Assembly: GCF_019823105.1 (NCBI RefSeq)
Contig: NZ_CP081958.1
Coordinates: 1,054,001-1,118,000 of the forward strand
Length of the DNA: 64,000 bases
Source of the DNA: Halobaculum magnesiiphilum
Lineage (GTDB): Archaea; Halobacteriota; Halobacteria; Halobacteriales; Haloferacaceae
Direction of reading: 5' to 3'
The position numbers and the translations under genes are program-made. The notes under the pieces are model-generated. The model worked only from the letters and a program-made list of their open reading frames with translations. It was not told where the DNA came from and did no database searches. Shown here piece after piece: positions 1 through 64,000 of the stretch (position 1 is the first letter of the stretch; each line of letters opens with the position of its first letter).

Positions 1-482
1 GCGTTCCCGTCTACTGTCATCCGGACGACGTACCCCTCCTTCGAAGTCACCCTCAGAGCCCACCCGGCTGGTACCTGCGGAACCTTTGGCGGCCACGCTT
101 TGCTGCCTACGCGATCGAAATGCTCCGAAACGGCGTCAGATCCGTCGATCCGGTTCCCGATGTCGACCCGCTCGTCCCCGGGGAGACCCTGCCTGTGCCG
201 GGCGAGCCGCGTGTGATCTTTGCGCCCGGTCACACCCCCGGGTCGTGTGCGTTGTTCGTCGAGGACCGCGACACCCTCTTCTGTGGCGATGTCCTCGCCA
301 CCCGGAACATTTTCACCCAACGGGAGGGGGACCCGCAACTGCTCGGTCCGGCCGACGAGGACCACGCCGAAGCCGCGGAGTCGCTCGCTCGCCTCGGGGG
401 ACTGGGAACGGTGACCCTCCTCCCCGGTCACGGGGACCCTTGGCGAGGGGAGATTGACACGGCGATCGCCCTCGCACGCTAA
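1..482 (+). CDS. MBL-fold metallo-hydrolase, C-terminal part (5' truncated by window)
   Basis: The frame is open from the first bases of the window, so the N-terminus is missing; about 159 residues remain. They form the C-terminal half of a metallo-beta-lactamase fold hydrolase of the glyoxalase II/RNase Z type. Visible landmarks are HTPGS (third-motif His), FCGD (bridging Asp) and PGHG (last-motif His). The diagnostic HxHxDH motif would lie upstream. The substrate cannot be told from this fragment; haloarchaea carry many paralogues. The family call is solid, the function is open. Confidence 0.8.
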   Translation, partial: VPVYCHPDDVPLLRSHPQSPPGWYLRNLWRPRFAAYAIEMLRNGVRSVDPVPDVDPLVPGETLPVPGEPRVIFAPGHTPGSCALFVEDRDTLFCGDVLATRNIFTQREGDPQLLGPADEDHAEAAESLARLGGLGTVTLLPGHGDPWRGEIDTAIALAR

Positions 483-869
483 CCCAGATCTCGGCATAGA
501 TCGATCGCAGTACCGTCCTATCCCGTGATTCCCCCGAACACACGCCGAGCGTATCCGGCTCGAACGGGGCGCGGAACGCCCCTCGATCGCTCCCGGTGAG
601 AACTTGCGGCATGAACTCCCCGAGCCCCCCGGCTTCGCGATGTCACACGCGCTGTGCCCGCGACTCCTTCGTCCGCCGTTCGCTGTCGCGGACCCCCGCG
701 TTCGAGCGCGCACCGGTCGCCTGACCGGTGGCCCGCCGGCACGAGTCGCCGGTCCGTTCACGACACGCCTCGCCGCGAACGCGGCCGTCCGAACGTCCGA
801 ACCGGCGTCCCGTCTCGGGGAGTTCACCCCCGCGCTTTACGCCCTCCCCGCCGAACACGGACCCGACAC
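483..869. other. Intergenic stretch, no supported gene
   Basis: This gap of 387 bases holds only short overlapping open frames with arginine- and proline-rich translations typical of high-GC shadows. A TATA-like CTTTAC near 834-839 lies about 32 nt before the nnr start and is the best promoter candidate. I see no RNA gene or repeat. Confidence 0.5.
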
Positions 870-2315
870 ATGATCTCCTCCGAGCGGATGGCGATGGTCG
901 ACCGCAACGCCGCGGCGCTCGGCGTCTCGACGAAACAGCTGATGGAGTCGTCGGGCAACGCCGTCGCCCGCGCGGTCCGCGAGCGGGCGGATCCCGGCGA
1001 CGGCGTTCTCATGGTGTGCGGTCGCGGGAACAACGGCGGCGACGCGATGGTCGCCGCGCGCTTCCTCGACGAGTTCGACACCGAGACCGTCTTGCTGGGT
1101 CGACCCGAGACGATCCGCACCGACATCGCCCGGGAGAACTGGGACGCGATCGCCGAGAGCGACCTCCCGACTCGAACGGTCACCGACTCCCGCGAGTTCG
1201 ACCTCGACGATCACGACCCCGACCTCGTGGTCGACGCGATGCTCGGCACCGGCGTGACGGGCGCGCTCCGGGAGCCCGAAGCCACGGTCGCCCGCCGGCT
1301 CAACGCCGCCGACGTGCCCGTCGTCTCCGTGGACGTGCCCTCCGGCGTCGACGCCGACACGGGGACGGCCGCCGGCACCGCAGTCGACGCCGACGCGGTC
1401 GTCACCTTCCACGACGACAAGCCCGGGCTCGCGGACCTCGCCGCCGACGTGACGGTCGCGGACATCGGCATCCCGTCGGCCGCCGAGACGTTCGTCGGCC
1501 CGGGCGACCTGCTGGCGCTCGACCGCGACGCCGACTCCCACAAGGGCGACAACGGCGAGGTGCTCGTCGTCGGCGGCGGTCCCTACACCGGCGCGCCCGC
1601 GCTCGCCGCCCGCGCCGCGCTGCGCGCCGGCGCCGACCTCGTCCGGGTCGCCTGTCCCGCCCCGGTCGCCCGCGAGATCCAGGGGTACGGGCCGGACCTC
1701 ATCGTCCGCGGGTTCGACGGCGACCGCCTCGCGCCGCGACACGTCGACGACCTCCTCGATCGCGCGGCCGACCAGGACGCGGTCGTCTTCGGTCCCGGAC
1801 TCGGCAGCGACGACGCGACCCTGGAGGCCGTCGCCGAATTCCTCGCCGGCTACGACGGCCGCGCGGTCGTCGACGCCGACGCGCTGCAGGTCGCCCCCGG
1901 GGTCCACACCGACGCCGAGTTGATCTGCACGCCCCACCAGGGGGAGTTGCGGAAGATGGGCGGCGAGACCGCCGCCGACTGGCGCGAGCGAGCCGACCTC
2001 GTCACGGAATTCGCGAGCGATCTCGGCCACACGGTGCTCGTGAAGGGCCGGTACGACGTGGTCAGCGACGGCGAGGAGACCCGCGTCGGTCGCACCGGCA
2101 ACCCGGGGATGACCGTCGGGGGGACCGGCGACGTGCTCGCGGGCGTGACGGGCGCGCTGGCCGCACAGATCGGCTCGACGCTGCAGGCGGCCGCGCTCGC
2201 GGCGTGGGCGAACGGACGCGCCGGCGACGACGCCGCCGCGGAGTACGGGAACGGTCTCGCGGCCTCTGATCTCCCGGACCGGATCCCACAAGCCCTCCGC
2301 GACGAAGAGGTGTGA
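870..2315 (+). CDS. nnr: Bifunctional NAD(P)H-hydrate epimerase / ADP-dependent NAD(P)H-hydrate dehydratase
   Basis: A 481-residue cytosolic repair enzyme. The N-terminal YjeF_N domain (about 1-205; GRGNNGGD and DAMLGTG) epimerises damaged NAD(P)HX. The C-terminal ribokinase-like domain (about 220-480; KGDNGEVLVVGGG, VVDADAL, CTPHQGE, GGTGDVLAG) dehydrates the S form using ADP. The length and the fused order match the family. The frame stays open upstream to 654, but homology begins at the ATG at 870 (MISSERMAMVDRNA), so that start was chosen. The stop is one base before moaC, implying co-transcription. Confidence 0.95.
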   Translation: MISSERMAMVDRNAAALGVSTKQLMESSGNAVARAVRERADPGDGVLMVCGRGNNGGDAMVAARFLDEFDTETVLLGRPETIRTDIARENWDAIAESDLPTRTVTDSREFDLDDHDPDLVVDAMLGTGVTGALREPEATVARRLNAADVPVVSVDVPSGVDADTGTAAGTAVDADAVVTFHDDKPGLADLAADVTVADIGIPSAAETFVGPGDLLALDRDADSHKGDNGEVLVVGGGPYTGAPALAARAALRAGADLVRVACPAPVAREIQGYGPDLIVRGFDGDRLAPRHVDDLLDRAADQDAVVFGPGLGSDDATLEAVAEFLAGYDGRAVVDADALQVAPGVHTDAELICTPHQGELRKMGGETAADWRERADLVTEFASDLGHTVLVKGRYDVVSDGEETRVGRTGNPGMTVGGTGDVLAGVTGALAAQIGSTLQAAALAAWANGRAGDDAAAEYGNGLAASDLPDRIPQALRDEEV

Positions 2316-2316
2316 C

Positions 2317-2799
2317 ATGAGCGACGACGACCTCACACACACCGACGACGCGGGCGACGTGCAGATGGTGAACGTCGGCGAGAAGCCCGACTCCGCCCGG
2401 CGGGCGGTCGCGCGCGGCACGATCCACCTCACCGAGTCGACGGTCGAGGCCGTCCGCGGCAACGAGGTGAAGAAGGGCGACGTGCTCGCGACCGCGCGGA
2501 TCGGCGCGGTGCAGGCGGTGAAACACACCTGGGAGACGATCCCGATGTGCCACCAGATCCCGATCACGAACGTCGACACCGACTTCGAGGTGGACGAGGA
2601 GCGCATCGACCTGGAGGTCGCCGTCGAGACGACCGGGAAGACGGGCTGCGAGATGGAGGCGCTCGAGGGCGTCACGACCGGCCTGAACGTCGTCTGGGAC
2701 ATGGTGAAGGCCGCCGAGAAGGACGCAACCGGCGGCTACCCGAACACCCGGATCACGGACGTGGAAGTCGTGACGAAGGACAAGACCGTGCTGGAGTGA
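2317..2799 (+). CDS. moaC: Cyclic pyranopterin monophosphate synthase MoaC
   Basis: A 160-residue enzyme of molybdenum cofactor synthesis. It converts 3',8-cH2GTP, the MoaA product, into cyclic pyranopterin monophosphate. Conserved blocks are KGDVLATARIGAVQAVKHT, PMCHQIPI, the TGCEMEALEG motif and KAAEKD near the C-terminus. Length is normal for the family. It starts one base after the nnr stop, so the two are probably one transcript, although their pathways are unrelated. No moaA is nearby in the window. Confidence 0.97.
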   Translation: MSDDDLTHTDDAGDVQMVNVGEKPDSARRAVARGTIHLTESTVEAVRGNEVKKGDVLATARIGAVQAVKHTWETIPMCHQIPITNVDTDFEVDEERIDLEVAVETTGKTGCEMEALEGVTTGLNVVWDMVKAAEKDATGGYPNTRITDVEVVTKDKTVLE

Positions 2800-2847
2800 T
2801 CCCGAGCGCCGCGGGTGTCGCGCCGGCCCGATTGCGTCCGCCGGATA

Positions 2848-2855
2848 CCTTTTAG
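2848..2855 (+). promoter_or_regulatory. TATA box of the SBDS gene
   Basis: CCTTTTAG lies 24-31 nt before the ATG at 2879. That is the spacing expected for a leaderless haloarchaeal transcript. No Shine-Dalgarno sequence is present between the box and the start. Confidence 0.6.
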
Positions 2856-2878
2856 TCACGGCCGCGGAACCACCATCC

Positions 2879-3604
2879 ATGATATCACTCGACGAGGCCG
2901 TCACCGCCAGACTGGAGTCGCACGGCACACGATTCGAGGTGCTCATCGACCCGGACGCGGCGCTGGCGATCAAGCGCGGCGAGTTCGAGGGCGACCTGGA
3001 GGACGTGATCGCCGCCGAGGACGTCTTCGAGAACGCCTCCCGCGGCGACCGCCCGCCCGAGGAGGACGTCGAGGAGGTGTTCGGCACGACCGACGCGATG
3101 GAGATCATCCCGGAGGTCGTCAAGCGCGGGGAGATCCAGATCACCGCCGAGCAGCGCAAGGAGATGCTCGAACAGAAGCACAAACAGCTGGTCAACCGGA
3201 TCACGCGCAACGCGGTGAACCCGCAGATGGACGACGCGCCTCACCCGCCCGAGCGCATCGAGCGCGCGCTTGAGGAGGCGGGGTTCACCGTCGAGCCGAT
3301 GGAGCCCGTCGAGAACCAGATCGACGACGCGCTGGAGGCGCTCCGGCCGGTCATCCCGATCCGGTTCGACGAGGTGACGATCGCGGTGCAGCTGCCCGCC
3401 GACTACGCCGGCTCCGGGCAGGCGAAGGTGCGCGAGTTCGGGGAGTTGGAGCGCGAGGAGTGGCAAAGCGACGGCTCGTGGGTCGGCGTCGTCACGTTCC
3501 CCGCGGGGCTGCAGAACGACTTCTACGACCTGGTGAACGAGGTGTCCAGCGGCGAGGCGGACACGCGCGTCGTGAAGGAGGAAGACGAGATCAGTCGCCG
3601 CTAG
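2879..3604 (+). CDS. Ribosome assembly factor SBDS (Sdo1 homologue)
   Basis: A 241-residue orthologue of the Shwachman-Bodian-Diamond protein. In eukaryotes and archaea this family works with an EF-2-like GTPase to release the anti-association factor aIF6 from new large subunits. The N-terminal FYSH domain includes the stretch around FEVLIDPDAALAIKRGE. The central helical domain carries KEMLEQKHKQLVN, and a ferredoxin-like C-terminal domain follows with a conserved PIRFDEV strand. Archaeal SBDS is normally 230-240 residues. The gene has its own TATA box and is not in the moaC transcript. Confidence 0.93.
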   Translation: MISLDEAVTARLESHGTRFEVLIDPDAALAIKRGEFEGDLEDVIAAEDVFENASRGDRPPEEDVEEVFGTTDAMEIIPEVVKRGEIQITAEQRKEMLEQKHKQLVNRITRNAVNPQMDDAPHPPERIERALEEAGFTVEPMEPVENQIDDALEALRPVIPIRFDEVTIAVQLPADYAGSGQAKVREFGELEREEWQSDGSWVGVVTFPAGLQNDFYDLVNEVSSGEADTRVVKEEDEISRR

Positions 3605-3643
3605 CGACGCGTCACGACCGGAACCGAACCCGCCGTGGGGAGA

Positions 3644-3985
3644 TCATCCCCGCTTGAAGCCGACGAAGAAGCCGCCGGTGAAGCCCGCGGACACCGACAG
3701 CGTGGAGAGGATCGTCTCGACCCACGTGGGTGGCGTCTCGGCGGTCGCGGCGCTGCCGAGCGACTCGAACGCGCCGCCGAGCTTGTCCCAGTTCACCGTC
3801 AGGACTCCACGGGATTCGAGGAACTTGAACAGCGCGAGCTCCAGCCCGACGATCACCGCGATCAGCTTCGCGATCTTCTTGGCCGCGAACCCGATGATCC
3901 CCCCGATGACGGCCCCCGTCCCCAGCTCGAAGCCGAGCTGCCGGGGGTCGATATCCAACTGTGCGAGCAGTTCCGGTCCTGGCAT
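3644..3985 (-). CDS. FUN14-family small membrane protein
   Basis: A 113-residue protein with the FUN14 pattern: a glycine-rich first membrane segment (GAVIGGIIGFAAKKIAKLIAVIVG), a central helix and a second segment near the C-terminus (SAGFTGGFFVGFKRG). Eukaryotic FUN14 proteins are mitochondrial outer-membrane mitophagy receptors. The archaeal role is unknown. On the minus strand ACTTAACC lies about 27 nt before the ATG, giving a leaderless start. It converges with SBDS. Confidence 0.8.
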   Translation of the reverse strand: MPGPELLAQLDIDPRQLGFELGTGAVIGGIIGFAAKKIAKLIAVIVGLELALFKFLESRGVLTVNWDKLGGAFESLGSAATAETPPTWVETILSTLSVSAGFTGGFFVGFKRG

Positions 3986-4369
3986 ACCGCGGTGTGGGCC
4001 GTCCCCGGTTAAGTCGTTTGTGGGGCGAACGGCTACACGATAGTGATCACGTTATCAGTCATCCGCCCACGCCGGCGGCAACAACGCCACCAACGCCACC
4101 AACGACACCGCCGGGCTGTCGTCCCGGATCGATCGCACGACTGCGGCGTCGACTACCCGACGACGCCGGCGCGGAATTGAAGTCCTCCGACCGCGTACTC
4201 GCGCGTATGCACGCACAGCCGTCCGACGTTTCGAACCGCGAGGTGGGGGCCGGCCATCCCTGACCGTCGCACCGGGGACGCGCCGACCGCGGTCGTCGCG
4301 AAGCGCTTCGACCGCGGACGCGCCGACCTGACGGAGATCACCGAGCTCGCCCGCGCCGCCGGCTACGAG

Positions 4370-5596
4370 GTGACCGCGTCGCTGACGCAGACCCGGGATC
4401 AGGACCCGGCGTACCACTTCGGGGAGGGGAAGGCCGACGAACTCGCACGGCTCGTCGCCCGCGAGGACGCCGACGTCCTCATCGTCGACAACGAGGTCGG
4501 CCCGTACCAGACGTTCAACATCGGGTCGAAGCTCCCCGAGGGCGTCGAGGTCGTCGACCGCTTCACGCTCATCCTCGATATCTTCGGCCAGCGCGCGCAG
4601 ACGCGCAAGGCGCAGCTACAGGTCGAGCTGGCGGAGCTGCGCTACGAGCTGCCGCGCGCGGAGGTGAAGGCGAGCCTCGCGAAGCGCGACGAGCGCCCCG
4701 GGTTCATGGGGCTCGGCGAGTACGACGAGTCGCGCGAGCACGACATCAAAGCACAGATCAGCCGCATCAAGGACGAGCTCGACGCGATCGCGGAAACCGA
4801 GGAGAAGCGCCGCGAGCGCCGCCGGGAGTCCGGCTTCGATCTGGTCGCGCTGGCGGGGTACACGAACGCCGGGAAGTCGACGCTCTTGCGACGCCTCGCG
4901 GACGACCTCGACGTCGACGAGAACGCGGAGAAACACCCGGATATCGACTCGACGGCCGAGTCCGAGAACCAGCTGTTCACGACGCTCGGGACGACGACCC
5001 GCCGCGCGAACACCGGGAAGCGGGACGTGTTGCTCACCGACACGGTCGGGTTCATCTCCGACCTGCCGCACTGGCTGGTGGAGTCGTTCAAGTCGACGCT
5101 GCAGTCGGTGTACCACGCCGACCTCGTGCTCCTCGTCGTCGACGCCAGCGAGCCCGTCGAGGAGATGCGCGAGAAGCTCGTCACCTCCCACGACACGCTG
5201 TACGAGCGAAACGAGGCGCCCATCGTCACGGTGTTCAACAAGGTCGACCGCCTCGACGACGAGGAGCTCCGCCGCAAACGCGAGGCGCTGTCCGCGCTGG
5301 CGCCGAATCCGGTGTGCGTCTCCGGCCTGACCGGCGACCGGGTCGACGACCTCCGCGAGCGCGTCGAGGCCGAACTCCCCGACTGGAAGCGCGAGCGACT
5401 GTTGCTCCCGCTGTCGGACGACGCGATGAGCCTCGTCTCGTGGGTCCACGATAACGGCCACGTCGAACGCGAGGAGTACGACGCCACGCAGGTGGACCTG
5501 GAGTTCGAGGCGCCGCCCTCGGTCGTCGAGCAGGCGCGCTCGCGGGCGGCCGACCTCGACAGCCAGGCGCCGCCGGAGTCGGTCGAATCGCCGTAG
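4370..5596 (+). CDS. hflX: GTPase HflX (start region disrupted)
   Basis: A ribosome-associated GTPase that splits stalled ribosomes. The coordinates give the only canonical in-frame start, a GTG. HflX homology, however, begins at least 36 codons earlier, at about 4262 (AVVAKRFDRG, then DLTEITELARAAGYEV), where no start codon exists in frame. Domains: N-terminal HflX region (GEGKADEL, VGPYQTFN), a coiled linker, then the G domain with GYTNAGKST (G1), DTVGFISDLP (G3) and NKVD (G4). An ATG at 4207 with a TATA-like box would supply a start if one G of the G5 run at 4245-4249 were absent. See findings. Confidence 0.88.
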   Translation: MTASLTQTRDQDPAYHFGEGKADELARLVAREDADVLIVDNEVGPYQTFNIGSKLPEGVEVVDRFTLILDIFGQRAQTRKAQLQVELAELRYELPRAEVKASLAKRDERPGFMGLGEYDESREHDIKAQISRIKDELDAIAETEEKRRERRRESGFDLVALAGYTNAGKSTLLRRLADDLDVDENAEKHPDIDSTAESENQLFTTLGTTTRRANTGKRDVLLTDTVGFISDLPHWLVESFKSTLQSVYHADLVLLVVDASEPVEEMREKLVTSHDTLYERNEAPIVTVFNKVDRLDDEELRRKREALSALAPNPVCVSGLTGDRVDDLRERVEAELPDWKRERLLLPLSDDAMSLVSWVHDNGHVEREEYDATQVDLEFEAPPSVVEQARSRAADLDSQAPPESVESP

Positions 5597-5699
5597 TCGT
5601 CGCCGCCTCCGACCACGAGATGAACCTCTCGTTTTCGACACGCTTGGTCCCGTTAGCCGGCGGATACCAAACAGGTATCCCGCCAACGCCGGGACCGAG

Positions 5700-5840
5700 A
5701 TGCGCGATCACAGGTTCCACGTCGTCTGCCGCGACTGTCCAACCGAGCTCCTGAGCGACTCCGAGCGCGACGCGACACGTCTCGCCGCCGATCACGAGAA
5801 CGCAGCCGGCCACAACGTCGCGATCGGTCGCGTGGACTGA
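5700..5840 (+). CDS. Small C2H2-type zinc finger protein
   Basis: A 46-residue ORF (MRDHRFHVVCRDCPTEL...) with a CRDC pair, then an HENAAGH pair about 20 residues later. This is the spacing of one zinc finger. It ends GRVD. Such micro-zinc-fingers are common in haloarchaea and mostly uncharacterised. It lies alone between hflX and the IMPase gene. The C/H spacing supports a real gene; no function can be assigned. Confidence 0.6.
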   Translation: MRDHRFHVVCRDCPTELLSDSERDATRLAADHENAAGHNVAIGRVD

Positions 5841-5955
5841 GCGTGGGCGACGCGGCCGTCTAGCGGAAGAACGCCGCCCGGGCGATGGCCGGGAACGAGC
5901 CCCGCCGCTCCGCACGGATCGACCGAGGCTTGTACCGGGCGGCCGATCGACGGGT

Positions 5956-6771
5956 ATGACCGATCAGCCGTCGACACCGACGGATATCGACGACAGGCTC
6001 GACGCCGCCGTTGCCGCGGCCGAGCACGGAGGAACCGTCGCGCTCGACTCCTTCCGCACGTCGCTCGACGTGGAGACGAAAGCCGAGGGTTCGATGGACG
6101 CCGTCACCGCGGTCGACCGCGCCGTCCAGAAGCGCGTGTTCGAGTTCATCGGCGAGCGATACCCCGACGACGCGGTCGTCGGCGAGGAGGACGACGCGCT
6201 GAAGACGGTGCCGGAGGAGGGCGTCGCCTGGGTCGTCGACCCGATCGACGGCACGAACAACTACGTCGCCGGCAACCGCGTCTGGATGACCAGCGTCGCG
6301 GTCTGCCGCGACGGCGACCCCGTGGCCGCCGCGAACTACGCGCCCGCGACCGACGACCTGTATGCCGCGGGCGCGGGGCGGACAAGCCGTAACGACACCA
6401 CGGCCGCCGTCAGCGACGAGACCGACCTCGAGTCGTTCCTCGTCAACCCGATCTTCGGGGTGTCGCGGTCGGATCGGCGGGAACTGTCGGCCGTCGTCGA
6501 CACCGTGCTCGCGGAGTTCGGCGACCTCCGGCGGTTCGGCTGCGCGCAGGCGGCGCTGTCGGGTGTGGCGGCCGGCGAGCTGGAGGCGACCGTCTCGACG
6601 GTCGAGCTCAACGACTGGGACACCGCTGCCGGTGTCCACCTCGTCCGACGGGCGGGGGGCAGGGCGACCGACGTGTACGGCAACCGCTGGCGCCCCGGTT
6701 CACGGGGGTTGATCGCCTCGAACGGCGAGGCGCACGACATGCTCGTCGAGACGTTCGATCCCGAGACGTGA
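5956..6771 (+). CDS. Inositol monophosphatase / fructose-1,6-bisphosphatase superfamily phosphatase
   Basis: A 271-residue metal-dependent phosphatase. Family motifs are VGEEDD (metal-binding Glu residues), WVVDPIDGTNNY (the DPIDGT signature) and LNDWDTAAGVHL (WDxAAG). Archaeal members often act on both inositol-1-phosphate and fructose-1,6-bisphosphate, so the true substrate is not decided by sequence. Length is standard. It is a single gene convergent with thioredoxin. Confidence 0.9.
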   Translation: MTDQPSTPTDIDDRLDAAVAAAEHGGTVALDSFRTSLDVETKAEGSMDAVTAVDRAVQKRVFEFIGERYPDDAVVGEEDDALKTVPEEGVAWVVDPIDGTNNYVAGNRVWMTSVAVCRDGDPVAAANYAPATDDLYAAGAGRTSRNDTTAAVSDETDLESFLVNPIFGVSRSDRRELSAVVDTVLAEFGDLRRFGCAQAALSGVAAGELEATVSTVELNDWDTAAGVHLVRRAGGRATDVYGNRWRPGSRGLIASNGEAHDMLVETFDPET

Positions 6772-6810
6772 GACGGGAGTCGCGACCTGTGCGGGGAGGT
6801 GGCGCTCGAT

Positions 6811-7146
6811 CTACCGGAGCGACTCGACCACGCGCAAGATGTCCTCCTTCTCCTGCACGCCGACGAGGCGCTCGGCCTCCTCGCCGTCCGCGAAGAACTG
6901 GAGCGCGGGGATCCCCCGGACGCCGGCCTCGCCCGCGAGCCCCTGGAACTCGTCGACGTCGACCTTGAGGACGGTGAGGTCATCGACCTCCGCGGCGACC
7001 TCCTCGATCGTCGGCTCCAACATCTTGCACGGGCCACACCAGTCGGCGTGGTAGTCGACGAGGACGATCCCCTCGCTCGTCAGTTCAGTGAACTGGTCCT
7101 CGCTCTCGATGTGGATGGGTTCCCCGGCGGGAGTTTGGCTACTCAT
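6811..7146 (-). CDS. Thioredoxin
   Basis: A 111-residue single-domain thioredoxin with the WCGPCK active site at about residues 38-43 and the cis-proline GIPALQFF. It reduces protein disulfides in the cytosol. The frame extends upstream to 7386, but the thioredoxin fold begins just after the ATG at 7146 (MSSQTPAGEP), so that start was used. It has no clear operon partner. Confidence 0.92.
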   Translation of the reverse strand: MSSQTPAGEPIHIESEDQFTELTSEGIVLVDYHADWCGPCKMLEPTIEEVAAEVDDLTVLKVDVDEFQGLAGEAGVRGIPALQFFADGEEAERLVGVQEKEDILRVVESLR

Positions 7147-7382
7147 ACCAGTCGGTTGGTGAGTGCGCGTGATAACCGTTCCACACGAATGTCGGCGTCG
7201 CGCACGACCGCGAAACCCCCGAGCACAGCGTCGATCCGTCGCGGTCGCGGTCGCTGAGGAGTGGACTGGATAGGATGGGCGGACAGGCGACTCGCGGCGG
7301 CGTCCGTCGGTGAGTCGCACACCCGCGGAGCGACGGACGGCGGTTCTCAGCGCATGCGACGGCGTGGTCCCGTCACCGTACT

Positions 7383-8081
7383 TCAAGTCTCGTACGAGAG
7401 CAGGACGCCATCATCGAGGCGTTCCACGTCCGTCAGGTCGAGTTCGGGGAAGTCGTCGACGAACCCCTCCCCGTCCGCGAGGGTCGGCGCCCCGCGGCCG
7501 CCGATCACGAGCGAGCCGACGTAGACGGTGAGTTCGTCGACGAGGCCGGCTTCGAACAGCGAGAAGATCACCTCGCCGCCGCCCTCCACCATGACGCGCT
7601 CGATCCCCTCGCGTTCGAGTTCGTCGAAGGCGGCCCGGAGGTCGACGCGGCCGTCGTCGCCGTTCTCGCCGTCGTCGCCGCCACCATCGTCGCCGCCGGT
7701 CGCGACGACCTCGGCGCCGGCGTCGCGGAGGGCGTCCAGGCGGTCGGGGTCGGCCGCGTCGCTCACGAGCAGGTAGGTGGTCGCCTCGTCGTCGAGGATC
7801 CGGGCGTCCGTCGGGGTGCGGGCGCGCGAGTCGGCGACGACGCGGGCCGGGTTTCCGGGACGGCCGTTGCGAAGCCGCTGGACGCGGCGGTCCTCCTCGT
7901 CGAGGGTGAGGTGCGGGTCGTCCGCGAGGACGGTTCCGACCCCGACGAGCACGGCGTCGGCGGCCGCGCGGACCCGGTCGACGCGGTCGAAGTCGTCGGC
8001 GCCGCTGATCTCGACCTGCTCGCGCCGGCGCGAGGAGAGCTTCCCGTCGACTGAGACGGCGGCGTTGACGTGGACGTACAC
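7383..8081 (-). CDS. 2,5-diamino-6-(ribosylamino)-4(3H)-pyrimidinone 5'-phosphate reductase (archaeal riboflavin pathway)
   Basis: A 232-residue NAD(P)H-dependent reductase of the RibD C-terminal/DHFR-like family. It reduces the ribose side chain of the early riboflavin intermediate; the family includes yeast Rib7 and archaeal ArfC. Visible features are VHVNAAVSVDGKLSS at the start, GVGTVLADDPHLT, and the cofactor motif MVEGGGEVIFSLF. A glycine/aspartate-rich insert (about 134-149) looks like a lineage-specific loop. It starts 25 bp after the stop of the uS10-like gene, so the two are probably co-transcribed. Confidence 0.92.
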   Translation of the reverse strand: MYVHVNAAVSVDGKLSSRRREQVEISGADDFDRVDRVRAAADAVLVGVGTVLADDPHLTLDEEDRRVQRLRNGRPGNPARVVADSRARTPTDARILDDEATTYLLVSDAADPDRLDALRDAGAEVVATGGDDGGGDDGENGDDGRVDLRAAFDELEREGIERVMVEGGGEVIFSLFEAGLVDELTVYVGSLVIGGRGAPTLADGEGFVDDFPELDLTDVERLDDGVLLSYET

Positions 8082-8106
8082 TGCGCTGAAGTCGCTCCGC
8101 GGCGGC

Positions 8107-8439
8107 TCAGTTCTGCCGGTGCCCGAGGGGCTTCTTCTGCTCCACCTGGATCTCGACGTGGACGGAGTCGGGGAAGTCCATGTGGCCGACCTCGCGGGCG
8201 ATGTGGTCGTTTCCGTGGATCTCCAGGCGGCGCGCGAACACCTCGAACGACCACTCGCCGAGCTCGTCGCCCGAGGAGAGTCCCTCGTACAGCGGGACGC
8301 GGACGCGCTCGGAGGGTTCGGTGTGGGGGCCCTTGCATTCGGCGCCTTTCCGTTCGAGCATATCCCGGATGCCGTTCACGGTGTCGTCGAGCGCGGCCCG
8401 GTCCCCGCTTTGGAACCGAAGTTTGGTTACGAAGGTCAT
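8107..8439 (-). CDS. uS10/mL48-family ribosomal protein-like
   Basis: A 110-residue protein resembling ribosomal protein S10 (MTFVTKLRFQSGDRAALDDTV at the N-terminus, LEIHGNDHIARE, DFPDSVHVEIQVEQ). It is distinct from the canonical rps10 expected next to EF-1 alpha, so it is likely a paralogue. An upstream ATG would add 16 residues, but similarity starts at the ATG at 8439. It is the first gene of a two-gene unit with the riboflavin reductase. Whether it sits in the ribosome is unknown. Confidence 0.7.
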   Translation of the reverse strand: MTFVTKLRFQSGDRAALDDTVNGIRDMLERKGAECKGPHTEPSERVRVPLYEGLSSGDELGEWSFEVFARRLEIHGNDHIAREVGHMDFPDSVHVEIQVEQKKPLGHRQN

Positions 8440-8730
8440 GAGCTGAGGGTCTACCCACTCTGTTTCGCCCGAGCGCCAAAAGGGCATCTACCCGCGCGGC
8501 GCCACGTGGGGACCTCACACGACAGTCGGCGGAACGCTCACACGGCGGGCAGTGCGTGCATTCGCGACCATCTGGGTGTCGTCTACGGATCGCTCGTCGA
8601 TGTCGTCACGGCGACGCGTCGACCGGGCTCCGGTTTCGCGGATGCTGGAGGCCGCACAGGCGCCGTTCCGGCAGATGGGCGGGTCTCGGCTCCGACATAC
8701 TCTTGAACCGGGGTGGCTTACCGTTCGCCA

Positions 8731-9192
8731 ATGCCGGTCGAAGCGACTAGCGCTGGAGCCATCCTCTTCCGCGACACCCGCGGCAAACGGGAGTATCTGC
8801 TCCTGAAGAGCCGACCCGGGGACTGGGAGTTCCCCAAGGGCGGGGTCGAAGGGGAAGAGGAACTCCAGCAGACGGCGATCAGAGAAGTGACCGAGGAGGC
8901 GGGAGTCGAGGACTTCCGCCTCATCGACGGCTTCCGCGAGGAGTACGACTACGTGTTCGAGGCGGGCGGGAACACCATCCACAAGACGGTGCACCTGTTC
9001 ATCGCCCACTCGTTCGAGGCCTCCGCGGAACTGTCGACCGAACACCGCGACCTGCAGTGGCGCGACTACGAGCAGGCGCTCAACACCATCACCCAGGACG
9101 GCCCTCGCGACATCCTCGAACAGGCCCACGACTACCTGGACGAGCTCCAGGCGACCGAGGCCGAGGGGTACCTCCTCGACAGCGAGACCTGA
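8731..9192 (+). CDS. Bis(5'-nucleosyl)-tetraphosphatase (Nudix, Ap4A hydrolase)
   Basis: A 153-residue Nudix hydrolase. The Nudix box runs from KGGVEGEEE through REVTEEAGV, with the GX5EX7REUXEEXGU spacing, at about residues 37-59. The N-terminus (SAGAILFRD...YLLLKS...WEFPKGG) is typical of asymmetric Ap4A hydrolases, which clear diadenosine polyphosphates. The in-frame ATG at 8713 is rejected because the fold begins at MPVEATSAGAI. Confidence 0.88.
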   Translation: MPVEATSAGAILFRDTRGKREYLLLKSRPGDWEFPKGGVEGEEELQQTAIREVTEEAGVEDFRLIDGFREEYDYVFEAGGNTIHKTVHLFIAHSFEASAELSTEHRDLQWRDYEQALNTITQDGPRDILEQAHDYLDELQATEAEGYLLDSET

Positions 9193-9295
9193 CGGCGCGG
9201 TCCCCGTCCCCGACACCATCCGCCCCGCCGCCCCGACGAGCGGCGCGACCGCGCACACCGAAACCGGTTAGTCGACCTCGGCCGCAGTCGCTGAC

Positions 9296-10282
9296 GTGTT
9301 TCGGGGCGCCGGCGACAGCGAGTTCGCCTTCGAGCTGCTCGTCAGCCGATGGGCCGAACTCGCCTGGCACCCCGCAGCGGACGACCGGCCGGTCGTCGTC
9401 GCGCGACAGCTCGGCACCCGCGAGCGCCGCTGGGACACCGTCGTCGTCGAGGTCGACCCCGACGCGCTGGACGTGCGGCGCGCGTTCGGCGACCGCGGAC
9501 TCGACTCGGACCTCCTGCGGGTCGTCCGCGGCGCGCCACGCGAGTACGCCTGGTATCGCGACGCGCTCGACGACCCCGGCTTCCCGTGGCGCTACGTCCG
9601 CGAGGCCGTCCACCGCGCGGCCGGCCGCGACCTGATCGAGAAGCGCGGCGGGCGGAACGGTCGGATCGAGTTCCGCCGGAAGCGCGAGTACCCCGACTGG
9701 GTCGAGCGCGTCGTCGCGATCGAGAACAAGCCGGATCTGGACGCCAGCGCGGCCGCGGCGCTGTCCGACCAGCTCCGTCACGACGTGGACGCCGGCCTCG
9801 CCGACGAGGTGTGGGTCGCGACCTCGGCGACCGGGGACCGGGTGTCGCCGGCGCTGTTGGAGGACATGCCCGTGGAGGTCGGCGTCGTCGAGTTCGACTT
9901 CTCCGAGGGCGTCGCCGCCGACGCCGCCGAGGTGGTGTGGCACCCGACCGCGCTCGCCGCCGACGGCGACCCCCGAACCCGGCTGCTGTTGGCCGAGCGC
10001 GCCTACGGGAAGGGCTGGCGGTCGTTCCGCGAGACGATGCGCCCCGACTGCCGGCACTTCGAGCTTCACAGGGAGGGCCGCGCGCTCGTTCCGTACTGCA
10101 CGGCGAAAGAACGCGTGCCGACGGCCGCCGAGTGCAAGGGCGGCTGCCCGGACTTCTCGCCGGAGCCGCCGCAATGGCGGACGAACGGCTGGCCGATCGA
10201 GGGCGGCCCGGGGAAGGGGGTCCGGGCGCTGCTGGAGCGGCGCCGAGCGCGGGAGCGGCGGCGGGCGGTCGGTGAGGAGTGA
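9296..10282 (+). CDS. DUF5787 family protein, possible PD-(D/E)XK-type nuclease fold
   Basis: A 328-residue haloarchaeal protein starting with GTG (MFRGAGDSEFAFELLVSRWAEL). It has a long N-terminal region with a WVERVVAIENKPDLD segment at about 140-154. A preceding Asp/Glu and an E-x-K after a beta-strand resemble the PD-(D/E)XK core of restriction-like nucleases. The C-terminus has four cysteines (DCRHFEL, PYCTAKE, ECKGGCPDF) that could bind zinc or an Fe-S cluster, then an Arg-rich tail. The family assignment comes from the N-terminal pattern; nuclease activity is inference. Confidence 0.7.
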   Translation: MFRGAGDSEFAFELLVSRWAELAWHPAADDRPVVVARQLGTRERRWDTVVVEVDPDALDVRRAFGDRGLDSDLLRVVRGAPREYAWYRDALDDPGFPWRYVREAVHRAAGRDLIEKRGGRNGRIEFRRKREYPDWVERVVAIENKPDLDASAAAALSDQLRHDVDAGLADEVWVATSATGDRVSPALLEDMPVEVGVVEFDFSEGVAADAAEVVWHPTALAADGDPRTRLLLAERAYGKGWRSFRETMRPDCRHFELHREGRALVPYCTAKERVPTAAECKGGCPDFSPEPPQWRTNGWPIEGGPGKGVRALLERRRARERRRAVGEE

Positions 10283-10340
10283 TCAGGCGGGCGGTCGGCG
10301 AGGAATGATCGGGCGATCGGTCGGCGACTCGTGAGTCGCC

Positions 10341-10856
10341 TCAGGCGTCGCCGTTCACGACGACCTCGACGTCCTCGCGCGGCACCGCCAGCTTGAACGT
10401 CGGCACGGTGCGGTAGATCACCTCGACGACGTTCTTGCGCCGGAGGCTCTGGAGCGCGCGGCGCACGTCGCCGGCCTCGGCGTCGACGCCGAACTCCTCC
10501 CGGACCTTGTTCAGCACGGAGACGACGGACTCCGAGCGCTCGTCGTGGTCGGCGACGACGCGGAACACCTGCGCGTGGAGTTCCGGGACCGTGATCCGCT
10601 CGGGCACCGCGTTCGGGTCGTCCTCGTCGTCGACGACGCCCGGTTCGACGCCGGTGAGTTCGGCTGCCTCGCTCGTTGCTCGGATGAGGCTGTTGTCGTC
10701 GCGGTAGTAGTAGTCCTGCAGGTGGTTTTCGAGGTAGCTGTGCACGTCGCTGCCGCTGTCCATCCCCCACCGGTCGCCGAGCTCGCTGTTCTTCGTCGGC
10801 TGGAGCCGCACCACGTCGGCGAGTCGCTCCAGTTCCTCGTCGGTGAGGTCGCTCAT
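10341..10856 (-). CDS. DUF5797 family protein, probable winged-helix DNA-binding protein
   Basis: A 171-residue haloarchaeal protein (MSDLTDEELERLADVVRLQPTKNSELGDRWGM...). The N-terminal third reads like a winged helix; a second helical block (HAQVFRVVADHDE to RRALQSLRRKNVVEV) may be another. The ATG 19 codons upstream is rejected because conservation begins at MSDLTDEE. The adjacent crotonase is divergent. A regulatory role is inference; no target is evident. Confidence 0.7.
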   Translation of the reverse strand: MSDLTDEELERLADVVRLQPTKNSELGDRWGMDSGSDVHSYLENHLQDYYYRDDNSLIRATSEAAELTGVEPGVVDDEDDPNAVPERITVPELHAQVFRVVADHDERSESVVSVLNKVREEFGVDAEAGDVRRALQSLRRKNVVEVIYRTVPTFKLAVPREDVEVVVNGDA

Positions 10857-10966
10857 CGCCGGAGGCTTCCCCGCGGTGGTATTTGGGCCTCCCGGTTGCG
10901 GCGTCCGCGACATCGCGGAGTGCCGCCGGGGAAACGGTTAGGTGACGACGCCGCGAGTCCACGCCC

Positions 10967-11743
10967 GTGCCCGAATCCGACACCGTCACCCTCGACATCG
11001 ACGAGGAGATCGCCACGATCACGATCGACCGCCCGGACAAGCTCAACGCCCTGAACGTCGAGACGCTGGAGGCGCTCCGGTCGGCCATCGCGGAGGCCGA
11101 GGACGCCGACGTGCGCGCGCTCGTGCTCACCGGCGCGGGCGAGGAGGCGTTCATCGCCGGCGCGGACATCTCCTACATGAAGGACCTCGGCACGCCCGAG
11201 GCGCAGGCGTACGCGGAGCTGGGCCACGACATCGCGCGGTCGCTGGAGACGTTCCCCGCGCCCAGCATCGCCGCGGTCAACGGCTACGCCTTCGGCGGCG
11301 GCTGTGAACTCGCGCTCGCGTGCGACCTCCGGGTCGCCGCCGAGAACGCCGTCTTCGGCCAGACGGAGATCGACCTCGGTATCGTCCCCGGCTGGGGCGG
11401 CACCCAGCGGCTCCCGCGACTCGTCAACGACGAGGTCGCCCGGCGGCTGATCCTCTTCGGCGACCGGATCGACGCGACCGACGCCCACGAGTACGGCATG
11501 GTCGGCGAGGTCGTCGCCCACGACCAGCTCGACTCCCGGATCGACGAGCTGACCGCCGATCTGGCGGCCCAGCCGAAGTTCGCCGTGGCGGCGGCCAAGG
11601 AGGCGATCAACCAGTCCTACGAGACGGACCAGGGAGCCGGACTGGAGTACGAGCAGCGCGTCTTCTCGGGGCTGTTCGGGACGCCGGACCAGCGGGAGGG
11701 GATGGACGCGTTCGTGAACAAGCGGGACCCCGAATTCGAGTAA
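10967..11743 (+). CDS. Enoyl-CoA hydratase/isomerase family protein (crotonase)
   Basis: A 258-residue crotonase-fold enzyme starting with GTG. The oxyanion-hole segment FIAGADISYM and GYAFGGGCELALACDL are clear. The two catalytic Glu positions of enoyl-CoA hydratases are present (GGGCEL and QTEIDLGIVPGWGGTQRL), which favours 2-enoyl-CoA or 3-hydroxybutyryl-CoA hydration. The acyl-CoA dehydrogenase at 23416-24561 could feed it but is not linked. Confidence 0.9.
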   Translation: MPESDTVTLDIDEEIATITIDRPDKLNALNVETLEALRSAIAEAEDADVRALVLTGAGEEAFIAGADISYMKDLGTPEAQAYAELGHDIARSLETFPAPSIAAVNGYAFGGGCELALACDLRVAAENAVFGQTEIDLGIVPGWGGTQRLPRLVNDEVARRLILFGDRIDATDAHEYGMVGEVVAHDQLDSRIDELTADLAAQPKFAVAAAKEAINQSYETDQGAGLEYEQRVFSGLFGTPDQREGMDAFVNKRDPEFE

Positions 11744-12098
11744 GGCGAGGCGGGAGAAAGCGAACGAAGTGAGCGACCGAGCGCCTCGGAACGAACGGGG
11801 AGCGCGCGGTCGAGCCGACGGCGAGACCGCGACGCGAGCGGCGAACGTAGTGAGCCGAGAGCGAAGCGACCCGTGAGTAAGGCGTCGTCGAAGGAGTGAA
11901 CGAAGTGACCGACCGAGACGACGGACGGTCGGCGGAGCGGTCCTCGTGCCGCTCCGAACACAGCGAATGGGGGAGCCGCCACCGCTCGGTTCCCACGCTG
12001 GAGTGTGTGAATCGCTCCGTTGAATCCACTCGGCCAGCGAACGACGCGGACTCGACAATAGGGTGATACGGTCACGGCGCGTATCCCCGAGCCGAACC
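11744..12098. repeat. Gene-free stretch with dispersed short repeats and one copy of the intergenic hairpin repeat
   Basis: Three loose copies of a GAACGAAGTGA-type motif lie at 11761-11780, 11841-11860 and 11896-11915. A shortened copy of the hairpin repeat described under findings follows at 11927-11972: CGGAGCGG pairs with CCGCTCCG, then GAACACAGCG. No convincing gene is present. Confidence 0.6.
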
Positions 12099-12353
12099 AT
12101 GTCCACAGTCAAGCTATCCCGGGTGGAATCGCTGTTCGAGGAGCTGGAGTACCCGATAAGCCGCGCGGAGGCCGCCGGCGAGTTCGGCGACACGACCGTG
12201 CTGTTCGCCGACGGGGAGGGGAACCTGGGTCGGTACATCTCGGAGTGCCCCAGCGAGCAGTTCCGCAGCGAGGAGGACCTGTACGAGGAACTCCAGCTGG
12301 CGCTCCCGATCGAGGCGGTCGGCGAGCCCGGCCAGTCGGAGGGCGACGCCTGA
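12099..12353 (+). CDS. DUF5789 family small protein
   Basis: An 84-residue acidic haloarchaeal protein (MSTVKLSRVESLFEELEYPI...). The pattern of a short N-terminal helix, then EYPISRAEAAGEFGDTTV and a C-terminal DLYEELQLALP helix, matches DUF5789. The ATG 12 codons upstream is rejected because homology begins at 12099. Its function is unknown. It lies upstream of the transcription factor S gene in the same direction, but that gene has its own promoter. Confidence 0.65.
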   Translation: MSTVKLSRVESLFEELEYPISRAEAAGEFGDTTVLFADGEGNLGRYISECPSEQFRSEEDLYEELQLALPIEAVGEPGQSEGDA

Positions 12354-12428
12354 CCGTCGCCGACGCGGGTGGACCGGGCCGGGTGAGCGACGGGGCGCAG
12401 GACACCGCGACGCGTGCGGACCCCCGAG

Positions 12429-12434
12429 CTTAAG
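12429..12434 (+). promoter_or_regulatory. TATA box of the transcription factor S gene
   Basis: CTTAAG sits 26-31 nt before the ATG at 12460. This is a textbook position for a leaderless haloarchaeal promoter. Confidence 0.6.
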
Positions 12435-12459
12435 TGTGAAGACGGCAGACCGAGGGGGT

Positions 12460-12786
12460 ATGGAATTCTGCGACGAGTGCGGATCGATGATGAAAGCCGA
12501 CGACGACACGTGGGTGTGCGGGTCGTGCGGTCACGAGGAGCTTCGCGACGAGGCGACCGAGGCGGCGATGACGACGACGCAGGGTCAGGAGGGCAGCACC
12601 GTGGTCGACGTCTCCGAGATGGACCAGTCGGAGATCGGCCCGACGGTCGAGCAGAAGTGCCCCGAATGCGACGAGGTGCGGACTGTGCGCTACGAGATGA
12701 AGCAGATCCGCTCGGCCGACGAGTCCGAGACGCGCTTCTTCACGTGCACCGAGTGCGGCCAGAAGTGGCGCGAGGACGACCACTGA
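12460..12786 (+). CDS. Transcription factor S (TFS/TFIIS-like RNA polymerase cleavage factor)
   Basis: A 108-residue archaeal homologue of RPB9/C11/TFIIS. It stimulates RNA cleavage by backtracked RNA polymerase. The N-terminal zinc ribbon has CDECGSM and CGSCGHE. The C-terminal ribbon has CPECDEVRT, CTECGQKWRE and the acidic RSADESET hairpin that supplies the catalytic Asp-Glu pair. An upstream ATG adding eight residues is rejected because of the TATA position. Confidence 0.93.
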   Translation: MEFCDECGSMMKADDDTWVCGSCGHEELRDEATEAAMTTTQGQEGSTVVDVSEMDQSEIGPTVEQKCPECDEVRTVRYEMKQIRSADESETRFFTCTECGQKWREDDH

Positions 12787-12860
12787 ACGCGCGGTCCGAA
12801 CGGCGCCGGTTCTTCCGATCGCGTCCCGTCCCGTGACCGACCGGCGCCGTTGTCGCCGCC

Positions 12861-13430
12861 TTACTTGCCGTCCCCGACGCGCTCGGCGTCGGCTTCGTCG
12901 GGGTCGACGACGCGCTTGCCGGTCTCCTGCGGGATAACACGCCGGTCCGCGTCCTCCCACTCGCGCTCCAGTTCCGTGCCCTCGAACAGCCGGTCGAGGA
13001 AGACCGCGAGCCCGGCGACCTCCGAGTGCGGCTGGTTCGTCACGCCGACGTTGTAGTCGGCCTCCTCGTAGAAGTCGAACGGCACCTTCTCGCCGCCGAC
13101 GACGACGAGCAGCGGTGTGTCGCTCTCGACGGAGTCGGCGCGGACATCCGCCTCCACGTCCTGCACGCGCTCGCCGTACATCGTGAGGTGGACGACCGTA
13201 CCCTCCCAGTTGCGCGTGAATGCGCGCTGGTCGTCGCGCAACTCGACGGCGAAAGGGCCGCCGAAGCGGTCGGTGATGTCGCGGATCGTCTCGGCGGACT
13301 GGCCGGCGTTGTCGGGGAGGATCACCCGGTCGGCGCCGAGTGCCCGCGCCGTCAGCCCCACGTGGGTCGTCATCCGGTCGTCCCGCCCGGGGCGGTGGCC
13401 GTACCGGAGGACGACGACCTTGTCGTTCAT
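12861..13430 (-). CDS. trm56: tRNA (cytidine(56)-2'-O)-methyltransferase
   Basis: A 189-residue SPOUT-class methyltransferase (DUF127) that methylates C56 in the T loop of archaeal tRNAs using S-adenosylmethionine. Landmarks are VVVLRYGHRPGRDDRMTTH at the start, the strand LLVVVGGEKVPFDFYE and the knot segment YNVGVTNQPHSEVAGLAVFLDRL. Length fits. It is divergent from the SDR gene, with a 200-bp low-complexity gap between them. Confidence 0.93.
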   Translation of the reverse strand: MNDKVVVLRYGHRPGRDDRMTTHVGLTARALGADRVILPDNAGQSAETIRDITDRFGGPFAVELRDDQRAFTRNWEGTVVHLTMYGERVQDVEADVRADSVESDTPLLVVVGGEKVPFDFYEEADYNVGVTNQPHSEVAGLAVFLDRLFEGTELEREWEDADRRVIPQETGKRVVDPDEADAERVGDGK

Positions 13431-13630
13431 ACGCCGAGCAACGGCGCGCCCGCGTAAGGGCGGTTCGCTTTCGTCGGCGACGCCGCGACCGATTTTCCCC
13501 GCTCCCGCTTGTCGCCGGCGTCGTTGCCATCATCGGCGTCATCGGCGTCGACATCGTCGCCACCGACAGCATCGCCACCGACAGCGCCGCCGCCGACGGC
13601 GCTTTCCGGGACGAACACCTTCGAGCCCAC

Positions 13631-14566
13631 ATGCGGAACTATCCGGAGGACATCGCGGGCGTCGACGACGAACGGTTGGTCGGCGAAACGGCGCTCGTGA
13701 CCGGTTCGACCAGCGGGGTCGGCCGGGAGGCGGCGCTCTCGCTCGGGCGCTTAGGCGCGCACGTGATCGTCCACGGCCGCGACGGGGAGGCCGGCGCCGA
13801 GGTGGTCGAGGAGATCGACGCCGGCGTCAACGAGGGCACCGCCGAGTTCGTCGCCGCCGACTTCGCGGATCCGGCCGAGGTCCGCGCGCTCGCGGACGCG
13901 ACGCGGCGCGCCGCCGGCGACGACGGGCTCGACCTCCTTTGCAACAACGCGGGCGGCTACTTCCGCGAGGCGCGACGCACCGATCTGGGCGTCGAGTACA
14001 CCTTCCACGTGAACCACCTCGCGCCGTACCAGCTCACCGCCGAGTTGCTCGACGACCTCGCGGAGGACGCGCGCGTCGTCACCACCGCCTCGGAGGCACA
14101 CCGAGGCGATCAGATCGACCTCGACGCCGTGGAGTCGGTTGACGGCTTCTCCTCGTGGCGGGCGTACCAGCGCTCGAAGCTGGCGAACGTGCAGTTCGCC
14201 GCGGAGTTAGGCCGTCGGCTGCGCGAACGCGACGACCGCGGGATCACCTCGAACAGCTTCCACCCGGGCGCGATCCCCGGCTCGGGCTTCTTCCGGCACC
14301 TCCCCGGCCCGCTGTCGAGCGCGGCGAGCGCGCTCGGGCGGCTCCCGTTCGCGACGACGCCCGCCGAGGGGGCGGCCACGGCGGTGTACCTCGCCGTCGC
14401 CGACGAGGTCGCCGACGCGACGGGGCGGTACTTCGCCGACTGCCGCGAGCGGAAGCCCTCGACGGAGGCGCAGGACCCGCGCGCGCAACGCCGGCTGTGG
14501 GAGACGAGCGCCGACCTGCTCGGGATCGACGAGCCGCTCGCGGGGACCGTGGCTGACGAGACCTGA
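13631..14566 (+). CDS. Short-chain dehydrogenase/reductase
   Basis: A 311-residue classical SDR of the retinol-dehydrogenase/WWOX-like type. It has the NAD(P) motif TGSTSGVG at about residues 24-31, NNAG at about 105, and the catalytic YQRSK (YxxxK). The first ATG is at 13631. The frame stays open upstream for 290 bases and encodes a hydrophobic run, but no start codon lies there. The substrate is unknown. Confidence 0.85.
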   Translation: MRNYPEDIAGVDDERLVGETALVTGSTSGVGREAALSLGRLGAHVIVHGRDGEAGAEVVEEIDAGVNEGTAEFVAADFADPAEVRALADATRRAAGDDGLDLLCNNAGGYFREARRTDLGVEYTFHVNHLAPYQLTAELLDDLAEDARVVTTASEAHRGDQIDLDAVESVDGFSSWRAYQRSKLANVQFAAELGRRLRERDDRGITSNSFHPGAIPGSGFFRHLPGPLSSAASALGRLPFATTPAEGAATAVYLAVADEVADATGRYFADCRERKPSTEAQDPRAQRRLWETSADLLGIDEPLAGTVADET

Positions 14567-14645
14567 GCGGCCGAACGAGCGCGGCGTGGTCGCCCCGCGT
14601 GCGGCGACCGCAAGACCTTTTCTGCGCGCTCGCCCCCGCAACGGC

Positions 14646-15581
14646 ATGGACCTGACCGGAACCGCCGCCCTCGTCACGGGCGGCGGCGGCCTGATCGGAT
14701 CACATCTCGCGGGACACCTCCAGTCGGAGTACGGCGCGGACGTGCGCGTCGCCGACGACTTCTCGAAGGGCGAGCGCGACCGGATCCCCGACGGCATCGA
14801 CGTGATCGAGGCCGACCTGACCGACGAGGCCGAGACGCGCGAGGCGGTGACCGCGGACCTGGACGTGGTCTTCCACCTCGCGGCGTACACGGACACGAAC
14901 TTCGACGACGACCGGACGCTGTTCGAGGAGAACACCGAGATGACGTACAACGTCCTCGAGGCGATGGCGGACGCGGGCGTCTCGAACCTCGCGTTCACCT
15001 CCTCCTCGACCGTCTACGGCGAGGCGCCCCGGCCGACGCCCGAGGACTACGCCCCGCTGGAGCCGATCAGCATCTACGGCTCCTCGAAACTGGCCGACGA
15101 GGCGCTCATCTCCACGTACGCGAAGAGCTACGGGTTCTCGGCGTGGGTGTACCGCTTCGCCAACATCGTCGGCCCCTACCAGCGCGGGAACGTGATCCCC
15201 GACTTCATCCAGAAGCTGCAGGCCGACCCCGACGAACTGGAGATCCTCGGCGACGGCCGCCAGGAGAAGTCGTACCTCCACGTCACCGACTGCGTCGACG
15301 CGATGTGTCACGTCGTCGAGCACGGCGAGCGCGACCTCAACACGTACAACCTCGGCTCCAGAACGACCACCTCGGTGAACCGCATCGCCGACATCGTCGC
15401 CGAGGAGATGGGCCTGGACCCCGAATACAGCTACACCGGCGGAGATCGGGGCTGGACCGGCGACGTGCCCAAGATGCGCCTCTCCGTCGAGAAGCTCGCC
15501 GCCCTCGGGTGGGAACCGCCCGCCTCCAGCGACGACGACGTCCGCGCGGCGACGCGGGACCTGCTCGCGGAGCTTCGCTGA
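14646..15581 (+). CDS. NAD-dependent epimerase/dehydratase (UDP-glucose 4-epimerase-like)
   Basis: A 311-residue extended SDR. It has TGGGGLIGSH at the N-terminus for NAD binding, FHLAAYTD, SSSTVYGE and the catalytic YGSSK. The C-terminal region (DGRQEKSYLHVTDCVDAM) is typical of UDP-sugar epimerases. It probably makes nucleotide sugars for surface glycans, but no other glycan genes are adjacent. A T-rich CCTTTTC lies about 30 nt upstream as a promoter candidate. Confidence 0.88.
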   Translation: MDLTGTAALVTGGGGLIGSHLAGHLQSEYGADVRVADDFSKGERDRIPDGIDVIEADLTDEAETREAVTADLDVVFHLAAYTDTNFDDDRTLFEENTEMTYNVLEAMADAGVSNLAFTSSSTVYGEAPRPTPEDYAPLEPISIYGSSKLADEALISTYAKSYGFSAWVYRFANIVGPYQRGNVIPDFIQKLQADPDELEILGDGRQEKSYLHVTDCVDAMCHVVEHGERDLNTYNLGSRTTTSVNRIADIVAEEMGLDPEYSYTGGDRGWTGDVPKMRLSVEKLAALGWEPPASSDDDVRAATRDLLAELR

Positions 15582-15608
15582 GGGGGTCGAGGCGCCTATC
15601 CTCCGCTA

Positions 15609-15652
15609 CGGAGAACTATTTACTCGGTCGCGGAAAACTATTTACACCCTCG
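15609..15652 (+). repeat. Two-copy 22-bp tandem repeat, each with a TATA-like core
   Basis: Two adjacent 22-bp units (15609-15630 and 15631-15652) share AACTATTTAC at 15614-15623 and 15636-15645. The second core is centred 28 nt before the ATG at 15669, so it can serve as a TATA box for a leaderless transcript. The first would start a transcript 22 nt earlier. Confidence 0.6.
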
Positions 15653-15668
15653 ACACGTATCAACTGAT

Positions 15669-15770
15669 ATGAACGAGTACCGCAACACCACCTACGCCGA
15701 AGTCAGTTCAGGGATCCGCGCCGTCGCCCGCCGTGGCGTCTCGATGGGGCAACCAGCGGGCGACGACTGA
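15669..15770 (+). CDS. Putative 33-residue small protein
   Basis: A short ORF starting MNEYRNTTYAEVSSGIRAVA and ending GQPAGDD. I do not recognise it. Support comes from a TATA-like core at the right distance and from non-random composition (Tyr, Thr and Asn at the N-terminus) unlike the surrounding shadow frames. It stands alone between the epimerase and the convergent BsuPI-like gene. Confidence 0.4.
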   Translation: MNEYRNTTYAEVSSGIRAVARRGVSMGQPAGDD

Positions 15771-15817
15771 TCGCCGGCTGACCGTCCGCCCCCGCTACCT
15801 CTCGCCCAGGGATCTCG

Positions 15818-16204
15818 CTACTTCTCGTCGGGCACGACCACCGTCATCGACGCCGTCGCCTCGGCGTCGTTCGCCGCCAGCGACCCCGTGACCTCGTACT
15901 CGCCGGGTTCCGGCGACCTCCACTCTCCCTCATAGTCGACCGACTCCCCGGGCGCGAGCGTCTCGCTCCCGAGCGCCATCGCGAACGCGCGCCCGTCGCT
16001 CCAGCGCCAGATCTCCGCGCCGTCGACGCCGTCGCCGTCGTCGCCGGCATCCGCTTCGCTGGCGACGAACTCGACGCGTTGCCCGTCGGAAAACGAGAGG
16101 TCGACCGCGTCGGCGCCGACGTTCTCGACGGTGAGTACGAGCGAGAACGCGGCCCCCCCGTCGGTCGCCGCGATCGTCAGCGTCGCGTCCAGCGGTTCGC
16201 TCAT
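15818..16204 (-). CDS. BsuPI-related putative proteinase inhibitor domain protein
   Basis: A 128-residue protein with the BsuPI fold pattern: FSLVLTVENVGADAVDLSFSDGQRVEFV, then IWRWSDGRAFAMALGSE and LAPGESVDYEGEW. This beta-sandwich family is named after a Bacillus intracellular proteinase inhibitor. There is no signal peptide, so it is probably cytosolic. Whether it inhibits a protease here is not shown. Confidence 0.8.
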   Translation of the reverse strand: MSEPLDATLTIAATDGGAAFSLVLTVENVGADAVDLSFSDGQRVEFVASEADAGDDGDGVDGAEIWRWSDGRAFAMALGSETLAPGESVDYEGEWRSPEPGEYEVTGSLAANDAEATASMTVVVPDEK

Positions 16205-16314
16205 ACGACCGGGTCGACGTGTCGCGAAAAGAATGTACGGATCGGTCAGACGGACCCCACGCGAGGCCGACCGGATGGGACACCGCTTTATTCCGGCGAG
16301 GGCTAGCCGTGACC

Positions 16315-17163
16315 GTGCAGATCGTGGGCTACGAGACGCCGGCGGGCGCGCTGTTCGTGAGCGACGGCGCCCCGGACCCGACCGCCCCGCCCGGAACCGC
16401 GACCGGCGAGGTCGACCGGATCGCCCTCGACCCCGGAACGGAGCTGTCGTGGCGCCTCGGCGACAGGCGGTGTGCGGGAACCGTCCACGACGACGGCCAC
16501 GTCGCCTGCGAAAACGAGGCGGCGCCGTACTGCGACGATCACCGTTCGACGTGGGTGTGTGCGCGCTGTACCGGGACCTGTCTCAAGGACGAGATGGACT
16601 GCTTCGACGACCACGCGATCTACGTCGCCGCGTTCGCCCCGGACACGTTCAAGGTGGGCGTGACGAGGGAGTGGCGCCTCGACACCCGCCTGCGCGAGCA
16701 GGGCTCCGACCGCGCGGTCCACCTGCGGACCGTCGAGAACGGCCGGATCGCCCGCGAGATAGAGGCCGGGATCGCCGCCCGCGGGCTCGAACGGACGATC
16801 GGCGGCGACGGCGGCAGCCGCGTCGCCGGCGGCGAGGCGGACGATGGGCTCCCCGACCGCGTGCGCGTCCCGGCCAAGATCGCCGGCCTCGCCGAGACGG
16901 TGGACGGGGACGCGTGGGACGCGCTCCTCGCGGGCGTCGACTACGAGGAACGGTTCGCCTTCGACTACGGGCTCGATCTGGCAGAACGCCCCGTGGCCGA
17001 GACGCTCGCCTCGGGTACCGTCGTCGGCACGAAAGGGCGGATCCTCGTGCTGGAGAACGGCGGAACCACGTACGCCGTCGACGTTCGCGACCTCGTCGGG
17101 TACGAGGTCGAGGAGGGCGACGGCGGGCGCGACCTCCAGTCGAGCCTCGGTGCGTTCGGGTAG
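16315..17163 (+). CDS. DUF2797 family protein
   Basis: A roughly 282-residue protein with a Cys-rich zinc-binding block (CENEAAPYCDDH, WVCARCTGTCLK) and the conserved HAIYVAAFAPDTFKVGVTREWRLDTRLREQG segment of DUF2797. Two GTG starts are possible, 16309 and 16315. The TTTATT box at 16287-16292 lies about 26 nt before 16315, which gives the N-terminus MQIVGYE. Its function is unknown. Confidence 0.78.
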   Translation: MQIVGYETPAGALFVSDGAPDPTAPPGTATGEVDRIALDPGTELSWRLGDRRCAGTVHDDGHVACENEAAPYCDDHRSTWVCARCTGTCLKDEMDCFDDHAIYVAAFAPDTFKVGVTREWRLDTRLREQGSDRAVHLRTVENGRIAREIEAGIAARGLERTIGGDGGSRVAGGEADDGLPDRVRVPAKIAGLAETVDGDAWDALLAGVDYEERFAFDYGLDLAERPVAETLASGTVVGTKGRILVLENGGTTYAVDVRDLVGYEVEEGDGGRDLQSSLGAFG

Positions 17164-17223
17164 CGACGGCGACGCGATCGCGACGCGACCGCGATGCGAC
17201 GGCGACCGACGCGCTCCCCCCGT

Positions 17224-18981
17224 TCACTCTCCTTGCTCGGCCGCCCACTCCGCGTCCGAGAGCGTCCGCTGGACGGCCTCCTCGCCGACGGCCGACGCGA
17301 GTTCCTCGAACCCCTGGCGGACGGCGCGGTCTGAGGCGTTGGCGACGAGCCGCGAGACGATGAACTCCGGCGTCGACTTGCCGACGACGCCGAAGCGGGG
17401 CTGGTAGTCGACGAGCAGGTCCAGGTCGCTCGTCAACCCCTCGGCGAAGATGCCGTCCACGCGGGCGGCCTCGGGCAGCGGCGACAGGTCGTCCGCGAGG
17501 TGGGTGACGTACACGCCGACGGCGCCGCGGTCGACCGTCAACTCGACGAGGCCGTTGAGCAGGTCGGCCGCGCGCCCGGGCTCGGTGATCGCCTCGAACT
17601 CGTCGACGAGCATCAGCGTCCGCCCCTCGCCGACCAGCGGCGGGACGACGGACTTCAGCGTCGATTCCAGCACCCCGGCGTTGAACGAGGCGTGCCGGCG
17701 GTGGAACACGACGGTGTCGAACCGGCCGACATGGGCGGCCTCGGCGGGGACGGGCAGCCCCATCGACGCGAGGACCACGACCTGACAGACGGTCTCCAGC
17801 AGCGTCGTCTTCCCGCCGGAGTTGGCCCCCGTGAGCACGGCGACGCGGTCACCGGCAGGTATCCCCGCGGCGGATGCCTCGCCCGCGAGGTCGTGGTCGC
17901 CGACACCGTAGGTCACCGGCTGCACCTCCCCCGAGAGGAAGAGGTTCCGGGCGTTCGTGACCGCGACGCCGTCGCCGGCGAGGGCCGGCCGCGAGAGGTC
18001 GTGTGCGACGGCGAAGCGGGCCAGCGAGAGGAGGAAGGCGATGTCGGAGACCGCGTCGACGATCGCCTCCACGTCCGCGGCGCCGTCGGCAACGTCCGCC
18101 TCCAGTTCGTCGCGGACCTCGGCGGCGCGCTCGTCGGCCTCCGCCGCTAACTCGTCGGCGAGGGTGCGGAGCGTGGAGCCGACGAAGTCCGCCGAGTCGA
18201 CCGCCTCCTCCGGGCCGGCGGACTCGATCCGGCCGCGGGTCAGCCCGGTCTCCTCGGCGACGTACTCGACGACGGCCGAGCGGAACGCGTCGGGGTCGCG
18301 CGCGCCCCGTTTGCGGACCGTCTCTACCACGTCGAACGCCGAGTCGGCGAGGTCGCGGGCGGCCGTCGAGCGCTCGCGCAGGCGGTCGAGCCGGTCGTCG
18401 GCGCCGGCGGCGACGCCGTCGTCGGTGAGCGCCGCGAGCGCGGCGGCGGCCTCCCGGAGGGCGTCCTCGTCTATCCCGTCGAGAGCCGCGAAGGTTCCCC
18501 CGCGAAGTCCCGCCTCCCGGAGCGCGAGCGCGCACTCGACGGCCGCGCGGTCGGTGCCGCCGGCCTCGTCGTAGTCGGCGAAAGCGTCGAGGACCGCATC
18601 CCGATCGCTCTCGCTCAGGTCCGCCCACGCGTCGCGGGCTTCGAGGACGTCGTCGAGGCGCTCCTCGCGGCGGTCGTCGCTCGTGAGCGGCGTGAGCACG
18701 CGCACGCGGTCGGCGGCGTGCTCGGTGACCGCGTAGCCGGCGGCGATGTCGAGCAGGTCGTCGTACACCTCGCGGGCGTCGCGGGTCCCGAAGAGATCCA
18801 TCGCCTCCTTCCCGTTCGCCCGCCGGAGCACCCGGGTCGCGCGGCCGCGGGTGACGCCCGCGTCGACGAGCGCGCGCACGTCCGCCGACTCGATGGCGTC
18901 GATCGCGGCCGACTCGCCGAGGGACTCGCGGAGCGTCTCGGCGGTCTTGGGCCCGACGCCCCAGTACTGTTCCAGTCGCAT
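17224..18981 (-). CDS. HhH-MutS family ATPase (MutS-related, no mismatch-recognition domain)
   Basis: A 585-residue protein. Residues 1-70 look like a helix-hairpin-helix DNA-binding unit (YWGVGPKTAETLRESLG, VDAGVTRGRATRVLRRANG). A long helical middle corresponds to the MutS lever/clamp. The C-terminal MutS domain V carries Walker A (GANSGGKTTLLE), the segment HASFNAGVLES, Walker B (LMLVDEFEAITEPG) and VYVTHLADDL. The mismatch-binding and connector domains are missing, as in MutS2/MutS5-like proteins, but no Smr domain is present. A role in recombination or DNA repair is inference. Confidence 0.85.
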   Translation of the reverse strand: MRLEQYWGVGPKTAETLRESLGESAAIDAIESADVRALVDAGVTRGRATRVLRRANGKEAMDLFGTRDAREVYDDLLDIAAGYAVTEHAADRVRVLTPLTSDDRREERLDDVLEARDAWADLSESDRDAVLDAFADYDEAGGTDRAAVECALALREAGLRGGTFAALDGIDEDALREAAAALAALTDDGVAAGADDRLDRLRERSTAARDLADSAFDVVETVRKRGARDPDAFRSAVVEYVAEETGLTRGRIESAGPEEAVDSADFVGSTLRTLADELAAEADERAAEVRDELEADVADGAADVEAIVDAVSDIAFLLSLARFAVAHDLSRPALAGDGVAVTNARNLFLSGEVQPVTYGVGDHDLAGEASAAGIPAGDRVAVLTGANSGGKTTLLETVCQVVVLASMGLPVPAEAAHVGRFDTVVFHRRHASFNAGVLESTLKSVVPPLVGEGRTLMLVDEFEAITEPGRAADLLNGLVELTVDRGAVGVYVTHLADDLSPLPEAARVDGIFAEGLTSDLDLLVDYQPRFGVVGKSTPEFIVSRLVANASDRAVRQGFEELASAVGEEAVQRTLSDAEWAAEQGE

Positions 18982-19038
18982 ACGGGTCCGTGTGGACGGA
19001 GGGGTGTAGACGGTACCGGTCGCGGCCGCCGGAACCGA

Positions 19039-19371
19039 TCACTCCGGCGACGGACCCGACGGCGATCCCTCGACCGCCCGCGGCGACGCCTCGTCGGATG
19101 ACGGGTTCCCGGACCCGCCGTCGTCGTCCTCGCCGCCTCCGGTTGTGTCATCGTCGGCGCCACCGTCATCGGCGGCCGTCGCCGCGAGACCGGTCGCGAG
19201 CGCGGTCACCGCGGCCTCGTGATCGCCCCGGTCGGCCCGCATCGACATCGGCGTGACCCCGTGTGACTCGTAGGCGTCGAGGGCGTCGTCCGGAAGGTCG
19301 CCGCGCGCGGAGAGGTAGCCGGCCGCCGTCCGGAGGAGCGTGTGGAGGTGAACCAGCTCGTTCTTCCGCAT
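19039..19371 (-). CDS. UPF0058 family protein with acidic low-complexity tail
   Basis: A 110-residue protein. The first 65 residues match UPF0058 (MRKNELVHLHTLLRTAAGYLSARG, MSMRADRGDHEAAVTALATGL). The rest is an Asp/Gly/Ser-rich disordered tail longer than usual for the family. A second UPF0058 protein lies at the right edge of the window. Its function is unknown. Confidence 0.8.
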   Translation of the reverse strand: MRKNELVHLHTLLRTAAGYLSARGDLPDDALDAYESHGVTPMSMRADRGDHEAAVTALATGLAATAADDGGADDDTTGGGEDDDGGSGNPSSDEASPRAVEGSPSGPSPE

Positions 19372-19480
19372 CCCCGGGGGCTACGCGTCGGGGGTGGGTA
19401 ATCCTGGCGACGAACACGTTCGATCCCCACGAGGACGGCGTTTACCAGCGATGTCTCCCGGCGCCGTCGCTGGCGGCTGG

Positions 19481-19532
19481 GACGGATCGTGCGTGGAGAC
19501 GGATCGTGGGTGGATCGTGAACGGTGTGTGGA
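19481..19532 (+). repeat. 17-bp tandem repeat, two clear units plus one degenerate
   Basis: GACGGATCGTGCGTGGA (19481-19497) is followed at once by the same 17 bases with one change (19498-19514), then by a degenerate third unit to 19532. It lies in the 229-bp gap between UPF0058 and the ribbon-helix-helix gene, downstream of the latter. Confidence 0.6.
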
Positions 19533-19600
19533 CGGGACGTGGCTGAAACGGCAGCAGACGACGAGAGAACGGCGCGCGGACGTGTGTGAGCCGAGGGAGA

Positions 19601-20005
19601 TCAGGCGCCGGAGCTCGACCCGTTGTCGGCGCGGTCGCGGTAGACGCGAAGCAGCTCCTCGAGGATCATCCCCGAGCGGTCGGTGGTCTCGTAGTTCTCG
19701 TCGATGAACTGCTCGGCCTCCGCGAAGTCGTTGCGCAGCCCGAGCTGGCGGACGGTGATGACCGCGTTGAGGAAGTCGCGGCCGCCGTCGGCACCCAACA
19801 GTACGGGCTCCTCCTGGAGGTCCAACTCGTCGCGGATCTCGCCGTAGTTGAACGTCTCGGGCTCCCACTCGTCGCTGACGAGCGCGAGCACGTACTCCGC
19901 GGAGAATCGATAGAACTCGGACTTGCTCTCGAAAACGCCGTCGTCGACGAGCGCGTCGATCTCGTCGACGACCTTGTCTGGGTACCGTACGGTGTCCTTA
20001 GCCAT
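19601..20005 (-). CDS. Ribbon-helix-helix (CopG-type) transcriptional regulator
   Basis: A 134-residue protein with an N-terminal RHH domain (MAKDTVRYPDKVVDEIDALVDDGVF, then ESKSEFYRFSAEYVL) and a C-terminal helical part of about 80 residues ending in a Ser-rich tail. The frame extends upstream with an ATG at 20044. I prefer the ATG at 20005: on the minus strand AAGGAGGAA, a strong Shine-Dalgarno, precedes it by about 6 nt, and a TATATGG-type box lies further upstream. The 13 extra residues would be leader sequence. Confidence 0.8.
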   Translation of the reverse strand: MAKDTVRYPDKVVDEIDALVDDGVFESKSEFYRFSAEYVLALVSDEWEPETFNYGEIRDELDLQEEPVLLGADGGRDFLNAVITVRQLGLRNDFAEAEQFIDENYETTDRSGMILEELLRVYRDRADNGSSSGA

Positions 20006-20006
20006 T

Positions 20007-20023
20007 CCGAGTTCCTCCTTCGT
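20007..20023 (-). promoter_or_regulatory. Shine-Dalgarno sequence deciding the RHH regulator start
   Basis: Read on the minus strand, AAGGAGGAACTCGG immediately precedes the ATG at 20005. Most genes in this window are leaderless, so an SD-led gene stands out. The TATA candidate (CTATATGG) lies near 20042-20052 on the same strand. Confidence 0.6.
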
Positions 20024-20198
20024 GAAGTGCTTATACCGAACCATATAGAGTCTTTTGGTCACCTGACAGACCCGAACCGGAAAACGGCACGGAGAGCCCC
20101 TCTCGAACACGAATCTTGGATTCGATACGCGGGGACGACATTCGTATCCCCGGATCGGAACCGCACCGTTCACTTCCCCGCTACCCGAACGGCGGCGC

Positions 20199-21605
20199 GT
20201 GCAGCGCCCGTCGCTCGACGCCGTCCGCGGGTTCGACCGCGCCGTCTACGTCGTCGCCTTCGGACAGCTCATCAACGTCTTCGGCGGCGGGCTCGTCTAC
20301 CCGTTCGCGACGGTCCACTTCCACCTGCAGGTCGGGATCGCGCTGTCGGTCGTCGGCCTCGGGCTCGGCGCAAAGAGCGTCACGACCGCCGCGGGGACGG
20401 CCGTCGGCGGGTTCCTCGCGGACGTGGTCGGTCGCAAGCCCGTGATGGTCGCCTCGATGGCGCTCTCGGCGGTCGCGCTCGCTGCGTTCGCGTTCGTGCC
20501 CGATATCGCCGGCGCCGTTCCGGCGGCGGTCCCCGCCGCGACGGGCGTCTCGGCGCTCGGCGTCGCGTTCGTCGGCGTCTGCGTCGCGTCCGGGTTCGTC
20601 CGCGGGCTCTACACGCCCGCGAGCCACGCAATGACCGCCGATCTCACCGAGGCCGCCGAGCGCGACCGCGGATACGCCCTCCTCAAGGTCGCGAACAACG
20701 TCGGCTTCGGCGCCGGCTTCGTCGTCGGGGGCGTCCTCTACTCGGTGGCGTCGGTCGCCGTCTTCGTCGCCGACGGCGCCACCTCGGCGGTCGTCGCGCT
20801 CGTCATCCTCCTGTTCGTCCCGCGCGTCGCCGGCGACGACGCCGGGAGCGACATCGCCGCCGACGCGGACGACGGCGCCGCTGAGGGCGACACCGGAGGC
20901 GGCGGCGACGGCGCGCTCGCGGCGTGGTGGCGCGCGGCCACCCGACCGCGAGTGCTCGCGCTGGCCGGCGTCAACGTCGGCTTCGCGGTCATGTACGCGC
21001 AGATGCAGACGACCGTCCCGATCGTCGCCAAGGAGGGATTGGGCCTGACGGCCGCCCAACTCGGCACGCTGTACGTCGTGAACCCCCTCACCATCGTCCT
21101 CCTGCAGATCCCGCTCGTCGACGCCGTCGGCGGGTGGCGTCGCACGCGGGGGCTCGCCGTCTCGGCGTGCTTCTGGGCGGTCGCGATGCTCGCGGCGTGG
21201 GGTGCCGACCTCGCCCGCGTCCCCGAGGGCACGGGCCTCGCCGTCCCGGCGGTACTGCTCGGCGTCGCGCTCGTCGGCGGACACCTCTTCCTCCGGACGG
21301 TCGGGGAGATCCTCCACTCGCCGCTGGCGTCCGCGCTGATGTCGGATCTCGGGACCGCGGCCGAGCGCGGAACGCAGCTGTCGATGCTCGAAGTCGCCAA
21401 GCGGCTCGGCATCGGACTGGGGTCGTTCGCCGGCGGGCTGTTCTTCGATTACGGGCTCTCGGGGCTGCTGTGGCCGACGCTGGTCGCGGTGTGCGGGCTC
21501 GTCGTCGCGGCGCTGCTGTGGCTGGAGCGGTCCGTGACGCCGGTCGAGAACGGCGCCGTCGGCGACGCGACGGAGGCGGTCGCCGAGCCCGCAGTCGACG
21601 ACTGA
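20199..21605 (+). CDS. Major facilitator superfamily transporter
   Basis: A 468-residue membrane protein with about 12 transmembrane helices in two halves, joined by an acidic loop at about 205-245 (DDAGSDIAADADDGAAEGD). The MFS signature GGFLADVVGRKPVMVASM follows helix 2. It starts with GTG. It resembles drug/metabolite exporters (DHA1-type), but the substrate is unknown. It is upstream of rnp4 with a short gap. Confidence 0.85.
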   Translation: MQRPSLDAVRGFDRAVYVVAFGQLINVFGGGLVYPFATVHFHLQVGIALSVVGLGLGAKSVTTAAGTAVGGFLADVVGRKPVMVASMALSAVALAAFAFVPDIAGAVPAAVPAATGVSALGVAFVGVCVASGFVRGLYTPASHAMTADLTEAAERDRGYALLKVANNVGFGAGFVVGGVLYSVASVAVFVADGATSAVVALVILLFVPRVAGDDAGSDIAADADDGAAEGDTGGGGDGALAAWWRAATRPRVLALAGVNVGFAVMYAQMQTTVPIVAKEGLGLTAAQLGTLYVVNPLTIVLLQIPLVDAVGGWRRTRGLAVSACFWAVAMLAAWGADLARVPEGTGLAVPAVLLGVALVGGHLFLRTVGEILHSPLASALMSDLGTAAERGTQLSMLEVAKRLGIGLGSFAGGLFFDYGLSGLLWPTLVAVCGLVVAALLWLERSVTPVENGAVGDATEAVAEPAVDD

Positions 21606-21664
21606 GGCGGACACACCCGAAACCGCTATCCGCCGCCGTCGACGACGATCCGTCGACGCATCCG

Positions 21665-21955
21665 ATGAACGACGCACGGATCGCCGAGGAGCGGATCGAC
21701 CGCCTCGCCGACTTCGCCCGGGAGCTGGCCCGCGCCGGCGACGACGAGCGCGCCCGCGAGGCCGTCAGGCTCGCGAGGCGGATCGCCGAGCGGCACCGCT
21801 GCGGGCTCCCCCGGCGGTTCGACCGGTTCACCTGCGACGCGTGCGATTCGTACCTCCTCCCCGGCCGCACCGCGCGCGTCAGGCTACAGGAGGGAAGTCA
21901 CGTCGTGATCCGCTGTGACTGCGGCGCGACCGAACGCTACCCGTACCGGGGGTGA
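21665..21955 (+). CDS. rnp4: RNase P protein component 4 (Rpr2/Rpp21)
   Basis: A 96-residue zinc-binding subunit of archaeal RNase P, which trims tRNA 5' ends. The N-terminal helices (IAEERIDRLADFARELAR, VRLARRIAERHRCGLPRRF) are followed by a zinc ribbon with ligands RCGLP, FTCDACDSYLLPG and IRCDCGATERY. Its length is typical. It is followed by yhbY and mscS in the same direction. Confidence 0.93.
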   Translation: MNDARIAEERIDRLADFARELARAGDDERAREAVRLARRIAERHRCGLPRRFDRFTCDACDSYLLPGRTARVRLQEGSHVVIRCDCGATERYPYRG

Positions 21956-22060
21956 CGGGCGCCGACCCGGGGACGCCGCGAGGGCCGGGCGCCGGCGCCG
22001 GATCCGGGCGGCAACGACGCGAACGGGAACCTTCAAACGGCTTCCACGGGTAGCGAGCCC

Positions 22061-22309
22061 ATGACCGATCAGGACCTACGCAAGCAGGCTCACGACCTCG
22101 ACGTGACCGTCTGGGTCGGGAAGAAGGGCGTCTCGGCGGTCGTCGACGAGCTCGACGACCAACTGAAAGATCGCGAGCTCGTGAAGGTGAAGTTCCACCG
22201 CTCGGCGCAGGCGGGCACCGACGTGGACGAACTCGCCGCCGACCTGGCCGAGCGGGTGTCGGCCGACCTGATCGAGACGCGCGGTCACACCGCCGTGTTG
22301 CATCGATGA
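22061..22309 (+). CDS. YhbY-type CRM domain RNA-binding protein
   Basis: An 82-residue protein made of one CRM domain. It has the family's WVGKKGVS loop (here VTVWVGKKGVSAVVDELDDQL), KDRELVKVKFHRS and GHTAVLHR. Bacterial YhbY associates with pre-50S ribosomes. It lies after an RNase P subunit gene, a recurrent archaeal pairing of RNA-processing genes. The last four bases (ATGA) overlap the next start. Confidence 0.9.
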   Translation: MTDQDLRKQAHDLDVTVWVGKKGVSAVVDELDDQLKDRELVKVKFHRSAQAGTDVDELAADLAERVSADLIETRGHTAVLHR

Positions 22310-23256
22310 CGTTCGGAAGCGCACCCGGCGTTCCGATCCCCGTCCTCCAGACCGGCGGCGAGACGGGCAACCCCGCGACGTTCGTCGCCGACCTGTTGGA
22401 GGGGGCCGGCGTCCCCGGGACGTTCGCGGATCCCGCGGGCGCGGCGATCACGTTCCTCGTCGTGCTGGCGGCGTTCGTGGTGGCCGGCCGGGTACTGATC
22501 GTCCCGCTGGTGAGCCGACTCCTCGACTCCCAGGGGCTCGAAACCCACGCGAAGCGGCCGCTGGAGAAACTGACCACCGTGATCGTGGTCTTCGTCGGCA
22601 TCGCCGTCGCGTTCGGGTTCGCCGGCTACGGCGACTTCCTGCAGTCGCTGGCGACGATCGCCGCCGCGGCGACGCTCGCCATCGGCTTCGCGATGCAGGA
22701 CGTGATCAAGAACTTCGTCGCCGGGATCTTCATCTTCACCGACAAGCCGTTCCGCATCGGCGACTGGATCGAGTGGGACGGCCACTCCGGGGTCGTCGAG
22801 GACATCTCCTTCCGGGTGACCCGGGTGCGGACCTTCGACAACGAGCTGCTGACGGTCCCCAACTCGCAGCTCACCGACGACGTCATCAAGAACCCCGTCG
22901 CGAAGGACACCCTCCGCCTGCAGTTCCTCTTCGGCATCGGCTACGACGACGACATCGAACACGCGACCGAGATCATCGTCGAGGAGGCCGAGCGCCACCC
23001 CGAGATCCTCGGCGACCCGGCGCCGTCGGTGCGCCTGACGGAGCTGGCCGACAGCTACGTCGGGCTCAAGAGCCGCATCTGGATCGAGAACCCCTCGCGG
23101 GCGGACTGGGTGAAGATCCGCGGCGAGTACGTGCGGGACGTGAAGGAGCGATTCGACGAGGAAGGCATCGAGATCCCGTTCCCGCAGCGGGACCTCTCGG
23201 GCGGCGTGGAACTGAACACGCCCGCGGAAGGGAGCGCGGTGCCCGGCGACGACTGA
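22306..23256 (+). CDS. MscS-family mechanosensitive ion channel
   Basis: A 316-residue channel protein. Three transmembrane segments (about 45-68, 85-105, 110-135) end in the pore helix TIAAAATLAIGFAMQDVIKNFVAGIFIF. The soluble part begins with the beta domain (DKPFRIGDWIEWDGHSGVVEDISFRVTRV, TVPNS). Such channels open under hypo-osmotic shock to release solutes, relevant to a salt-in halophile. The 4-bp ATGA overlap with yhbY indicates translational coupling. Confidence 0.93.
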   Translation: MTFGSAPGVPIPVLQTGGETGNPATFVADLLEGAGVPGTFADPAGAAITFLVVLAAFVVAGRVLIVPLVSRLLDSQGLETHAKRPLEKLTTVIVVFVGIAVAFGFAGYGDFLQSLATIAAAATLAIGFAMQDVIKNFVAGIFIFTDKPFRIGDWIEWDGHSGVVEDISFRVTRVRTFDNELLTVPNSQLTDDVIKNPVAKDTLRLQFLFGIGYDDDIEHATEIIVEEAERHPEILGDPAPSVRLTELADSYVGLKSRIWIENPSRADWVKIRGEYVRDVKERFDEEGIEIPFPQRDLSGGVELNTPAEGSAVPGDD

Positions 23257-23281
23257 GGCGAGCCGACGGAGTCGACTCGGG

Positions 23282-23350
23282 CGGTCGGCGGAGCGGTTCT
23301 GTGCCGGTCCGCCCACGAACACAGCGTCGCCGAGCGGAGCGAGGCGACGG
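23282..23350. repeat. Copy of the intergenic hairpin repeat
   Basis: About 69 bases between two convergent genes. GGCGGAGCGG pairs with CCGGTCCGCC (one mismatch) around a 7-nt loop. Then come CCCACGAACACAG and a second stem, CGTCGCC paired with GGCGACG. The order and sequence match the copies at 46.3-46.5 kb, with the two stems reversed. Confidence 0.7.
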
Positions 23351-23415
23351 GTAACGGCGGAGTGAAGCGAATCGAGGCGAAGCGAAGGCCCGGATTCGGT
23401 CGTTCGATTCGCGCG

Positions 23416-24561
23416 TTACTCGTCGAGGACCTGCCGTGCGATCGTGTTACGCAGGATCTCGCTGGTGCCCTCGTAGATCTCGTTGAGCTTCGCGTCGCGG
23501 TAGTAGCGCTCGACGGGGAAGTCCTTCGTGTAGCCGTAGCCGCCGTGGATCTGGATCGCCTCGTTGGCGACCTCGCGGCTGATCTCGCTGGCGTACAGCT
23601 TCGCCTGCGCGGCCTCCTTGATGAACGGCTCGCCCTTGATCTTCAGGTCCGCCGCCTTGTGCATCAGCAGCTCCGCGGCCTGCAGCTTCGTGTCCATGTC
23701 GGCGATCTTGTGCTGGATCGCCTGGAACTGCGAGATCGGGCCGCCGAACTGGTCGCGCTCGGTCGCGTACTCGGCGGCCTCCTCCAGCGCCGCGCGGGCG
23801 ATGCCGACGCCGCGGGCGGCGATGGTGATCCGGCCGCCGTTGAGCGTCTTGAGCGCCTGCACGAAGCCGTCGCCCTCCTCGCCGAGCAGGCGATCCTCTG
23901 GGAGGAACATGTCGTCGAAGCGGAGCTCCGCGGTGGGACAGCCCTTGTCGCCGAGCTTGTGCTCGGTCCCCTCGACGATGAAGCCGTCGTCCTCCTCGGG
24001 GCGCACGACGAACGAGGAGATGCCCTTATTCCCGGCGTCGGGGTCGGTCTTCGCGAACAGCGTCACCGTGTCGGCGACCGAGCCGTTCGAGATCCACAGC
24101 TTCCCGCCGTTGACGACGTAGCCGTCGCCGTCCTTCTTCGCCGTGGTCTCCATCGCGGGCACGTCCGACCCGGCGCCGGCCTCCGAGAGCGCGAACGCGC
24201 CGATGTCCTCGCCCTCCGCCAGCGGGGTGAGGTACTCCCGCTTCTGGTCCTCGTCGCCGAAGGCATACAGCATGTTGCCCGCCAGCGAGATGTGCGCCGC
24301 CACGACGGTGCCGAGGCCGCCGGAGCCGCGCGCGATCTCCGAGAGCCCGAGCGCGTAGCTGTGGTAATCGAGGCCGGCGCCGCCGTACTCCTCGGGGAAC
24401 GGCATGCCCATCAGCCCCAACTCGGCCATCTGATCGACGATGTCGCGGGGGAACTCGTCCTCCTCGTCGATCTCGGCGGCGCGCGGCTTGATCTCCTCGT
24501 CGACGAACTCCGCGACCATGTCGCGGATCTGTCGTTGCTCGGTTGTCAGCGCGAAGTCCAT
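23416..24561 (-). CDS. Acyl-CoA dehydrogenase
   Basis: A 381-residue FAD enzyme catalysing alpha,beta-desaturation of acyl-CoA. Family landmarks are FALSEAGAGSDVPAM (signature 1), LWISNGSVADTVTLFAKT, QFGGPISQFQAIQHKIADM (signature 2), IHGGYGYTKDFPVERYYRDAK and the catalytic-base region LNEIYEGTSEI with the typical Glu. Chain-length specificity is not predictable. The gene is alone; electron-transfer flavoprotein genes are not nearby. Confidence 0.95.
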   Translation of the reverse strand: MDFALTTEQRQIRDMVAEFVDEEIKPRAAEIDEEDEFPRDIVDQMAELGLMGMPFPEEYGGAGLDYHSYALGLSEIARGSGGLGTVVAAHISLAGNMLYAFGDEDQKREYLTPLAEGEDIGAFALSEAGAGSDVPAMETTAKKDGDGYVVNGGKLWISNGSVADTVTLFAKTDPDAGNKGISSFVVRPEEDDGFIVEGTEHKLGDKGCPTAELRFDDMFLPEDRLLGEEGDGFVQALKTLNGGRITIAARGVGIARAALEEAAEYATERDQFGGPISQFQAIQHKIADMDTKLQAAELLMHKAADLKIKGEPFIKEAAQAKLYASEISREVANEAIQIHGGYGYTKDFPVERYYRDAKLNEIYEGTSEILRNTIARQVLDE

Positions 24562-24687
24562 GGTCGTTCCTGTGAGTTACGCGGCTTCAATCTTTGCAGT
24601 GTCGACGGCGGCGCCGGGATCGGTGCAGCGAGGCGGCCGCTCGGACCGGCCGATCCCGTGACAGGATGGCGACACGCACCACACAGT

Positions 24688-24698
24688 ACTTTTTAACC
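24688..24698 (+). promoter_or_regulatory. TATA box of the squalene/phytoene synthase gene
   Basis: ACTTTTTAACC is centred about 31 nt before the ATG at 24725. It is one of the strongest TATA-like sequences in the window. Confidence 0.6.
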
Positions 24699-24724
24699 CT
24701 CCTGCCATAAGCCAGTGCAACTGA

Positions 24725-25804
24725 ATGCCCGACGCCGACCGCCCCGCCGCGACCCACCCCGACGCCGACCTCGCGTGGTGCCACGAGGCCGTCCAGGGTG
24801 TCTCGCGCACCTTCGCGCTGACTGTCGACACCCTCGACGAGCCGATGTCGTCGTACATCTGCCTCGGCTATCTCGTCTGCCGGATCGCCGACACCGTCGA
24901 GGACGCCGACCACATCGCCCCCGACCAACAGGCCGCCCTCCTCCGGGAGTTCGACGCCGCCCTCGACCCCGACGACGAGACTGACGCCGCGGACTTCCGC
25001 GCGTCGGTCGACCCGCACCTCCCGCCCGCGGACGACCGCTCGGCCGACTGGGAGGTCGTCGCCGAGGTGGAGCGCGTGTTCGCCACCTTCGAGGACCTCC
25101 CGCCGGAGGTGCGCCGCGCGGTCGTCCCGCCCGCCCGGGAGATGGCGACCGGAATGGCCGACTTCGTCGAGCGCTACGCCGACGAGGGCGGCCTCCGGAT
25201 CGAGACCCGCGGGGAACTGGAGGAGTACTGCTACTACGTCGCCGGCACCGTCGGCACCCTCATCACGAACCTCGTCACGACGCTGGGCACCGTCGACGAC
25301 GAGCGCACCGAGCGCCTGTACGAGGTCGCCGAGGAGTTCGGCCTCCTACTCCAACTGGTCAACGTCGCCAAGGACGTGCACGACGACTACACCGAGGAGA
25401 ACAACGTCTACCTCCCGGCGGAGTGGCTCGACGAGGAGGGGGTCCCCCAGGAGGAGGTCGTCGCGCCCGAGCACCGCGAGGGCACCGCCAGCGTCGTCTC
25501 GCGCACGGCGGGGTACGCGCGCGGCTTCCTCGACGGCGCGCAGACGTACCTCGAACACGTCCCGCTGGTCGAGGGCAACACCCTCGCGGCGTGGACCATC
25601 CCGTACCTGCTGGCGGTCGGGACGCTGCGCGAACTGTCGAAGCACCCCGAGCGCGCGGTAACGGGCGAGGGCGTGAAGGTGAGCAGGGAGGAGGTGTTCG
25701 CGGTCGTCACCGCGGCCCACGAGCACGGCCGCGACGCGCTGCCGCGGCTTCGGGAGTCGATCGCCACGCAGCCGTTCCACACGGCGCCGTCGGCGGCTGA
25801 TTGA
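24725..25804 (+). CDS. Squalene/phytoene synthase family protein (probable squalene synthase)
   Basis: A 359-residue head-to-head prenyl synthase. The two Asp-rich motifs are ADTVED (about residues 58-63) and NVAKDVHDDYTEENNVYLP (about 218-236). SRTFALTVDTLDEPMSSYICLGYLVCR resembles squalene synthases more than CrtB. Squalene and its derivatives are major haloarchaeal membrane lipids. CrtB-type phytoene synthase is the alternative. No carotenoid genes are adjacent. Confidence 0.85.
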   Translation: MPDADRPAATHPDADLAWCHEAVQGVSRTFALTVDTLDEPMSSYICLGYLVCRIADTVEDADHIAPDQQAALLREFDAALDPDDETDAADFRASVDPHLPPADDRSADWEVVAEVERVFATFEDLPPEVRRAVVPPAREMATGMADFVERYADEGGLRIETRGELEEYCYYVAGTVGTLITNLVTTLGTVDDERTERLYEVAEEFGLLLQLVNVAKDVHDDYTEENNVYLPAEWLDEEGVPQEEVVAPEHREGTASVVSRTAGYARGFLDGAQTYLEHVPLVEGNTLAAWTIPYLLAVGTLRELSKHPERAVTGEGVKVSREEVFAVVTAAHEHGRDALPRLRESIATQPFHTAPSAAD

Positions 25805-25913
25805 GGAGGGGTTCTTCGTCCGCGGCGGCGCGTCGCCGTCTCAACGCAGATCGCGGTTTTGTGAACACCGATCTTCCAACAGTACCAAGAGGGATTGGCG
25901 TGAGGCCGCGAGC

Positions 25914-26240
25914 ATGCCCTGGGAGTGCGACAGGTGCCACACGGTCCACAACGCGAACCTCGGGCAGTGTCGAAGTTGTGGACACAGCGTCTTTTCTCCG
26001 ATCTCTCACGACGACGTAGCCGAGCGGAGCGAAGGGGTCCAGTCTCCCGAACCGATGGACGCGGATTCGATCGCCACGACCGCCGGTGTCGGTGATACCG
26101 ACTTCTCGGAATCGCGGTCGCCGGGTGTCGCGCTGGACGGGTCGATGAAAACTGAGCGCGTGTCCGAGTCCGAAGCCGTCGAGTCGAAATCGGGAGGACT
26201 CCTCTCGTCGATTCGATCCGCGATTCGTTCCCTGTTTTGA
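25914..26240 (+). CDS. Zinc-ribbon protein with amphipathic C-terminal helix
   Basis: A 108-residue haloarchaeal protein. The N-terminal zinc ribbon is WECDRCHTVHNANLGQCRSCGHSVF (cut after 20 residues: WECDRCHTVHNANLGQCRSC). A Ser/Asp/Glu-rich disordered middle follows, and the end GGLLSSIRSAIRSLF can form an amphipathic helix. The function is unknown; a membrane-surface or protein-docking role is speculation. It ends a few bases from the broken vapC remnant on the opposite strand. Confidence 0.65.
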   Translation: MPWECDRCHTVHNANLGQCRSCGHSVFSPISHDDVAERSEGVQSPEPMDADSIATTAGVGDTDFSESRSPGVALDGSMKTERVSESEAVESKSGGLLSSIRSAIRSLF

Positions 26241-26243
26241 CTC

Positions 26244-26395
26244 ACGTCGGTTTGCCCTCGTCCGAGTCGACCGTTGATCACCTCGTACACGCAGATCGTG
26301 GAGGTCCACCACGGCTCGCGGCCGTCGATATAGTCGCGGACGGTCTCGTCCCCGCGGAGATACTGGATGATCGTTGAGGAGTGGAGAAATACCAT
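26244..26395 (-). pseudogene. vapC-type PIN-domain toxin remnant, truncated and with mutated active site
   Basis: The start overlaps the vapB stop (TAATG), the normal vapBC arrangement. About 50 residues look like a PIN domain: MVFLHSSTIIQYLRGDETV, then WWTSTICVYEVINGRLG. The first catalytic Asp (FLDSS in active PIN toxins) is His here. After GRGQT the frame runs antisense through the zinc-ribbon gene and loses all similarity, so the remaining catalytic acids are gone. A normal VapC has about 130 residues. The toxin must be inactive. Confidence 0.75.
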
Positions 26396-26592
26396 TACTC
26401 GGGGCGCTCCCGCCCCTCGCGGAGCCGCTGCATGGCCTCGTCGGCCTCGTCGTCCGACCACGCACCGAACTCGATCGGCTGCTCGTCGCTGGTGATCCGG
26501 ATCAGGAACTCGTCCCACGTCTCGTCCTCCCGCTTCAGATCGGAGAGACGATCCTTCGTCGCCGAGTCGATCGGGATGGACGTTCGGCTCAT
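26395..26592 (-). CDS. VapB-like antitoxin
   Basis: A 65-residue protein (MSRTSIPIDSATKDRLSDLK, then REDETWDEFLIRI). The N-terminus fits a small DNA-binding antitoxin domain that binds the vapBC promoter; the C-terminus would have wrapped the toxin. It is intact although its partner is truncated. A 17-bp palindrome lies just upstream. It may persist as an orphan antitoxin that can neutralise a related toxin elsewhere. Confidence 0.75.
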   Translation of the reverse strand: MSRTSIPIDSATKDRLSDLKREDETWDEFLIRITSDEQPIEFGAWSDDEADEAMQRLREGRERPE

Positions 26593-26598
26593 CTCTGT

Positions 26599-26615
26599 GA
26601 ATTCATAGTGAATTC
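26599..26615 (-). promoter_or_regulatory. Palindromic operator upstream of vapB
   Basis: GAATTCA-TAG-TGAATTC is a perfect 7-bp inverted repeat 7 nt before the vapB start, between it and a minus-strand TATA-like AACTATTTG (26621-26629). Its position fits autorepression by VapB. Confidence 0.6.
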
Positions 26616-26709
26616 TGAGACAAATAGTTTCGCCGGTCACGCAGCCTCGCGGAGCTCCGCTCCCGATCCTGGGCCCAACGACTTTCTCCGATCCACACCA
26701 ACCACCGAT

Positions 26710-27270
26710 ATGGTCCAGACCGATTCCGACTCCGAGCTCGCCCGCGGCGACGCCGCACCCGACTTCGAACTCCCCGGCGTCGACGGCGAGACGCACGCCC
26801 TCGCGGACTTCGCCGACCACTCGGCCGTACTGGTCGTGTTTACCTGCAACCACTGTCCGTACGCGCAGGCGAAGTTCGACCTGCTGAACCGCGTTGCCGC
26901 CGAGTACGACGACTGCGCGGTCGTCGGGATCAACCCCAACGACGCCGACGAGTACCCAGAGGACTCCGTCGAGAAGATGATCGAGTACGTCGAATCCGGA
27001 GAGGTGGCCTACGACGCGTACCTCCGCGACGAGACCGCCGCGGTTGCCGAGGCGTACGGCGCGGTCTGCACGCCCGATCCCTTCCTGCTTCGCAACGAGG
27101 GCGACGGCGCGTTCACCCTCGCGTACCACGGCCGCCTCGACGACGCGCTCAACCCCGACGAGGAGTCGACCGAGATCTACATCGATGACGCCATCGACGC
27201 CGTGCTCGCGGGCGAGGACGTTCCCCTCGATCCGGGGCCGAGCCGCGGCTGTTCGATCAAGTGGCCCTGA
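26710..27270 (+). CDS. Thioredoxin-like redoxin (AhpC/TSA-type) domain protein
   Basis: A 186-residue protein of the redoxin family. APDFELPGVDGETHAL at the N-terminus is followed by VVFTCNHCPYAQAKFD, with the Cys-x-x-Cys pair at about residues 51-54, and later by CTPDPFLL. The CNHCPY form is common in environmental thioredoxin-family proteins. It probably reduces disulfides or peroxides; the partner is unknown. The frame is open upstream, but the fold begins at the ATG at 26710. Confidence 0.85.
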   Translation: MVQTDSDSELARGDAAPDFELPGVDGETHALADFADHSAVLVVFTCNHCPYAQAKFDLLNRVAAEYDDCAVVGINPNDADEYPEDSVEKMIEYVESGEVAYDAYLRDETAAVAEAYGAVCTPDPFLLRNEGDGAFTLAYHGRLDDALNPDEESTEIYIDDAIDAVLAGEDVPLDPGPSRGCSIKWP

Positions 27271-27312
27271 GCGGGCGAGCGAGCGCCGGCCTGGGGTTCG
27301 GACCGTAGCCCT

Positions 27313-27783
27313 TCAGGCCGCCTCGCCGCCGGACTCGCCCGCGCCGCCCGCCTCCTCTGCCAACTCCTCGAACGTCTCGCGGGCGTTCTTCACGGCCGTC
27401 TCGTGTTTGGCGGGGTACGCCTCCACCTTCGCGCGGAAGGTGATCCCCGGGCCGAGTTCTGCGCTGCCTTTGAACGCGGCCTGCTTGTCGAGCCGGAGGA
27501 ACAGCGAGTTGTTGTCGTCGACGCGCTCGTCCAGTTCGGCGAGCACGCGGTCCCACTCCGCCAGATCGGAGAGCTTCGAGAGGACGTGGCGCACGTCGTC
27601 GGCGCGCTCGACGCGCGCCGAGACCACGACGATGCGGTCGCCGTGGTGGCCGGCGTTGACGACCCGGTCGATCTCGAACTCATCGGGGAGGAACGTCCGA
27701 AGCGCGTCCTCGACGCGCTTCTCGTCCTCGGTGGCGTAGCAGAAGGCCCGCAGATCGACGTAGTGGAAGGGAACGGAGCTCAT
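27313..27783 (-). CDS. RNA-binding domain protein (DUF54 type)
   Basis: A 156-residue protein that matches archaeal RNA-binding proteins of the PF01877 type (HYVDLRAFCYATEDEKRVEDAL, then GHHGDRIVVVSARVE, SLFLRLDKQAAFKG). These small alpha/beta proteins resemble a ribosomal-protein fold and are often linked to exosome or tRNA functions. The start is the ATG at 27783; an upstream ATG would add 22 unrelated residues. The tail is Gly/Glu/Ala-rich. Confidence 0.8.
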   Translation of the reverse strand: MSSVPFHYVDLRAFCYATEDEKRVEDALRTFLPDEFEIDRVVNAGHHGDRIVVVSARVERADDVRHVLSKLSDLAEWDRVLAELDERVDDNNSLFLRLDKQAAFKGSAELGPGITFRAKVEAYPAKHETAVKNARETFEELAEEAGGAGESGGEAA

Positions 27784-27912
27784 CGGCGGGGATACGGGGG
27801 TCGGCGTGAAAAGGGTTCGACTCCGGACGCCACCGTTCGATCCCCACATCGCGGGGGCGTCCGGTTCTCGCTATCGCCTGATCCGGTCTCACGCGTCGGC
27901 ACAGCCGCGGAC

Positions 27913-28344
27913 TCACCCGTTGTACAGTTCGTCGGCGACGAGGTGGGTGCCGAAGCCGGCGACGAACACCATCGGGAACGAGACGAGCCACGCGAGAAAG
28001 CCCTGACCGCCCGCGCCGTAGGTGAACAGCAGCAGGAGGTCGTTGACCGCCCAGCCCGCGAGCAGCTGCGGCGAGAGGACCAATCCCATGTAGCCGACGT
28101 ACGACAGCGGGAGCACGAGGATGATGACGGCCACGGCGCTGGTGAGTTCGAGCCGAAGCGACGACAGCGCGACCCCGGCGACGAGCGTCAGCGCAGCGGG
28201 CACCCATCCCGGCGTCGGCAATGCCGCCGGATAGCGCCCGCCGCCCTGGATCCAGACGAACGTGAGCGCCGCCCCCAGCGCCGACAGCAGGAGCGCGAGC
28301 GCGAGGGTCTCCGGGCGCGAGGCGCGATATCTGACCTCGCCCAT
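27913..28344 (-). CDS. Hypothetical integral membrane protein
   Basis: A 143-residue protein with four predicted transmembrane helices (about 12-30, 45-62, 68-92, 113-138). I do not recognise the family. It shares one base (TGATG) with the stop of the upstream single-spanning protein, so the two are translationally coupled and may work together at the membrane. Confidence 0.7.
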   Translation of the reverse strand: MGEVRYRASRPETLALALLLSALGAALTFVWIQGGGRYPAALPTPGWVPAALTLVAGVALSSLRLELTSAVAVIILVLPLSYVGYMGLVLSPQLLAGWAVNDLLLLFTYGAGGQGFLAWLVSFPMVFVAGFGTHLVADELYNG

Positions 28345-28826
28345 CAGTCGGCCCCCACGGCCGCCCGAACGTTCAGCGCCGTCTCGAAGCCGGCGATCTC
28401 GACGGGCAGCGACCCGCGGACCTCGGCCCCGGCGACCGTCTCGCGCGTCGCCGGACGGTACGCCTCGGCCACGTCGAACGTCATCGTCATCGTCGCCGAG
28501 CCGTCGGCGGGCACCCGGGCGCCCGAGACGGCGATCCCGCGGGACAGACCGAGGCGGTCGTCGCCGGCGAACACCGCGACTCCGGACCGGCTGGACGACT
28601 CGCGAACGACTATCGGCGCCGGCGTCGGGTTATCGATCCGGAGCGAGACGACGAAACGGTCGCCGTCGTCGATCACCGACGCGCCGGTCGCGGACACGGC
28701 GACCCGGTCGGTCCGGGCGGCGGCGATGTGACTGGAGAGCACCGGAACGAGCATCGCTCCGGTCACGACGAGGACGGAAACGAGCGCGAGCGCCGCCGTT
28801 CGTCTGCGATCGGGAACCGTCACCAT
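28344..28826 (-). CDS. Hypothetical single-pass membrane protein with extracellular beta domain
   Basis: A 160-residue protein with one N-terminal hydrophobic segment (about 10-32). A soluble domain follows, with strands such as RFVVSLRIDNPTPAPIVVRES and SATMTMTFDVAEAY. The pattern of a conserved N-P-T in a beta-strand recalls LEA-14/WHy-type or other immunoglobulin-like extracellular domains; that is a weak resemblance. It is coupled to the downstream four-helix protein. Confidence 0.65.
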   Translation of the reverse strand: MVTVPDRRRTAALALVSVLVVTGAMLVPVLSSHIAAARTDRVAVSATGASVIDDGDRFVVSLRIDNPTPAPIVVRESSSRSGVAVFAGDDRLGLSRGIAVSGARVPADGSATMTMTFDVAEAYRPATRETVAGAEVRGSLPVEIAGFETALNVRAAVGAD

Positions 28827-28892
28827 ACGCGTCGCTGGCGGGGGAAATCACGTAAGCGCGTTGAAACGGAGGCGGGTCGCCCCCGAGAACGG

Positions 28893-29096
28893 TTACTCCT
28901 CGTCGTCGTCCGCGTCGCCGGCGGCCTCCAGCGCGTCCGCGGGAACGCCCTGCTCCTGGCCCTCCTCGAAGCTGATCGTGTAGGTGGCGTCGCCGAACAT
29001 CGTCTCCATGACCTGCGTCACGGTGCCGGTCTCGCCGTCGAACTCGCTGTGCTCGTCGTGCAGCACGACGCTGTCGTCCTTCTCGAATTCGGTCAT
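28893..29096 (-). CDS. Small SH3-like acidic protein
   Basis: A 67-residue protein (MTEFEKDDSVVLHDEHSEFDGETGTV start). The pattern of KDDSVVLHDEH, GETGTVTQVMET and TYTISFEEGQEQGVP resembles a KOW/SH3-type barrel as in DUF1918-like proteins, and it ends in an acidic tail. The function is unknown. The ATG at 29096 is used because nine further upstream codons lack family character. Confidence 0.7.
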   Translation of the reverse strand: MTEFEKDDSVVLHDEHSEFDGETGTVTQVMETMFGDATYTISFEEGQEQGVPADALEAAGDADDDEE

Positions 29097-29138
29097 GTCC
29101 CGGGGTTCGGCACGGCCGTACAAAAGGTCGCTGAAAGG

Positions 29139-29597
29139 CTACGCGGCGGCGACACGGACGAACGCGATGGCGACACCGTAGGCGGCGAGAGCGGCGGCGA
29201 CGGACTCGCATACAAGGGCCGCGAGCGCACCCACGGCGGCGAGACGGTCGAGTCCGGTTCCCACCCCGGGAACTCGGAGTGCGGCCGGATCCACGGTCGC
29301 GACGGTCGCCTCGATACCGACGGAGACCGCCTGTGCGACGAGCGCGAGGGCGACTGCGACGGCGACGACGATTGGAAGTCGGCGGTGTAGTTCGCGGACC
29401 ACGTTGGGACGGACGGCGGCCACGGGGCGACGTGCGGCGCCGGCGCGGGGCGTGCCGCCGGGACGGTGCGACCGGCCGCCGGTTCCGGCGCCGTCGCGAC
29501 CCGCATCCGTGAGCGTTCGCACGTCGATCCCGCGCGAACGGATCGCGGGGGAGTCGTACTCGGGCGGGTTCTCCGGGTTCGGGGGCGCTCCGGACAT
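29139..29597 (-). CDS. Hypothetical membrane protein
   Basis: A 152-residue protein. The first 70 residues are Pro/Gly/Arg-rich and probably disordered; two or three hydrophobic segments follow (about 74-97 and 112-150). I do not recognise it. A minus-strand T-rich box (CGTTTTTGAC, 29622-29631) lies about 27 nt before the ATG, which supports both the gene and this start. Confidence 0.6.
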   Translation of the reverse strand: MSGAPPNPENPPEYDSPAIRSRGIDVRTLTDAGRDGAGTGGRSHRPGGTPRAGAARRPVAAVRPNVVRELHRRLPIVVAVAVALALVAQAVSVGIEATVATVDPAALRVPGVGTGLDRLAAVGALAALVCESVAAALAAYGVAIAFVRVAAA

Positions 29598-29675
29598 TCG
29601 GGGCGTCTGGTCCCCGCATCGGTCAAAAACGTTCGCGTCGCCGACGGCGGTCGCGTCCCGTGACAATCCCGGGGA

Positions 29676-30101
29676 CTACTCGCCGGCGACGAGGACGACG
29701 GCGACCATCGCGAACCCGACGCCGAGGAGCTTCCGAGCGGTGACGGGCTCGTCGAGGAGGACGACGCCGACCGCCGAGGAGGCGACGAAGAACATCGCGA
29801 AGATGGGCGCGACGATCGACACCCGGCCGACCGCCAGCGCGCGGTAGTACGCGAGGATGCCGACCGCGAGACAGGCGCCCGCTCCGAGCACGTAGCGCAT
29901 CCGCGGGTCCGCGAGGTGCTCGACGACGCCGTCGCCGGTGAAGCCGATGACGGCGAGCGTCGCGACCACGAGCACCGAGTTGGCGACGAACGCGGCGACC
30001 GTGCTCGGGATGGCACCCTCGCCGGCGGTCGCCAGTCGCATCAGCGGCGCGACGAACGAGTACGCCGCCAGCGCCACCACCGACCAGGCGATGTAGTTCA
30101 T
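29676..30101 (-). CDS. EamA-like drug/metabolite transporter, single-domain
   Basis: A 141-residue membrane protein with five predicted helices and one EamA repeat (IAWSVVALAAYSFVAPLMRL, then AYYRALAVGRVSIVAPIFAMF and VVLLDEPVTARKLLGVGFAM). Full DMT transporters have two such repeats, so this one probably dimerises like small multidrug proteins. The substrate is unknown. It is divergent from the Lrp regulator across a region with 24-bp repeats. Confidence 0.82.
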   Translation of the reverse strand: MNYIAWSVVALAAYSFVAPLMRLATAGEGAIPSTVAAFVANSVLVVATLAVIGFTGDGVVEHLADPRMRYVLGAGACLAVGILAYYRALAVGRVSIVAPIFAMFFVASSAVGVVLLDEPVTARKLLGVGFAMVAVVLVAGE

Positions 30102-30130
30102 ACCCGTTCGTGGGGGCTGTGGGGTTTGAG

Positions 30131-30232
30131 CGATCCGAATCCGAACGAGTCCCTCGGCGTCGACCCGGTCGTGTGTCTCGGCATCGATCCGACCGTGTGT
30201 CCCGGCGTCGAGCCGGTCGTGTGGTGTGTTCG
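30131..30232 (+). repeat. 24-bp tandem repeat, three units plus a degenerate leader, between EamA and lrp genes
   Basis: Units run 30161-30184, 30185-30208 and 30209-30232, each beginning CGA(C/T/G)CCG(G/A)(T/C)CGTGTG. A related 30-bp stretch precedes them (30131-30160). They end about 50 nt before the lrp start and begin about 60 nt upstream of the EamA start. Confidence 0.7.
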
Positions 30233-30284
30233 CTGATATCGCACCGGGCGAAACCGCTTTGGCCGGGCGAACGAGTCGGGGAGT

Positions 30285-30776
30285 ATGGACGAGGCTACCC
30301 GATCCCTGATAGACGCGCTCGTCGCCGACGCCCGCGAGTCCACCGCCGACCTGGCCCGCCAGACCGGCCTGGACGAGGCGGCCGTCGAGGAGAAGATCGC
30401 CGAGCTGGAGGCGTCGGGGGCCCTGCGCGGCTACACCGCCGTCGTCGACTGGGAGGCCACCGACGAGGAGCGCGTCAGCGCCGTCGTCGAGGTGAACGTC
30501 GAGCTCGACCGCGAGACCGACTACGACGACGTGGCCCGCCGGATCGCGGAGTCGCCGGCGGTCGACTCGCTGCGGCTGATGTCGGGCGATTACGACTTCG
30601 CGGTCAACGTCTCCGGCTCGTCGATGGGCGACGTGTCGCGGTTCGTCTCCGAGGAGGTGGCGCCGCTGCCGGCGGTGACGAAGACGGTCACCCACTACGT
30701 GATGGAGACGTTCAAGGAACGGGGGATCCGCTTCACCGACCACGACGACGACGACCGGCTCTCCGTTACGCCATGA
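30285..30776 (+). CDS. Lrp/AsnC family transcriptional regulator
   Basis: A 163-residue regulator. The N-terminal helix-turn-helix (SLIDALVADARESTADLARQ, then AAVEEKIAELEASGALRGY) precedes a RAM/AsnC ligand-binding domain (VVEVNVELDRETDYDDVARRI, SLRLMSGDYDFAVNVSG). It overlaps the downstream aminotransferase by 4 bp (ATGA). Such Lrp-aminotransferase pairs are common in archaea, and the regulator probably controls its own operon in response to an amino acid. Confidence 0.92.
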   Translation: MDEATRSLIDALVADARESTADLARQTGLDEAAVEEKIAELEASGALRGYTAVVDWEATDEERVSAVVEVNVELDRETDYDDVARRIAESPAVDSLRLMSGDYDFAVNVSGSSMGDVSRFVSEEVAPLPAVTKTVTHYVMETFKERGIRFTDHDDDDRLSVTP

Positions 30777-32002
30777 ACGGGAACGACGACCGAGCCGAGA
30801 CCGACGGCGGCACCGCTGAGGGCTCCGCGCGGACGGAGGGCGGACCCTCCCGCTTCGCGCCGGCCGACCGCGTCGAGTCGGTGCCGCCGTCGGGGATCCG
30901 CGAGTTCTTCGAGGTCGCGGAGAACCGCGACGACGTGATCTCGCTGGGCGTCGGCGAGCCGGACTTCACGGCGCCGTGGGCCGCGCGCTCGGCGGCGATC
31001 GACTCGCTGGAGCGCGGCCGCACCAGCTACACCGCCAACCGGGGGATGCTCGACCTCCGGGAGGCGATCGCCGGGCGCGTCACCCGCTACGGCCAGTCGT
31101 ACGACCCCGACACGGAGATCCTCGTCACGACGGGCGCGTCCGAGGCGGTCGACCTGGCGTTTAGGGCGTTCGTGAACCCCGGCGACACGGTCGCGCTCCC
31201 GACGCCGACGTACGTCTCCTACGAGCCCGGCGTGCGCTTCGCCGGCGGGGAGCCCCTTCCGGTTCACACCCACCACGAGGACGACTGGGCGCTCACGCCC
31301 GAGGCGCTCCTGGAGGCGGGCGCCGATGAGGCCGACGTGCTCGTGCTGTGTTACCCGAACAACCCCACGGGCGCGACGATGGACGCCGACGAGATGGACG
31401 CCGTCGCCGACTTCTGTCGCGAGCACGACCTGCTCGTGATCGCCGACGAGATCTACGCCGCGCTCACCTACGAAGGGGACCACCAGTCGGTGGCGACGCG
31501 CCCGGGGATGCGCGAGCGCACGGTCGTCATCAACGGCTTCTCGAAGGCGTACGCGATGACCGGCCTCCGGCTGGGCTATGCGATGGGCCCCGAGACGGCG
31601 ATCGACGCGATGACGAAGGTCCACCAGTACGCGATGCTGTCGGCGCCGACGACCGCGCAGCACGCCGCGCTGTCGGCTATCGAACGGTGCGACGACGAGG
31701 TCGAACGGATGCGCCGCGAGTACGACCGGCGCCGACGCTACGTCGTCTCGCGGCTGCGCGAGCTCGGCATCGACGTGGCGGAGCCGGGCGGCGCCTTCTA
31801 CGCGTTCCCCCGCGTCGCCGACGTCGCGCCCGACGGCGACGCCCGCGCGTTCGCGACCGAGCTGCTGGAGGCGGAGGGCGTCGCGGCCGTCCCCGGCACC
31901 GCCTTCGGCGCCGGCGGCGAGGGTCACATCCGCATCTCGTATGCGACCGGGCTCGACGACCTCAAGGAGGCGATGGCGCGGCTGGAGCGGTTCCTCTCCT
32001 GA
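30773..32002 (+). CDS. Pyridoxal-phosphate aminotransferase, class I/II
   Basis: A 409-residue aminotransferase of the aspartate/aromatic fold-type I group. Landmarks are SLGVGEPDFTAPW, YTANRGMLDLREAIA, YPNNPTGA, VIADEIYAALTY, the PLP lysine in NGFSKAYAMTGLRLGY, and the C-terminal IRISYATG with the carboxylate-binding Arg. The first 30 residues are a polar extension. It overlaps lrp. The amino-acid substrate is uncertain (aspartate, alanine or aromatic). Confidence 0.92.
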   Translation: MNGNDDRAETDGGTAEGSARTEGGPSRFAPADRVESVPPSGIREFFEVAENRDDVISLGVGEPDFTAPWAARSAAIDSLERGRTSYTANRGMLDLREAIAGRVTRYGQSYDPDTEILVTTGASEAVDLAFRAFVNPGDTVALPTPTYVSYEPGVRFAGGEPLPVHTHHEDDWALTPEALLEAGADEADVLVLCYPNNPTGATMDADEMDAVADFCREHDLLVIADEIYAALTYEGDHQSVATRPGMRERTVVINGFSKAYAMTGLRLGYAMGPETAIDAMTKVHQYAMLSAPTTAQHAALSAIERCDDEVERMRREYDRRRRYVVSRLRELGIDVAEPGGAFYAFPRVADVAPDGDARAFATELLEAEGVAAVPGTAFGAGGEGHIRISYATGLDDLKEAMARLERFLS

Positions 32003-32085
32003 CGACGTTCTCCCGGCGACTCGCTTCCTGACGACTCGTCTCCTGACTGCTCGTCTCCCGACGACCCGTCCCCCGATTACCTGCT
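31997..32085 (+). repeat. Degenerate 14-15-bp tandem repeat, about six units
   Basis: Successive units of a TCCTGACGACTCGTC type run from the stop codon of the aminotransferase to 32085. The clearest are 32026-32040, 32041-32055 and 32056-32070. The first unit overlaps the stop (CTCTCCTGA), so the array could have grown out of the gene end. Confidence 0.6.
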
Positions 32086-32153
32086 CGTGACGGCGTCGCC
32101 GTCGCTGTTCTCTCGGTGTCGCGAAAAGCGTCGTCGCGGCGGCTCGGACTCCC

Positions 32154-32801
32154 TCAGATGTCCTCGAACTCGTCGTCGTCGACCAGGTCGCCGTCCGCGT
32201 CGGCGCCGTCGAGGTCGCGGAAGACCCGCTCGAACTCGTCGTCGCCGAAGCCGGCGACGTCCTCGTCGAGCTCCTCGCGCAGGGTGGCCGCCCGGCGTTC
32301 GAGCGTCTCGTACTCCGCGGACTCCTCGAGCGCGGCGCGGCCCTTCTCGGCCTCGAGGACTGCCATCTTCGAGGAGACCGCGAAGAACTCCTGGACCCGC
32401 GAGTCGTACGTCGACCGGGTGTACAGTCCCTCGACGGTGTCCAACAGCGACTCCCGGGTGACCGGCTTGACGAGGTAGTCGTCGAACCCCATCTCGATGA
32501 TGTCGAAGTCCGGCTCGACGGCGGTGACCATCGCGACGCGGGCGTCGATGCCGCGGTCGCGCACCTCGTCGAGGACCTCGTCGCCGGACAGTCCCGGCAT
32601 CCGCCGGTCGAGGAGGATCACGTCGACGGCGTCGTCGAGCTCCTCGAGGGCCGCCTGCCCGCCGTATGCGGTCCGGACCTCGTAGTCGCCGCCGAGCCAC
32701 GCCGCGTACAGGTCCGCGAGGTCGGGCTCGTCCTCGACGACGAGGACGACCGGCCGCTCCGCGGCCGACTCGGACGCCGTGGTGTCTGTGTCCTCACTCA
32801 T
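32154..32801 (-). CDS. Response regulator with HalX domain
   Basis: A 215-residue protein. Residues about 18-130 form a receiver domain with the acidic pair EDEPDLADL, the phospho-acceptor in LLDRRMPGLSG, VTAVEP and the conserved lysine LVKPVT. The HalX domain follows (TRSTYDSRVQEFFAVSSKMA to EFERVF), a haloarchaeal output helix bundle of unknown target. An acidic tail ends the protein. No histidine kinase is adjacent, so it is an orphan regulator. Confidence 0.9.
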   Translation of the reverse strand: MSEDTDTTASESAAERPVVLVVEDEPDLADLYAAWLGGDYEVRTAYGGQAALEELDDAVDVILLDRRMPGLSGDEVLDEVRDRGIDARVAMVTAVEPDFDIIEMGFDDYLVKPVTRESLLDTVEGLYTRSTYDSRVQEFFAVSSKMAVLEAEKGRAALEESAEYETLERRAATLREELDEDVAGFGDDEFERVFRDLDGADADGDLVDDDEFEDI

Positions 32802-33178
32802 GCTCTCTCCTCTCCCCTGCCCGTCCGTCGGTGACGGACGGATCGATACCAAACGTCCCCGTACCGCATGCCGGCCCGGCCACTCCCGATCGGGCGAGCG
32901 TTCGAGCGTACCGACGCCGTCCGGCCATCGATTGGTGTTGTCACCGCCGGGTACTTAACCGTATGCGATGCGGGAGGCCCCTGCCGAAAACGGGTGGGTC
33001 GGGTGACGATCTCGCGTCACGCCTGCTGTTGTGCCCCACTATCCGCGGTGGCCACCAACCACCGACGGGTCGTACGTCGGGCGCCATCGAAAGGCTACCG
33101 GCCGAGGAAGCCGGTATCGCCGAACACAGCTACTGGAACGCATCCGGTCCCGAGCCCGCGCTCGATCCGGCGAGCCCG
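32802..33178. other. Gene-free stretch with an isolated TATA box and hairpin
   Basis: This gap of 377 bases holds no supported ORF. A TATA-like GTACTTAACC (32951-32960) is followed about 150 nt later by a hairpin (TACCGGC and GCCGGTA around a 7-nt loop, near 33097-33117). A small RNA is possible; see findings. Confidence 0.4.
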
Positions 33179-34672
33179 TCACTCGGGACTGTAGTTCGGC
33201 GCCTCGTCGGTGATCGTCACGTCGTGGGGGTGGCCCTCGGTCTGGCCGGCCTGGGAGACGCGGACGAACTCCGCGCGCTCCTTGAAGCCGGGGAGCGTCT
33301 CGGCGCCGACGTAGCCCATGCCCGAGCGCATGCCGCCGACGAGCTGGTGCAGCTCCGAGGAGAGCGACCCCTTGTACGGCGTCGCCGCCTCGACGCCCTC
33401 GGGGACGAACTCCTCGTCCTCCTCGGCGTCCTTGAGGTAGCGGTCGCCGCCGCCCTCCGACATCGCGCCCACCGAGCCCATGCCGCGGTACTGCTTGTAG
33501 CGCTTGCCGTTCATCGTGATGACGCGGCCGGGCGCCTCGTCGGTGCCGGCGAAGTACGAGCCGAGCATGACGGCGTCGGCGCCGGCGGCGATCGCCTTGA
33601 TCGCGTCGCCGGAGTAGCGGATCCCGCCGTCCGCGATGACGGGGACTCCCTCGCGAGCGGCCACGTCGGCCACCTGCGCGACGGCGGTGATCTGGGGCAT
33701 CCCGGCCCCGCTCACGACGCGCGTGGTGCAGATGGAGCCCGGGCCGATGCCGACCTTGAGGCCGTCGGCGAAGTCGACGGCGGCCTCGGCGGCCTCCCGG
33801 GTGCCGATGTTGCCGACGATCACGTCGGCGTCGACCTCGCCCTTGATGGCGCGGGCGGAGTCGAGGACGTTCAGGTTGTGCGCGTGCGCGCAGTCGATGA
33901 ACAGCACGTCCGCGCCGGCCTCGTCGGCGGCGACTGCGCGCTCCTCCTCGAAGGGGCCGACGGCGACGCCGACGAGCAGCGAGCCCGACTCGTCGCGGGC
34001 GGCGTCGGTGTGCTCGCGGCGCGCGAGGGTGCCCTGCATCGTCACCAGGCCGACGAGGCGGTCCTCGTCGTCGACGACGGGGACGCGCTCGATCTTGTGG
34101 TCGTACATGAGCTCCAGCGCCTCGCGGGCGTCGACGTCCGCGGGCGCGGTGATGACCTCGTCGGTCATCGCCTCGCGGACGGCGTCGGACTCGCCGACCT
34201 CCAGGTACGGCCGGATGTCGGTGCCCGAGATGATGCCGAGCACGGCGTCGTCGTCGTCGACGACGGGGGCGCCGGAGACGCCCTCGTGTTCCATCATCGC
34301 GTCGACCTCGCGGACGGTCTGGTCGGGGGAGGCGGTGACGACGTTCTCGCGTCGGATCACGAGTTCGTCGGCGCGCTTGACGCGCTCGACCTCAGCGGCC
34401 GTCTCCTCGACGGTCATGTTGCGGTGGAGCACGCCGAGCCCGCCCTCGCGGGCCATCGCGATGGCCATCTCTGACTCGGTGACGGTGTCCATCGCCGCCG
34501 AGAGGACGGGGGTAGTTAGCTCGACGTTGGTGGACACCCGCGTGGACACGTCGGCCTCGTCGGGCTCGACCCGGCTTTCCTTGGGGCGCAAGAGGACGTC
34601 GTCGAACGTCAGCGCTTCCGGTACCTCCAGCTTCTGTGAGAACGGACTTCCGTGGGACCCGTCGTTCGCCAT
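33179..34672 (-). CDS. guaB: IMP dehydrogenase
   Basis: A 497-residue enzyme converting IMP to XMP, the committed step of GTP synthesis. The N-terminal barrel half starts [28 protein letters not shown]. Two CBS domains are inserted at about 95-215. The catalytic Cys is in [15 protein letters not shown]. The flap is [15 protein letters not shown], ending at the conserved Tyr. Length fits. The ATG at 34672 is chosen because a T-rich box (34695-34703) lies 27 nt upstream; the longer 5' frame has no homology. Confidence 0.97.
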
Positions 34673-35054
34673 ATCAACGGTGTTCGGGGACACCGCAAAA
34701 ACGTTGCGAGAACCGGGGCGCTTGGACAGTGAGTAACACACGGACGTGTACAGATCCCGCCGAATTCTCCCTGTCGCGGCGGACGGACGTGCACTGAGAT
34801 GCATATCCACGCGTGTCGATCCACGGGGACCAACCTCGGGCGCGAGGCGGACGGCGTCGATGGGAGTCCCACGGCGACCGGTGTGGCTCGCAAGAATTGC
34901 TCGGCGGAGCGCCCGATCCCGAGAGTGTCACGGGGATATCGGCCGGTTGCCGAGGAACCGTAGCACTAGTATTTAAAGAACGGTGAGAAACCGTTCGCAC
35001 CGTGTGGGCACGTCCCACGCAACGATTAAGTCTCACCTACGATACAGTGGGAGT
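34673..35054. promoter_or_regulatory. Intergenic region with TATA boxes and two inverted repeats
   Basis: The left part carries the guaB promoter. The right part has ATTTAAAG (34971-34978), then the inverted repeat AACGGT-N5-ACCGTT (34979-34995), a second GTGGG-N5-CCCAC (35004-35018), and a TATA box GATTAAG (35024-35030) 28 nt before an ATG at 35055. This arrangement resembles a controlled promoter. Confidence 0.5.
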
Positions 35055-35258
35055 ATGGACTTCGAGTCCCGCATTGGAACGGGTATCGTCGGCCGGGTGA
35101 GCGACAACGCTGCACTCCCGACATTTATCCCGTTCAAACGCGGGCTCGACTGGTGCACAGGAGAACGCCTCGCGCGTTGCTCCGCCCGAGCGTCGGTCAG
35201 CTCCGGTTCGTCACCAGACTCCCATCCGGTCGTGGGTTATGCCGGGTCGTATCGCTGA
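35055..35258 (+). CDS. Putative 67-residue protein with strong promoter context
   Basis: An ORF starting MDFESRIGTGIVGRVSDNAA and ending GYAGSYR. I do not recognise the protein. A TATA box 28 nt upstream and two inverted repeats support transcription from here. Its second half is Ser/Arg-rich and shadow-like. It ends 3 bp before the DUF5794 start, so it could also be just the leader of that gene. Confidence 0.3.
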   Translation: MDFESRIGTGIVGRVSDNAALPTFIPFKRGLDWCTGERLARCSARASVSSGSSPDSHPVVGYAGSYR

Positions 35259-35261
35259 GCC

Positions 35262-36302
35262 GTGAGTACCTCAGCACACCCGATCGCGCTCCGTCTGGAG
35301 CGGCGCGTCGGCGGCGCCACCCGACTGCTCGCGACCGTCATGGCGCTGCCGCTTATCGACGGCATCTTCCCCGCGCTCGTCATCGCGGGCGCGCTCACGG
35401 TTCCGTTCGGCATCATCGAGACCGGGCTGCTCATCTTCGGCGGCTCGGCCACGATGGCGGTCGTGCTCGCCGAGATGGACGGAACCCCCCGCGAGAAGGC
35501 GGCCTCCATCCTCCTGCTGGGCGCACTCATCGTCCCCGTGGCGATGGCGGAGGCGGCGCTGGCGGAGACGATCCAGAGCCTGCTGAACCCCGACGTGTTC
35601 CACCGCTTCGCCGGCCTGGTGATCCTCGCGATCGCCGCCAAGACCGCCAGCGCGGAGATCGGCGAGTACCTCCCCAGCCCCGGCGCGATCATCGGACTCG
35701 GGTTGCTCGCGTCGTTCCAGCCCGCCGGCGCGGAGCTGATGGTCTCGCTGAACCCCGACCTGCTCGCTCGCGCCGGCGCGGCCGCCGGCGTCGGCGTCGC
35801 GTTCGCGCTGTCGATCGCGCTGGCGGGCGACCACCTGCGCGGGCGCGTCGACATCGACCGCTTCCGCTTCGGCTCGTCGGTCGCGCTGGGCATCCTCTCG
35901 CTGTCGGTGCTGGGGCTGCTCCCGACCGAGCAGCCGGTCGCGCTCGGCGTGCTCGTCGTCACCGGGCTGTTCGCGTACGACCCGAACTCCGACGACGAGG
36001 GCGTCGCCGGCGAGGATGCCGACGGTCCCGACGCCGGCGCGGCGGCGGTCGACGCCGCCCCGGAGCCGACCCACGGGGGCGCGGTCACCACCGACGGCGG
36101 CGACGAGATCGACGCCGACGCGGCCGAGGACGCGGCCGACGACGGTTCCGAGTCCGACGCCGGCGTCGCCTTCGGCAGCTCGCCGACGGCGCCGGCGGCG
36201 GGGATCGACCCCGTCGACTCCGCGGGCGACGCCGACGGGGCGGACGACGCCTCCGACGACGACGACTCCGACGACGAGCCCTCCCGCGAACCCTGGCTGT
36301 GA
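35262..36302 (+). CDS. DUF5794 family membrane protein
   Basis: A 346-residue haloarchaeal protein starting with GTG (MSTSAHPIALRLERRVGGATR). About seven transmembrane helices fill residues 20-225. The last 115 residues are an Asp/Ala/Gly-rich disordered cytoplasmic or surface tail. Length and N-terminus match DUF5794. Its function is unknown. The promoter may be the upstream inverted-repeat region. Confidence 0.8.
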   Translation: MSTSAHPIALRLERRVGGATRLLATVMALPLIDGIFPALVIAGALTVPFGIIETGLLIFGGSATMAVVLAEMDGTPREKAASILLLGALIVPVAMAEAALAETIQSLLNPDVFHRFAGLVILAIAAKTASAEIGEYLPSPGAIIGLGLLASFQPAGAELMVSLNPDLLARAGAAAGVGVAFALSIALAGDHLRGRVDIDRFRFGSSVALGILSLSVLGLLPTEQPVALGVLVVTGLFAYDPNSDDEGVAGEDADGPDAGAAAVDAAPEPTHGGAVTTDGGDEIDADAAEDAADDGSESDAGVAFGSSPTAPAAGIDPVDSAGDADGADDASDDDDSDDEPSREPWL

Positions 36303-36363
36303 GCCGACGCCGCGTCGGCTGACCCGAGGGAACCGGTCGCGCGCCGTCCCGTTCGGACCGCGA

Positions 36364-36372
36364 GTTTTTACC
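36364..36372 (+). promoter_or_regulatory. TATA box of the DUF5795 gene
   Basis: GTTTTTACC lies about 28 nt before the ATG at 36396, giving a leaderless start. Confidence 0.6.
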
Positions 36373-36395
36373 CGATCGGCCGCCGACGCCGGAGC

Positions 36396-36620
36396 ATGAG
36401 CAATCGCGTCGTCGAGGGACGGATGGTCACGCCGGAGAAGCTCGCCGAGCTGGTCGAGGGCGACTCCGTGATGGACGCCGAGCCGATCGAGGACGCCGAC
36501 CGTGAGTGCCCCGAGTGCGGCGGCGACGTGATCTCGGTGGGCTACATGCCGAGCGTGATGGAGTTCGTGACGGCGTACAAGTGCCAGGAGTGCCCGTGGG
36601 GCGAGACCGACCGCGAATAG
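36396..36620 (+). CDS. DUF5795 family zinc-ribbon protein
   Basis: A 74-residue haloarchaeal protein. The N-terminal half (RVVEGRMVTPEKLAELVEGD) is followed by a zinc ribbon with CPECGGDVISVGYMPS and KCQECPWGE. The function is unknown. It is immediately upstream of the tRNA-Trp gene, which has its own promoter. Confidence 0.8.
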   Translation: MSNRVVEGRMVTPEKLAELVEGDSVMDAEPIEDADRECPECGGDVISVGYMPSVMEFVTAYKCQECPWGETDRE

Positions 36621-36637
36621 CGGATCCGATCGAAATC

Positions 36638-36645
36638 CCTTTACG
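36638..36645 (+). promoter_or_regulatory. TATA box of the tRNA-Trp gene
   Basis: CCTTTACG lies 27-34 nt before the tRNA 5' end at 36672. No internal promoter is expected in archaea. Confidence 0.5.
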
Positions 36646-36671
36646 GCGCTCCGGGATAGTGAGGAGTGCAC

Positions 36672-36849
36672 GGGGTCGTGGCCAAGCCCGGTATGGCGAC
36701 TGACTCCAGAGGCAACGCGCCCGGTGACGAACTCCAGACTGATATACCGAGCGTCCGACTGATCATCGGACGCGACGACGACCCTCTGGAGTACCGAGGT
36801 GCCGACCGGAGATATCAGTCGATCGGGGGTTCAAATCCCTCCGACCCCA
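36672..36849 (+). tRNA. tRNA-Trp (CCA anticodon), interrupted by a 104-nt archaeal intron
   Basis: The acceptor arm GGGGTCG (36672-36678) pairs with CGACCCC (36842-36848), with discriminator A36849. The D arm is GCC/GGC. The anticodon stem ACTGA (36699-36703) pairs with TCAGT (36815-36819). The anticodon CCA is at 36706-36708 and the T loop is TTCAAAT. The exons total 74 nt. The intron lies between positions 37 and 38, its usual site in haloarchaeal tRNA-Trp. CCA is not encoded at the 3' end. Confidence 0.95.
36710..36813 (+). ncRNA. tRNA-Trp intron with bulge-helix-bulge splice site and box C/D-like elements
   Basis: The splice motif is explicit: CTCC (36704-36707) pairs with GGAG (36808-36811) as a 4-bp helix, flanked by 3-nt bulges AGA (36708-36710) and ATA (36812-36814). 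Cutting after the second base of each bulge excises 36710-36813. Inside are a box C-like GTGACGA (36724-36730), CTGA boxes (36739-36742, 36759-36762), and a perfect 8-bp hairpin (GCGTCCGA/TCGGACGC). In Haloferax this intron guides 2'-O-methylation of tRNA-Trp C34 and U39; here that role is inferred from position and boxes. Confidence 0.8.
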
Positions 36850-37171
36850 TTCTTCCGTGCGTTCGAGTCGCGTAGTCTCGGGTTTCTCTGTGTTCGGAGC
36901 GACGCGTTAGGCGTGTTGAGTCGGGTGAAGGGTATCGCGGCGGCCGAGAGCCGGAGGAGATCATGCCTTTGTGGTCCGGGATATCTATCAGACGCTGAAT
37001 GCAGTGCAAAGGCTACGCCGCAGGACTCTCGGCAGACGAGAGGTCACTCAGATTTGTCGAACGCGAATGATTTTCTGTAGAACGCAGAGACATAGTTGTA
37101 ACCGGAAGTTACGCGGTTGTCTATTCTATGATATCCGGTCATCTATTAAAGACAATAAGAACAGATTGTGA
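36850..37171. other. AT-rich intergenic stretch downstream of tRNA-Trp
   Basis: Gene-free. Base composition falls sharply from about 36960 on, towards the low-GC gene at 37172. I found no copy of the tRNA 3' end that would mark an attachment site, and no integrase. It is probably the left edge of an acquired segment. Confidence 0.5.
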
Positions 37172-38023
37172 TCACAAGACCCTAGCAAGAATATTGATAG
37201 CTGTTGTGAAAATATTTGCTTGTATAGCTAAACTCAGAACAGCTACGATGCCACTAATTACAGCAATCCATGTAGGAATAGGCTCCAACTCCTCACGTCG
37301 CGAGTTCACGTGGAAGGTTACCTCTTGACGATCAAAAAATGTTCTTCTTAATGAGGGATCATTATAAAATAGAATGAATTTTATCGAATAGTCTCCCGGA
37401 GTTGCGGTATCTTTGATATTCAGTCTTAACCTAAACGGCGGGAAATCCTGTCTCATTTCAGAGGTAATCTGGGGAATTCCATTGGGAGCATCCTCCTTAG
37501 AAGGATTGCCTGAATCAAATGCTCTGGAGGTTTTACTAAACTCGGAAGAATCACTAGTGAGCCAATTTGGCAATGTCAGAGATGCCCCTGATGGATTGAT
37601 CTCATGAGTGATATTGTCCACAGAACTACTAGAGGCAGGCTCTACCCGCTGTATTTCTAGGTCAGCAGCCCCGTCTATATGCCCTATATCTTTCATATCT
37701 TCGACATAACCAACGTCACGAAGCTCATCGGCTGCATCAAATTCATCCAGATTCACGACTTCTGTCGCTAATGTCACCTCAGGCTCTCCTTCCAAATATT
37801 CTTTAATTGTTGTTGTCTCACGCTCATATCCAAGTATGATTTCTCCCGGGTCTTCTGAGATTAGATCCTCATAGTCCCAATTAATAATCAATTTGTTTTC
37901 TCCAAGTTTGGTTGTTCCACCGATATATAAGTCAACAACAACCGAATCTCCACGGTCAACGTCTGGAGTCTGTAAATTGGGAATGAGAGAAAATGCCGAG
38001 GACATCCTTTGTCTACCTGTCAT
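37172..38023 (-). CDS. Unknown low-GC protein with C-terminal membrane anchor (island gene)
   Basis: A 283-residue protein I do not recognise. It lacks a signal peptide. The body is a mix of beta-strand-like segments (VVVDLYIGGTTKLGENKLI, RLRLNIKDTATPGDYSIKFI) with the look of immunoglobulin-type domains. The last 45 residues hold one hydrophobic helix (IPTWIAVISGIVAVLSLAIQ). Codon use is AT-rich and unlike all neighbours, which indicates transfer. ATG at 38023 is preferred over a TTG one codon earlier. A TTTACATAAT box lies upstream. Confidence 0.65.
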   Translation of the reverse strand: MTGRQRMSSAFSLIPNLQTPDVDRGDSVVVDLYIGGTTKLGENKLIINWDYEDLISEDPGEIILGYERETTTIKEYLEGEPEVTLATEVVNLDEFDAADELRDVGYVEDMKDIGHIDGAADLEIQRVEPASSSSVDNITHEINPSGASLTLPNWLTSDSSEFSKTSRAFDSGNPSKEDAPNGIPQITSEMRQDFPPFRLRLNIKDTATPGDYSIKFILFYNDPSLRRTFFDRQEVTFHVNSRREELEPIPTWIAVISGIVAVLSLAIQANIFTTAINILARVL

Positions 38024-38254
38024 CAAAACCGTGATTATGTAAAGGTGACCAACCTGGGTGAAACAAATTTAATTTTATCTGATCCCCACGAATACGGCCG
38101 CCTGATCCGCCCTCCAGGCCGCATCCTCGGTGCAGATCGACGGAGATCAAAGCCAGGCTCACCAACTACGTAAAGCAGCTCCCATGTCGAGATGGCGCAC
38201 TTGTTCACGAAGCCGTCGCGCTCGACGAACCCCGCCACGCTCGACCCACCTTAT

Positions 38255-40567
38255 TCACTCATGCGCCTCGGGCGGCGCGACCCGCTCCATCGCCGCTTCG
38301 AAGTCGCTCATCGTCACCGACAGCGCGTCGGCGTGGTCGTTCGCGTCCTCGCCGAACTCGTCGGCGACGCGCTCGACGGCCCGCATCGTCGCCTCGCGCA
38401 CGACCGCCGTGAGTTCCGCCCCGGAGTACCCCTCGGTGTGGTCGGCCACGTCGTCCAGGTCCACGTCCTCGGCGAGCGGCGTGCGCTCGGTGTGGACCGC
38501 GAGGATCTTCCGGCGGCCCTCCACGTCGGGCAGGGGCACCTCGACGTGGCTCTCCAGGCGGCCGGGGCGCACGAGCGCGTCGTCGAGCGCCTCCCGGCGG
38601 TTCGTCGCCGCGATGACCGCGAGGTTGGGGTTGCTGCTGGCACGGTCTAGCTCGGTGAGCAGCTGGGAGACGACGCGCTCGCCGACGCCCGAGGAGTCAC
38701 CCATGCCGTCGCGGTCGGTCGCGATGGCGTCGATCTCGTCGAAGAAGATGATACTGGGCGCGGCCTGTCTGGCGCGCTCGAACACCTCCCGGACCGCCTT
38801 CTCGGACTCGCCGACGTAGCGGTCGAGCAGCTCCGGCCCGGCGACCTCGATGAAGTTCACCTCCGACTCGCCGGCGATGGCCCGCGCGAGCAGCGTCTTC
38901 CCGGTTCCGGGCGGGCCGTAGAGGAGCACGCCGGTCGGCGGGTCGGCGCCGGCGGCGTCGAACAGCGGCGCGTACGTGAGCGGCCACGTGACCGCGCGTT
39001 CGAGCGTCTTCTTCGCCTCCGTCAGCCCGCCGACGTCGTCGAAGGTGGTGTCGGGCTGTTCGGCGACGTACTCGCGCATCGCGGACGGCTCGACCGCCGC
39101 CAGGGCCGACTCGAAGTCCGCCCGGATCACCTCGACGGTCGCGAGGTCGACCTCGCTGTCGGCGTGGCGGGCGCGGCGGAGCGCGGTCAGCGCGGCCTCG
39201 GTCGTCAGCGAGTCGATGTCCGCGCCGACGAAGCCGTACGTCCGCGCGGCGAGGCGGGCGACCTCCACGTCGTCGGCGAGGGGCATCCGGCGGGTGTGGA
39301 CCTCCAGGATCTCGCGGCGGCCGGCCTCGCCGGGGACGCCGATCTCGATCTCGCGGTCGAAGCGGCCGCCGCGCCGGAGCGCGGGGTCGATCGAGTCGAC
39401 GCGGTTCGTCGCGCCGATGACGATCACGTCCTCCCGGGCGTCGAGGCCGTCCATCAGCGAGAGGAGCTGGCCGACGATCCGGTTCTCCATGTCGCCGCCG
39501 TCCTCGCGCTGGCCCGCGATCGAGTCGATCTCGTCGAAGAAGATTATCGCCGGCGCCGACTCGTCGGCCTCCGCGAAGATCTCCCGGAGCTTCTCCTCGC
39601 TTTCGCCCTTGTACTTCGAGGTGATCTCGGGACCGGACACGGAGATGAAGGTGGCGTCGACCTCGTTGGCGACGGCCTTCGCGATCAGCGTCTTCCCGGT
39701 TCCCGGCGGCCCGTGCAGCAGCACCCCTTTCGGCGGGTCGATGCCGAGGCGGGCGAACACCTCCGGCTCCGACAGCGGGAGTTCGATCGTCTCGCGCACC
39801 AGGTCGAGTTCGTCGTCGAGCCCGCCGATGTCCTCGTAGGTGACGCCGCCGGCGGGCGGCGTCGACGGCGCGGCGGCGGCATCCGACGCCCCATCGGCGC
39901 CGTCCTCGCCTCCGGCCGCACCGGCACCGGCGCCGCCCCCCGAACGCCGGTCGCGGGTGGGTAGGTCGAGCGACGCACCCGTGCCGGACGTGGAGGCGTT
40001 CACGCCGTCGCCCGCACCCTCCTCTCCCTCGTCGGCGTCGCCGGCGCCCGCCCCGCCGGGGTCGCGCCGTTCGACGACGACCTTCGTGCCGTCGTGGATC
40101 TTCACCGGGCCCTCGGGACGGGTCGCGCGGACGACGAACACGTTGCCGCCGAGGTGCGGGATCCGCACCTGCTCGCCCGCGCTGACGGGGCGGCCGTCGA
40201 GGTCGCGCTTGGCCGCCCGGGCGAGCGTCGCGTCGTCGATGTCGACGCCGTCGAGCGCCGCGGGCGCGGTCAGCGTGACGGCGTCGGCCTCGCCGACGCG
40301 CTCCTTGTGGACGCGCACGCGCTCGCCGATCTTGGCGCCGGCGTTGGCGCGGGTCTCGCCGTCGACGAGGATCTCGCCGTCCTCGGCGCCGGTTCCGGCG
40401 GGCCACACCTTCGCCGCCGTCTCGCGCTCGCCCGCGATCACGACCGTCTCCCCGGACAACACGCCGAGTTCACTCATCGCCGTGTCGGACAGGCGCGCGA
40501 TGCCGCGCCCGGCGTCGCGCTTGGCCGCGCCGCGGACCGTCAGCGCGAGCCCCTCGTCGTCGCTCAT
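38255..40567 (-). CDS. CDC48/VAT-type AAA+ ATPase
   Basis: A 770-residue unfoldase. N domain (1-165): double-psi barrel plus C-subdomain. Linker 168-240 is Gly/Asp/Ala-rich and expanded. AAA domain D1 has [13 protein letters not shown] and [12 protein letters not shown]; domain D2 has [13 protein letters not shown] and [16 protein letters not shown]. Both have intact Walker A and B and arginine-finger regions ([19 protein letters not shown]). The archaeal homologue feeds substrates to the proteasome. The ATG at 40567 fits the family start. Confidence 0.95.
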
Positions 40568-40654
40568 GTCACCCGGTTTGGAGGGCGGGGGCTTACCGCT
40601 TTCCACGTCGCGTCCGAACGTGTGCTCCGTCAGGGGGGTCGAGCCCGAGACGTG

Positions 40655-40846
40655 ATGGTCACGGCGGCCGAACGTGCGAGCGTGTTCGATGCGCCGCCCT
40701 GCCCGGACTGTGGCAGCGCGTTCCTCGTGACCCGGGTGCGAACCCACGGGTACCCACGGCGGCCCGACGGGGGAGTGACACGGTTCTACCGCCGTTTCCG
40801 GTGCTTCAGCGAGTTCTCCGACGGGGACCTGGTCGACCGGGAGTGA
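40655..40846 (+). CDS. Small zinc-finger-like protein
   Basis: A 63-residue ORF divergent from cdc48. It has CPDCGSAF near residue 17 and a lone Cys in FRRFRCFSEFS, so the second half of a zinc site is incomplete (His residues could complete it). The pattern HGYPRRPDGGVTRFYRR is ordered, and it resembles other haloarchaeal micro-zinc-finger proteins. The function is unknown. Confidence 0.5.
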   Translation: MVTAAERASVFDAPPCPDCGSAFLVTRVRTHGYPRRPDGGVTRFYRRFRCFSEFSDGDLVDRE

Positions 40847-40915
40847 ACGGAGGAGTCGCGCCCCACCGCCGCGTCGCCGTCGCCGGCGTGTCCGCTGACT
40901 CGCCCGGGCGGAACG

Positions 40916-41335
40916 TCAGTGGACGACCGTCACCGGGACCGGCGAGTTCTGGACGATGCTCCTCGCGACGTTGCCGACGAACAACCGCTCGGCGACGCCT
41001 CCGGTGTGAGCGCCGATCACGACCACGTCGACCGCCTCGGCCAGCCTGACGATCTCCTTGGCCGCGCTTCCGTAGCCCACCTCGGTCGCGACCGTCGCGC
41101 CGTACTCCGCCGCGATCTCTTCGGCCCGGGAGAAGAGGTCGTCCGCGGCGTCCTCCCCAGCCTGCTCGGCGTCCTCCTCGAGGGCCAGGCTCGCGGCCGC
41201 CCCCATCATGCCGGACGGTTCGCCCACGACGTGGAGGACGATGATCTCCGCCTCCGGGTGGGCTTCGAGCGCGTGTCTGAGCGCCCGCTCGGCCGTCTCG
41301 GACTCGTCCATCGGAACGAGGACGCGTTCGATCAT
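40916..41335 (-). CDS. Universal stress protein (UspA family)
   Basis: A 139-residue single-domain Usp. MIERVLVPMDESETAERAL starts the first strand and helix. The ATP-binding motif G-x2-G-x9-G-S/T is visible as IGAHTGGVAERLFVGNVARSIV, and PVPVTVVH ends it. Haloarchaea have many paralogues; the specific stress role is unknown. It is adjacent to the IS6 element. Confidence 0.9.
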   Translation of the reverse strand: MIERVLVPMDESETAERALRHALEAHPEAEIIVLHVVGEPSGMMGAAASLALEEDAEQAGEDAADDLFSRAEEIAAEYGATVATEVGYGSAAKEIVRLAEAVDVVVIGAHTGGVAERLFVGNVARSIVQNSPVPVTVVH

Positions 41336-41370
41336 ACGTCCACTACTGTCCCCCTCCGGATAAACGTCGG

Positions 41371-41385
41371 GACGGTCGAACGCGG
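41371..41385 (+). repeat. Left 15-bp direct repeat flanking the IS6 element
   Basis: GACGGTCGAACGCGG occurs here and again at 42072-42086, directly outside the other end. On this side two extra bases (CC) separate it from the terminal GTGTTAAG. IS6 elements normally make 8-bp duplications, so 15 bp is unusual. Confidence 0.75.
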
Positions 41386-41387
41386 CC

Positions 41388-42071
41388 GTGTTAAGTTAGG
41401 AATGAGGCGGTCGTTGGTTCGGGTGATCTATGACCGAATTCGACCGCCTCAGCGGAGATATCGAGTGGATCGACTTGGAGTTTGTGGAGCGAGAGCGGAC
41501 ACCCGAGCAGATCATTGAAGTCGGTATTCAACTCCATCTCGCGGGTCTATCACTTTCGAATACCAAACAGTATCTTGAGAGGTTGGGTGTCGAACGGAGT
41601 CGTACCGCGATTCATAACTGGGTACAGAAGGCAGATCTACAGCCGGCTGGCGACGGAGCTCCGAATCAGATCGCAGTCGACGAGACAGTGATTCGGATCA
41701 ACAACGAACGACACTGGCTGTACGCTGCCGTCGATCCCGAAACGAACGAATTCCTCCATGTTAGGCTGTTTCAGACGAGAACCACGCAACTCACCGTGCT
41801 GTTCCTTCGTGAACTCCGCGAGAAACAGCAGATCGAGCAAACGACTTTTCTCGTCGATGGAGCGCACTATCTCAAAGCCGCGCTGGAGCGGCTCGGACTC
41901 CGATTTCAAATATCTCGCCACGGAAATCGGAATGCTGTCGAACGTGTCTTTCGTGAGGTAAAACGCAGAACCTCTTCGTTTTCAAATACGTTCAGCAACG
42001 TGGAGCCACCGACGGCAGAATCGTGGCTCCAAGCCTTCGCCGTCTGGTGGAATCGATGCTAAAGTTAACAC
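41388..42071 (+). mobile_element. IS6-family insertion sequence, complete
   Basis: A 684-bp element. The left end reads GTGTTAAGTTAGG and the right end, reverse-complemented, GTGTTAACTTTAGC: imperfect terminal inverted repeats sharing GTGTTAA and TT. One transposase gene fills it. It inserted between uspA and the DUF7500 gene, interrupting no recognisable ORF. Lower GC than its surroundings supports recent arrival. Confidence 0.85.
41430..42062 (+). CDS. IS6-family transposase
   Basis: A 210-residue DDE transposase of the haloarchaeal IS6 type. An N-terminal helix-turn-helix (LSLSNTKQYLERLGVERSRT, then AIHNWVQK) precedes the RNase H-like core with the triad visible as VDETVIRI, FLVDGAHYLKA and NAVERVFREVKRRT. 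The frame is intact and the full family length is present, so the element could be active. It ends at WNRC, 9 bp before the right terminus. Confidence 0.92.
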   Translation: MTEFDRLSGDIEWIDLEFVERERTPEQIIEVGIQLHLAGLSLSNTKQYLERLGVERSRTAIHNWVQKADLQPAGDGAPNQIAVDETVIRINNERHWLYAAVDPETNEFLHVRLFQTRTTQLTVLFLRELREKQQIEQTTFLVDGAHYLKAALERLGLRFQISRHGNRNAVERVFREVKRRTSSFSNTFSNVEPPTAESWLQAFAVWWNRC

Positions 42072-42086
42072 GACGGTCGAACGCGG
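42072..42086 (+). repeat. Right 15-bp direct repeat flanking the IS6 element
   Basis: GACGGTCGAACGCGG immediately abuts the right terminal inverted repeat. It is identical to 41371-41385. Confidence 0.75.
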
Positions 42087-42182
42087 ACTCGGACCACGAG
42101 TGTTTCGATACGGTTGAATTCCGGGTTCGTCCGCCGACCGCACGAGTCACCGGAACGGCGGCGACGCCCCCGGCGCCCCGGG

Positions 42183-42872
42183 CTACTCGACGTTCAAGTC
42201 CGACGCCGCCAACAGTTTCGAGATCGTCTCCTCGGCCGGTTCGCCCGGGTTGACGCGGCGGGCGTACCAGCGCAGGGCCGTCGCCAACGTGTCCGTCGGA
42301 TCGCCCGACGCGACCCGGAGAGTGTCGGTCTCCCCGCCAGCCGCGACCGCGAGCGCGAAGCCGTGTGACGCCGAGAGCGCGCCGAGTTCGTCCGCCACCG
42401 CCTCCAGCGGGTCGCCGGCTGCGTCCCGATCCGGCGGCGACGACGGCGCCGGCGAGGTTGTCGGATCGGAGTCGTCCACGTCCGCTCGCCCGTCCACTCG
42501 CCCCTCGACGCCGGCCCATCCGTCGGCGCCGACCTCCCTGTCGTCTCGCTCGCCGTCGGAACCAGCTCGGGCGGACCCGGTTCCCGCGCCGTCGCGGGCG
42601 CCGTCGGGAACCTCGTCCCGGAGGTCCTCGTGTCGTCCCTCGCCGGTGGAGATGACGTACCGCCCGTCGTCGGTCTCGTCGACGCCGTCCCGGCCGCGGA
42701 TGTCGAGGTCGTCCGGGTCCATCACGCCGTCGCGGCCGACCGGCGGGCCGGCGTCCGCGCCGTCGTCGTCTCCCGATTCGTCGTCGGCTTCGTCCCCTGC
42801 GGCGTCGACGCGGACGACATCCCGGACAGCACCCTCCTCGTCGGGTTCCTCCGCGTCGTCGGCGTCGCTCAT
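42183..42872 (-). CDS. DUF7500 family protein
   Basis: A 229-residue haloarchaeal protein. The core MDPDDLDIRGRDGVDETDDG, then RYVIST, is followed by a long acidic/Ser-Pro-rich low-complexity region. A C-terminal folded domain follows (DPLEAVADELGALSASHGFA to ETISKLLAASDLNVE). The N-terminal 50 residues are almost all Asp/Glu/Ala. The ATG at 42872 is the first plausible start; the longer upstream frame is shadow. The function is unknown. Confidence 0.7.
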   Translation of the reverse strand: MSDADDAEEPDEEGAVRDVVRVDAAGDEADDESGDDDGADAGPPVGRDGVMDPDDLDIRGRDGVDETDDGRYVISTGEGRHEDLRDEVPDGARDGAGTGSARAGSDGERDDREVGADGWAGVEGRVDGRADVDDSDPTTSPAPSSPPDRDAAGDPLEAVADELGALSASHGFALAVAAGGETDTLRVASGDPTDTLATALRWYARRVNPGEPAEETISKLLAASDLNVE

Positions 42873-42955
42873 TGTGTCGCGGTTTCCGTGGCGTCCGTAT
42901 GAACGCTCCGGCGCGGTTCTCAGGGGTGAGAGCGGCGCGGCTGGGAGGGCGGCGA

Positions 42956-43047
42956 GCGCGGTGGTGAGGGAGACGCGAGCGCGGTGGTGGGGGCGACACG
43001 AGGGCGGTTGCGGGGGCGACGCGAGCATGGCGGAGGCGGGGACGAGC
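42956..43047 (+). repeat. Four-unit 23-bp tandem repeat between DUF7500 and ileS genes
   Basis: Units run 42956-42978, 42979-43001, 43002-43024 and 43025-43047. The first two differ at three positions; the fourth is degenerate. They lie in the divergent promoter region, ending 75 nt before the ileS start. Confidence 0.65.
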
Positions 43048-43122
43048 GCGTCGATTCGACCCCGTGTGAACCCGCGACGGTGGACCACCGACTTGATGTA
43101 CTCCCGCCGGTTCACACCGAAC

Positions 43123-46100
43123 ATGGACGACAGCGACATCTCGGACCAGTACACGCCGGAGGCGGTGGAGGCCGCCGTCTCCGAGCGCTGGGACGAGACG
43201 GACGCCTACGAGACGGCGAAGGAGGCGCACGCCGACGACCCGTCGTTCTTCTTCGTCGACGGCCCGCCGTACACGACCGGCCAGATGCACCTGGGGACGG
43301 CCTGGAACAAGACCCTCAAGGACACCGTCATCCGTCACAAGCGGATGAACGGCCACGACGTGACCGACCGCCCCGGCTACGACATGCACGGGCTCCCCAT
43401 CGAGACGAAAGTCGAGCAGGAGCTCGGCTTCGACACCAAACAGGACATCGAGGAGTTCGGGATGGAGAACTTCATCGAGGAGTGCCGGGAGTTCGCCGTC
43501 CGCAACCGCGAGAACATGGACGAGGACTTCCAGTCCATCGGCGCCTGGATGGACTGGGACGACCCCTACCAGACCATCGAGCCGGAGTACATGGAGGCCG
43601 CCTGGTGGGCGCTCCGGCGGGTTCACGACCGCGGGCTCGTCGAGCAGGGCAAACGCTCCATCTCCCAGTGCCCGCGGTGTGAGACCGCCATCGCCAACAA
43701 CGAGGTCGAGTACGAGGAGATCGAATCGCCCTCGATCTACGTGAAGTTCCCCCTCCGCGACCGCGAGGGGAGCCTCGTCATCTGGACGACGACGCCGTGG
43801 ACCATCCCCGCGAACACCTTCATCGCGGTCGGCAGCGACCTCACCTACCAAGCGGTCGAAGCCACGAAGGACGGCGAGACGGAGACGCTGTTCCTCGCCG
43901 AGTCGACCGTCGAAGACGCCCTCCGGCGCGGCCGCTACGACGACTACGAGGTCGTCGCCGAGTACGGCGGCGAGGAGCTGGTCGGCTGGGAGTACGACCA
44001 CCCGCTCGCCGAGGAGGTGCCCGAGCATCCGAGCTTCGAGGGCGCCGGCGAGGTCTACACCGCCGACTACGTCGAGGCCGACCGCACGGGCCTCGTGCAC
44101 TCCGCGCCCGGCCACGGGCAGGAGGACTTCGAGCGCGGCGAGGAGCTGGGCCTGGAGGCCTTCTGCCCCGTCGGCGGCGACGGCGTCTACACCGACGCCG
44201 GCGGCGACTACGCGGGCCAGTTCGTCCGCGACGCCAACGACGACATCATCGCGGACCTGGAGGAGAAGGGCCTGCTGCTCGCCAGCGAGACACACGAACA
44301 CAGCTACGGGCACTGCTGGCGGTGTGACACGCCGATCGTTTTCCTCGCGACCGACCAGTGGTTCATCCGGATCACCGAGATCAAAGACGAGCTGCTGGAC
44401 AACATCGACGACGCCGAGTGGCACCCCCACTCCGCCCGCGAGGGCCGCTTCCGCAACTTCGTCGAGGAGGCGCCCGACTGGAACGTCTCCCGGCAGCGCT
44501 ACTGGGGCATCCCCCTCCCGATCTGGGTGCCCGAGGACGCCGAGACGTACGACGACGACGACCTGATCGTCGTCGGCACGCGCGAGGAGCTCGCCGAGCG
44601 CGTCGACCAGGAGATCGACCCCGACGCTATCGACCTCCACCGCCCCTCCGTCGACGACCTGTCCATCACCGAGGACGGCACCACCTACGAGCGCGTGCCG
44701 GACGTGTTCGACGTGTGGTTCGACTCCTCGGTCGCCAGCCTCGGCACCATCGGCTACCCGAGCGACGAGGCGGACTTCGAGGAGCTGTGGCCCGCCGACC
44801 TCATCATCGAGGCGCACGACCAGACCCGCGGCTGGTTCTGGTCGCAGCTGGGCATGGGCACCGCCGCCCTCGGCGAGTCCCCGTACGACGAGGTGCTCAT
44901 GCACGGCTTCACGACGATGGGCGACGGCTCGAAGATGTCCAAGTCGAAGGGGAACATCGTCGAGCCCGAGGAGGCAATCGACGCCGCCGGACGCGACCCC
45001 CTCCGGTGTTACCTCCTCAGCCACGAGCAGCAGGAGAAGAACCTCGCGTTCGAGTGGGACGGGCTCCACGAGATGCAGTCCACCCTGAACATCCTCTGGA
45101 ACGTCTTCCGGTTCCCGCTGCCGTACATGCAGCTGGACGGCTACGACCCGGCAGACCCCGACCTCGACGCCGCCGAGCTCGAGGTCGTCGACGAGTGGGT
45201 GCTCTCGCGACTCCAAACCGTGAAAGCCGAGATGGACGCCGCGTGGGACGACTACGAGGTCGACGACGCGCTCAACGCCCTCCTCGACTTCGTCACGGGC
45301 GACGTGTCGCGCTTCTACGTGAAGGCGATCCGCGAGCGCATGTGGGAGGACGAGGACTCCGCCAGCAAGCGCGCCGCCTACGACACGATGGCGACCGTGC
45401 TCGGCGAGGTCACCCGGCTGCTTGCCCCGTACGCCCCGTACCTCACCGAGCGGATGTACCAGCACCTCGACGGCGAGGCGACGACGGTCCACCAGCTCGC
45501 GTACCCCGAGATCGACGAGGATCTGCGGGACGAGCAGCTCGAAACCGACATGGCCGTCCTCCGGGACGTCGAGGAGGCGGCCGCGAACGCCCGCCAGCGC
45601 GCCGAGCGCAAGCTCCGCTGGCCCGTCACCCGCGTCGTCGTCGAGAGCGGCGACGGGGCGACGCGCGCGTCGGTGTCGAACCTCCGCGACCTGCTCGCCG
45701 ACCGCGTGAACAGCCGGTCGGTGGAAGTGGTCGACTCCTACGGCGAACTCGTCGAGGTCGCCGAACCCGAGATGTCGAAGCTCGGCCCGGCCTTCGGCGG
45801 CGACGCCCAGGAGGTCATGGGAGCCATCCAGGGTGCGACCCGCGCGGATCTGGAGGCAAGCGGCCGCCTCGCGGTCGAGGTCGACGGCGAGGTGTACGAG
45901 CTGGACGAGGAGATGGTGACCTTCCACTCGCAGGCGCCCGAGGGCATCGTGAGCGCGGAGTTCGACTCGGGGACGGTGTACGTCGACACCGAACTCACCG
46001 AGGACGTGGAGTCCGAGGGGTACGCCCGCGACGTGGTCCGCCGGATCCAGGAGATGCGCAAGGAACTCGACCTCGACGTCGACGAGCGCATCCGCGTCTC

Positions 46101-46296
46101 GCTGGACGTCGCCGACGACCGCGTCGCCGGCTTCGTCGACGAGCACCGCGAGTACGTTGCCGAGGAGACCCGTGCCGACGCGTTCGTGGACAGGGACGAG
46201 GCCGACTTCGACCTCGTCGAGGAGTGGACCGTCGAGGGCGTCCCGGTGACGATCGGCGTCGCGCGGGTGGGGGCGGAGACCCCCGCCGGCGAGTAA
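43123..46296 (+). CDS. ileS: Isoleucyl-tRNA synthetase
   Basis: A 1057-residue class I synthetase. HIGH-type motif HLGTAWNKTLKD (about residues 57-68); a large CP1 editing domain from about 190-400 (VIWTTTPWTIPANTF, APGHGQEDFERG); DMHGLPIETKVE; KMSKSKGN near 605-612; and an anticodon-binding domain. The C-terminal DUF5915-like domain is typical of archaeal IleRS. The frame is open far upstream, but family homology begins at MDDSDISDQYTPE, after an in-frame MYSRRFTPN. Confidence 0.96.
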   Translation: MDDSDISDQYTPEAVEAAVSERWDETDAYETAKEAHADDPSFFFVDGPPYTTGQMHLGTAWNKTLKDTVIRHKRMNGHDVTDRPGYDMHGLPIETKVEQELGFDTKQDIEEFGMENFIEECREFAVRNRENMDEDFQSIGAWMDWDDPYQTIEPEYMEAAWWALRRVHDRGLVEQGKRSISQCPRCETAIANNEVEYEEIESPSIYVKFPLRDREGSLVIWTTTPWTIPANTFIAVGSDLTYQAVEATKDGETETLFLAESTVEDALRRGRYDDYEVVAEYGGEELVGWEYDHPLAEEVPEHPSFEGAGEVYTADYVEADRTGLVHSAPGHGQEDFERGEELGLEAFCPVGGDGVYTDAGGDYAGQFVRDANDDIIADLEEKGLLLASETHEHSYGHCWRCDTPIVFLATDQWFIRITEIKDELLDNIDDAEWHPHSAREGRFRNFVEEAPDWNVSRQRYWGIPLPIWVPEDAETYDDDDLIVVGTREELAERVDQEIDPDAIDLHRPSVDDLSITEDGTTYERVPDVFDVWFDSSVASLGTIGYPSDEADFEELWPADLIIEAHDQTRGWFWSQLGMGTAALGESPYDEVLMHGFTTMGDGSKMSKSKGNIVEPEEAIDAAGRDPLRCYLLSHEQQEKNLAFEWDGLHEMQSTLNILWNVFRFPLPYMQLDGYDPADPDLDAAELEVVDEWVLSRLQTVKAEMDAAWDDYEVDDALNALLDFVTGDVSRFYVKAIRERMWEDEDSASKRAAYDTMATVLGEVTRLLAPYAPYLTERMYQHLDGEATTVHQLAYPEIDEDLRDEQLETDMAVLRDVEEAAANARQRAERKLRWPVTRVVVESGDGATRASVSNLRDLLADRVNSRSVEVVDSYGELVEVAEPEMSKLGPAFGGDAQEVMGAIQGATRADLEASGRLAVEVDGEVYELDEEMVTFHSQAPEGIVSAEFDSGTVYVDTELTEDVESEGYARDVVRRIQEMRKELDLDVDERIRVSLDVADDRVAGFVDEHREYVAEETRADAFVDRDEADFDLVEEWTVEGVPVTIGVARVGAETPAGE

Positions 46297-46297
46297 T

Positions 46298-46531
46298 GCG
46301 TCGCCGAGCGTAGCGAGGCGACGGGCTGTCGGCGGAGCGGTCCTGGGCCGCTCCGCCCACGGGCACAGCGTCGCCGAGCGCAGCGAGGCGACGGACCACG
46401 GCGGTGAGGTGTCCGCGACCGAGCGCAGCGAGGTCGCGTGGCCCGAACCGCCCACGAACAACGCGTCGCCGAGCGTAGCGAGGCGACGGGCTGTCGGCGG
46501 AGCGATCCTGTGCCGCTCCGCCCACGGACAC
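46298..46531. repeat. Two full copies and one partial copy of the intergenic hairpin repeat
   Basis: A 69-bp unit at 46298-46366 recurs at 46463-46531 with only a few changes; the leading part recurs alone at 46368-46395. Each has a stem CGTCGCC/GGCGACG and a second stem GGCGGAGCGG/CCGCTCCGCC with a 7-nt loop (perfect in the first copy, one mismatch in the second). It lies directly behind ileS. Confidence 0.75.
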
Positions 46532-46885
46532 GCCGCTCATAACCACCGCGTCGCCTGCGAACACCACGGGATCGACGAGCGGCGAGATCGGCGTCCCGTC
46601 CGCGGCAACGAACTCACTGACGAGCGGTTGTGTCGTACGCGACCGCGTCACCCATCCCTTCGAAAAACGGCCATGGCCGGTCGCCGAGCCCACGCGCCGG
46701 CGACCGACGGGCCGCACGTCGAGAGCGAACTGGAACGGAACCCGTCTCCCGTGCCGCCAGTGCGGAGCCACCCGCCGCGGCGGCGCCCGTACTTCTCGGT
46801 GGGACCACCTCAACGTCCGCGACGCTTCCCGGTGATCTGGAACGCCCGTGACCGGTCGGCCCGTCCCCGACGACCGGACCGACAA

Positions 46886-46897
46886 GTTCATTTGAAC
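46886..46897 (+). promoter_or_regulatory. Palindromic operator candidate upstream of arsR
   Basis: GTTCA-TT-TGAAC is a perfect 12-bp palindrome 19-30 nt before the arsR start, overlapping where the TATA box should be. Its position fits ArsR autorepression; the identity of the binding protein is inferred from context. Confidence 0.55.
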
Positions 46898-46915
46898 ACT
46901 TTCTCAATCGTTCGT

Positions 46916-47320
46916 ATGGCTACGACCGACCGGCTCGAACGCCTCATCGCGGACGAGGTGGGCGAGTGCTGCGCGGCCGACGTGGACGACCGGCTCGACG
47001 ACCTGCACGCGCTGGCCGAGCGCGCCCGGGTCGTCGACGGCGGGGAGGCGGCCGAGCTCGACGCGCTGTCGGCGCTCGGCAGCGACACGCGCTACCGGCT
47101 GGCGCGCCTGCTCGCCGCGGCCGACGGCGAGTTGTGCGTCTGCGAGCTCGAGCCGCTGGTCGAGGTGAGCTCCTCGGCGGTCAGTCACGCGCTCTCGACG
47201 CTGACCGACGCCGGCCTGCTCGTCCGACGCAAGGAGGGCAAGTGGCGCTACTACGACACCACCGAGCGCGCGGAGGCGCTGTTGGACGCCCTCGACGCGA
47301 CCCGCGCGGCGGACGAATGA
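46916..47320 (+). CDS. arsR: ArsR-family transcriptional repressor
   Basis: A 134-residue winged-helix metalloregulator. The helix-turn-helix runs LDALSALGSDTRYRLARLLA, then ELCVCELEPLVEVSSSAVSHALSTL, with the wing RKEGKWRYYDTT. Cysteines are at ECCAAD near the N-terminus and LCVCEL in the recognition region; the CVCEL position matches the arsenite-sensing CxC type. It overlaps arsC by 4 bp and heads the arsenic operon. Confidence 0.93.
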   Translation: MATTDRLERLIADEVGECCAADVDDRLDDLHALAERARVVDGGEAAELDALSALGSDTRYRLARLLAAADGELCVCELEPLVEVSSSAVSHALSTLTDAGLLVRRKEGKWRYYDTTERAEALLDALDATRAADE

Positions 47321-47844
47321 GCGACGAGGACGCCGCGGCGGACGCCGCCGCTCCCGACGCGGGCAGCGACGCGGCCGTTGCCGACGGCGCGGGCGACGAC
47401 CCCGTCAGGCTCGCGTTCGTCTGCGTGCAGAACGCCGGGCGCTCGCAGATGTCGTACGCGTTCGCCGAGCGCGAGGTCGAGCGCCGCGGGCTCGGCCACC
47501 GCGTGGAACTGCTGACCGGCGGGACCCACCCCGCCGATCACGTCCACGAGGAGGTCGTCGACGCGATGGCCGAGGTCGGGAGCGACGTGTCCGACCGGAC
47601 CCCGCGGGCGGTGACCGACGACGAGCTGAACGACTGCGACTACGTCGCGACGATGGGCTGCTCGACGCTGTCGCTGGCAGAGGGTGTCGAGGCGCGCGAC
47701 TGGGCGCTCGCTGACCCCGACGGCAAGTCGCCCGAGGAGGTGGCGGCGATCCGCGACGAGATCGAATCGCTGGTCGTCGCGCTGTTCGACGAGGCGTTCG
47801 GAACCCGCGAGGGCGACGAGGACGACGGCGGTGTCGGTCGGTGA
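47317..47844 (+). CDS. arsC: Arsenate reductase, low-molecular-weight phosphatase type
   Basis: A 175-residue thioredoxin-coupled ArsC. The P-loop CVQNAGRSQMS (C-x5-R) begins at about residue 36; DWALADPDGKSPEEV carries the Asp of the LMWP DP motif; CDYVATMGCS holds the second and third cysteines of the relay. The first 30 residues are an acidic halophilic extension. It reduces arsenate to arsenite for Acr3. It overlaps arsR (ATGA) and acr3 (GTGA) by 4 bp each. Confidence 0.93.
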   Translation: MSDEDAAADAAAPDAGSDAAVADGAGDDPVRLAFVCVQNAGRSQMSYAFAEREVERRGLGHRVELLTGGTHPADHVHEEVVDAMAEVGSDVSDRTPRAVTDDELNDCDYVATMGCSTLSLAEGVEARDWALADPDGKSPEEVAAIRDEIESLVVALFDEAFGTREGDEDDGGVGR

Positions 47845-49010
47845 GCGGCGAGCCGGCCGGGGCCCACGAGCACGGGCCGAACTGCGGCTGTGACGCCTGC
47901 GGCGACCCGCGCTCGATGGACTTCCTCGACAAGTACCTCACCGTCTGGATCGTCGGGGCGATGGCGGTCGGTGTCGGCCTCGGGTACGTCGCGCCGTCGG
48001 TGACACGGCCGATACGGGACCTCCACCTCGTCGAGATCGGCTTGATCGCGATGATGTACCCGCCGCTGGCGAAGGCCGACTACTCGCGGCTGCGGACCGT
48101 CTTCGGCAACTGGCGCGTGCTCGGCCTGAGCCTCGTGCAGAACTGGCTCATCGGGCCGACGCTGATGTTCGGGCTCGCGGTCGTGTTCTTCGGCGGCGTC
48201 GTTCCGGGGCTGCCCGCCCGCCCGGAGTACTTCCTCGGGCTGGTGTTCATCGGGATGGCCCGGTGTATCGCGATGGTGCTCGTGTGGAACGAGCTCGCGG
48301 ACGGCTCGACCGAGTACGTCACCGGACTGGTCGCGTTCAACAGCCTGTTCCAGATCCTCACCTACGGGGTGTACGTCTGGTTCTTCGCGCTCGTACTCCC
48401 GCCACTGCTCGGGATGGAGTCGCTCGTCGCCGGGATCACGACGTTCGACATCGCGCCCATGCAGGTGTTCGAGGCGATCGTCGTGTTCCTCGGGATCCCG
48501 TTCGCCGCGGGCTTCCTGAGTCGCTACGTCGGCACCCAAGTGAAGAGCGAGGCGTGGTACGAGGACGAGTTCGTGCCGCGCGTGGACCCGCTGACGCTCG
48601 TCGCGCTGCTGTTCACGGTGGTCGTGATGTTCGCGACGCAGGGCGGCAACATCGTCGCGGCGCCCGGCGACGTGCTGTTGATCGCGGTGCCGCTCACGAT
48701 CTACTTCGTCGTGATTTTCCTCGTCAGCTTCGGGATGGGACGCGGCGTCGGCGCGGACTACTCGACGACGACCGCGATCGGCTTCACCGCCGCCTCGAAC
48801 AACTTCGAACTCGCCATCGCCGTCGCCGTGGCTGTGTTCGGCGTCGGCTCGGGCGTCGCGTTCGCGACCGTCGTGGGCCCGCTCATCGAGGTCCCCGTGC
48901 TGCTCGCGCTGGTCAACGTCGCGCTGTACTTCCAGCGTCGCTACGATTGGACTGGCCGCGACGACGGCCGCGGGACGACGACGCCCGCCGAGTCGCCGGG
49001 CGACGACTGA
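47841..49010 (+). CDS. acr3: ACR3-family arsenite efflux transporter
   Basis: A 389-residue ten-helix transporter. It starts with GTG inside the arsC stop. The conserved transport Cys lies in GMARCIAMVLVWNELADGS, and the family glutamate in GPLIEVPVLLALV. The N-terminus has an extra His/Cys-rich stretch (GAHEHGPNCGCDACGDP), which could bind metalloid before export; it is not usual in bacterial Acr3. It exports arsenite as the last gene of the operon. Confidence 0.95.
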   Translation: MSGEPAGAHEHGPNCGCDACGDPRSMDFLDKYLTVWIVGAMAVGVGLGYVAPSVTRPIRDLHLVEIGLIAMMYPPLAKADYSRLRTVFGNWRVLGLSLVQNWLIGPTLMFGLAVVFFGGVVPGLPARPEYFLGLVFIGMARCIAMVLVWNELADGSTEYVTGLVAFNSLFQILTYGVYVWFFALVLPPLLGMESLVAGITTFDIAPMQVFEAIVVFLGIPFAAGFLSRYVGTQVKSEAWYEDEFVPRVDPLTLVALLFTVVVMFATQGGNIVAAPGDVLLIAVPLTIYFVVIFLVSFGMGRGVGADYSTTTAIGFTAASNNFELAIAVAVAVFGVGSGVAFATVVGPLIEVPVLLALVNVALYFQRRYDWTGRDDGRGTTTPAESPGDD

Positions 49011-49080
49011 CGGGGCGAGCGCCCCCGGACCGCCGGGGCGTCGCCCCTCGCAGACCCGCCACCCTCTCGCCGAACCGTAC

Positions 49081-50556
49081 TCAGATCTCCACGTCGGTGT
49101 CGACCAAGGCCGACTCCAGCACCTGCAACGGGTGGTCGATCTCGTAGCCGGTGCCGTGCTCCATCTGCATCGAGCAGGTGGGACACTCGGTCATCCCGGT
49201 CTCGCCCTCGGCGTGCTCCATGTGCTCGAACATCTCCTCGCCGATCTCCATCGAGTACTCGTACTTCTCCTCCTTCCAGCCGTAGGTCCCCGAGATGCCC
49301 GAACAGGAGTCGCCCACGTCCGCCACGTCGACGCCGTCGAGGTGGCGGAACAGTTCCACAGCCTGCCGGTCGAGCCCCTGGTTGCGGGAGTGACACGGCG
49401 CGTGGTACGCGAAGTCGGGGATGTCGTGGTCGGCGGCGTCGACCTCGCTCAGCGGGTCGATCACGTTCTCGTTGATCAGGAGGTACTCCAGCGCGTCGTA
49501 GGTGTTGGCCGCGACCGTCTCGGTTCCCTCGAAGTCGAACAGCTCGGGGTACTCCTGACGCAGCGCCATCGAGCAGGAGGTGCAGGAGGCGACCACGTCG
49601 TACCCCTGCTCGATCGCGTCGCCGAGGTTCTCGACGTTGACGGCGGCCGAGCGGCGCGCGTCGTCGAGCATCCCGTTGGCGAACATCGGCGTCCCCGAAC
49701 AGCGCTGGTCGGGGACGAGGATCTCGTAGCCGAACGCCTCGTACACGCGGACGAGCGCCTTCGCCACCTCGACGGTGTTGTAGTTGGCGTAGTCGCCGTG
49801 GAAGTACGCGATCCGCTTCTCGTCGCTCTCGACGTTCGGGCCGCCGCGCTGTTTCCACCAGCTCCGGAACGTCTGGTCCGCGAACTCCGGGAAGTCGCGC
49901 TCGGCGGTGATACCGAGGAGCTTCTCGTTGAGTTTCTGGACCAGCGAGTTGCCCATGATCGCGTTCGTCAGCCGGGGCACCTTCGAGCCGATGCCGGCGA
50001 GGGTGCCGTAGTTGGCGAGGATCCGGTTGCGGAGGTACTCACGCGACAGCTTGTCCATCTGGTTGTCGACGTACTCCCCCCGGGCGGTGTTGTGCATCTG
50101 TGACAGCGGCACGTCCGAGGGACACGCGCCGTCACAGCGCATGCAGTTGGAACAGCCGGTGATCGACTCGTCGATCTCGGTGTCCTCCTTGCGCTTGAGG
50201 CGCCACTGCTCGGGACCCTGGAACTTCGGTCCCGGGAAGGAGTCGTCCACCTCCGCGACCGGGCAGGAGGTGTCACAGGAGGTGCACTTGTAACAGGAAT
50301 CGGCGCCCGGACGCAGGTCCATCTCGGTTCCCTCGAACACGTCGACCGGCTCGAAGTCGTCGCCGGACTCGGTCGCGGTGCCGCCGTCCGTGGCTGTGCC
50401 GTCCGCGACCGCGCCGTCCGGGGCGCCCGTGGCGCCCGCGGTGCCGCCGTCGGTCGCCGGCTCCCCGCCGCCGGCCGCTGTGGGTGATTCCGTCGCGTCG
50501 CCGCCGTCGCAGCCGCAGTCGTCGTGTGTGTCGTGAGTGTCGTGCATGTCGGTCAC
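49081..50556 (-). CDS. glpC: Anaerobic-type glycerol-3-phosphate dehydrogenase subunit C
   Basis: A 491-residue iron-sulfur subunit linking GlpAB to the quinone pool. Two 4Fe-4S clusters: CYKCTSCDTSCP and CSNCMRCDGACP. Two cysteine-rich (CCG-type) domains include CTSCSMAL, HAPCHSRNQ and CPTCSMQMEHG. The first 75 residues are a His/Asp/Gly/Thr-rich extension (MHDTHDTHDDCGCDGGDATE). GTG at 50556 overlaps the glpB stop by 4 bp; an ATG three codons later is the alternative. Confidence 0.94.
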   Translation of the reverse strand: MTDMHDTHDTHDDCGCDGGDATESPTAAGGGEPATDGGTAGATGAPDGAVADGTATDGGTATESGDDFEPVDVFEGTEMDLRPGADSCYKCTSCDTSCPVAEVDDSFPGPKFQGPEQWRLKRKEDTEIDESITGCSNCMRCDGACPSDVPLSQMHNTARGEYVDNQMDKLSREYLRNRILANYGTLAGIGSKVPRLTNAIMGNSLVQKLNEKLLGITAERDFPEFADQTFRSWWKQRGGPNVESDEKRIAYFHGDYANYNTVEVAKALVRVYEAFGYEILVPDQRCSGTPMFANGMLDDARRSAAVNVENLGDAIEQGYDVVASCTSCSMALRQEYPELFDFEGTETVAANTYDALEYLLINENVIDPLSEVDAADHDIPDFAYHAPCHSRNQGLDRQAVELFRHLDGVDVADVGDSCSGISGTYGWKEEKYEYSMEIGEEMFEHMEHAEGETGMTECPTCSMQMEHGTGYEIDHPLQVLESALVDTDVEI

Positions 50557-51893
50557 ACCTCCTCGGCCGCGGTCCGACCCGCGACCAAGCCCGTGGCGAG
50601 CGAGACCCCGCTCGCCGACTTCTCGCGGGCAACGTCCGCCCCGCCGACGACCCCGCCGGCCGCCGAGAGGTTCTCGAACTCCGGCGTCCCGTCGGCGGCG
50701 AGCGGGCGTCCCCGTTCGTCGATCCGAACGCCGAAGCGCGCGAACGCGTGGTCCGCGAACGCGCCCCCCTCGGACCACTCCATGCGGTCGTCCGGCTGGG
50801 GGACGTGGCAGCCGAACACCGCCTCGGTCGCGCGTTCGCGATCCGAGTCCAGCCCCTTCCCGACGAGCCCGCCCGTCGCGAGGACGAACTGCTCGGCCGC
50901 GTAGGGTATCCTCGCGCCGTTGCGGTCGATGAACACGCGGTCGATCCGGTCGCCGCCGGCGCCGTCCTCCTCGGGCTCGAAGTCGACGACCGGCGTCCCC
51001 GTCGTCATCGAGACGCCGGCATCGTCGAGCGCCTCGAACAGCCGGTCCGACAGTCTGATCCCCGGGAGGCTCGGCGGTCCCGTCGGGACCTCGAACACCT
51101 CGACGCCGAGGCGCTCGGACAGATCCGCGCGCACCTCCTCGACGTGCGAATCGCCCAGGATCGCCGGAAATCCGACGCGTTCGGCGTCGTCCAGGTGGGG
51201 GCGAACGCGGTCGGCGAGTCGCTGACGGGTCGTCCGCCCATCCCCTGCGTCCTCATCCCGCTCCAGCGCGTGCGCCAACCGCGTCACGGCGGCGTCCGCG
51301 CGGTACTCGCCGGGGAACGCGATCGTCGCGCCCGTCACGTCGAACGGGACGCCCGCCGCAGAGAGTCGCTCGGCCGCGAGCGGCGCGTCGAAGTCCGTCG
51401 CGGCCTCGAAGCCCACGAGGAGCGTCGGGCGCTCGTCGCTGACGAGTCCCGGCGCCATGCTCCGCGGGTACCGGGCCGTCGGCTTGGCGCGCCCCGAGGT
51501 GGTCGCCACGAGCGCGTTGCGGTCGGTGTGGCCGCCCCGGTACAGGTCGCCGACGGTGTCGTCGAACAGGCTGAGCCCCTCGCGGAGCGCATCGGCGCCG
51601 ATCAGTCGGTACGGGTGGTCGGCAGGGAGGTCGTCGACCCCCGCGAACGGGTCCGCGAGCGGGCCTGAGTCGGCGGCGACCCCGTTGCCGCCGTCGCCGT
51701 CGTTGTCGTCGCCCTCCCGCCCCGCGTCGGCGACGGGGTAGCCGAGCGCGTCGATCAGCCCGCTCGCCTGTCGGAGCGTGCTCTCGTTGGCGGAGACGAG
51801 GTGGACGTGTGCGCCCTCGCGGGCCGCCGACAGCGCCGCCGTCGCGCCGGCGAGACCGCCGCCGACGACGACCACGGCCGACTCAATCGCCAC
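50553..51893 (-). CDS. glpB: Anaerobic-type glycerol-3-phosphate dehydrogenase subunit B
   Basis: A 446-residue flavoprotein subunit with an N-terminal FAD/NAD-binding motif [20 protein letters not shown] and C-terminal [10 protein letters not shown] and [11 protein letters not shown]. An acidic insert (about 72-95) is halophile-specific. The GTG at 51893 ([13 protein letters not shown]) is preferred because it aligns the Rossmann motif with family N-termini and overlaps the glpA stop; a GTG three codons earlier is possible. Confidence 0.92.
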
Positions 51894-53688
51894 CCGCGTC
51901 ACCTCCGCGGTCGCGGGTGGACACGCCGCCGTCGGCGGCGGCCGGCCCGGGTTCGTCGTCGGCACCGCCGGCGTCGTTCGCGTCGTCAGTGCCGCCGGAG
52001 TCGCCCGTCCCGTCCGCCGATTCGTCCGCGCCGGCGTCGAATGCCGAGAAGTCCTCGGGCGCGGCGCCGTCGCGGTTGAACGTCGTCGCGTGCAGCAGGT
52101 GGTTGAGCATCGCCTGCGAGAGCTGTTCGCCCCACAGCGCGTGGCGCTGCCCCTTCCAGCGCTCCTGCCACAGTTCGTCGAGGGCGGCGTCGACGGTCGG
52201 TCGGTCGAACGCCTCGTCGGCGTCGTGGAGCTCGTTCGCCATCCGGTGGGCGCAGAAGCCGCCCTGACAGTTGCCCATCGACGCGCGGGTCCGCAGGCGG
52301 ACCGCGTTCAGGTCCGAGCCGGAGCCGTCGATGGCGTCCCGGAGTTCCGCGCGCGTGACCGCCTCGCACTGGCAGACGACGGGGTTCGGCTCGTCGGTGT
52401 CGAGCACCTCGTCGGCGCGGGAGCCGAGCCGCTGGACGCTCCGGCGGCCGATCGGCGAGCGCAGGCCGAACTCGTCCATGTAGTCGCGCAGCGTCGAGAA
52501 GTTCTCGCTGCCGGGGAGCGGACGGTCAGCCGTGGTGCATTCGGCGTCGACGCCGAGGAGGTCACAGACGTGGTCGGAGATCTGCTCGGCCATCAGTCGG
52601 TAGGTAGTGAACTTCCCGCCGACGATCGAGGTCATCCCCGGCAGTTCGTCGCGCTCGTCGTGATCGAGCAGGAAGAAGTCGCGCGTGATGTCGGTGGGGT
52701 CCTCGGTGCCGGTTCCCGGCGGCTCGTACAGCGGCCGGACGCCCCAGTACGAACGGATAGTGCGGGCGCCGTCGAGGATCGGCACGAGCTTCGACAGCTC
52801 CTCGATCATGAGGTCGACCTCCCACGCCTCCTCCGGGTAGTCCTCGGGGTCGTCGACCTCCTCGTCGGTGGTGCCGAGGATGCAGGTGGTCTCGTGGGGG
52901 ACGACGATGTCCGCGTCGCCCTTCGGCTTGCACCGGTTGATCACCGTGTCGACCTCGCGGACGTTCATCACGGTCATCACGCCCTTGCTGGGTCGAACTT
53001 CCACGTCGACGCCGGCCATGTCGCCGACGCGGCCCGCCCACGCGCCCGTCGCGTTGACGACGTGATCGGCGTAGATCTCCTCGGTGCCGCCCTCGCGGCC
53101 GTGGATCCGGTTCCCCGACCCCGATTCGTGGGTCACCTCGCACCCGACGACCTCGCCGTCCTCGACGAGCACGTCGGTGACCGGCGAGTGCGTCTCGATG
53201 CGGGCGCCGTGGGCCTCGGCGTCGGCGGCGTTCGCGACACACAGGCGAAACGGGTCGACCGCGCCGTCGGGCACCCGGATCGCCCTGTCGATGTCGCCCG
53301 CGAGGAACGGCTCGACCTCCCGAGCCTCCTCGGCGGTGAGCACCTCCGCGGGGATGCCGCAGTCGCGACACCCCGCCAGCTTCTCCTCGAAGTACTCCTC
53401 GGTGTCCTCCGGGCGCTTGACGAACAGTCCCCCAGTCATCTCCACACAGTGGCTCGCGATGTCGCGCAGCACCCGGTTCTCCTCGATACACTCGCGCGCG
53501 CTGGCCTGGTCGGAAACGGCGTACCGGCCGCCGCTGTGGAGGAGGCCGTGCATCCGCCCCGTCGTTCCGTGCGTGAGGTTGCCCTGCTCGACGAGCGTCA
53601 CGTCGACCCCGCGGGTGGCGAGATCGCGGGCCACCCCGCAGCCGGTCGACCCGCCGCCGATCACGAGCACCTCGGTTCGTTCGCTCAT
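51883..53688 (-). CDS. glpA: Anaerobic-type glycerol-3-phosphate dehydrogenase subunit A
   Basis: A 601-residue FAD subunit that oxidises sn-glycerol-3-phosphate to dihydroxyacetone phosphate. FAD motif [21 protein letters not shown]; then [20 protein letters not shown] and [20 protein letters not shown]-type [2Fe-2S] domain has [15 protein letters not shown] and [13 protein letters not shown]. The last 60 residues are a disordered acidic tail. A GAGGAG element lies 5 nt before the ATG. First gene of glpABC. Confidence 0.96.
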
Positions 53689-53720
53689 CGGATCTCCTCG
53701 GTATCACGTGTCACGGCGGC

Positions 53721-53749
53721 GCCGGGTATTACGTTATCGGTTACCCGGC
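53721..53749 (-). promoter_or_regulatory. Inverted repeat in the glpA promoter region
   Basis: GCCGGGTA (53721-53728) and TACCCGGC (53742-53749) form a perfect 8-bp inverted repeat with a 13-nt spacer that contains AT-rich GATAACGTAA on the minus strand. It is 33-61 nt before the glpA start, so a protein bound here would cover the promoter. Confidence 0.55.
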
Positions 53750-53778
53750 AGTGATCGTAGAATACGTCGAACGGGAGG

Positions 53779-54957
53779 TCAGGCTGACGAGTCCTCGTTC
53801 CAGCGACGCGCGAGCCGCCGGAACGCCAGCGTCGGGAACCGCGGGTCGACCCGGCTCGGGGGCCTCCCCGGGCCGCCGGAGTCGTCGACCCTGACGCGCT
53901 CGACGACGCCGGTCTCGGCGAGCTCGTAGAGGAACCGCTCGACGGTGGCCGCCGTCAGGTCGATGCGGTCGGCGATCCGCGCGGCGCACTCGCCCACGGG
54001 AGCGCGTTCCTCCGGCGGGAGGTCGACGAGACACGCGAGCGTCCGAACGCGGTTCTCCGGGAGCGTGAGCACCCGTCCCAGCGGGACGCACGGCCACGGC
54101 ACGGCCGCCATCCCGGCCTCCACGTCGGCGTCGTCGACGACGGGGTCGCCGTCGTCGGAGGCGGCCTCGACGGCGCCCAACAGCGCCGAGAGCGCGACGC
54201 CGGCGTCGCCTTCGGCCCACTCCGCGAGCCGCCGGATCGCCGAGTGGGCGAGCGCGCCCTGCCCGAGCCCGTCGTCGGCCCGCGACGCGAGCACGTCCGT
54301 GAGCGTCGCGCGGGAGTACGCCTCCACGTCGACGACGACGGCGTCGTCGGGGACGCCGACCGCGTCGGGGTCGGCCCGGCCGACGGCGAGCCACGCGAAC
54401 GCGCCCGCGACGCCGTCGAGCCGCTCGGCGACCGTCGCCACGTCGACCGTCTCGGGTTCGCCGACGTGGTCGGCGACGACCACCACCGGGCCGGCGCCGC
54501 GGACGCGACGCTCCAGTCGCTCGTGGAGCTCGTCGGTGCCGACGCCGCGGCGGGGGACCGACTCGGCGACGAGCGCGTCGAGCACGGCGTGGGAGAACTC
54601 GAACGCCGAGTCGGCCGTCCGCAGGTCGACGTAGACGAACGAGACGCCGGGCGCGCTCCCCCCGCGAGTCGTGGTGAAGACGGCGTCGCTCGGCGGCGAC
54701 AGCGACGCCGACAGCCGGTCGGCGAGCGCGGTCGCCACGGCTGATTTCCCGGCCCCGCCCGGCCCGTGGAGGTACCCGTCGGGCGGCGCCCGTCCGTCGA
54801 AGACGGGGTCGAAGTGATCGAGCAACCGCTCGATGAGCTGCCCCCGCCCGATCGGCTCCTCGGGATGCCAGACCGGGCTCAGTTGCTGCTCGTCGAGCAC
54901 GAGCCGGCGGCGGTCGCCGGTGCGTTGACGCCGTGCGATCCGATCCTCGATGTCCAT
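53779..54957 (-). CDS. Orc1/Cdc6-like AAA ATPase with winged-helix domain
   Basis: A 392-residue protein resembling Orc1/Cdc6. Linker VLDEQQLSPVWHPEEPIGRG; Walker A GPGGAGKSAVAT at about 65-76; a Walker B-like strand VVVVADHVGE with Asp-His instead of Asp-Glu; a helical lid; and a C-terminal winged helix (VGECAARIADRIDLTAATVE, then RFLYELAETGVVERV). The lost Glu may weaken ATP hydrolysis. It lies between glpA and glpK, upstream of glpA on the same strand, so a regulatory role in glycerol metabolism is possible. Confidence 0.8.
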   Translation of the reverse strand: MDIEDRIARRQRTGDRRRLVLDEQQLSPVWHPEEPIGRGQLIERLLDHFDPVFDGRAPPDGYLHGPGGAGKSAVATALADRLSASLSPPSDAVFTTTRGGSAPGVSFVYVDLRTADSAFEFSHAVLDALVAESVPRRGVGTDELHERLERRVRGAGPVVVVADHVGEPETVDVATVAERLDGVAGAFAWLAVGRADPDAVGVPDDAVVVDVEAYSRATLTDVLASRADDGLGQGALAHSAIRRLAEWAEGDAGVALSALLGAVEAASDDGDPVVDDADVEAGMAAVPWPCVPLGRVLTLPENRVRTLACLVDLPPEERAPVGECAARIADRIDLTAATVERFLYELAETGVVERVRVDDSGGPGRPPSRVDPRFPTLAFRRLARRWNEDSSA

Positions 54958-55070
54958 GGTCGGTTGATGCGGTGGGTACTGGCGGTATGCGGGGCGGGGT
55001 TCTAATGCGACCGGTTCTCGGTCGGCGGCTCCTCCGTTTGTTTACTACTGCTACCCGTGCGTCAGTAACG

Positions 55071-55136
55071 TTTATAATCGTTCACTATACATCTATCGGT
55101 ATCGGCGTCTCGTCCGAGCGGGACTCCGGACGGAGG
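55071..55136 (+). promoter_or_regulatory. glpK promoter and Shine-Dalgarno
   Basis: TTTATAA (55071-55077) is a strong TATA box. The expected start site near 55101 leaves a leader of about 46 nt. GGAGG (55132-55136) lies 10 nt before the ATG. This gene is therefore SD-led, unlike most neighbours. Confidence 0.6.
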
Positions 55137-55146
55137 ACACGCACAC

Positions 55147-56679
55147 ATGCCAGACACGTACGTCGGCGCGATCGATCAGGGAACGACAGGGACGCGATTC
55201 ATGGTGTTCGACCACGCCGGGCAGGTGGTCGCCAACGCGTACGAGAAACACGAGCAGATCTATCCGGAGCCGGGGTGGGTCGAACACGACCCGACGGAGA
55301 TCTGGGAGAACACGACGACGGTCGTCACGAGGGGCCTCGCCGACGCGGGGCTGGAGGCGAGCCAGCTGGAGGCGATCGGCATCACGAACCAGCGCGAGAC
55401 GACCGTCGTGTGGGACGCGGACACCGGCCGCCCCGTCCACAACGCGCTCGTGTGGCAGGACCGCCGCACCACCGACCGCGTCGAGGAGTTACAGGCGGCG
55501 GACAAGGTCGAGTGGATCCGCGGCAAGACCGGCCTCGAGGCCGACGCGTACTTCTCGGCGACGAAGACCGAGTGGATCCTCGACAACGCCGAGCCGCTGA
55601 AGCTGCAGTCCTCGCGCGGCGGCGGGCTCCGCGAGCGCGCCGAGGCGGGAGAGCTGCTGATGGGAACGATCGACAGCTGGCTCATCTACAACCTGACGGG
55701 CAACCACATCACCGACGTGACGAACGCCTCGCGGACGATGCTGTACGACATCCGCGAGCTGGAGTGGGACGACGAGCTGCTCGCGGAGTTCGACGTTCCC
55801 GAGTCGATGGTGCCTGAGGTTCGTCCGTCCTCCGACGAGGAGTACTACGGGTACACCGACCCCGACGGCTTCCTCGGCGCCGAGGTCCCCGTGGCGGGCG
55901 CGCTCGGCGACCAGCAGGCCGCGATGTTCGGCCAGACGTGCTTCGACGAGGGCGACGCGAAGAACACCTACGGCACCGGGTCGTTCTACCTGATGAACAC
56001 CGGCACCGAGGCCGTCGAGTCCGACCACGGCCTGCTCACGACGATCGGCTTCCAGCTGTCGGACGAGCCCGTCCGGTACGCGCTGGAGGGGTCGATCTTC
56101 GTCACCGGCGCCGCCATCGAGTGGCTGGAGGACGTGGACCTCATCAACAACGCCGCACAGACGGCGGAGCTCGCGCGGTCGGTCGACTCCACCGACGGCG
56201 TCTACATGGTCCCCGCGTTCACGGGACTCGGCGCCCCCCACTGGGACGGTCGCGCCCGCGGCACCATCGTCGGGATGACTCGCGGGACGCGAAAGGAGCA
56301 CATCGTCCGGGCGACCCTGGAGGCGATCGCCTACCAGACGCGCGACGTGGCCGAGGCGATGGAGGCCGACTCCGGCGTCGAGACCACCTCGCTTCGCGTC
56401 GACGGCGGCGCCGTCAAGAACGACTTCCTGTGTCAGCTCCAGTCGGACATCATCCAGACGGAGATCGCGCGACCCGAGGTCGACGAGACCACCGCGCTGG
56501 GGTCGGCGTACGCCGCCGGCCTCGCTGTCGGCTACTGGGACTCCGTCGACGACCTCCGGCAGAACTGGCAGGTCGACCGGGAGTTCACCCCCGAGATGGA
56601 CGCCGCCGACGCCGACGCGATGTACGACCGGTGGGGGGACGCCGTCGAACGCTCGCGGAACTGGGCTACGGAGGACTGA
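55147..56679 (+). CDS. glpK: Glycerol kinase
   Basis: A 510-residue FGGY-family kinase phosphorylating glycerol to sn-glycerol-3-phosphate with ATP. Landmarks are GAIDQGTTGTRFMVFD, the substrate loop NQRETTVVWD, GTIDSWLIYNLTG, GALGDQQAAMFGQ, GTGSFYLMNTG and LRVDGGAVKNDFLCQ. Length is standard. It starts the rightward half of the glycerol locus, supplying GlpABC, and is followed after 6 bp by the transporter gene. Confidence 0.97.
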   Translation: MPDTYVGAIDQGTTGTRFMVFDHAGQVVANAYEKHEQIYPEPGWVEHDPTEIWENTTTVVTRGLADAGLEASQLEAIGITNQRETTVVWDADTGRPVHNALVWQDRRTTDRVEELQAADKVEWIRGKTGLEADAYFSATKTEWILDNAEPLKLQSSRGGGLRERAEAGELLMGTIDSWLIYNLTGNHITDVTNASRTMLYDIRELEWDDELLAEFDVPESMVPEVRPSSDEEYYGYTDPDGFLGAEVPVAGALGDQQAAMFGQTCFDEGDAKNTYGTGSFYLMNTGTEAVESDHGLLTTIGFQLSDEPVRYALEGSIFVTGAAIEWLEDVDLINNAAQTAELARSVDSTDGVYMVPAFTGLGAPHWDGRARGTIVGMTRGTRKEHIVRATLEAIAYQTRDVAEAMEADSGVETTSLRVDGGAVKNDFLCQLQSDIIQTEIARPEVDETTALGSAYAAGLAVGYWDSVDDLRQNWQVDREFTPEMDAADADAMYDRWGDAVERSRNWATED

Positions 56680-56685
56680 TCGCGG

Positions 56686-57762
56686 ATGTACGACCTACTG
56701 CTTCAGGTTCCCCTGCTCGGAACGGAGTGGGAGACGTTCCTGCTCCTGTTCATCACCGCGCTCGCGGGCGGCGCCTTCGGCGCCGCACTGGGCGCGCTGC
56801 CGGCGTTCGTCTTCACGGGCTTCGTCGTCTTCCTCGGCGAGGGACTGGCGATCCTCCAGCGCGAGATCGGGACGCTGCCGGGGATCAACGGCGGCGAACT
56901 CGCCGCCGGCGTGACGGGCGTGATCGGCTTCGGCGCGGTGACGGGGCCGCACAACGCCTTCGCGGGCGGCGTCGCCGCCTCCGCGTACGCGGGCAAGAAG
57001 TACCCCGAGATGGAGCCCGACGGCTGGGACTACCACTTCGGGAAGAACATCCTGTACGCCTTCGGCACGAAACCCGACATCCTCGCCGTCGGCGCCGTCT
57101 TCGGCCTCCTGGGGATGCTGATCAACCAGGTCGGCGCCGCGATCGGCACACCGACGGACACGATCGCGTTGTCGGTCGTCCTCACGGCGCTGATCGCCCG
57201 CGTCGCGTTCGGCTACCCGCTCGTCGGGAAGGCGGCCGGCGGGAGCCTGCTCGACATGTCGCCGTTCGAGCGCGAGGAGCCCAGGGCCGTCGCCGACGGG
57301 GGCGAGGTGTCCATCGAACACGAGGGACGCCTCGCGACCGAGCCGTGGCTCCCACACCAGTACAAGTGGGCCGGCGTCGCGACGATCGGCCTCGTCGGGG
57401 GGATCCTCGGCGGCTACATCTGGATCCGGACGGGGAGCATCTTCCTCGGGTACGCCATCTCGGCGATGAGCCTGCTGTTCCTCAACCTCGGCGTCGAGAA
57501 GATCCCCGTCACCCACCACATCACGCTCATCGGCGCCGTCGGCGCGGTCGTCGTCGCCCCCGTCGCCGGGAGCGTCGTCGCCCTGCTCGCGGCGGGCGCC
57601 TTCGGCGTCTTCAGCGGGCTGCTGGGCGAGGTGACCCAGCGGGTCATGTACGCCCACTCGGGCACCCACGTCGACCCGCCCGCGATGGCGATCGCCCTCG
57701 CGATGCTCGTCGTCGCGGTGCTGGCGTTCCTCGGCGTGCTTCCCAACGCCGGCTACCTCTGA
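56686..57762 (+). CDS. Multi-spanning membrane protein, probable glycerol transporter
   Basis: A 358-residue membrane protein with about nine helices and glycine-rich segments (GGAFGAALGALPAFVFTGFV, VGGILGGYIWIR). It is not an aquaporin: the NPA boxes of GlpF are absent. It starts 6 bp after glpK. In Haloferax the gene in this position was proposed as a glycerol facilitator; the same role is inferred here from position only. Confidence 0.7.
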   Translation: MYDLLLQVPLLGTEWETFLLLFITALAGGAFGAALGALPAFVFTGFVVFLGEGLAILQREIGTLPGINGGELAAGVTGVIGFGAVTGPHNAFAGGVAASAYAGKKYPEMEPDGWDYHFGKNILYAFGTKPDILAVGAVFGLLGMLINQVGAAIGTPTDTIALSVVLTALIARVAFGYPLVGKAAGGSLLDMSPFEREEPRAVADGGEVSIEHEGRLATEPWLPHQYKWAGVATIGLVGGILGGYIWIRTGSIFLGYAISAMSLLFLNLGVEKIPVTHHITLIGAVGAVVVAPVAGSVVALLAAGAFGVFSGLLGEVTQRVMYAHSGTHVDPPAMAIALAMLVVAVLAFLGVLPNAGYL

Positions 57763-57947
57763 GCCGGCGCGACGGCTTCCGACCGTCACCGCCAGCGCGA
57801 CCAGGCCGACCGACCCCGGACACGACGGTCCCCGACCGACGCCGGTCGGGACCGTTCGGGCCGACGCCGGTCGGACCGGCGCGCGGTCGAGTCGCGGCGG
57901 TCGTACCGCCGCCGAACTTATCCCCGCGAGCGACTACCCCTCCGTCG

Positions 57948-58658
57948 ATGAAGGTCGCACTCGTCACCGTCGGCGACGAACTCCTCGCGGGCGACACGGT
58001 GAACACCAACGCCTCGTGGCTCGGCGAGCGGCTGACGGGCCGCGGCGTCGCCGTCGATCGCGTGACGACCGTCCCCGACCGCGTCGACGACATCGCGGGC
58101 GTTGTTCGCGAGTATCGCGACGCCTACGACGCGGTGGTGGTCACCGGCGGCGTCGGCCCCACCCACGACGACGTGACGATGGACGGCGTCGCCGCCGCCG
58201 TCGGCGTCGACCTCGCCCCCAGCGACGAGGCGCTCGCGTACCTCACCGAGCACGGCGGCTACGCGGCCGACGACCTCACCGAGGGGACCACCCACCTCCC
58301 GGCGGGCGCGCGCGTCATCCACAACGAGAAGGGCGTCGCGCCGGGGTGTGTGATCGACTCGGTCTACGTGCTCCCGGGCGTCCCCACGGAGATGAAGGCG
58401 ATGTTCGCGTCGGTGGCCGAGGAGTTCGCCGGCGACGAGCCACACACCGCGACCGTCGAGACGCCCGAGCCCGAGTCGCGCCTGCTCGACCGGCTCTCGG
58501 CGGTCCGCGAGCGATACGACGTGGCGGTCGGCTCCTACCCCGGCGAGACGGTGCGCGTGAAGTTCACGGGCACCGACGAGGCGCACGTCGCCGACGCCGC
58601 CGACTGGTTCCGCGAGCGCGTCGAGACCGCGGAGTCGCCGCCGGCGGCCGAGGACTGA
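57948..58658 (+). CDS. CinA-like molybdopterin-binding domain protein
   Basis: A 236-residue protein of the MoaB/Mog-like family (CinA N-terminal type). KVALVTVGDELLAGDTVNTN and VVVTGGVGPTHDDVT are the diagnostic motifs; NEKGVAPGCVIDSVYVLPGVPTEMK follows. The C-terminal PncC amidase domain of full CinA is missing. Archaeal members may act as ADP-ribose or nicotinamide-adduct hydrolases; the substrate here is unknown. CTTATCC lies about 30 nt before the ATG. Confidence 0.85.
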   Translation: MKVALVTVGDELLAGDTVNTNASWLGERLTGRGVAVDRVTTVPDRVDDIAGVVREYRDAYDAVVVTGGVGPTHDDVTMDGVAAAVGVDLAPSDEALAYLTEHGGYAADDLTEGTTHLPAGARVIHNEKGVAPGCVIDSVYVLPGVPTEMKAMFASVAEEFAGDEPHTATVETPEPESRLLDRLSAVRERYDVAVGSYPGETVRVKFTGTDEAHVADAADWFRERVETAESPPAAED

Positions 58659-58716
58659 CGCGAACGACGGGGCGGTCGCTCACCCGAGCAAACGCAGCGG
58701 GCTCGCCATCCCCGAC

Positions 58717-58845
58717 TCAGCGGTAGAGGTACGCGAGCCAGACGACGACGGCCAGCACGCTCGCGATCAGCACGACCGCCGCGGTGGGCGTCGTCGGCAG
58801 CGCGACCTCCGAGCCGGACTCGGCGACGAGCGGAAGCGGGTTCAT
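58717..58845 (-). CDS. Small single-pass membrane protein
   Basis: A 42-residue protein (MNPLPLVAESGSEVALPTTP, then TAAVVLIASVLAVVVWLAYLYR). The hydrophobic helix spans about 20-39, with the N-terminus probably outside. A minus-strand GTTTATAC about 30 nt upstream supports transcription. The function is unknown. Confidence 0.6.
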   Translation of the reverse strand: MNPLPLVAESGSEVALPTTPTAAVVLIASVLAVVVWLAYLYR

Positions 58846-58938
58846 GCGCTGGAGTGGGACCGAACGGCGTATAAACGTGTATATCCCGGGCGACGGCGTC
58901 GGGGCGTCGAGCGCCGGCAACGTGGTCGGGATCGGTCG

Positions 58939-59763
58939 TCAGTTGTCGGTCACGCGCGGGACTGAGGCGGGGTCGTAGCGGTCGGCGATCCCGTCGAGCG
59001 CCCCGTGGTGCCTGGTCGTGTGCGGCGCCGTCAGCGGCGACACGGAGATCCGGCCCTCGACGACCGCGCGTCTGTCGGTGCCGACGGGATCGGGGATGTC
59101 GCCCGACTGCATGCGGTCCCAGGTACGGTCGACCAGGTCGACGTGGTCGCCGTCGCGCTCGGCGGTCATGTCGTATAGCGTCGACGGGCGCGTGACCTCC
59201 ATCCCGGTCGCGCGCCCCTCGGGGGTCCACGGCGCGTTCACGTTCAGGTAGTCCGCCTCGTCGAAGACGCCGGCGTCCGGGGCGGCCTCGACGAGATAGC
59301 GCGTGACGGCCGCGGCCTCCTCGTAGTCCTCGACGTCGGAGGCCTTCCGTCGCCACTCGTCGCCGCTGCCGCCGGGGACGTACAGCGAGACGGCCATCGC
59401 GGGCACGCCGAAGAACGCCGCCTCGACGGCCGCCGAGACGGTACCCGAGCGCCCGAGCACGTACGCGCCGATGTTGGCGCCCTTGTTGCAGCCGGCGACA
59501 ACCATGTCGGCGTCGGGACACAGCGACTCCAGTCCGGCGACGGCGCAGTCGGCCGGGGTGCCCTCGATGGCGTAGCCCATCTCGTGTTCGCGGACCGCGA
59601 CGCGCCTGGAGAGCTTCCGGCCGACGGCCGACTGGTCGTCCGCGGGCGCGACCGCGACGACCTCGCCGACCGTCGAGAGGGCGTCGTACAGGGCGCGAAA
59701 CCCGGGGCTCTCGATGCCGTCGTCGTTCGTCAGGAGGAACGTCGGGGCGTCGCTGGCGCTCAT
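58939..59763 (-). CDS. surE: 5'-nucleotidase SurE
   Basis: A 274-residue metal-dependent nucleotidase that hydrolyses nucleoside 5'- and 3'-monophosphates. The metal site Asp pair is in LLTNDDGIESPGF; the second site is VAPADDQSAVGRKLS (Ser ligand) and GCNKGANIGAYVLGRSGTVSAA. The C-terminal half contains LNVNAPWTPEG. The ATG at 59763 is used; the 11 upstream codons have no family match. It is near the PRC-barrel gene, same strand. Confidence 0.94.
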   Translation of the reverse strand: MSASDAPTFLLTNDDGIESPGFRALYDALSTVGEVVAVAPADDQSAVGRKLSRRVAVREHEMGYAIEGTPADCAVAGLESLCPDADMVVAGCNKGANIGAYVLGRSGTVSAAVEAAFFGVPAMAVSLYVPGGSGDEWRRKASDVEDYEEAAAVTRYLVEAAPDAGVFDEADYLNVNAPWTPEGRATGMEVTRPSTLYDMTAERDGDHVDLVDRTWDRMQSGDIPDPVGTDRRAVVEGRISVSPLTAPHTTRHHGALDGIADRYDPASVPRVTDN

Positions 59764-59802
59764 TGTCCGCGGGTCGGTCGGCGCCGACAAAAGCACGCCG
59801 CC

Positions 59803-60186
59803 TCAGACGATCGGGTCGTCGCCCGTCGACGCGTCCCCGCCATCGGTCGGTGCGTCCCGGTCGGGCGATCCGTCCCCGTCGTCGGCGCTGATCCCGGATC
59901 CGCCGCCGCGGCCGCCGGGCAGCGGGAGGGCCGCCTCGTGGGCGGCGCTGCGGAGGACGATCACGTCGCCGACGCCCCGGACGAGCCGGAACGGGACGCG
60001 CACGCCCGCGGCGCCGTTCGGCAGGCCGCCCACGGTCTCCTCGTCGACGTCCGACAGCGCGAGCGCGACGGGGGCGTCCGCCTCCAGGTCGACGAGCACG
60101 TCGATCACCCGGCCGACGCGCGCGCCGTCCGCCGTGAACACCTCCTTGCTCGCGAGGTCGGTCACGGGCGTGGTGTCGGATGGCAT
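59803..60186 (-). CDS. PRC-barrel domain protein
   Basis: A 127-residue protein. Residues about 8-90 form a PRC-barrel (VTDLASKEVFTADGARVGRVIDVLVDLE core; VPFRLVRGVGDVIVLRS). An acidic/Gly-rich tail follows. Archaeal PRC-barrel proteins include CdpB cell-division factors and small RNA-processing partners; this one lacks distinguishing signs, so no function is assigned. Confidence 0.82.
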   Translation of the reverse strand: MPSDTTPVTDLASKEVFTADGARVGRVIDVLVDLEADAPVALALSDVDEETVGGLPNGAAGVRVPFRLVRGVGDVIVLRSAAHEAALPLPGGRGGGSGISADDGDGSPDRDAPTDGGDASTGDDPIV

Positions 60187-60316
60187 GACGGTCCGACCTT
60201 CGCAGCCTGTCACTTAACGTCTTCTCAGCGACGGCGGGGGACGAGCCCTCCGCGTCGCCGGGCCGACGCGTGCGCAACCACGTCCGCAGAGTGCGTCAGT
60301 GCATCCGCAGCGTGCG

Positions 60317-61306
60317 TCAGTACGTTCTCAGGTCGTACGCGAGCCCGGCGAGTCGATCCCGGAGCGCGGGACCGTCGAGGAACGATCCCTGCGGACTGGC
60401 GCCGTACTCCCCGTCCGGACGGGGCGCGGCGGCGTCGCCGTATCGGTCGATCTCGGTGACGAGACGCATCCGGACGGTCCGCACGTCCCGGCGGTCGACG
60501 CCCACGTCCACGTCGAGGTGGCGGTCGTCGACGACCCGCAGGAGGCGTCCGGTGTCGCGGTCGAGCGTCGCCCGAACCGCCGCGTCGTCGTGGATCGCCT
60601 CGACGGCGACGAACGGGAGCGGCACCGCCCGCGCGTACGCGTCGGCGCCCGACAGGCGGTAGGTGACGGTCACGTCGTCGCGGTCGTGTGCGCTCCACGA
60701 CGCGCGGTGTGGACGGATCGGCTCGCCGAACAGCGGGCGCTCGAAGTCGGCGACCGGTGCCGTTCCGGCGTAGCCGCCGTCGACGGTTACCGGGTCGCCG
60801 ACGGCCTGTTCGGGGGCGTCGCGGTCGTACGCGAGGCTCCCGTCGGCGACGTGGAAGACGAATCGCTCGGGCAGCGTCTCGGGGTCCGCGAGGGTGGCGT
60901 CGACGAAGTGGATGTACGCGTTGATCGTCGCGTAGGGGGTGAGCGTCCGCGCGTCGACGCCGTCGCGCTCGCGGTCGAGGCGGACCACCCCGTTGGCGTA
61001 GGTGGTGAGCGCGTGGGTGTGTCGCCGGCGCGAGTGCTCGTGCAACTCGCGGTGGCGTGTCAGCGGATACGGGGCCTCCCCGGTCCAGTCGGCGGCCATC
61101 CGGACGCGCGTGACCGACCGGTGGTCGGCCTCGAAGAGGTGGCGGACCGCCGCGAGGACGCGCTCGCGCGGGGTCGGGGCGGCGCCGAGGTCGTCCGCGG
61201 GGACGCCCGGGTCGTACGGCCGGATGTCAGCGACGCGGAGGGCGCCGTATCCCGTCGCGGTCGCCGCGGCCGCGCCGACGCCCGCGAGGAAGCGTCGGCG
61301 GTTCAC
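60317..61306 (-). CDS. Tat-exported protein of unknown function
   Basis: A 329-residue protein starting with GTG: VNRRRFLAGVGAAAATATGY carries a twin-arginine signal (RRRFLAG) and hydrophobic core. The mature part is mostly beta-strands and polar loops ([40 protein letters not shown]) and resembles other haloarchaeal lipoprotein-like outer-surface proteins. It overlaps the upstream lipoprotein by 4 bp (GTGA), so the two are co-translated and may form one complex. Confidence 0.75.
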   Translation of the reverse strand: MNRRRFLAGVGAAAATATGYGALRVADIRPYDPGVPADDLGAAPTPRERVLAAVRHLFEADHRSVTRVRMAADWTGEAPYPLTRHRELHEHSRRRHTHALTTYANGVVRLDRERDGVDARTLTPYATINAYIHFVDATLADPETLPERFVFHVADGSLAYDRDAPEQAVGDPVTVDGGYAGTAPVADFERPLFGEPIRPHRASWSAHDRDDVTVTYRLSGADAYARAVPLPFVAVEAIHDDAAVRATLDRDTGRLLRVVDDRHLDVDVGVDRRDVRTVRMRLVTEIDRYGDAAAPRPDGEYGASPQGSFLDGPALRDRLAGLAYDLRTY

Positions 61307-61842
61307 CGTTCCTCCGCGGCGGTCGCGGTAGTCGTCGCCGTCTTCGTCTCCGTGGCCGTCTTCGTCGCCGTGGCTGTCTCCGTCTCCGGTTCCGACGCCG
61401 GGGTCGGCTGGCTCTCGATGCGCCATCGGCCGACGGCCCGCGAGCGCTCGGCCTCCGGGTCGGTCCACACGACGCGCACCGTGCCGGGGGAGTCGACGGG
61501 GACGCGGAGCTGCGCGTCCGGCGCCAGCGGAAACGCGGTCAGGGGCTCGCCAAAGTCGCCGCCGCCGGGGTCGGCGTCCGGGGCGCCGACCCACAGGCGC
61601 TCGACGGGATCCCCGTCGTCGACGGGATCCACTACGACCGCGAGGGCGCCGGTGTTGTCGGCGGTGAGGCGGTTCCCCCGGGCGAACTCGACGACGTACT
61701 CGTCGTCGTCGGGGTTCCACTCGAACGCGAAGAAGGCGTTCGGCGGCGTCTCCGGGTAGCCGTCCGTCGTCGGCGGGGAGGGCGAAAGGCCGCAGCCGGC
61801 GAGCGTCGCCGTCGCGGCCGCGAGGACCGTTCGTCGGTACAC
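61303..61842 (-). CDS. Tat lipoprotein with pilin-like domain
   Basis: A 179-residue protein starting with GTG. The signal is YRRTVLAAATATLAGCG, with a twin arginine and the lipobox LAGC. A beta-domain (AFFAFEWNPDDDEYVVEFAR, then GNRLTADNTGALAVVVD) resembles the archaeal type IV pilin N-terminal/DUF1628 domain. The C-terminus is Thr/Glu/Ala-rich, a likely spacer or glycosylation site. It is coupled to the Tat-exported protein downstream. Confidence 0.75.
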   Translation of the reverse strand: MYRRTVLAAATATLAGCGLSPSPPTTDGYPETPPNAFFAFEWNPDDDEYVVEFARGNRLTADNTGALAVVVDPVDDGDPVERLWVGAPDADPGGGDFGEPLTAFPLAPDAQLRVPVDSPGTVRVVWTDPEAERSRAVGRWRIESQPTPASEPETETATATKTATETKTATTTATAAEER

Positions 61843-61931
61843 GGAGCCGGGTACGAACCCGGGAGCGTAAATCCCTCGGCGTCGGCGACGCGGACCGCAA
61901 CGCACAGGGGCACCGCGCGATAGTCGCCGGT

Positions 61932-62306
61932 ATGGGACTCGGAAGCACGGCCAAGAAGCTCCAGAAAGTCGCCGACATGGCCGAGAAGCTGTACGCGAAG
62001 GTGAACGAGATCCGCCAGCAGGTCGAGTCCGTGCGGGGCTCGGTCGAGGAGACGGAATCGCGGGTCGGCGCGCTCGAACACGAACTCGCCGAGCAGCGCG
62101 CGCTCGTCGAGGCGCTCGCCGAGGAGCAGGGCGTCGACGTGAACGCGGTGCTCGAGGAAGTCGAAACCGAGGCCGAGGGCGACGACGACTCGGCCGAGGA
62201 CGGCAGCGAGGGCACCTCGGGCGACAGCGCCGGCGACGGAGCCTCCGCCGACGACGGGACCGACGGCGACGACGGGACCGACGGCGACGGAACCGACGAT
62301 ACCTGA
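61932..62306 (+). CDS. DUF5798 family coiled-coil protein
   Basis: A 124-residue haloarchaeal protein. Residues 1-70 form a coiled coil (KKLQKVADMAEKLYAKVNEI, VESVRGSVEETESRVGALEHE). The C-terminal 55 residues are Asp/Gly/Glu-rich with near-repeats of DDGTDG. The function is unknown. The tail's repeat sequence invites slippage. Confidence 0.78.
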   Translation: MGLGSTAKKLQKVADMAEKLYAKVNEIRQQVESVRGSVEETESRVGALEHELAEQRALVEALAEEQGVDVNAVLEEVETEAEGDDDSAEDGSEGTSGDSAGDGASADDGTDGDDGTDGDGTDDT

Positions 62307-62432
62307 CCACAACTCACCACAACTGACGACGACCGATAGCCCGGTCCGTCGCTCCGTCGCGACCGACCGACCGACCGACCCTGGCGACGAGCGGATAGAA
62401 AGATACGTGACCGTCGGCAAGAATTGCGACGC

Positions 62433-63413
62433 ATGACCACCCATCGCGACCCCCTCGACTCCGTGTTGGAGACGGTCGGGGAGACGCCGCTCGTCCGGGT
62501 GCACGCCGCGCCCGAGGCGGTGCCGGTGTACGCGAAGCTGGAGTCGTTCAACCCCGGCGCGTCGGTGAAGGACCGCATCGGGGCGTACATGCTCGAACGG
62601 ATGCTGGAGGAAGGAACGATCTCCCCGGGCGGGACCGTCATCGAGCCGACCGCGGGCAACACGGGGATCGGCTTCGCGGTCGCGGCCGGCCAACTCGACG
62701 TGAACGCGGTGTTCGTCGTGCCCGAGCGATTCAGCGTCGAGAAGCAGCAGCTCATGCGCGCGCTCGGCGCGGAGGTCGTCAACACGCCAAGCGAGGACGG
62801 TATGGGCCGCGCCATCGAGCGCGCCCACGAGCTCGCCGAGGAACTCGACGACGCGGTCGTCCCCCAGCAGTTCTCGAACCCGCTGAACGCCGAGGCCCAC
62901 TACGCGACGACGGGGCCGGAGGTGTTCGACGCGCTCGACGGCGAGGTCGGCGCCATCGTCGCCGGCATGGGCACCGGCGGGACGCTGATGGGGATGGCCG
63001 ACTACGCCCGCGATCGGGGCTCGGACGCGCGGATCGTCGGCGTCCAGCCCGAGGGGTCGACGTACGGGGACCTGTTCGGCGAGGACGCCGAGGAGGGCGA
63101 GTACAAGACCGAGGGGATCGGCACCCACGACGTGAGCACCAACGAGCTCGTCGACCCGGAGAAACTGGACGACCTGAAGACGATCCCCGACCGCGCGGTC
63201 CACGAAGAGATGGCCCGGCTGGCCCGCGAGGAGGGCCAGTTGGTCGCCTCCAGCGCGGCCGCGAACTCGCTGGCGGCGATCGAGGTCGCCGAGGAGATCC
63301 GCGACGGCGACGTGGACGCGCCCCACGACGCGGTCGTCACGGTGTTCGCGGACTCCAGCGAGCGATACCTCTCGAAGGGCGTCTACCGCGACTTCGAGGA
63401 GTGGACCGGGTGA
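62433..63413 (+). CDS. Cysteine synthase / PLP-dependent beta-replacing enzyme
   Basis: A 326-residue fold-type II enzyme. The PLP lysine is in NPGASVKDRIGAYM; the Asn/Thr substrate loop is PTAGNTGIGFAVAAG; the phosphate-binding glycines are GMGTGGTLMGMADYARD; QFSNPLNAEAHY is typical of O-acetylserine sulfhydrylases. It makes cysteine from an activated serine, though cystathionine synthase-like activity is not excluded. A GATAGAAAGATAC box lies upstream. Confidence 0.92.
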   Translation: MTTHRDPLDSVLETVGETPLVRVHAAPEAVPVYAKLESFNPGASVKDRIGAYMLERMLEEGTISPGGTVIEPTAGNTGIGFAVAAGQLDVNAVFVVPERFSVEKQQLMRALGAEVVNTPSEDGMGRAIERAHELAEELDDAVVPQQFSNPLNAEAHYATTGPEVFDALDGEVGAIVAGMGTGGTLMGMADYARDRGSDARIVGVQPEGSTYGDLFGEDAEEGEYKTEGIGTHDVSTNELVDPEKLDDLKTIPDRAVHEEMARLAREEGQLVASSAAANSLAAIEVAEEIRDGDVDAPHDAVVTVFADSSERYLSKGVYRDFEEWTG

Positions 63414-63430
63414 CCGGGTGAGCGAGGCGA

Positions 63431-63847
63431 TCAGTCGCGCCGCACCAGCTCCCGTTCGAGCAGGCGGACGTTGCGGCGGTTGAGCTTCACGACCGCATCG
63501 AGCGCGTCGCCGACGATCGGGACGGAGCCGACGAGGAGGTCGATCCCGACGTACAGCAGCATCCGCACGAGAAGGCGCTTGCGGGCGCCGAGCCGGAACG
63601 CGTCCCAGACGACAAGCAGCGCGAGTAGCGTCGCCAGGAGGTCGCCGACGACGGGGATCACGCCCGCGAGCGCGTCGACGCCGACGCGGTAGCGGACGAC
63701 GGGCAGTCGGATCGCGTCGTCGAGGAGATGCGCCACGCGTCTGGCGCGCCGGAGTCGGCGGGCGTCGGCGGGGGACGGCGCCAGCGACTCCGCGGGGCGA
63801 TCCGCGAGCGCGGCGCTCGCGTCCCCGCCGGCTGCCTCGGGAGCCAT
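63431..63847 (-). CDS. DUF4112 family membrane protein
   Basis: A 138-residue protein with two hydrophobic segments that match DUF4112 (LLDDAIRLPVVRYRVGVDAL, AGVIPVVGDLLATLLALLVV, VGIDLLVGSVPIVGDALDAV). Repeated P-V-V-G-D motifs are the family's mark. The function is unknown. Its start shares one base with the stop of the UPF0058 gene (TGATG), so they are coupled. Confidence 0.88.
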   Translation of the reverse strand: MAPEAAGGDASAALADRPAESLAPSPADARRLRRARRVAHLLDDAIRLPVVRYRVGVDALAGVIPVVGDLLATLLALLVVWDAFRLGARKRLLVRMLLYVGIDLLVGSVPIVGDALDAVVKLNRRNVRLLERELVRRD

Positions 63848-64000
63848 CAGAGCTTGGACTCGGCGTCGTCGGCGAGCTCCTCCATGCGCTTGCCGACGCG
63901 GCCGGCGTTGGAGAACTCGTCCTCCGACATCGCCGACGCGAGCGCGTTCCCGAGCACGAAGACGGCGTGTTTGTGCTCGCTCTTGGACTTGTGGACGTGC
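63847..64000 (-). CDS. UPF0058 family protein, C-terminal part (5' truncated by window)
   Basis: The last 50 codons are visible: VHKSKSEHKHAVFVLGNALA, then SAMSEDEFSN and a final ELADDAESKL. The HKSKSEHKHAVF pattern is the conserved core of UPF0058. The N-terminus lies beyond the window edge. It is coupled to DUF4112. Confidence 0.8.
   Translation of the reverse strand, partial: HVHKSKSEHKHAVFVLGNALASAMSEDEFSNAGRVGKRMEELADDAESKL

Follow-up and report, generated by a model that had tools for sequence, protein, structure and literature searches.

Introduction

Two described archaeal systems are closest to the locus analysed here. In Haloquadratum walsbyi, unrelated sequences of 20 bp to over 100 kb, found at identical positions in two strains of the one species, have been named deletion-coupled insertions; their mechanism is unknown, and some of them carry virus-defence genes (PMC3119063). 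The second system is the tRNA-targeting integrative elements of archaea (PMC8371274). The locus lies in a 64,000-nucleotide stretch of the Halobaculum magnesiiphilum genome, referred to below as the window, and consists of a short AT-rich island between tRNA-Trp and cdc48.

Like the deletion-coupled insertions, the island is a haloarchaeal case of unrelated sequences between shared flanks with no site duplication: the block 37099-38080 and its counterpart L100:4976-6089 in a sister genome are unrelated, with both flanks shared. It differs from them in that the swap is between species of a genus, involves a single gene on each side, and is accompanied by an integrase remnant and a tRNA on one side. 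The tRNA neighbour, the tyrosine-recombinase trace, the foreign composition and the sporadic distribution resemble the cargo of tRNA-targeting elements, whereas the window holds neither an intact integrase nor a duplicated tRNA end and only one gene is left. The gene of the island is very probably mobile-element cargo exchanged at a hotspot beside tRNA-Trp. Taken as a whole, the best explanation, to which we give a probability of roughly 45%, is that this hotspot cargo encodes a tail-anchored, cytosol-facing protein that may act in defence or superinfection exclusion.

An AT-rich island beside tRNA-Trp

The GC content of the window is approximately 0.70 and falls to 0.42-0.48 at about 37.0-38.1 kb, forming an AT-rich block of about 1 kb whose sole gene encodes a protein of 283 residues (P0001). 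The GC content of this open reading frame is 0.42, with a GC3 of 0.36; of 1,223 segments of the same size taken from the rest of the 64 kb, none is as low, the minimum being 0.547. An earlier note, made from the letters of the sequence, had described an abrupt compositional shift and a single-gene island at 36850-38254; the shift, the single gene and the recovery before cdc48 all hold, but the foreign block, judged against the nearest genome, is smaller (Table 1). The tRNA-Trp gene is conserved across haloarchaea downstream of the same two genes. The cdc48 reading frame was taken from its first start codon, and the true start may lie inside it. The intron-bearing tRNA is detected by Rfam and missed by ARAGORN. 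A second AT-rich dip (GC 0.52-0.58) at 41430-42062 contains a 210-residue transposase-like reading frame, IS6-type by eye, around which no clear terminal inverted repeats were found.

Table 1. Features of the island between tRNA-Trp and cdc48, in window coordinates.
Feature	Position	Strand	Evidence or remark
tRNA-Trp gene with intron, integration site	36672..36849	+	Rfam RF00005, 48.1 bits
Decayed C-terminal end of tyrosine recombinase (integrase)	36869..37098	+	70% DNA identity to L100:4736-4975; tblastn E 4.7e-6 at 36913-37092
Lineage-specific cargo block	37099..38080		No homology to L100:4976-6089 (unrelated 1,114-bp block, sister genome); both flanks align
Cargo gene, 283 aa, predicted tail-anchored beta-sandwich protein	37172..38023	-	ATG at 38023; internal ATG codes Met7
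Predicted first half of beta-sandwich, residues 10-68	37820..37996	-	AF2 model and alignment
Predicted second half of beta-sandwich, residues 195-240	37304..37441	-	AF2 model and alignment
Juxtamembrane HVNSRREELEP stretch, best conserved segment of the family	37280..37312	-	Alignment
Predicted C-terminal membrane helix, residues 249-267	37223..37279	-	Hydropathy; AF2 helix 248-268
Old right flank common to window and sister genome	38081..38248		Alignment to L100:6090-6268, score 81 vs best 34 in 50 shuffles
Host gene for cdc48-type AAA ATPase, island boundary	38255..40747	-	Orthologues in 60/60 relatives searched

The earlier note had also suggested a tRNA-side integration site from which no integrase remains. 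The first part is borne out and the second is not, as a tyrosine-recombinase remnant adjoins the tRNA. Next to this tRNA in the sister genome, its counterpart has the sequence of a tyrosine-recombinase C-terminus interrupted by stops, and the window remnant matches it at the protein level as well as in DNA. Of 64 haloarchaeal loci, 6 have tyrosine-recombinase genes or parts of them in the 5.5 kb downstream of this tRNA, and none of the 64 has any in an upstream control. The window contains no second copy of the tRNA-Trp 3' end, as had been noted: a single match was found with up to 3 mismatches allowed. A duplicate may have been lost by decay. The site is therefore a decayed one and not an intact element, and the insertion now in the window can be neither dated nor ascribed to that integrase.

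Exchange of cargo within Halobaculum

A search with the family profile found the cargo gene in none of the ten other Halobaculum genomes, and the closely similar profile A1 does recover the window gene. The same gene kept throughout the genus with normal codon use, which would have spoken against a foreign origin, was accordingly not found. The order from tRNA-Trp to cdc48 is retained in three of the ten genomes and, in the comparison that the earlier note had proposed, all three hold other cargo there. In the closest of them (G394, locus L100; 97% identity in cdc48), the DNA is 100% identical to the window up to position 36852 and is followed by the integrase remnant at 70% identity (E 4e-16), a stretch at 37099-38080 without homology, the right flank at 66% and cdc48 at 96%. 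The two genomes thus differ by a one-for-one swap of 982 bp against 1,114 bp, each block containing one AT-rich minus-strand gene of a different family. The flanks adjoining the swapped block (66-70% identity) are older than the surrounding host genes (96-100%). The two further syntenic genomes have different content again, judged by eye to be a fasciclin-type protein and one of DUF2270 type.

The G394 cargo (L100:5052-5945) occupies the same site and strand, is AT-rich, and encodes a predicted membrane anchor plus beta-sandwich, yet it is not homologous to the window protein and has its own scattered set of genomes. Its model (pLDDT 67) comprises two N-terminal helices, a coiled helix and then the beta-sandwich, and the protein has no Pfam match. 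This cargo represents a second scattered AT-rich family, found in 29 of 243 genomes with a single-sequence search, and the relatives extracted are likewise AT-rich (GC 0.37-0.46). The sister island also contains a gene pair that by eye resembles a toxin-antitoxin system.

These comparisons are consistent with a history in which a mobile element with a tyrosine recombinase would have inserted next to tRNA-Trp in an ancestor and then decayed. The cargo beside the remnant now differs by lineage, each syntenic Halobaculum species having other genes.

Predicted fold and topology of the cargo protein

The window protein has one hydrophobic segment, at its C-terminus (residues 249-267 by hydropathy). 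An AF2 model built from a 30-row alignment (mean pLDDT 75.8, pTM 0.66) predicts one beta-sandwich formed by residues 11-67 and 197-239. The part in between is of low confidence, and the sandwich is followed by a helix at 248-268 and a short terminal helix. P0001 is thus predicted to be a cohesin/Ig-like beta-sandwich split by a variable central insert. In the family alignment, conservation is highest in the juxtamembrane HVNxxRExxEP stretch, and the central insert is the least alignable. The best Foldseek matches in the PDB, all weak (E 1.8e-4 to 1e-3), are a membrane-anchored corynebacterial protein (3lso), cohesins (6kge among the cohesin/Ig-like domains) and adhesins, at 12-13% identity and with a TM-score of 0.31-0.34 by query and 0.62 by target for 6kge. 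Unlike these domains, P0001 would be a single domain interrupted by a variable insert, with a tail anchor and a cytosolic location.

Hydropathy gives no hydrophobic N-terminus, and hence no predicted signal peptide, for 28 of 29 haloarchaeal members, and the C-terminal helix comes after positive charges; the positive-inside rule would therefore place the domain in the cytosol. We consider it probable that P0001 is tail-anchored with its beta-sandwich facing the cytosol. The Ig-like strands and single C-terminal membrane helix proposed from the sequence are therefore retained in the model, with a predicted orientation that is cytosolic and not cell-surface. A surface protein with an external Ig-like domain, serving adhesion, competition or receptor variation, is very improbable: its best fold matches are indeed adhesins, cohesins and integrin domains, but nearly all haloarchaeal members lack the N-terminal segment and the anchor lies at the very C-terminus behind positive charges. 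One distant, non-haloarchaeal member (L120:1441-2184) has a signal-like N-terminus, which agrees with a surface location, and its topology may differ.

The absence of a recognised family, proposed at the outset, extends to the databases searched: P0001 has no match in Pfam or NCBIfam, and 30 members have no convincing match in Pfam. No enzymatic domain was matched in P0001, and no PADLOC defence model matched P0001 or its L022 homologue. The family profile has no match among PDB sequences, a viral fold library gave nothing at E <= 0.001, and no match came from scanning genome and viral contig collections with individual proteins of the family. No description of the protein family was found in open papers.

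Distribution and phylogeny of the family

The protein family is undescribed and mainly haloarchaeal. A search with P0001 found members in 17 other genomes of the 392 in the order, and a profile search found about 35 full-length members among the 392; most haloarchaea have none. Weaker profile hits were short stretches of long proteins and were left out of this count. One member is present in a distant archaeon of the phylum outside the haloarchaea, and plasmid records contain one, on pHME505 of Haloferax mediterranei, where it is annotated as a hypothetical protein.

The family comprises two kinds of member. Those of kind A are sporadic, and relatives of this kind recur at unrelated places. 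Among ten kind-A loci measured, the gene is AT-rich against its surroundings in nine, and in eight nothing else in the 17-kb neighbourhood is as low in GC; of the two exceptions to the latter, the L022 gene lies within the lowest 2% and L024 is unremarkable, being AT-rich throughout. Kind B has normal GC and similar neighbours, forms one clade inside one other taxonomic family, and is kept vertically under purifying selection (dN/dS 0.12-0.59 in close pairs). Some copies in the family neighbour a housekeeping gene, that of S-adenosylhomocysteine hydrolase. The deep branches of the family tree are long and without resolution. The tree groups the window protein with L022, which comes from another taxonomic family (support 98/97), and requires three origins for the three members in family f4; horizontal transfer would produce both patterns. 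Judged from sequence comparison, a foreign AT-rich gene has been swapped beside a recombinase remnant, is absent from the rest of the genus and has spread horizontally. The family newly defined here recurs as solitary AT-rich cargo in haloarchaea.

The vertically kept subfamily suits an ordinary cell function as well. Under such an explanation, the protein would be a membrane-tethered adaptor or scaffold in stress, envelope or protein quality control, and the AT-rich copies would be horizontally acquired extra versions. The single clade, similar neighbours and dN/dS values of kind B, together with the copies by the housekeeping gene, agree with this. It is nonetheless unlikely, given that full-length hits occur in only about 35 of 392 genomes and that the sporadic members combine AT-richness with mobile-element genes nearby.

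Mobile context of relatives

Integrases or their fragments are found near six of the ten kind-A loci, in addition to the window, and near none of seven kind-B loci. In L025, an integrase immediately precedes the gene, whose opposite end lies 8 bp from an apparently truncated secretion-ATPase gene. In L024 (7802-9896), the gene is enclosed by two integrase pieces on one strand; the 80% identity of one piece to part of the other gives the impression of a tandem insertion of two elements. In L022 and L026, the gene adjoins an alphapleolipovirus-type Rep, and in L022, the closest relative of the window protein, the gene and the Rep lie between two integrases. The L026 Rep is 54% identical to that of Halfgib1 and 41% to that of HRPV-6. 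The Rep regions L022:8676-11117 and L026:5471-7897 are 90.6% identical over 2.4 kb, the identity ending at the Rep end, and the family proteins beside them are only 28% identical.

Within genus g60 the gene is intact in one genome, decayed in one (G111) and absent in one (G133); the decayed copy at L247:2631-3691 has a stop codon, a 24-codon deletion and an assembly gap, and a congener holds the locus of the intact copy. The decayed and the missing copy, and the virus-type Rep between two integrases beside the closest relative, are in line with an accessory virus or plasmid gene that served the element, for example by tethering the element's genome or proteins to the membrane, and was left behind without benefit to the host. 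Against this, the protein has no match in 50,697 phage records or, with two queries, in viral contigs, and no PHROGs family matches it; the window gene is intact although the adjoining integrase has decayed; and a vertical subfamily exists. A leftover element gene is therefore rather unlikely, though it is the foremost alternative to a defence or exclusion role.

No partner gene is conserved across the family loci. A winged-helix gene was considered as a fixed partner and rejected: it precedes the gene in L022 and L027, is further off in L035 and is found at none of the others. Adjacency to a tRNA was likewise rejected as a family property, as one tRNA-Pro (L026) was found near other members by ARAGORN and none by Rfam at gathering level.

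A possible role in defence or exclusion

A defence or exclusion role for P0001 is the leading guess and a tentative one. The protein is predicted to be tail-anchored, and its cohesin/Ig-like sandwich domain, together with the variable central insert, would lie in the cytosol. At the inner face of the membrane, it may bind a viral or plasmid component, whether the element is incoming or co-resident, as a means of defence or superinfection exclusion. Hotspot exchange, the virus-type Reps, Hma-like genes near L028, the toxin-antitoxin-like pair and a PLD-domain protein with weak DrmC matches at a second exchange site hint at such a role; the defence-like neighbours were picked from variable regions, with no background rate behind them. 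The absence of a known defence model, an enzymatic domain and a fixed partner, together with the vertically kept subfamily, suggests otherwise.

A second exchange site between a GvpO-like gene and mutS

In G154 of another genus (L031:7570-9488), a family gene lies between a GvpO-like gene and mutS. In congeners (loci L158-L164), the same interval is nearly empty or is occupied by the gene of the PLD-domain protein (GC 0.39), by AT-rich genes of small proteins (GC 0.41-0.43) or by a gene of GC 0.59. A leader comprising a winged-helix gene and about 400 bp is common to three congeners, and about its last 120 bp are also present in G154. Single-gene exchange is seen at two sites, from tRNA-Trp to cdc48 in Halobaculum and from the GvpO-like gene to mutS here, and such sites bear on the unexplained deletion-coupled insertions of Haloquadratum. 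They are also practical places to seek new haloarchaeal immunity or exclusion genes.

A broader and quite improbable extension is that haloarchaea maintain fixed chromosomal sites where one AT-rich gene is replaced by another between conserved flanks, several of these genes encoding membrane-tethered, cytosol-facing beta-sandwich proteins of unrelated families. Such sites would serve as a store of immunity or exclusion genes that are exchanged like cassettes but lack integron-type machinery.

The winged-helix gene beside the exchanged cargo (L158:3552-3833, L160:2160-2480 and L164:2193-2453) matches HVO_A0261-type and CRISPR-regulator HTH domains. The second site of four congeners also contains a TnpB-like protein with a Cas12f1-like TNB domain (L158:2545-3351, with counterparts in L159, L160 and L164).
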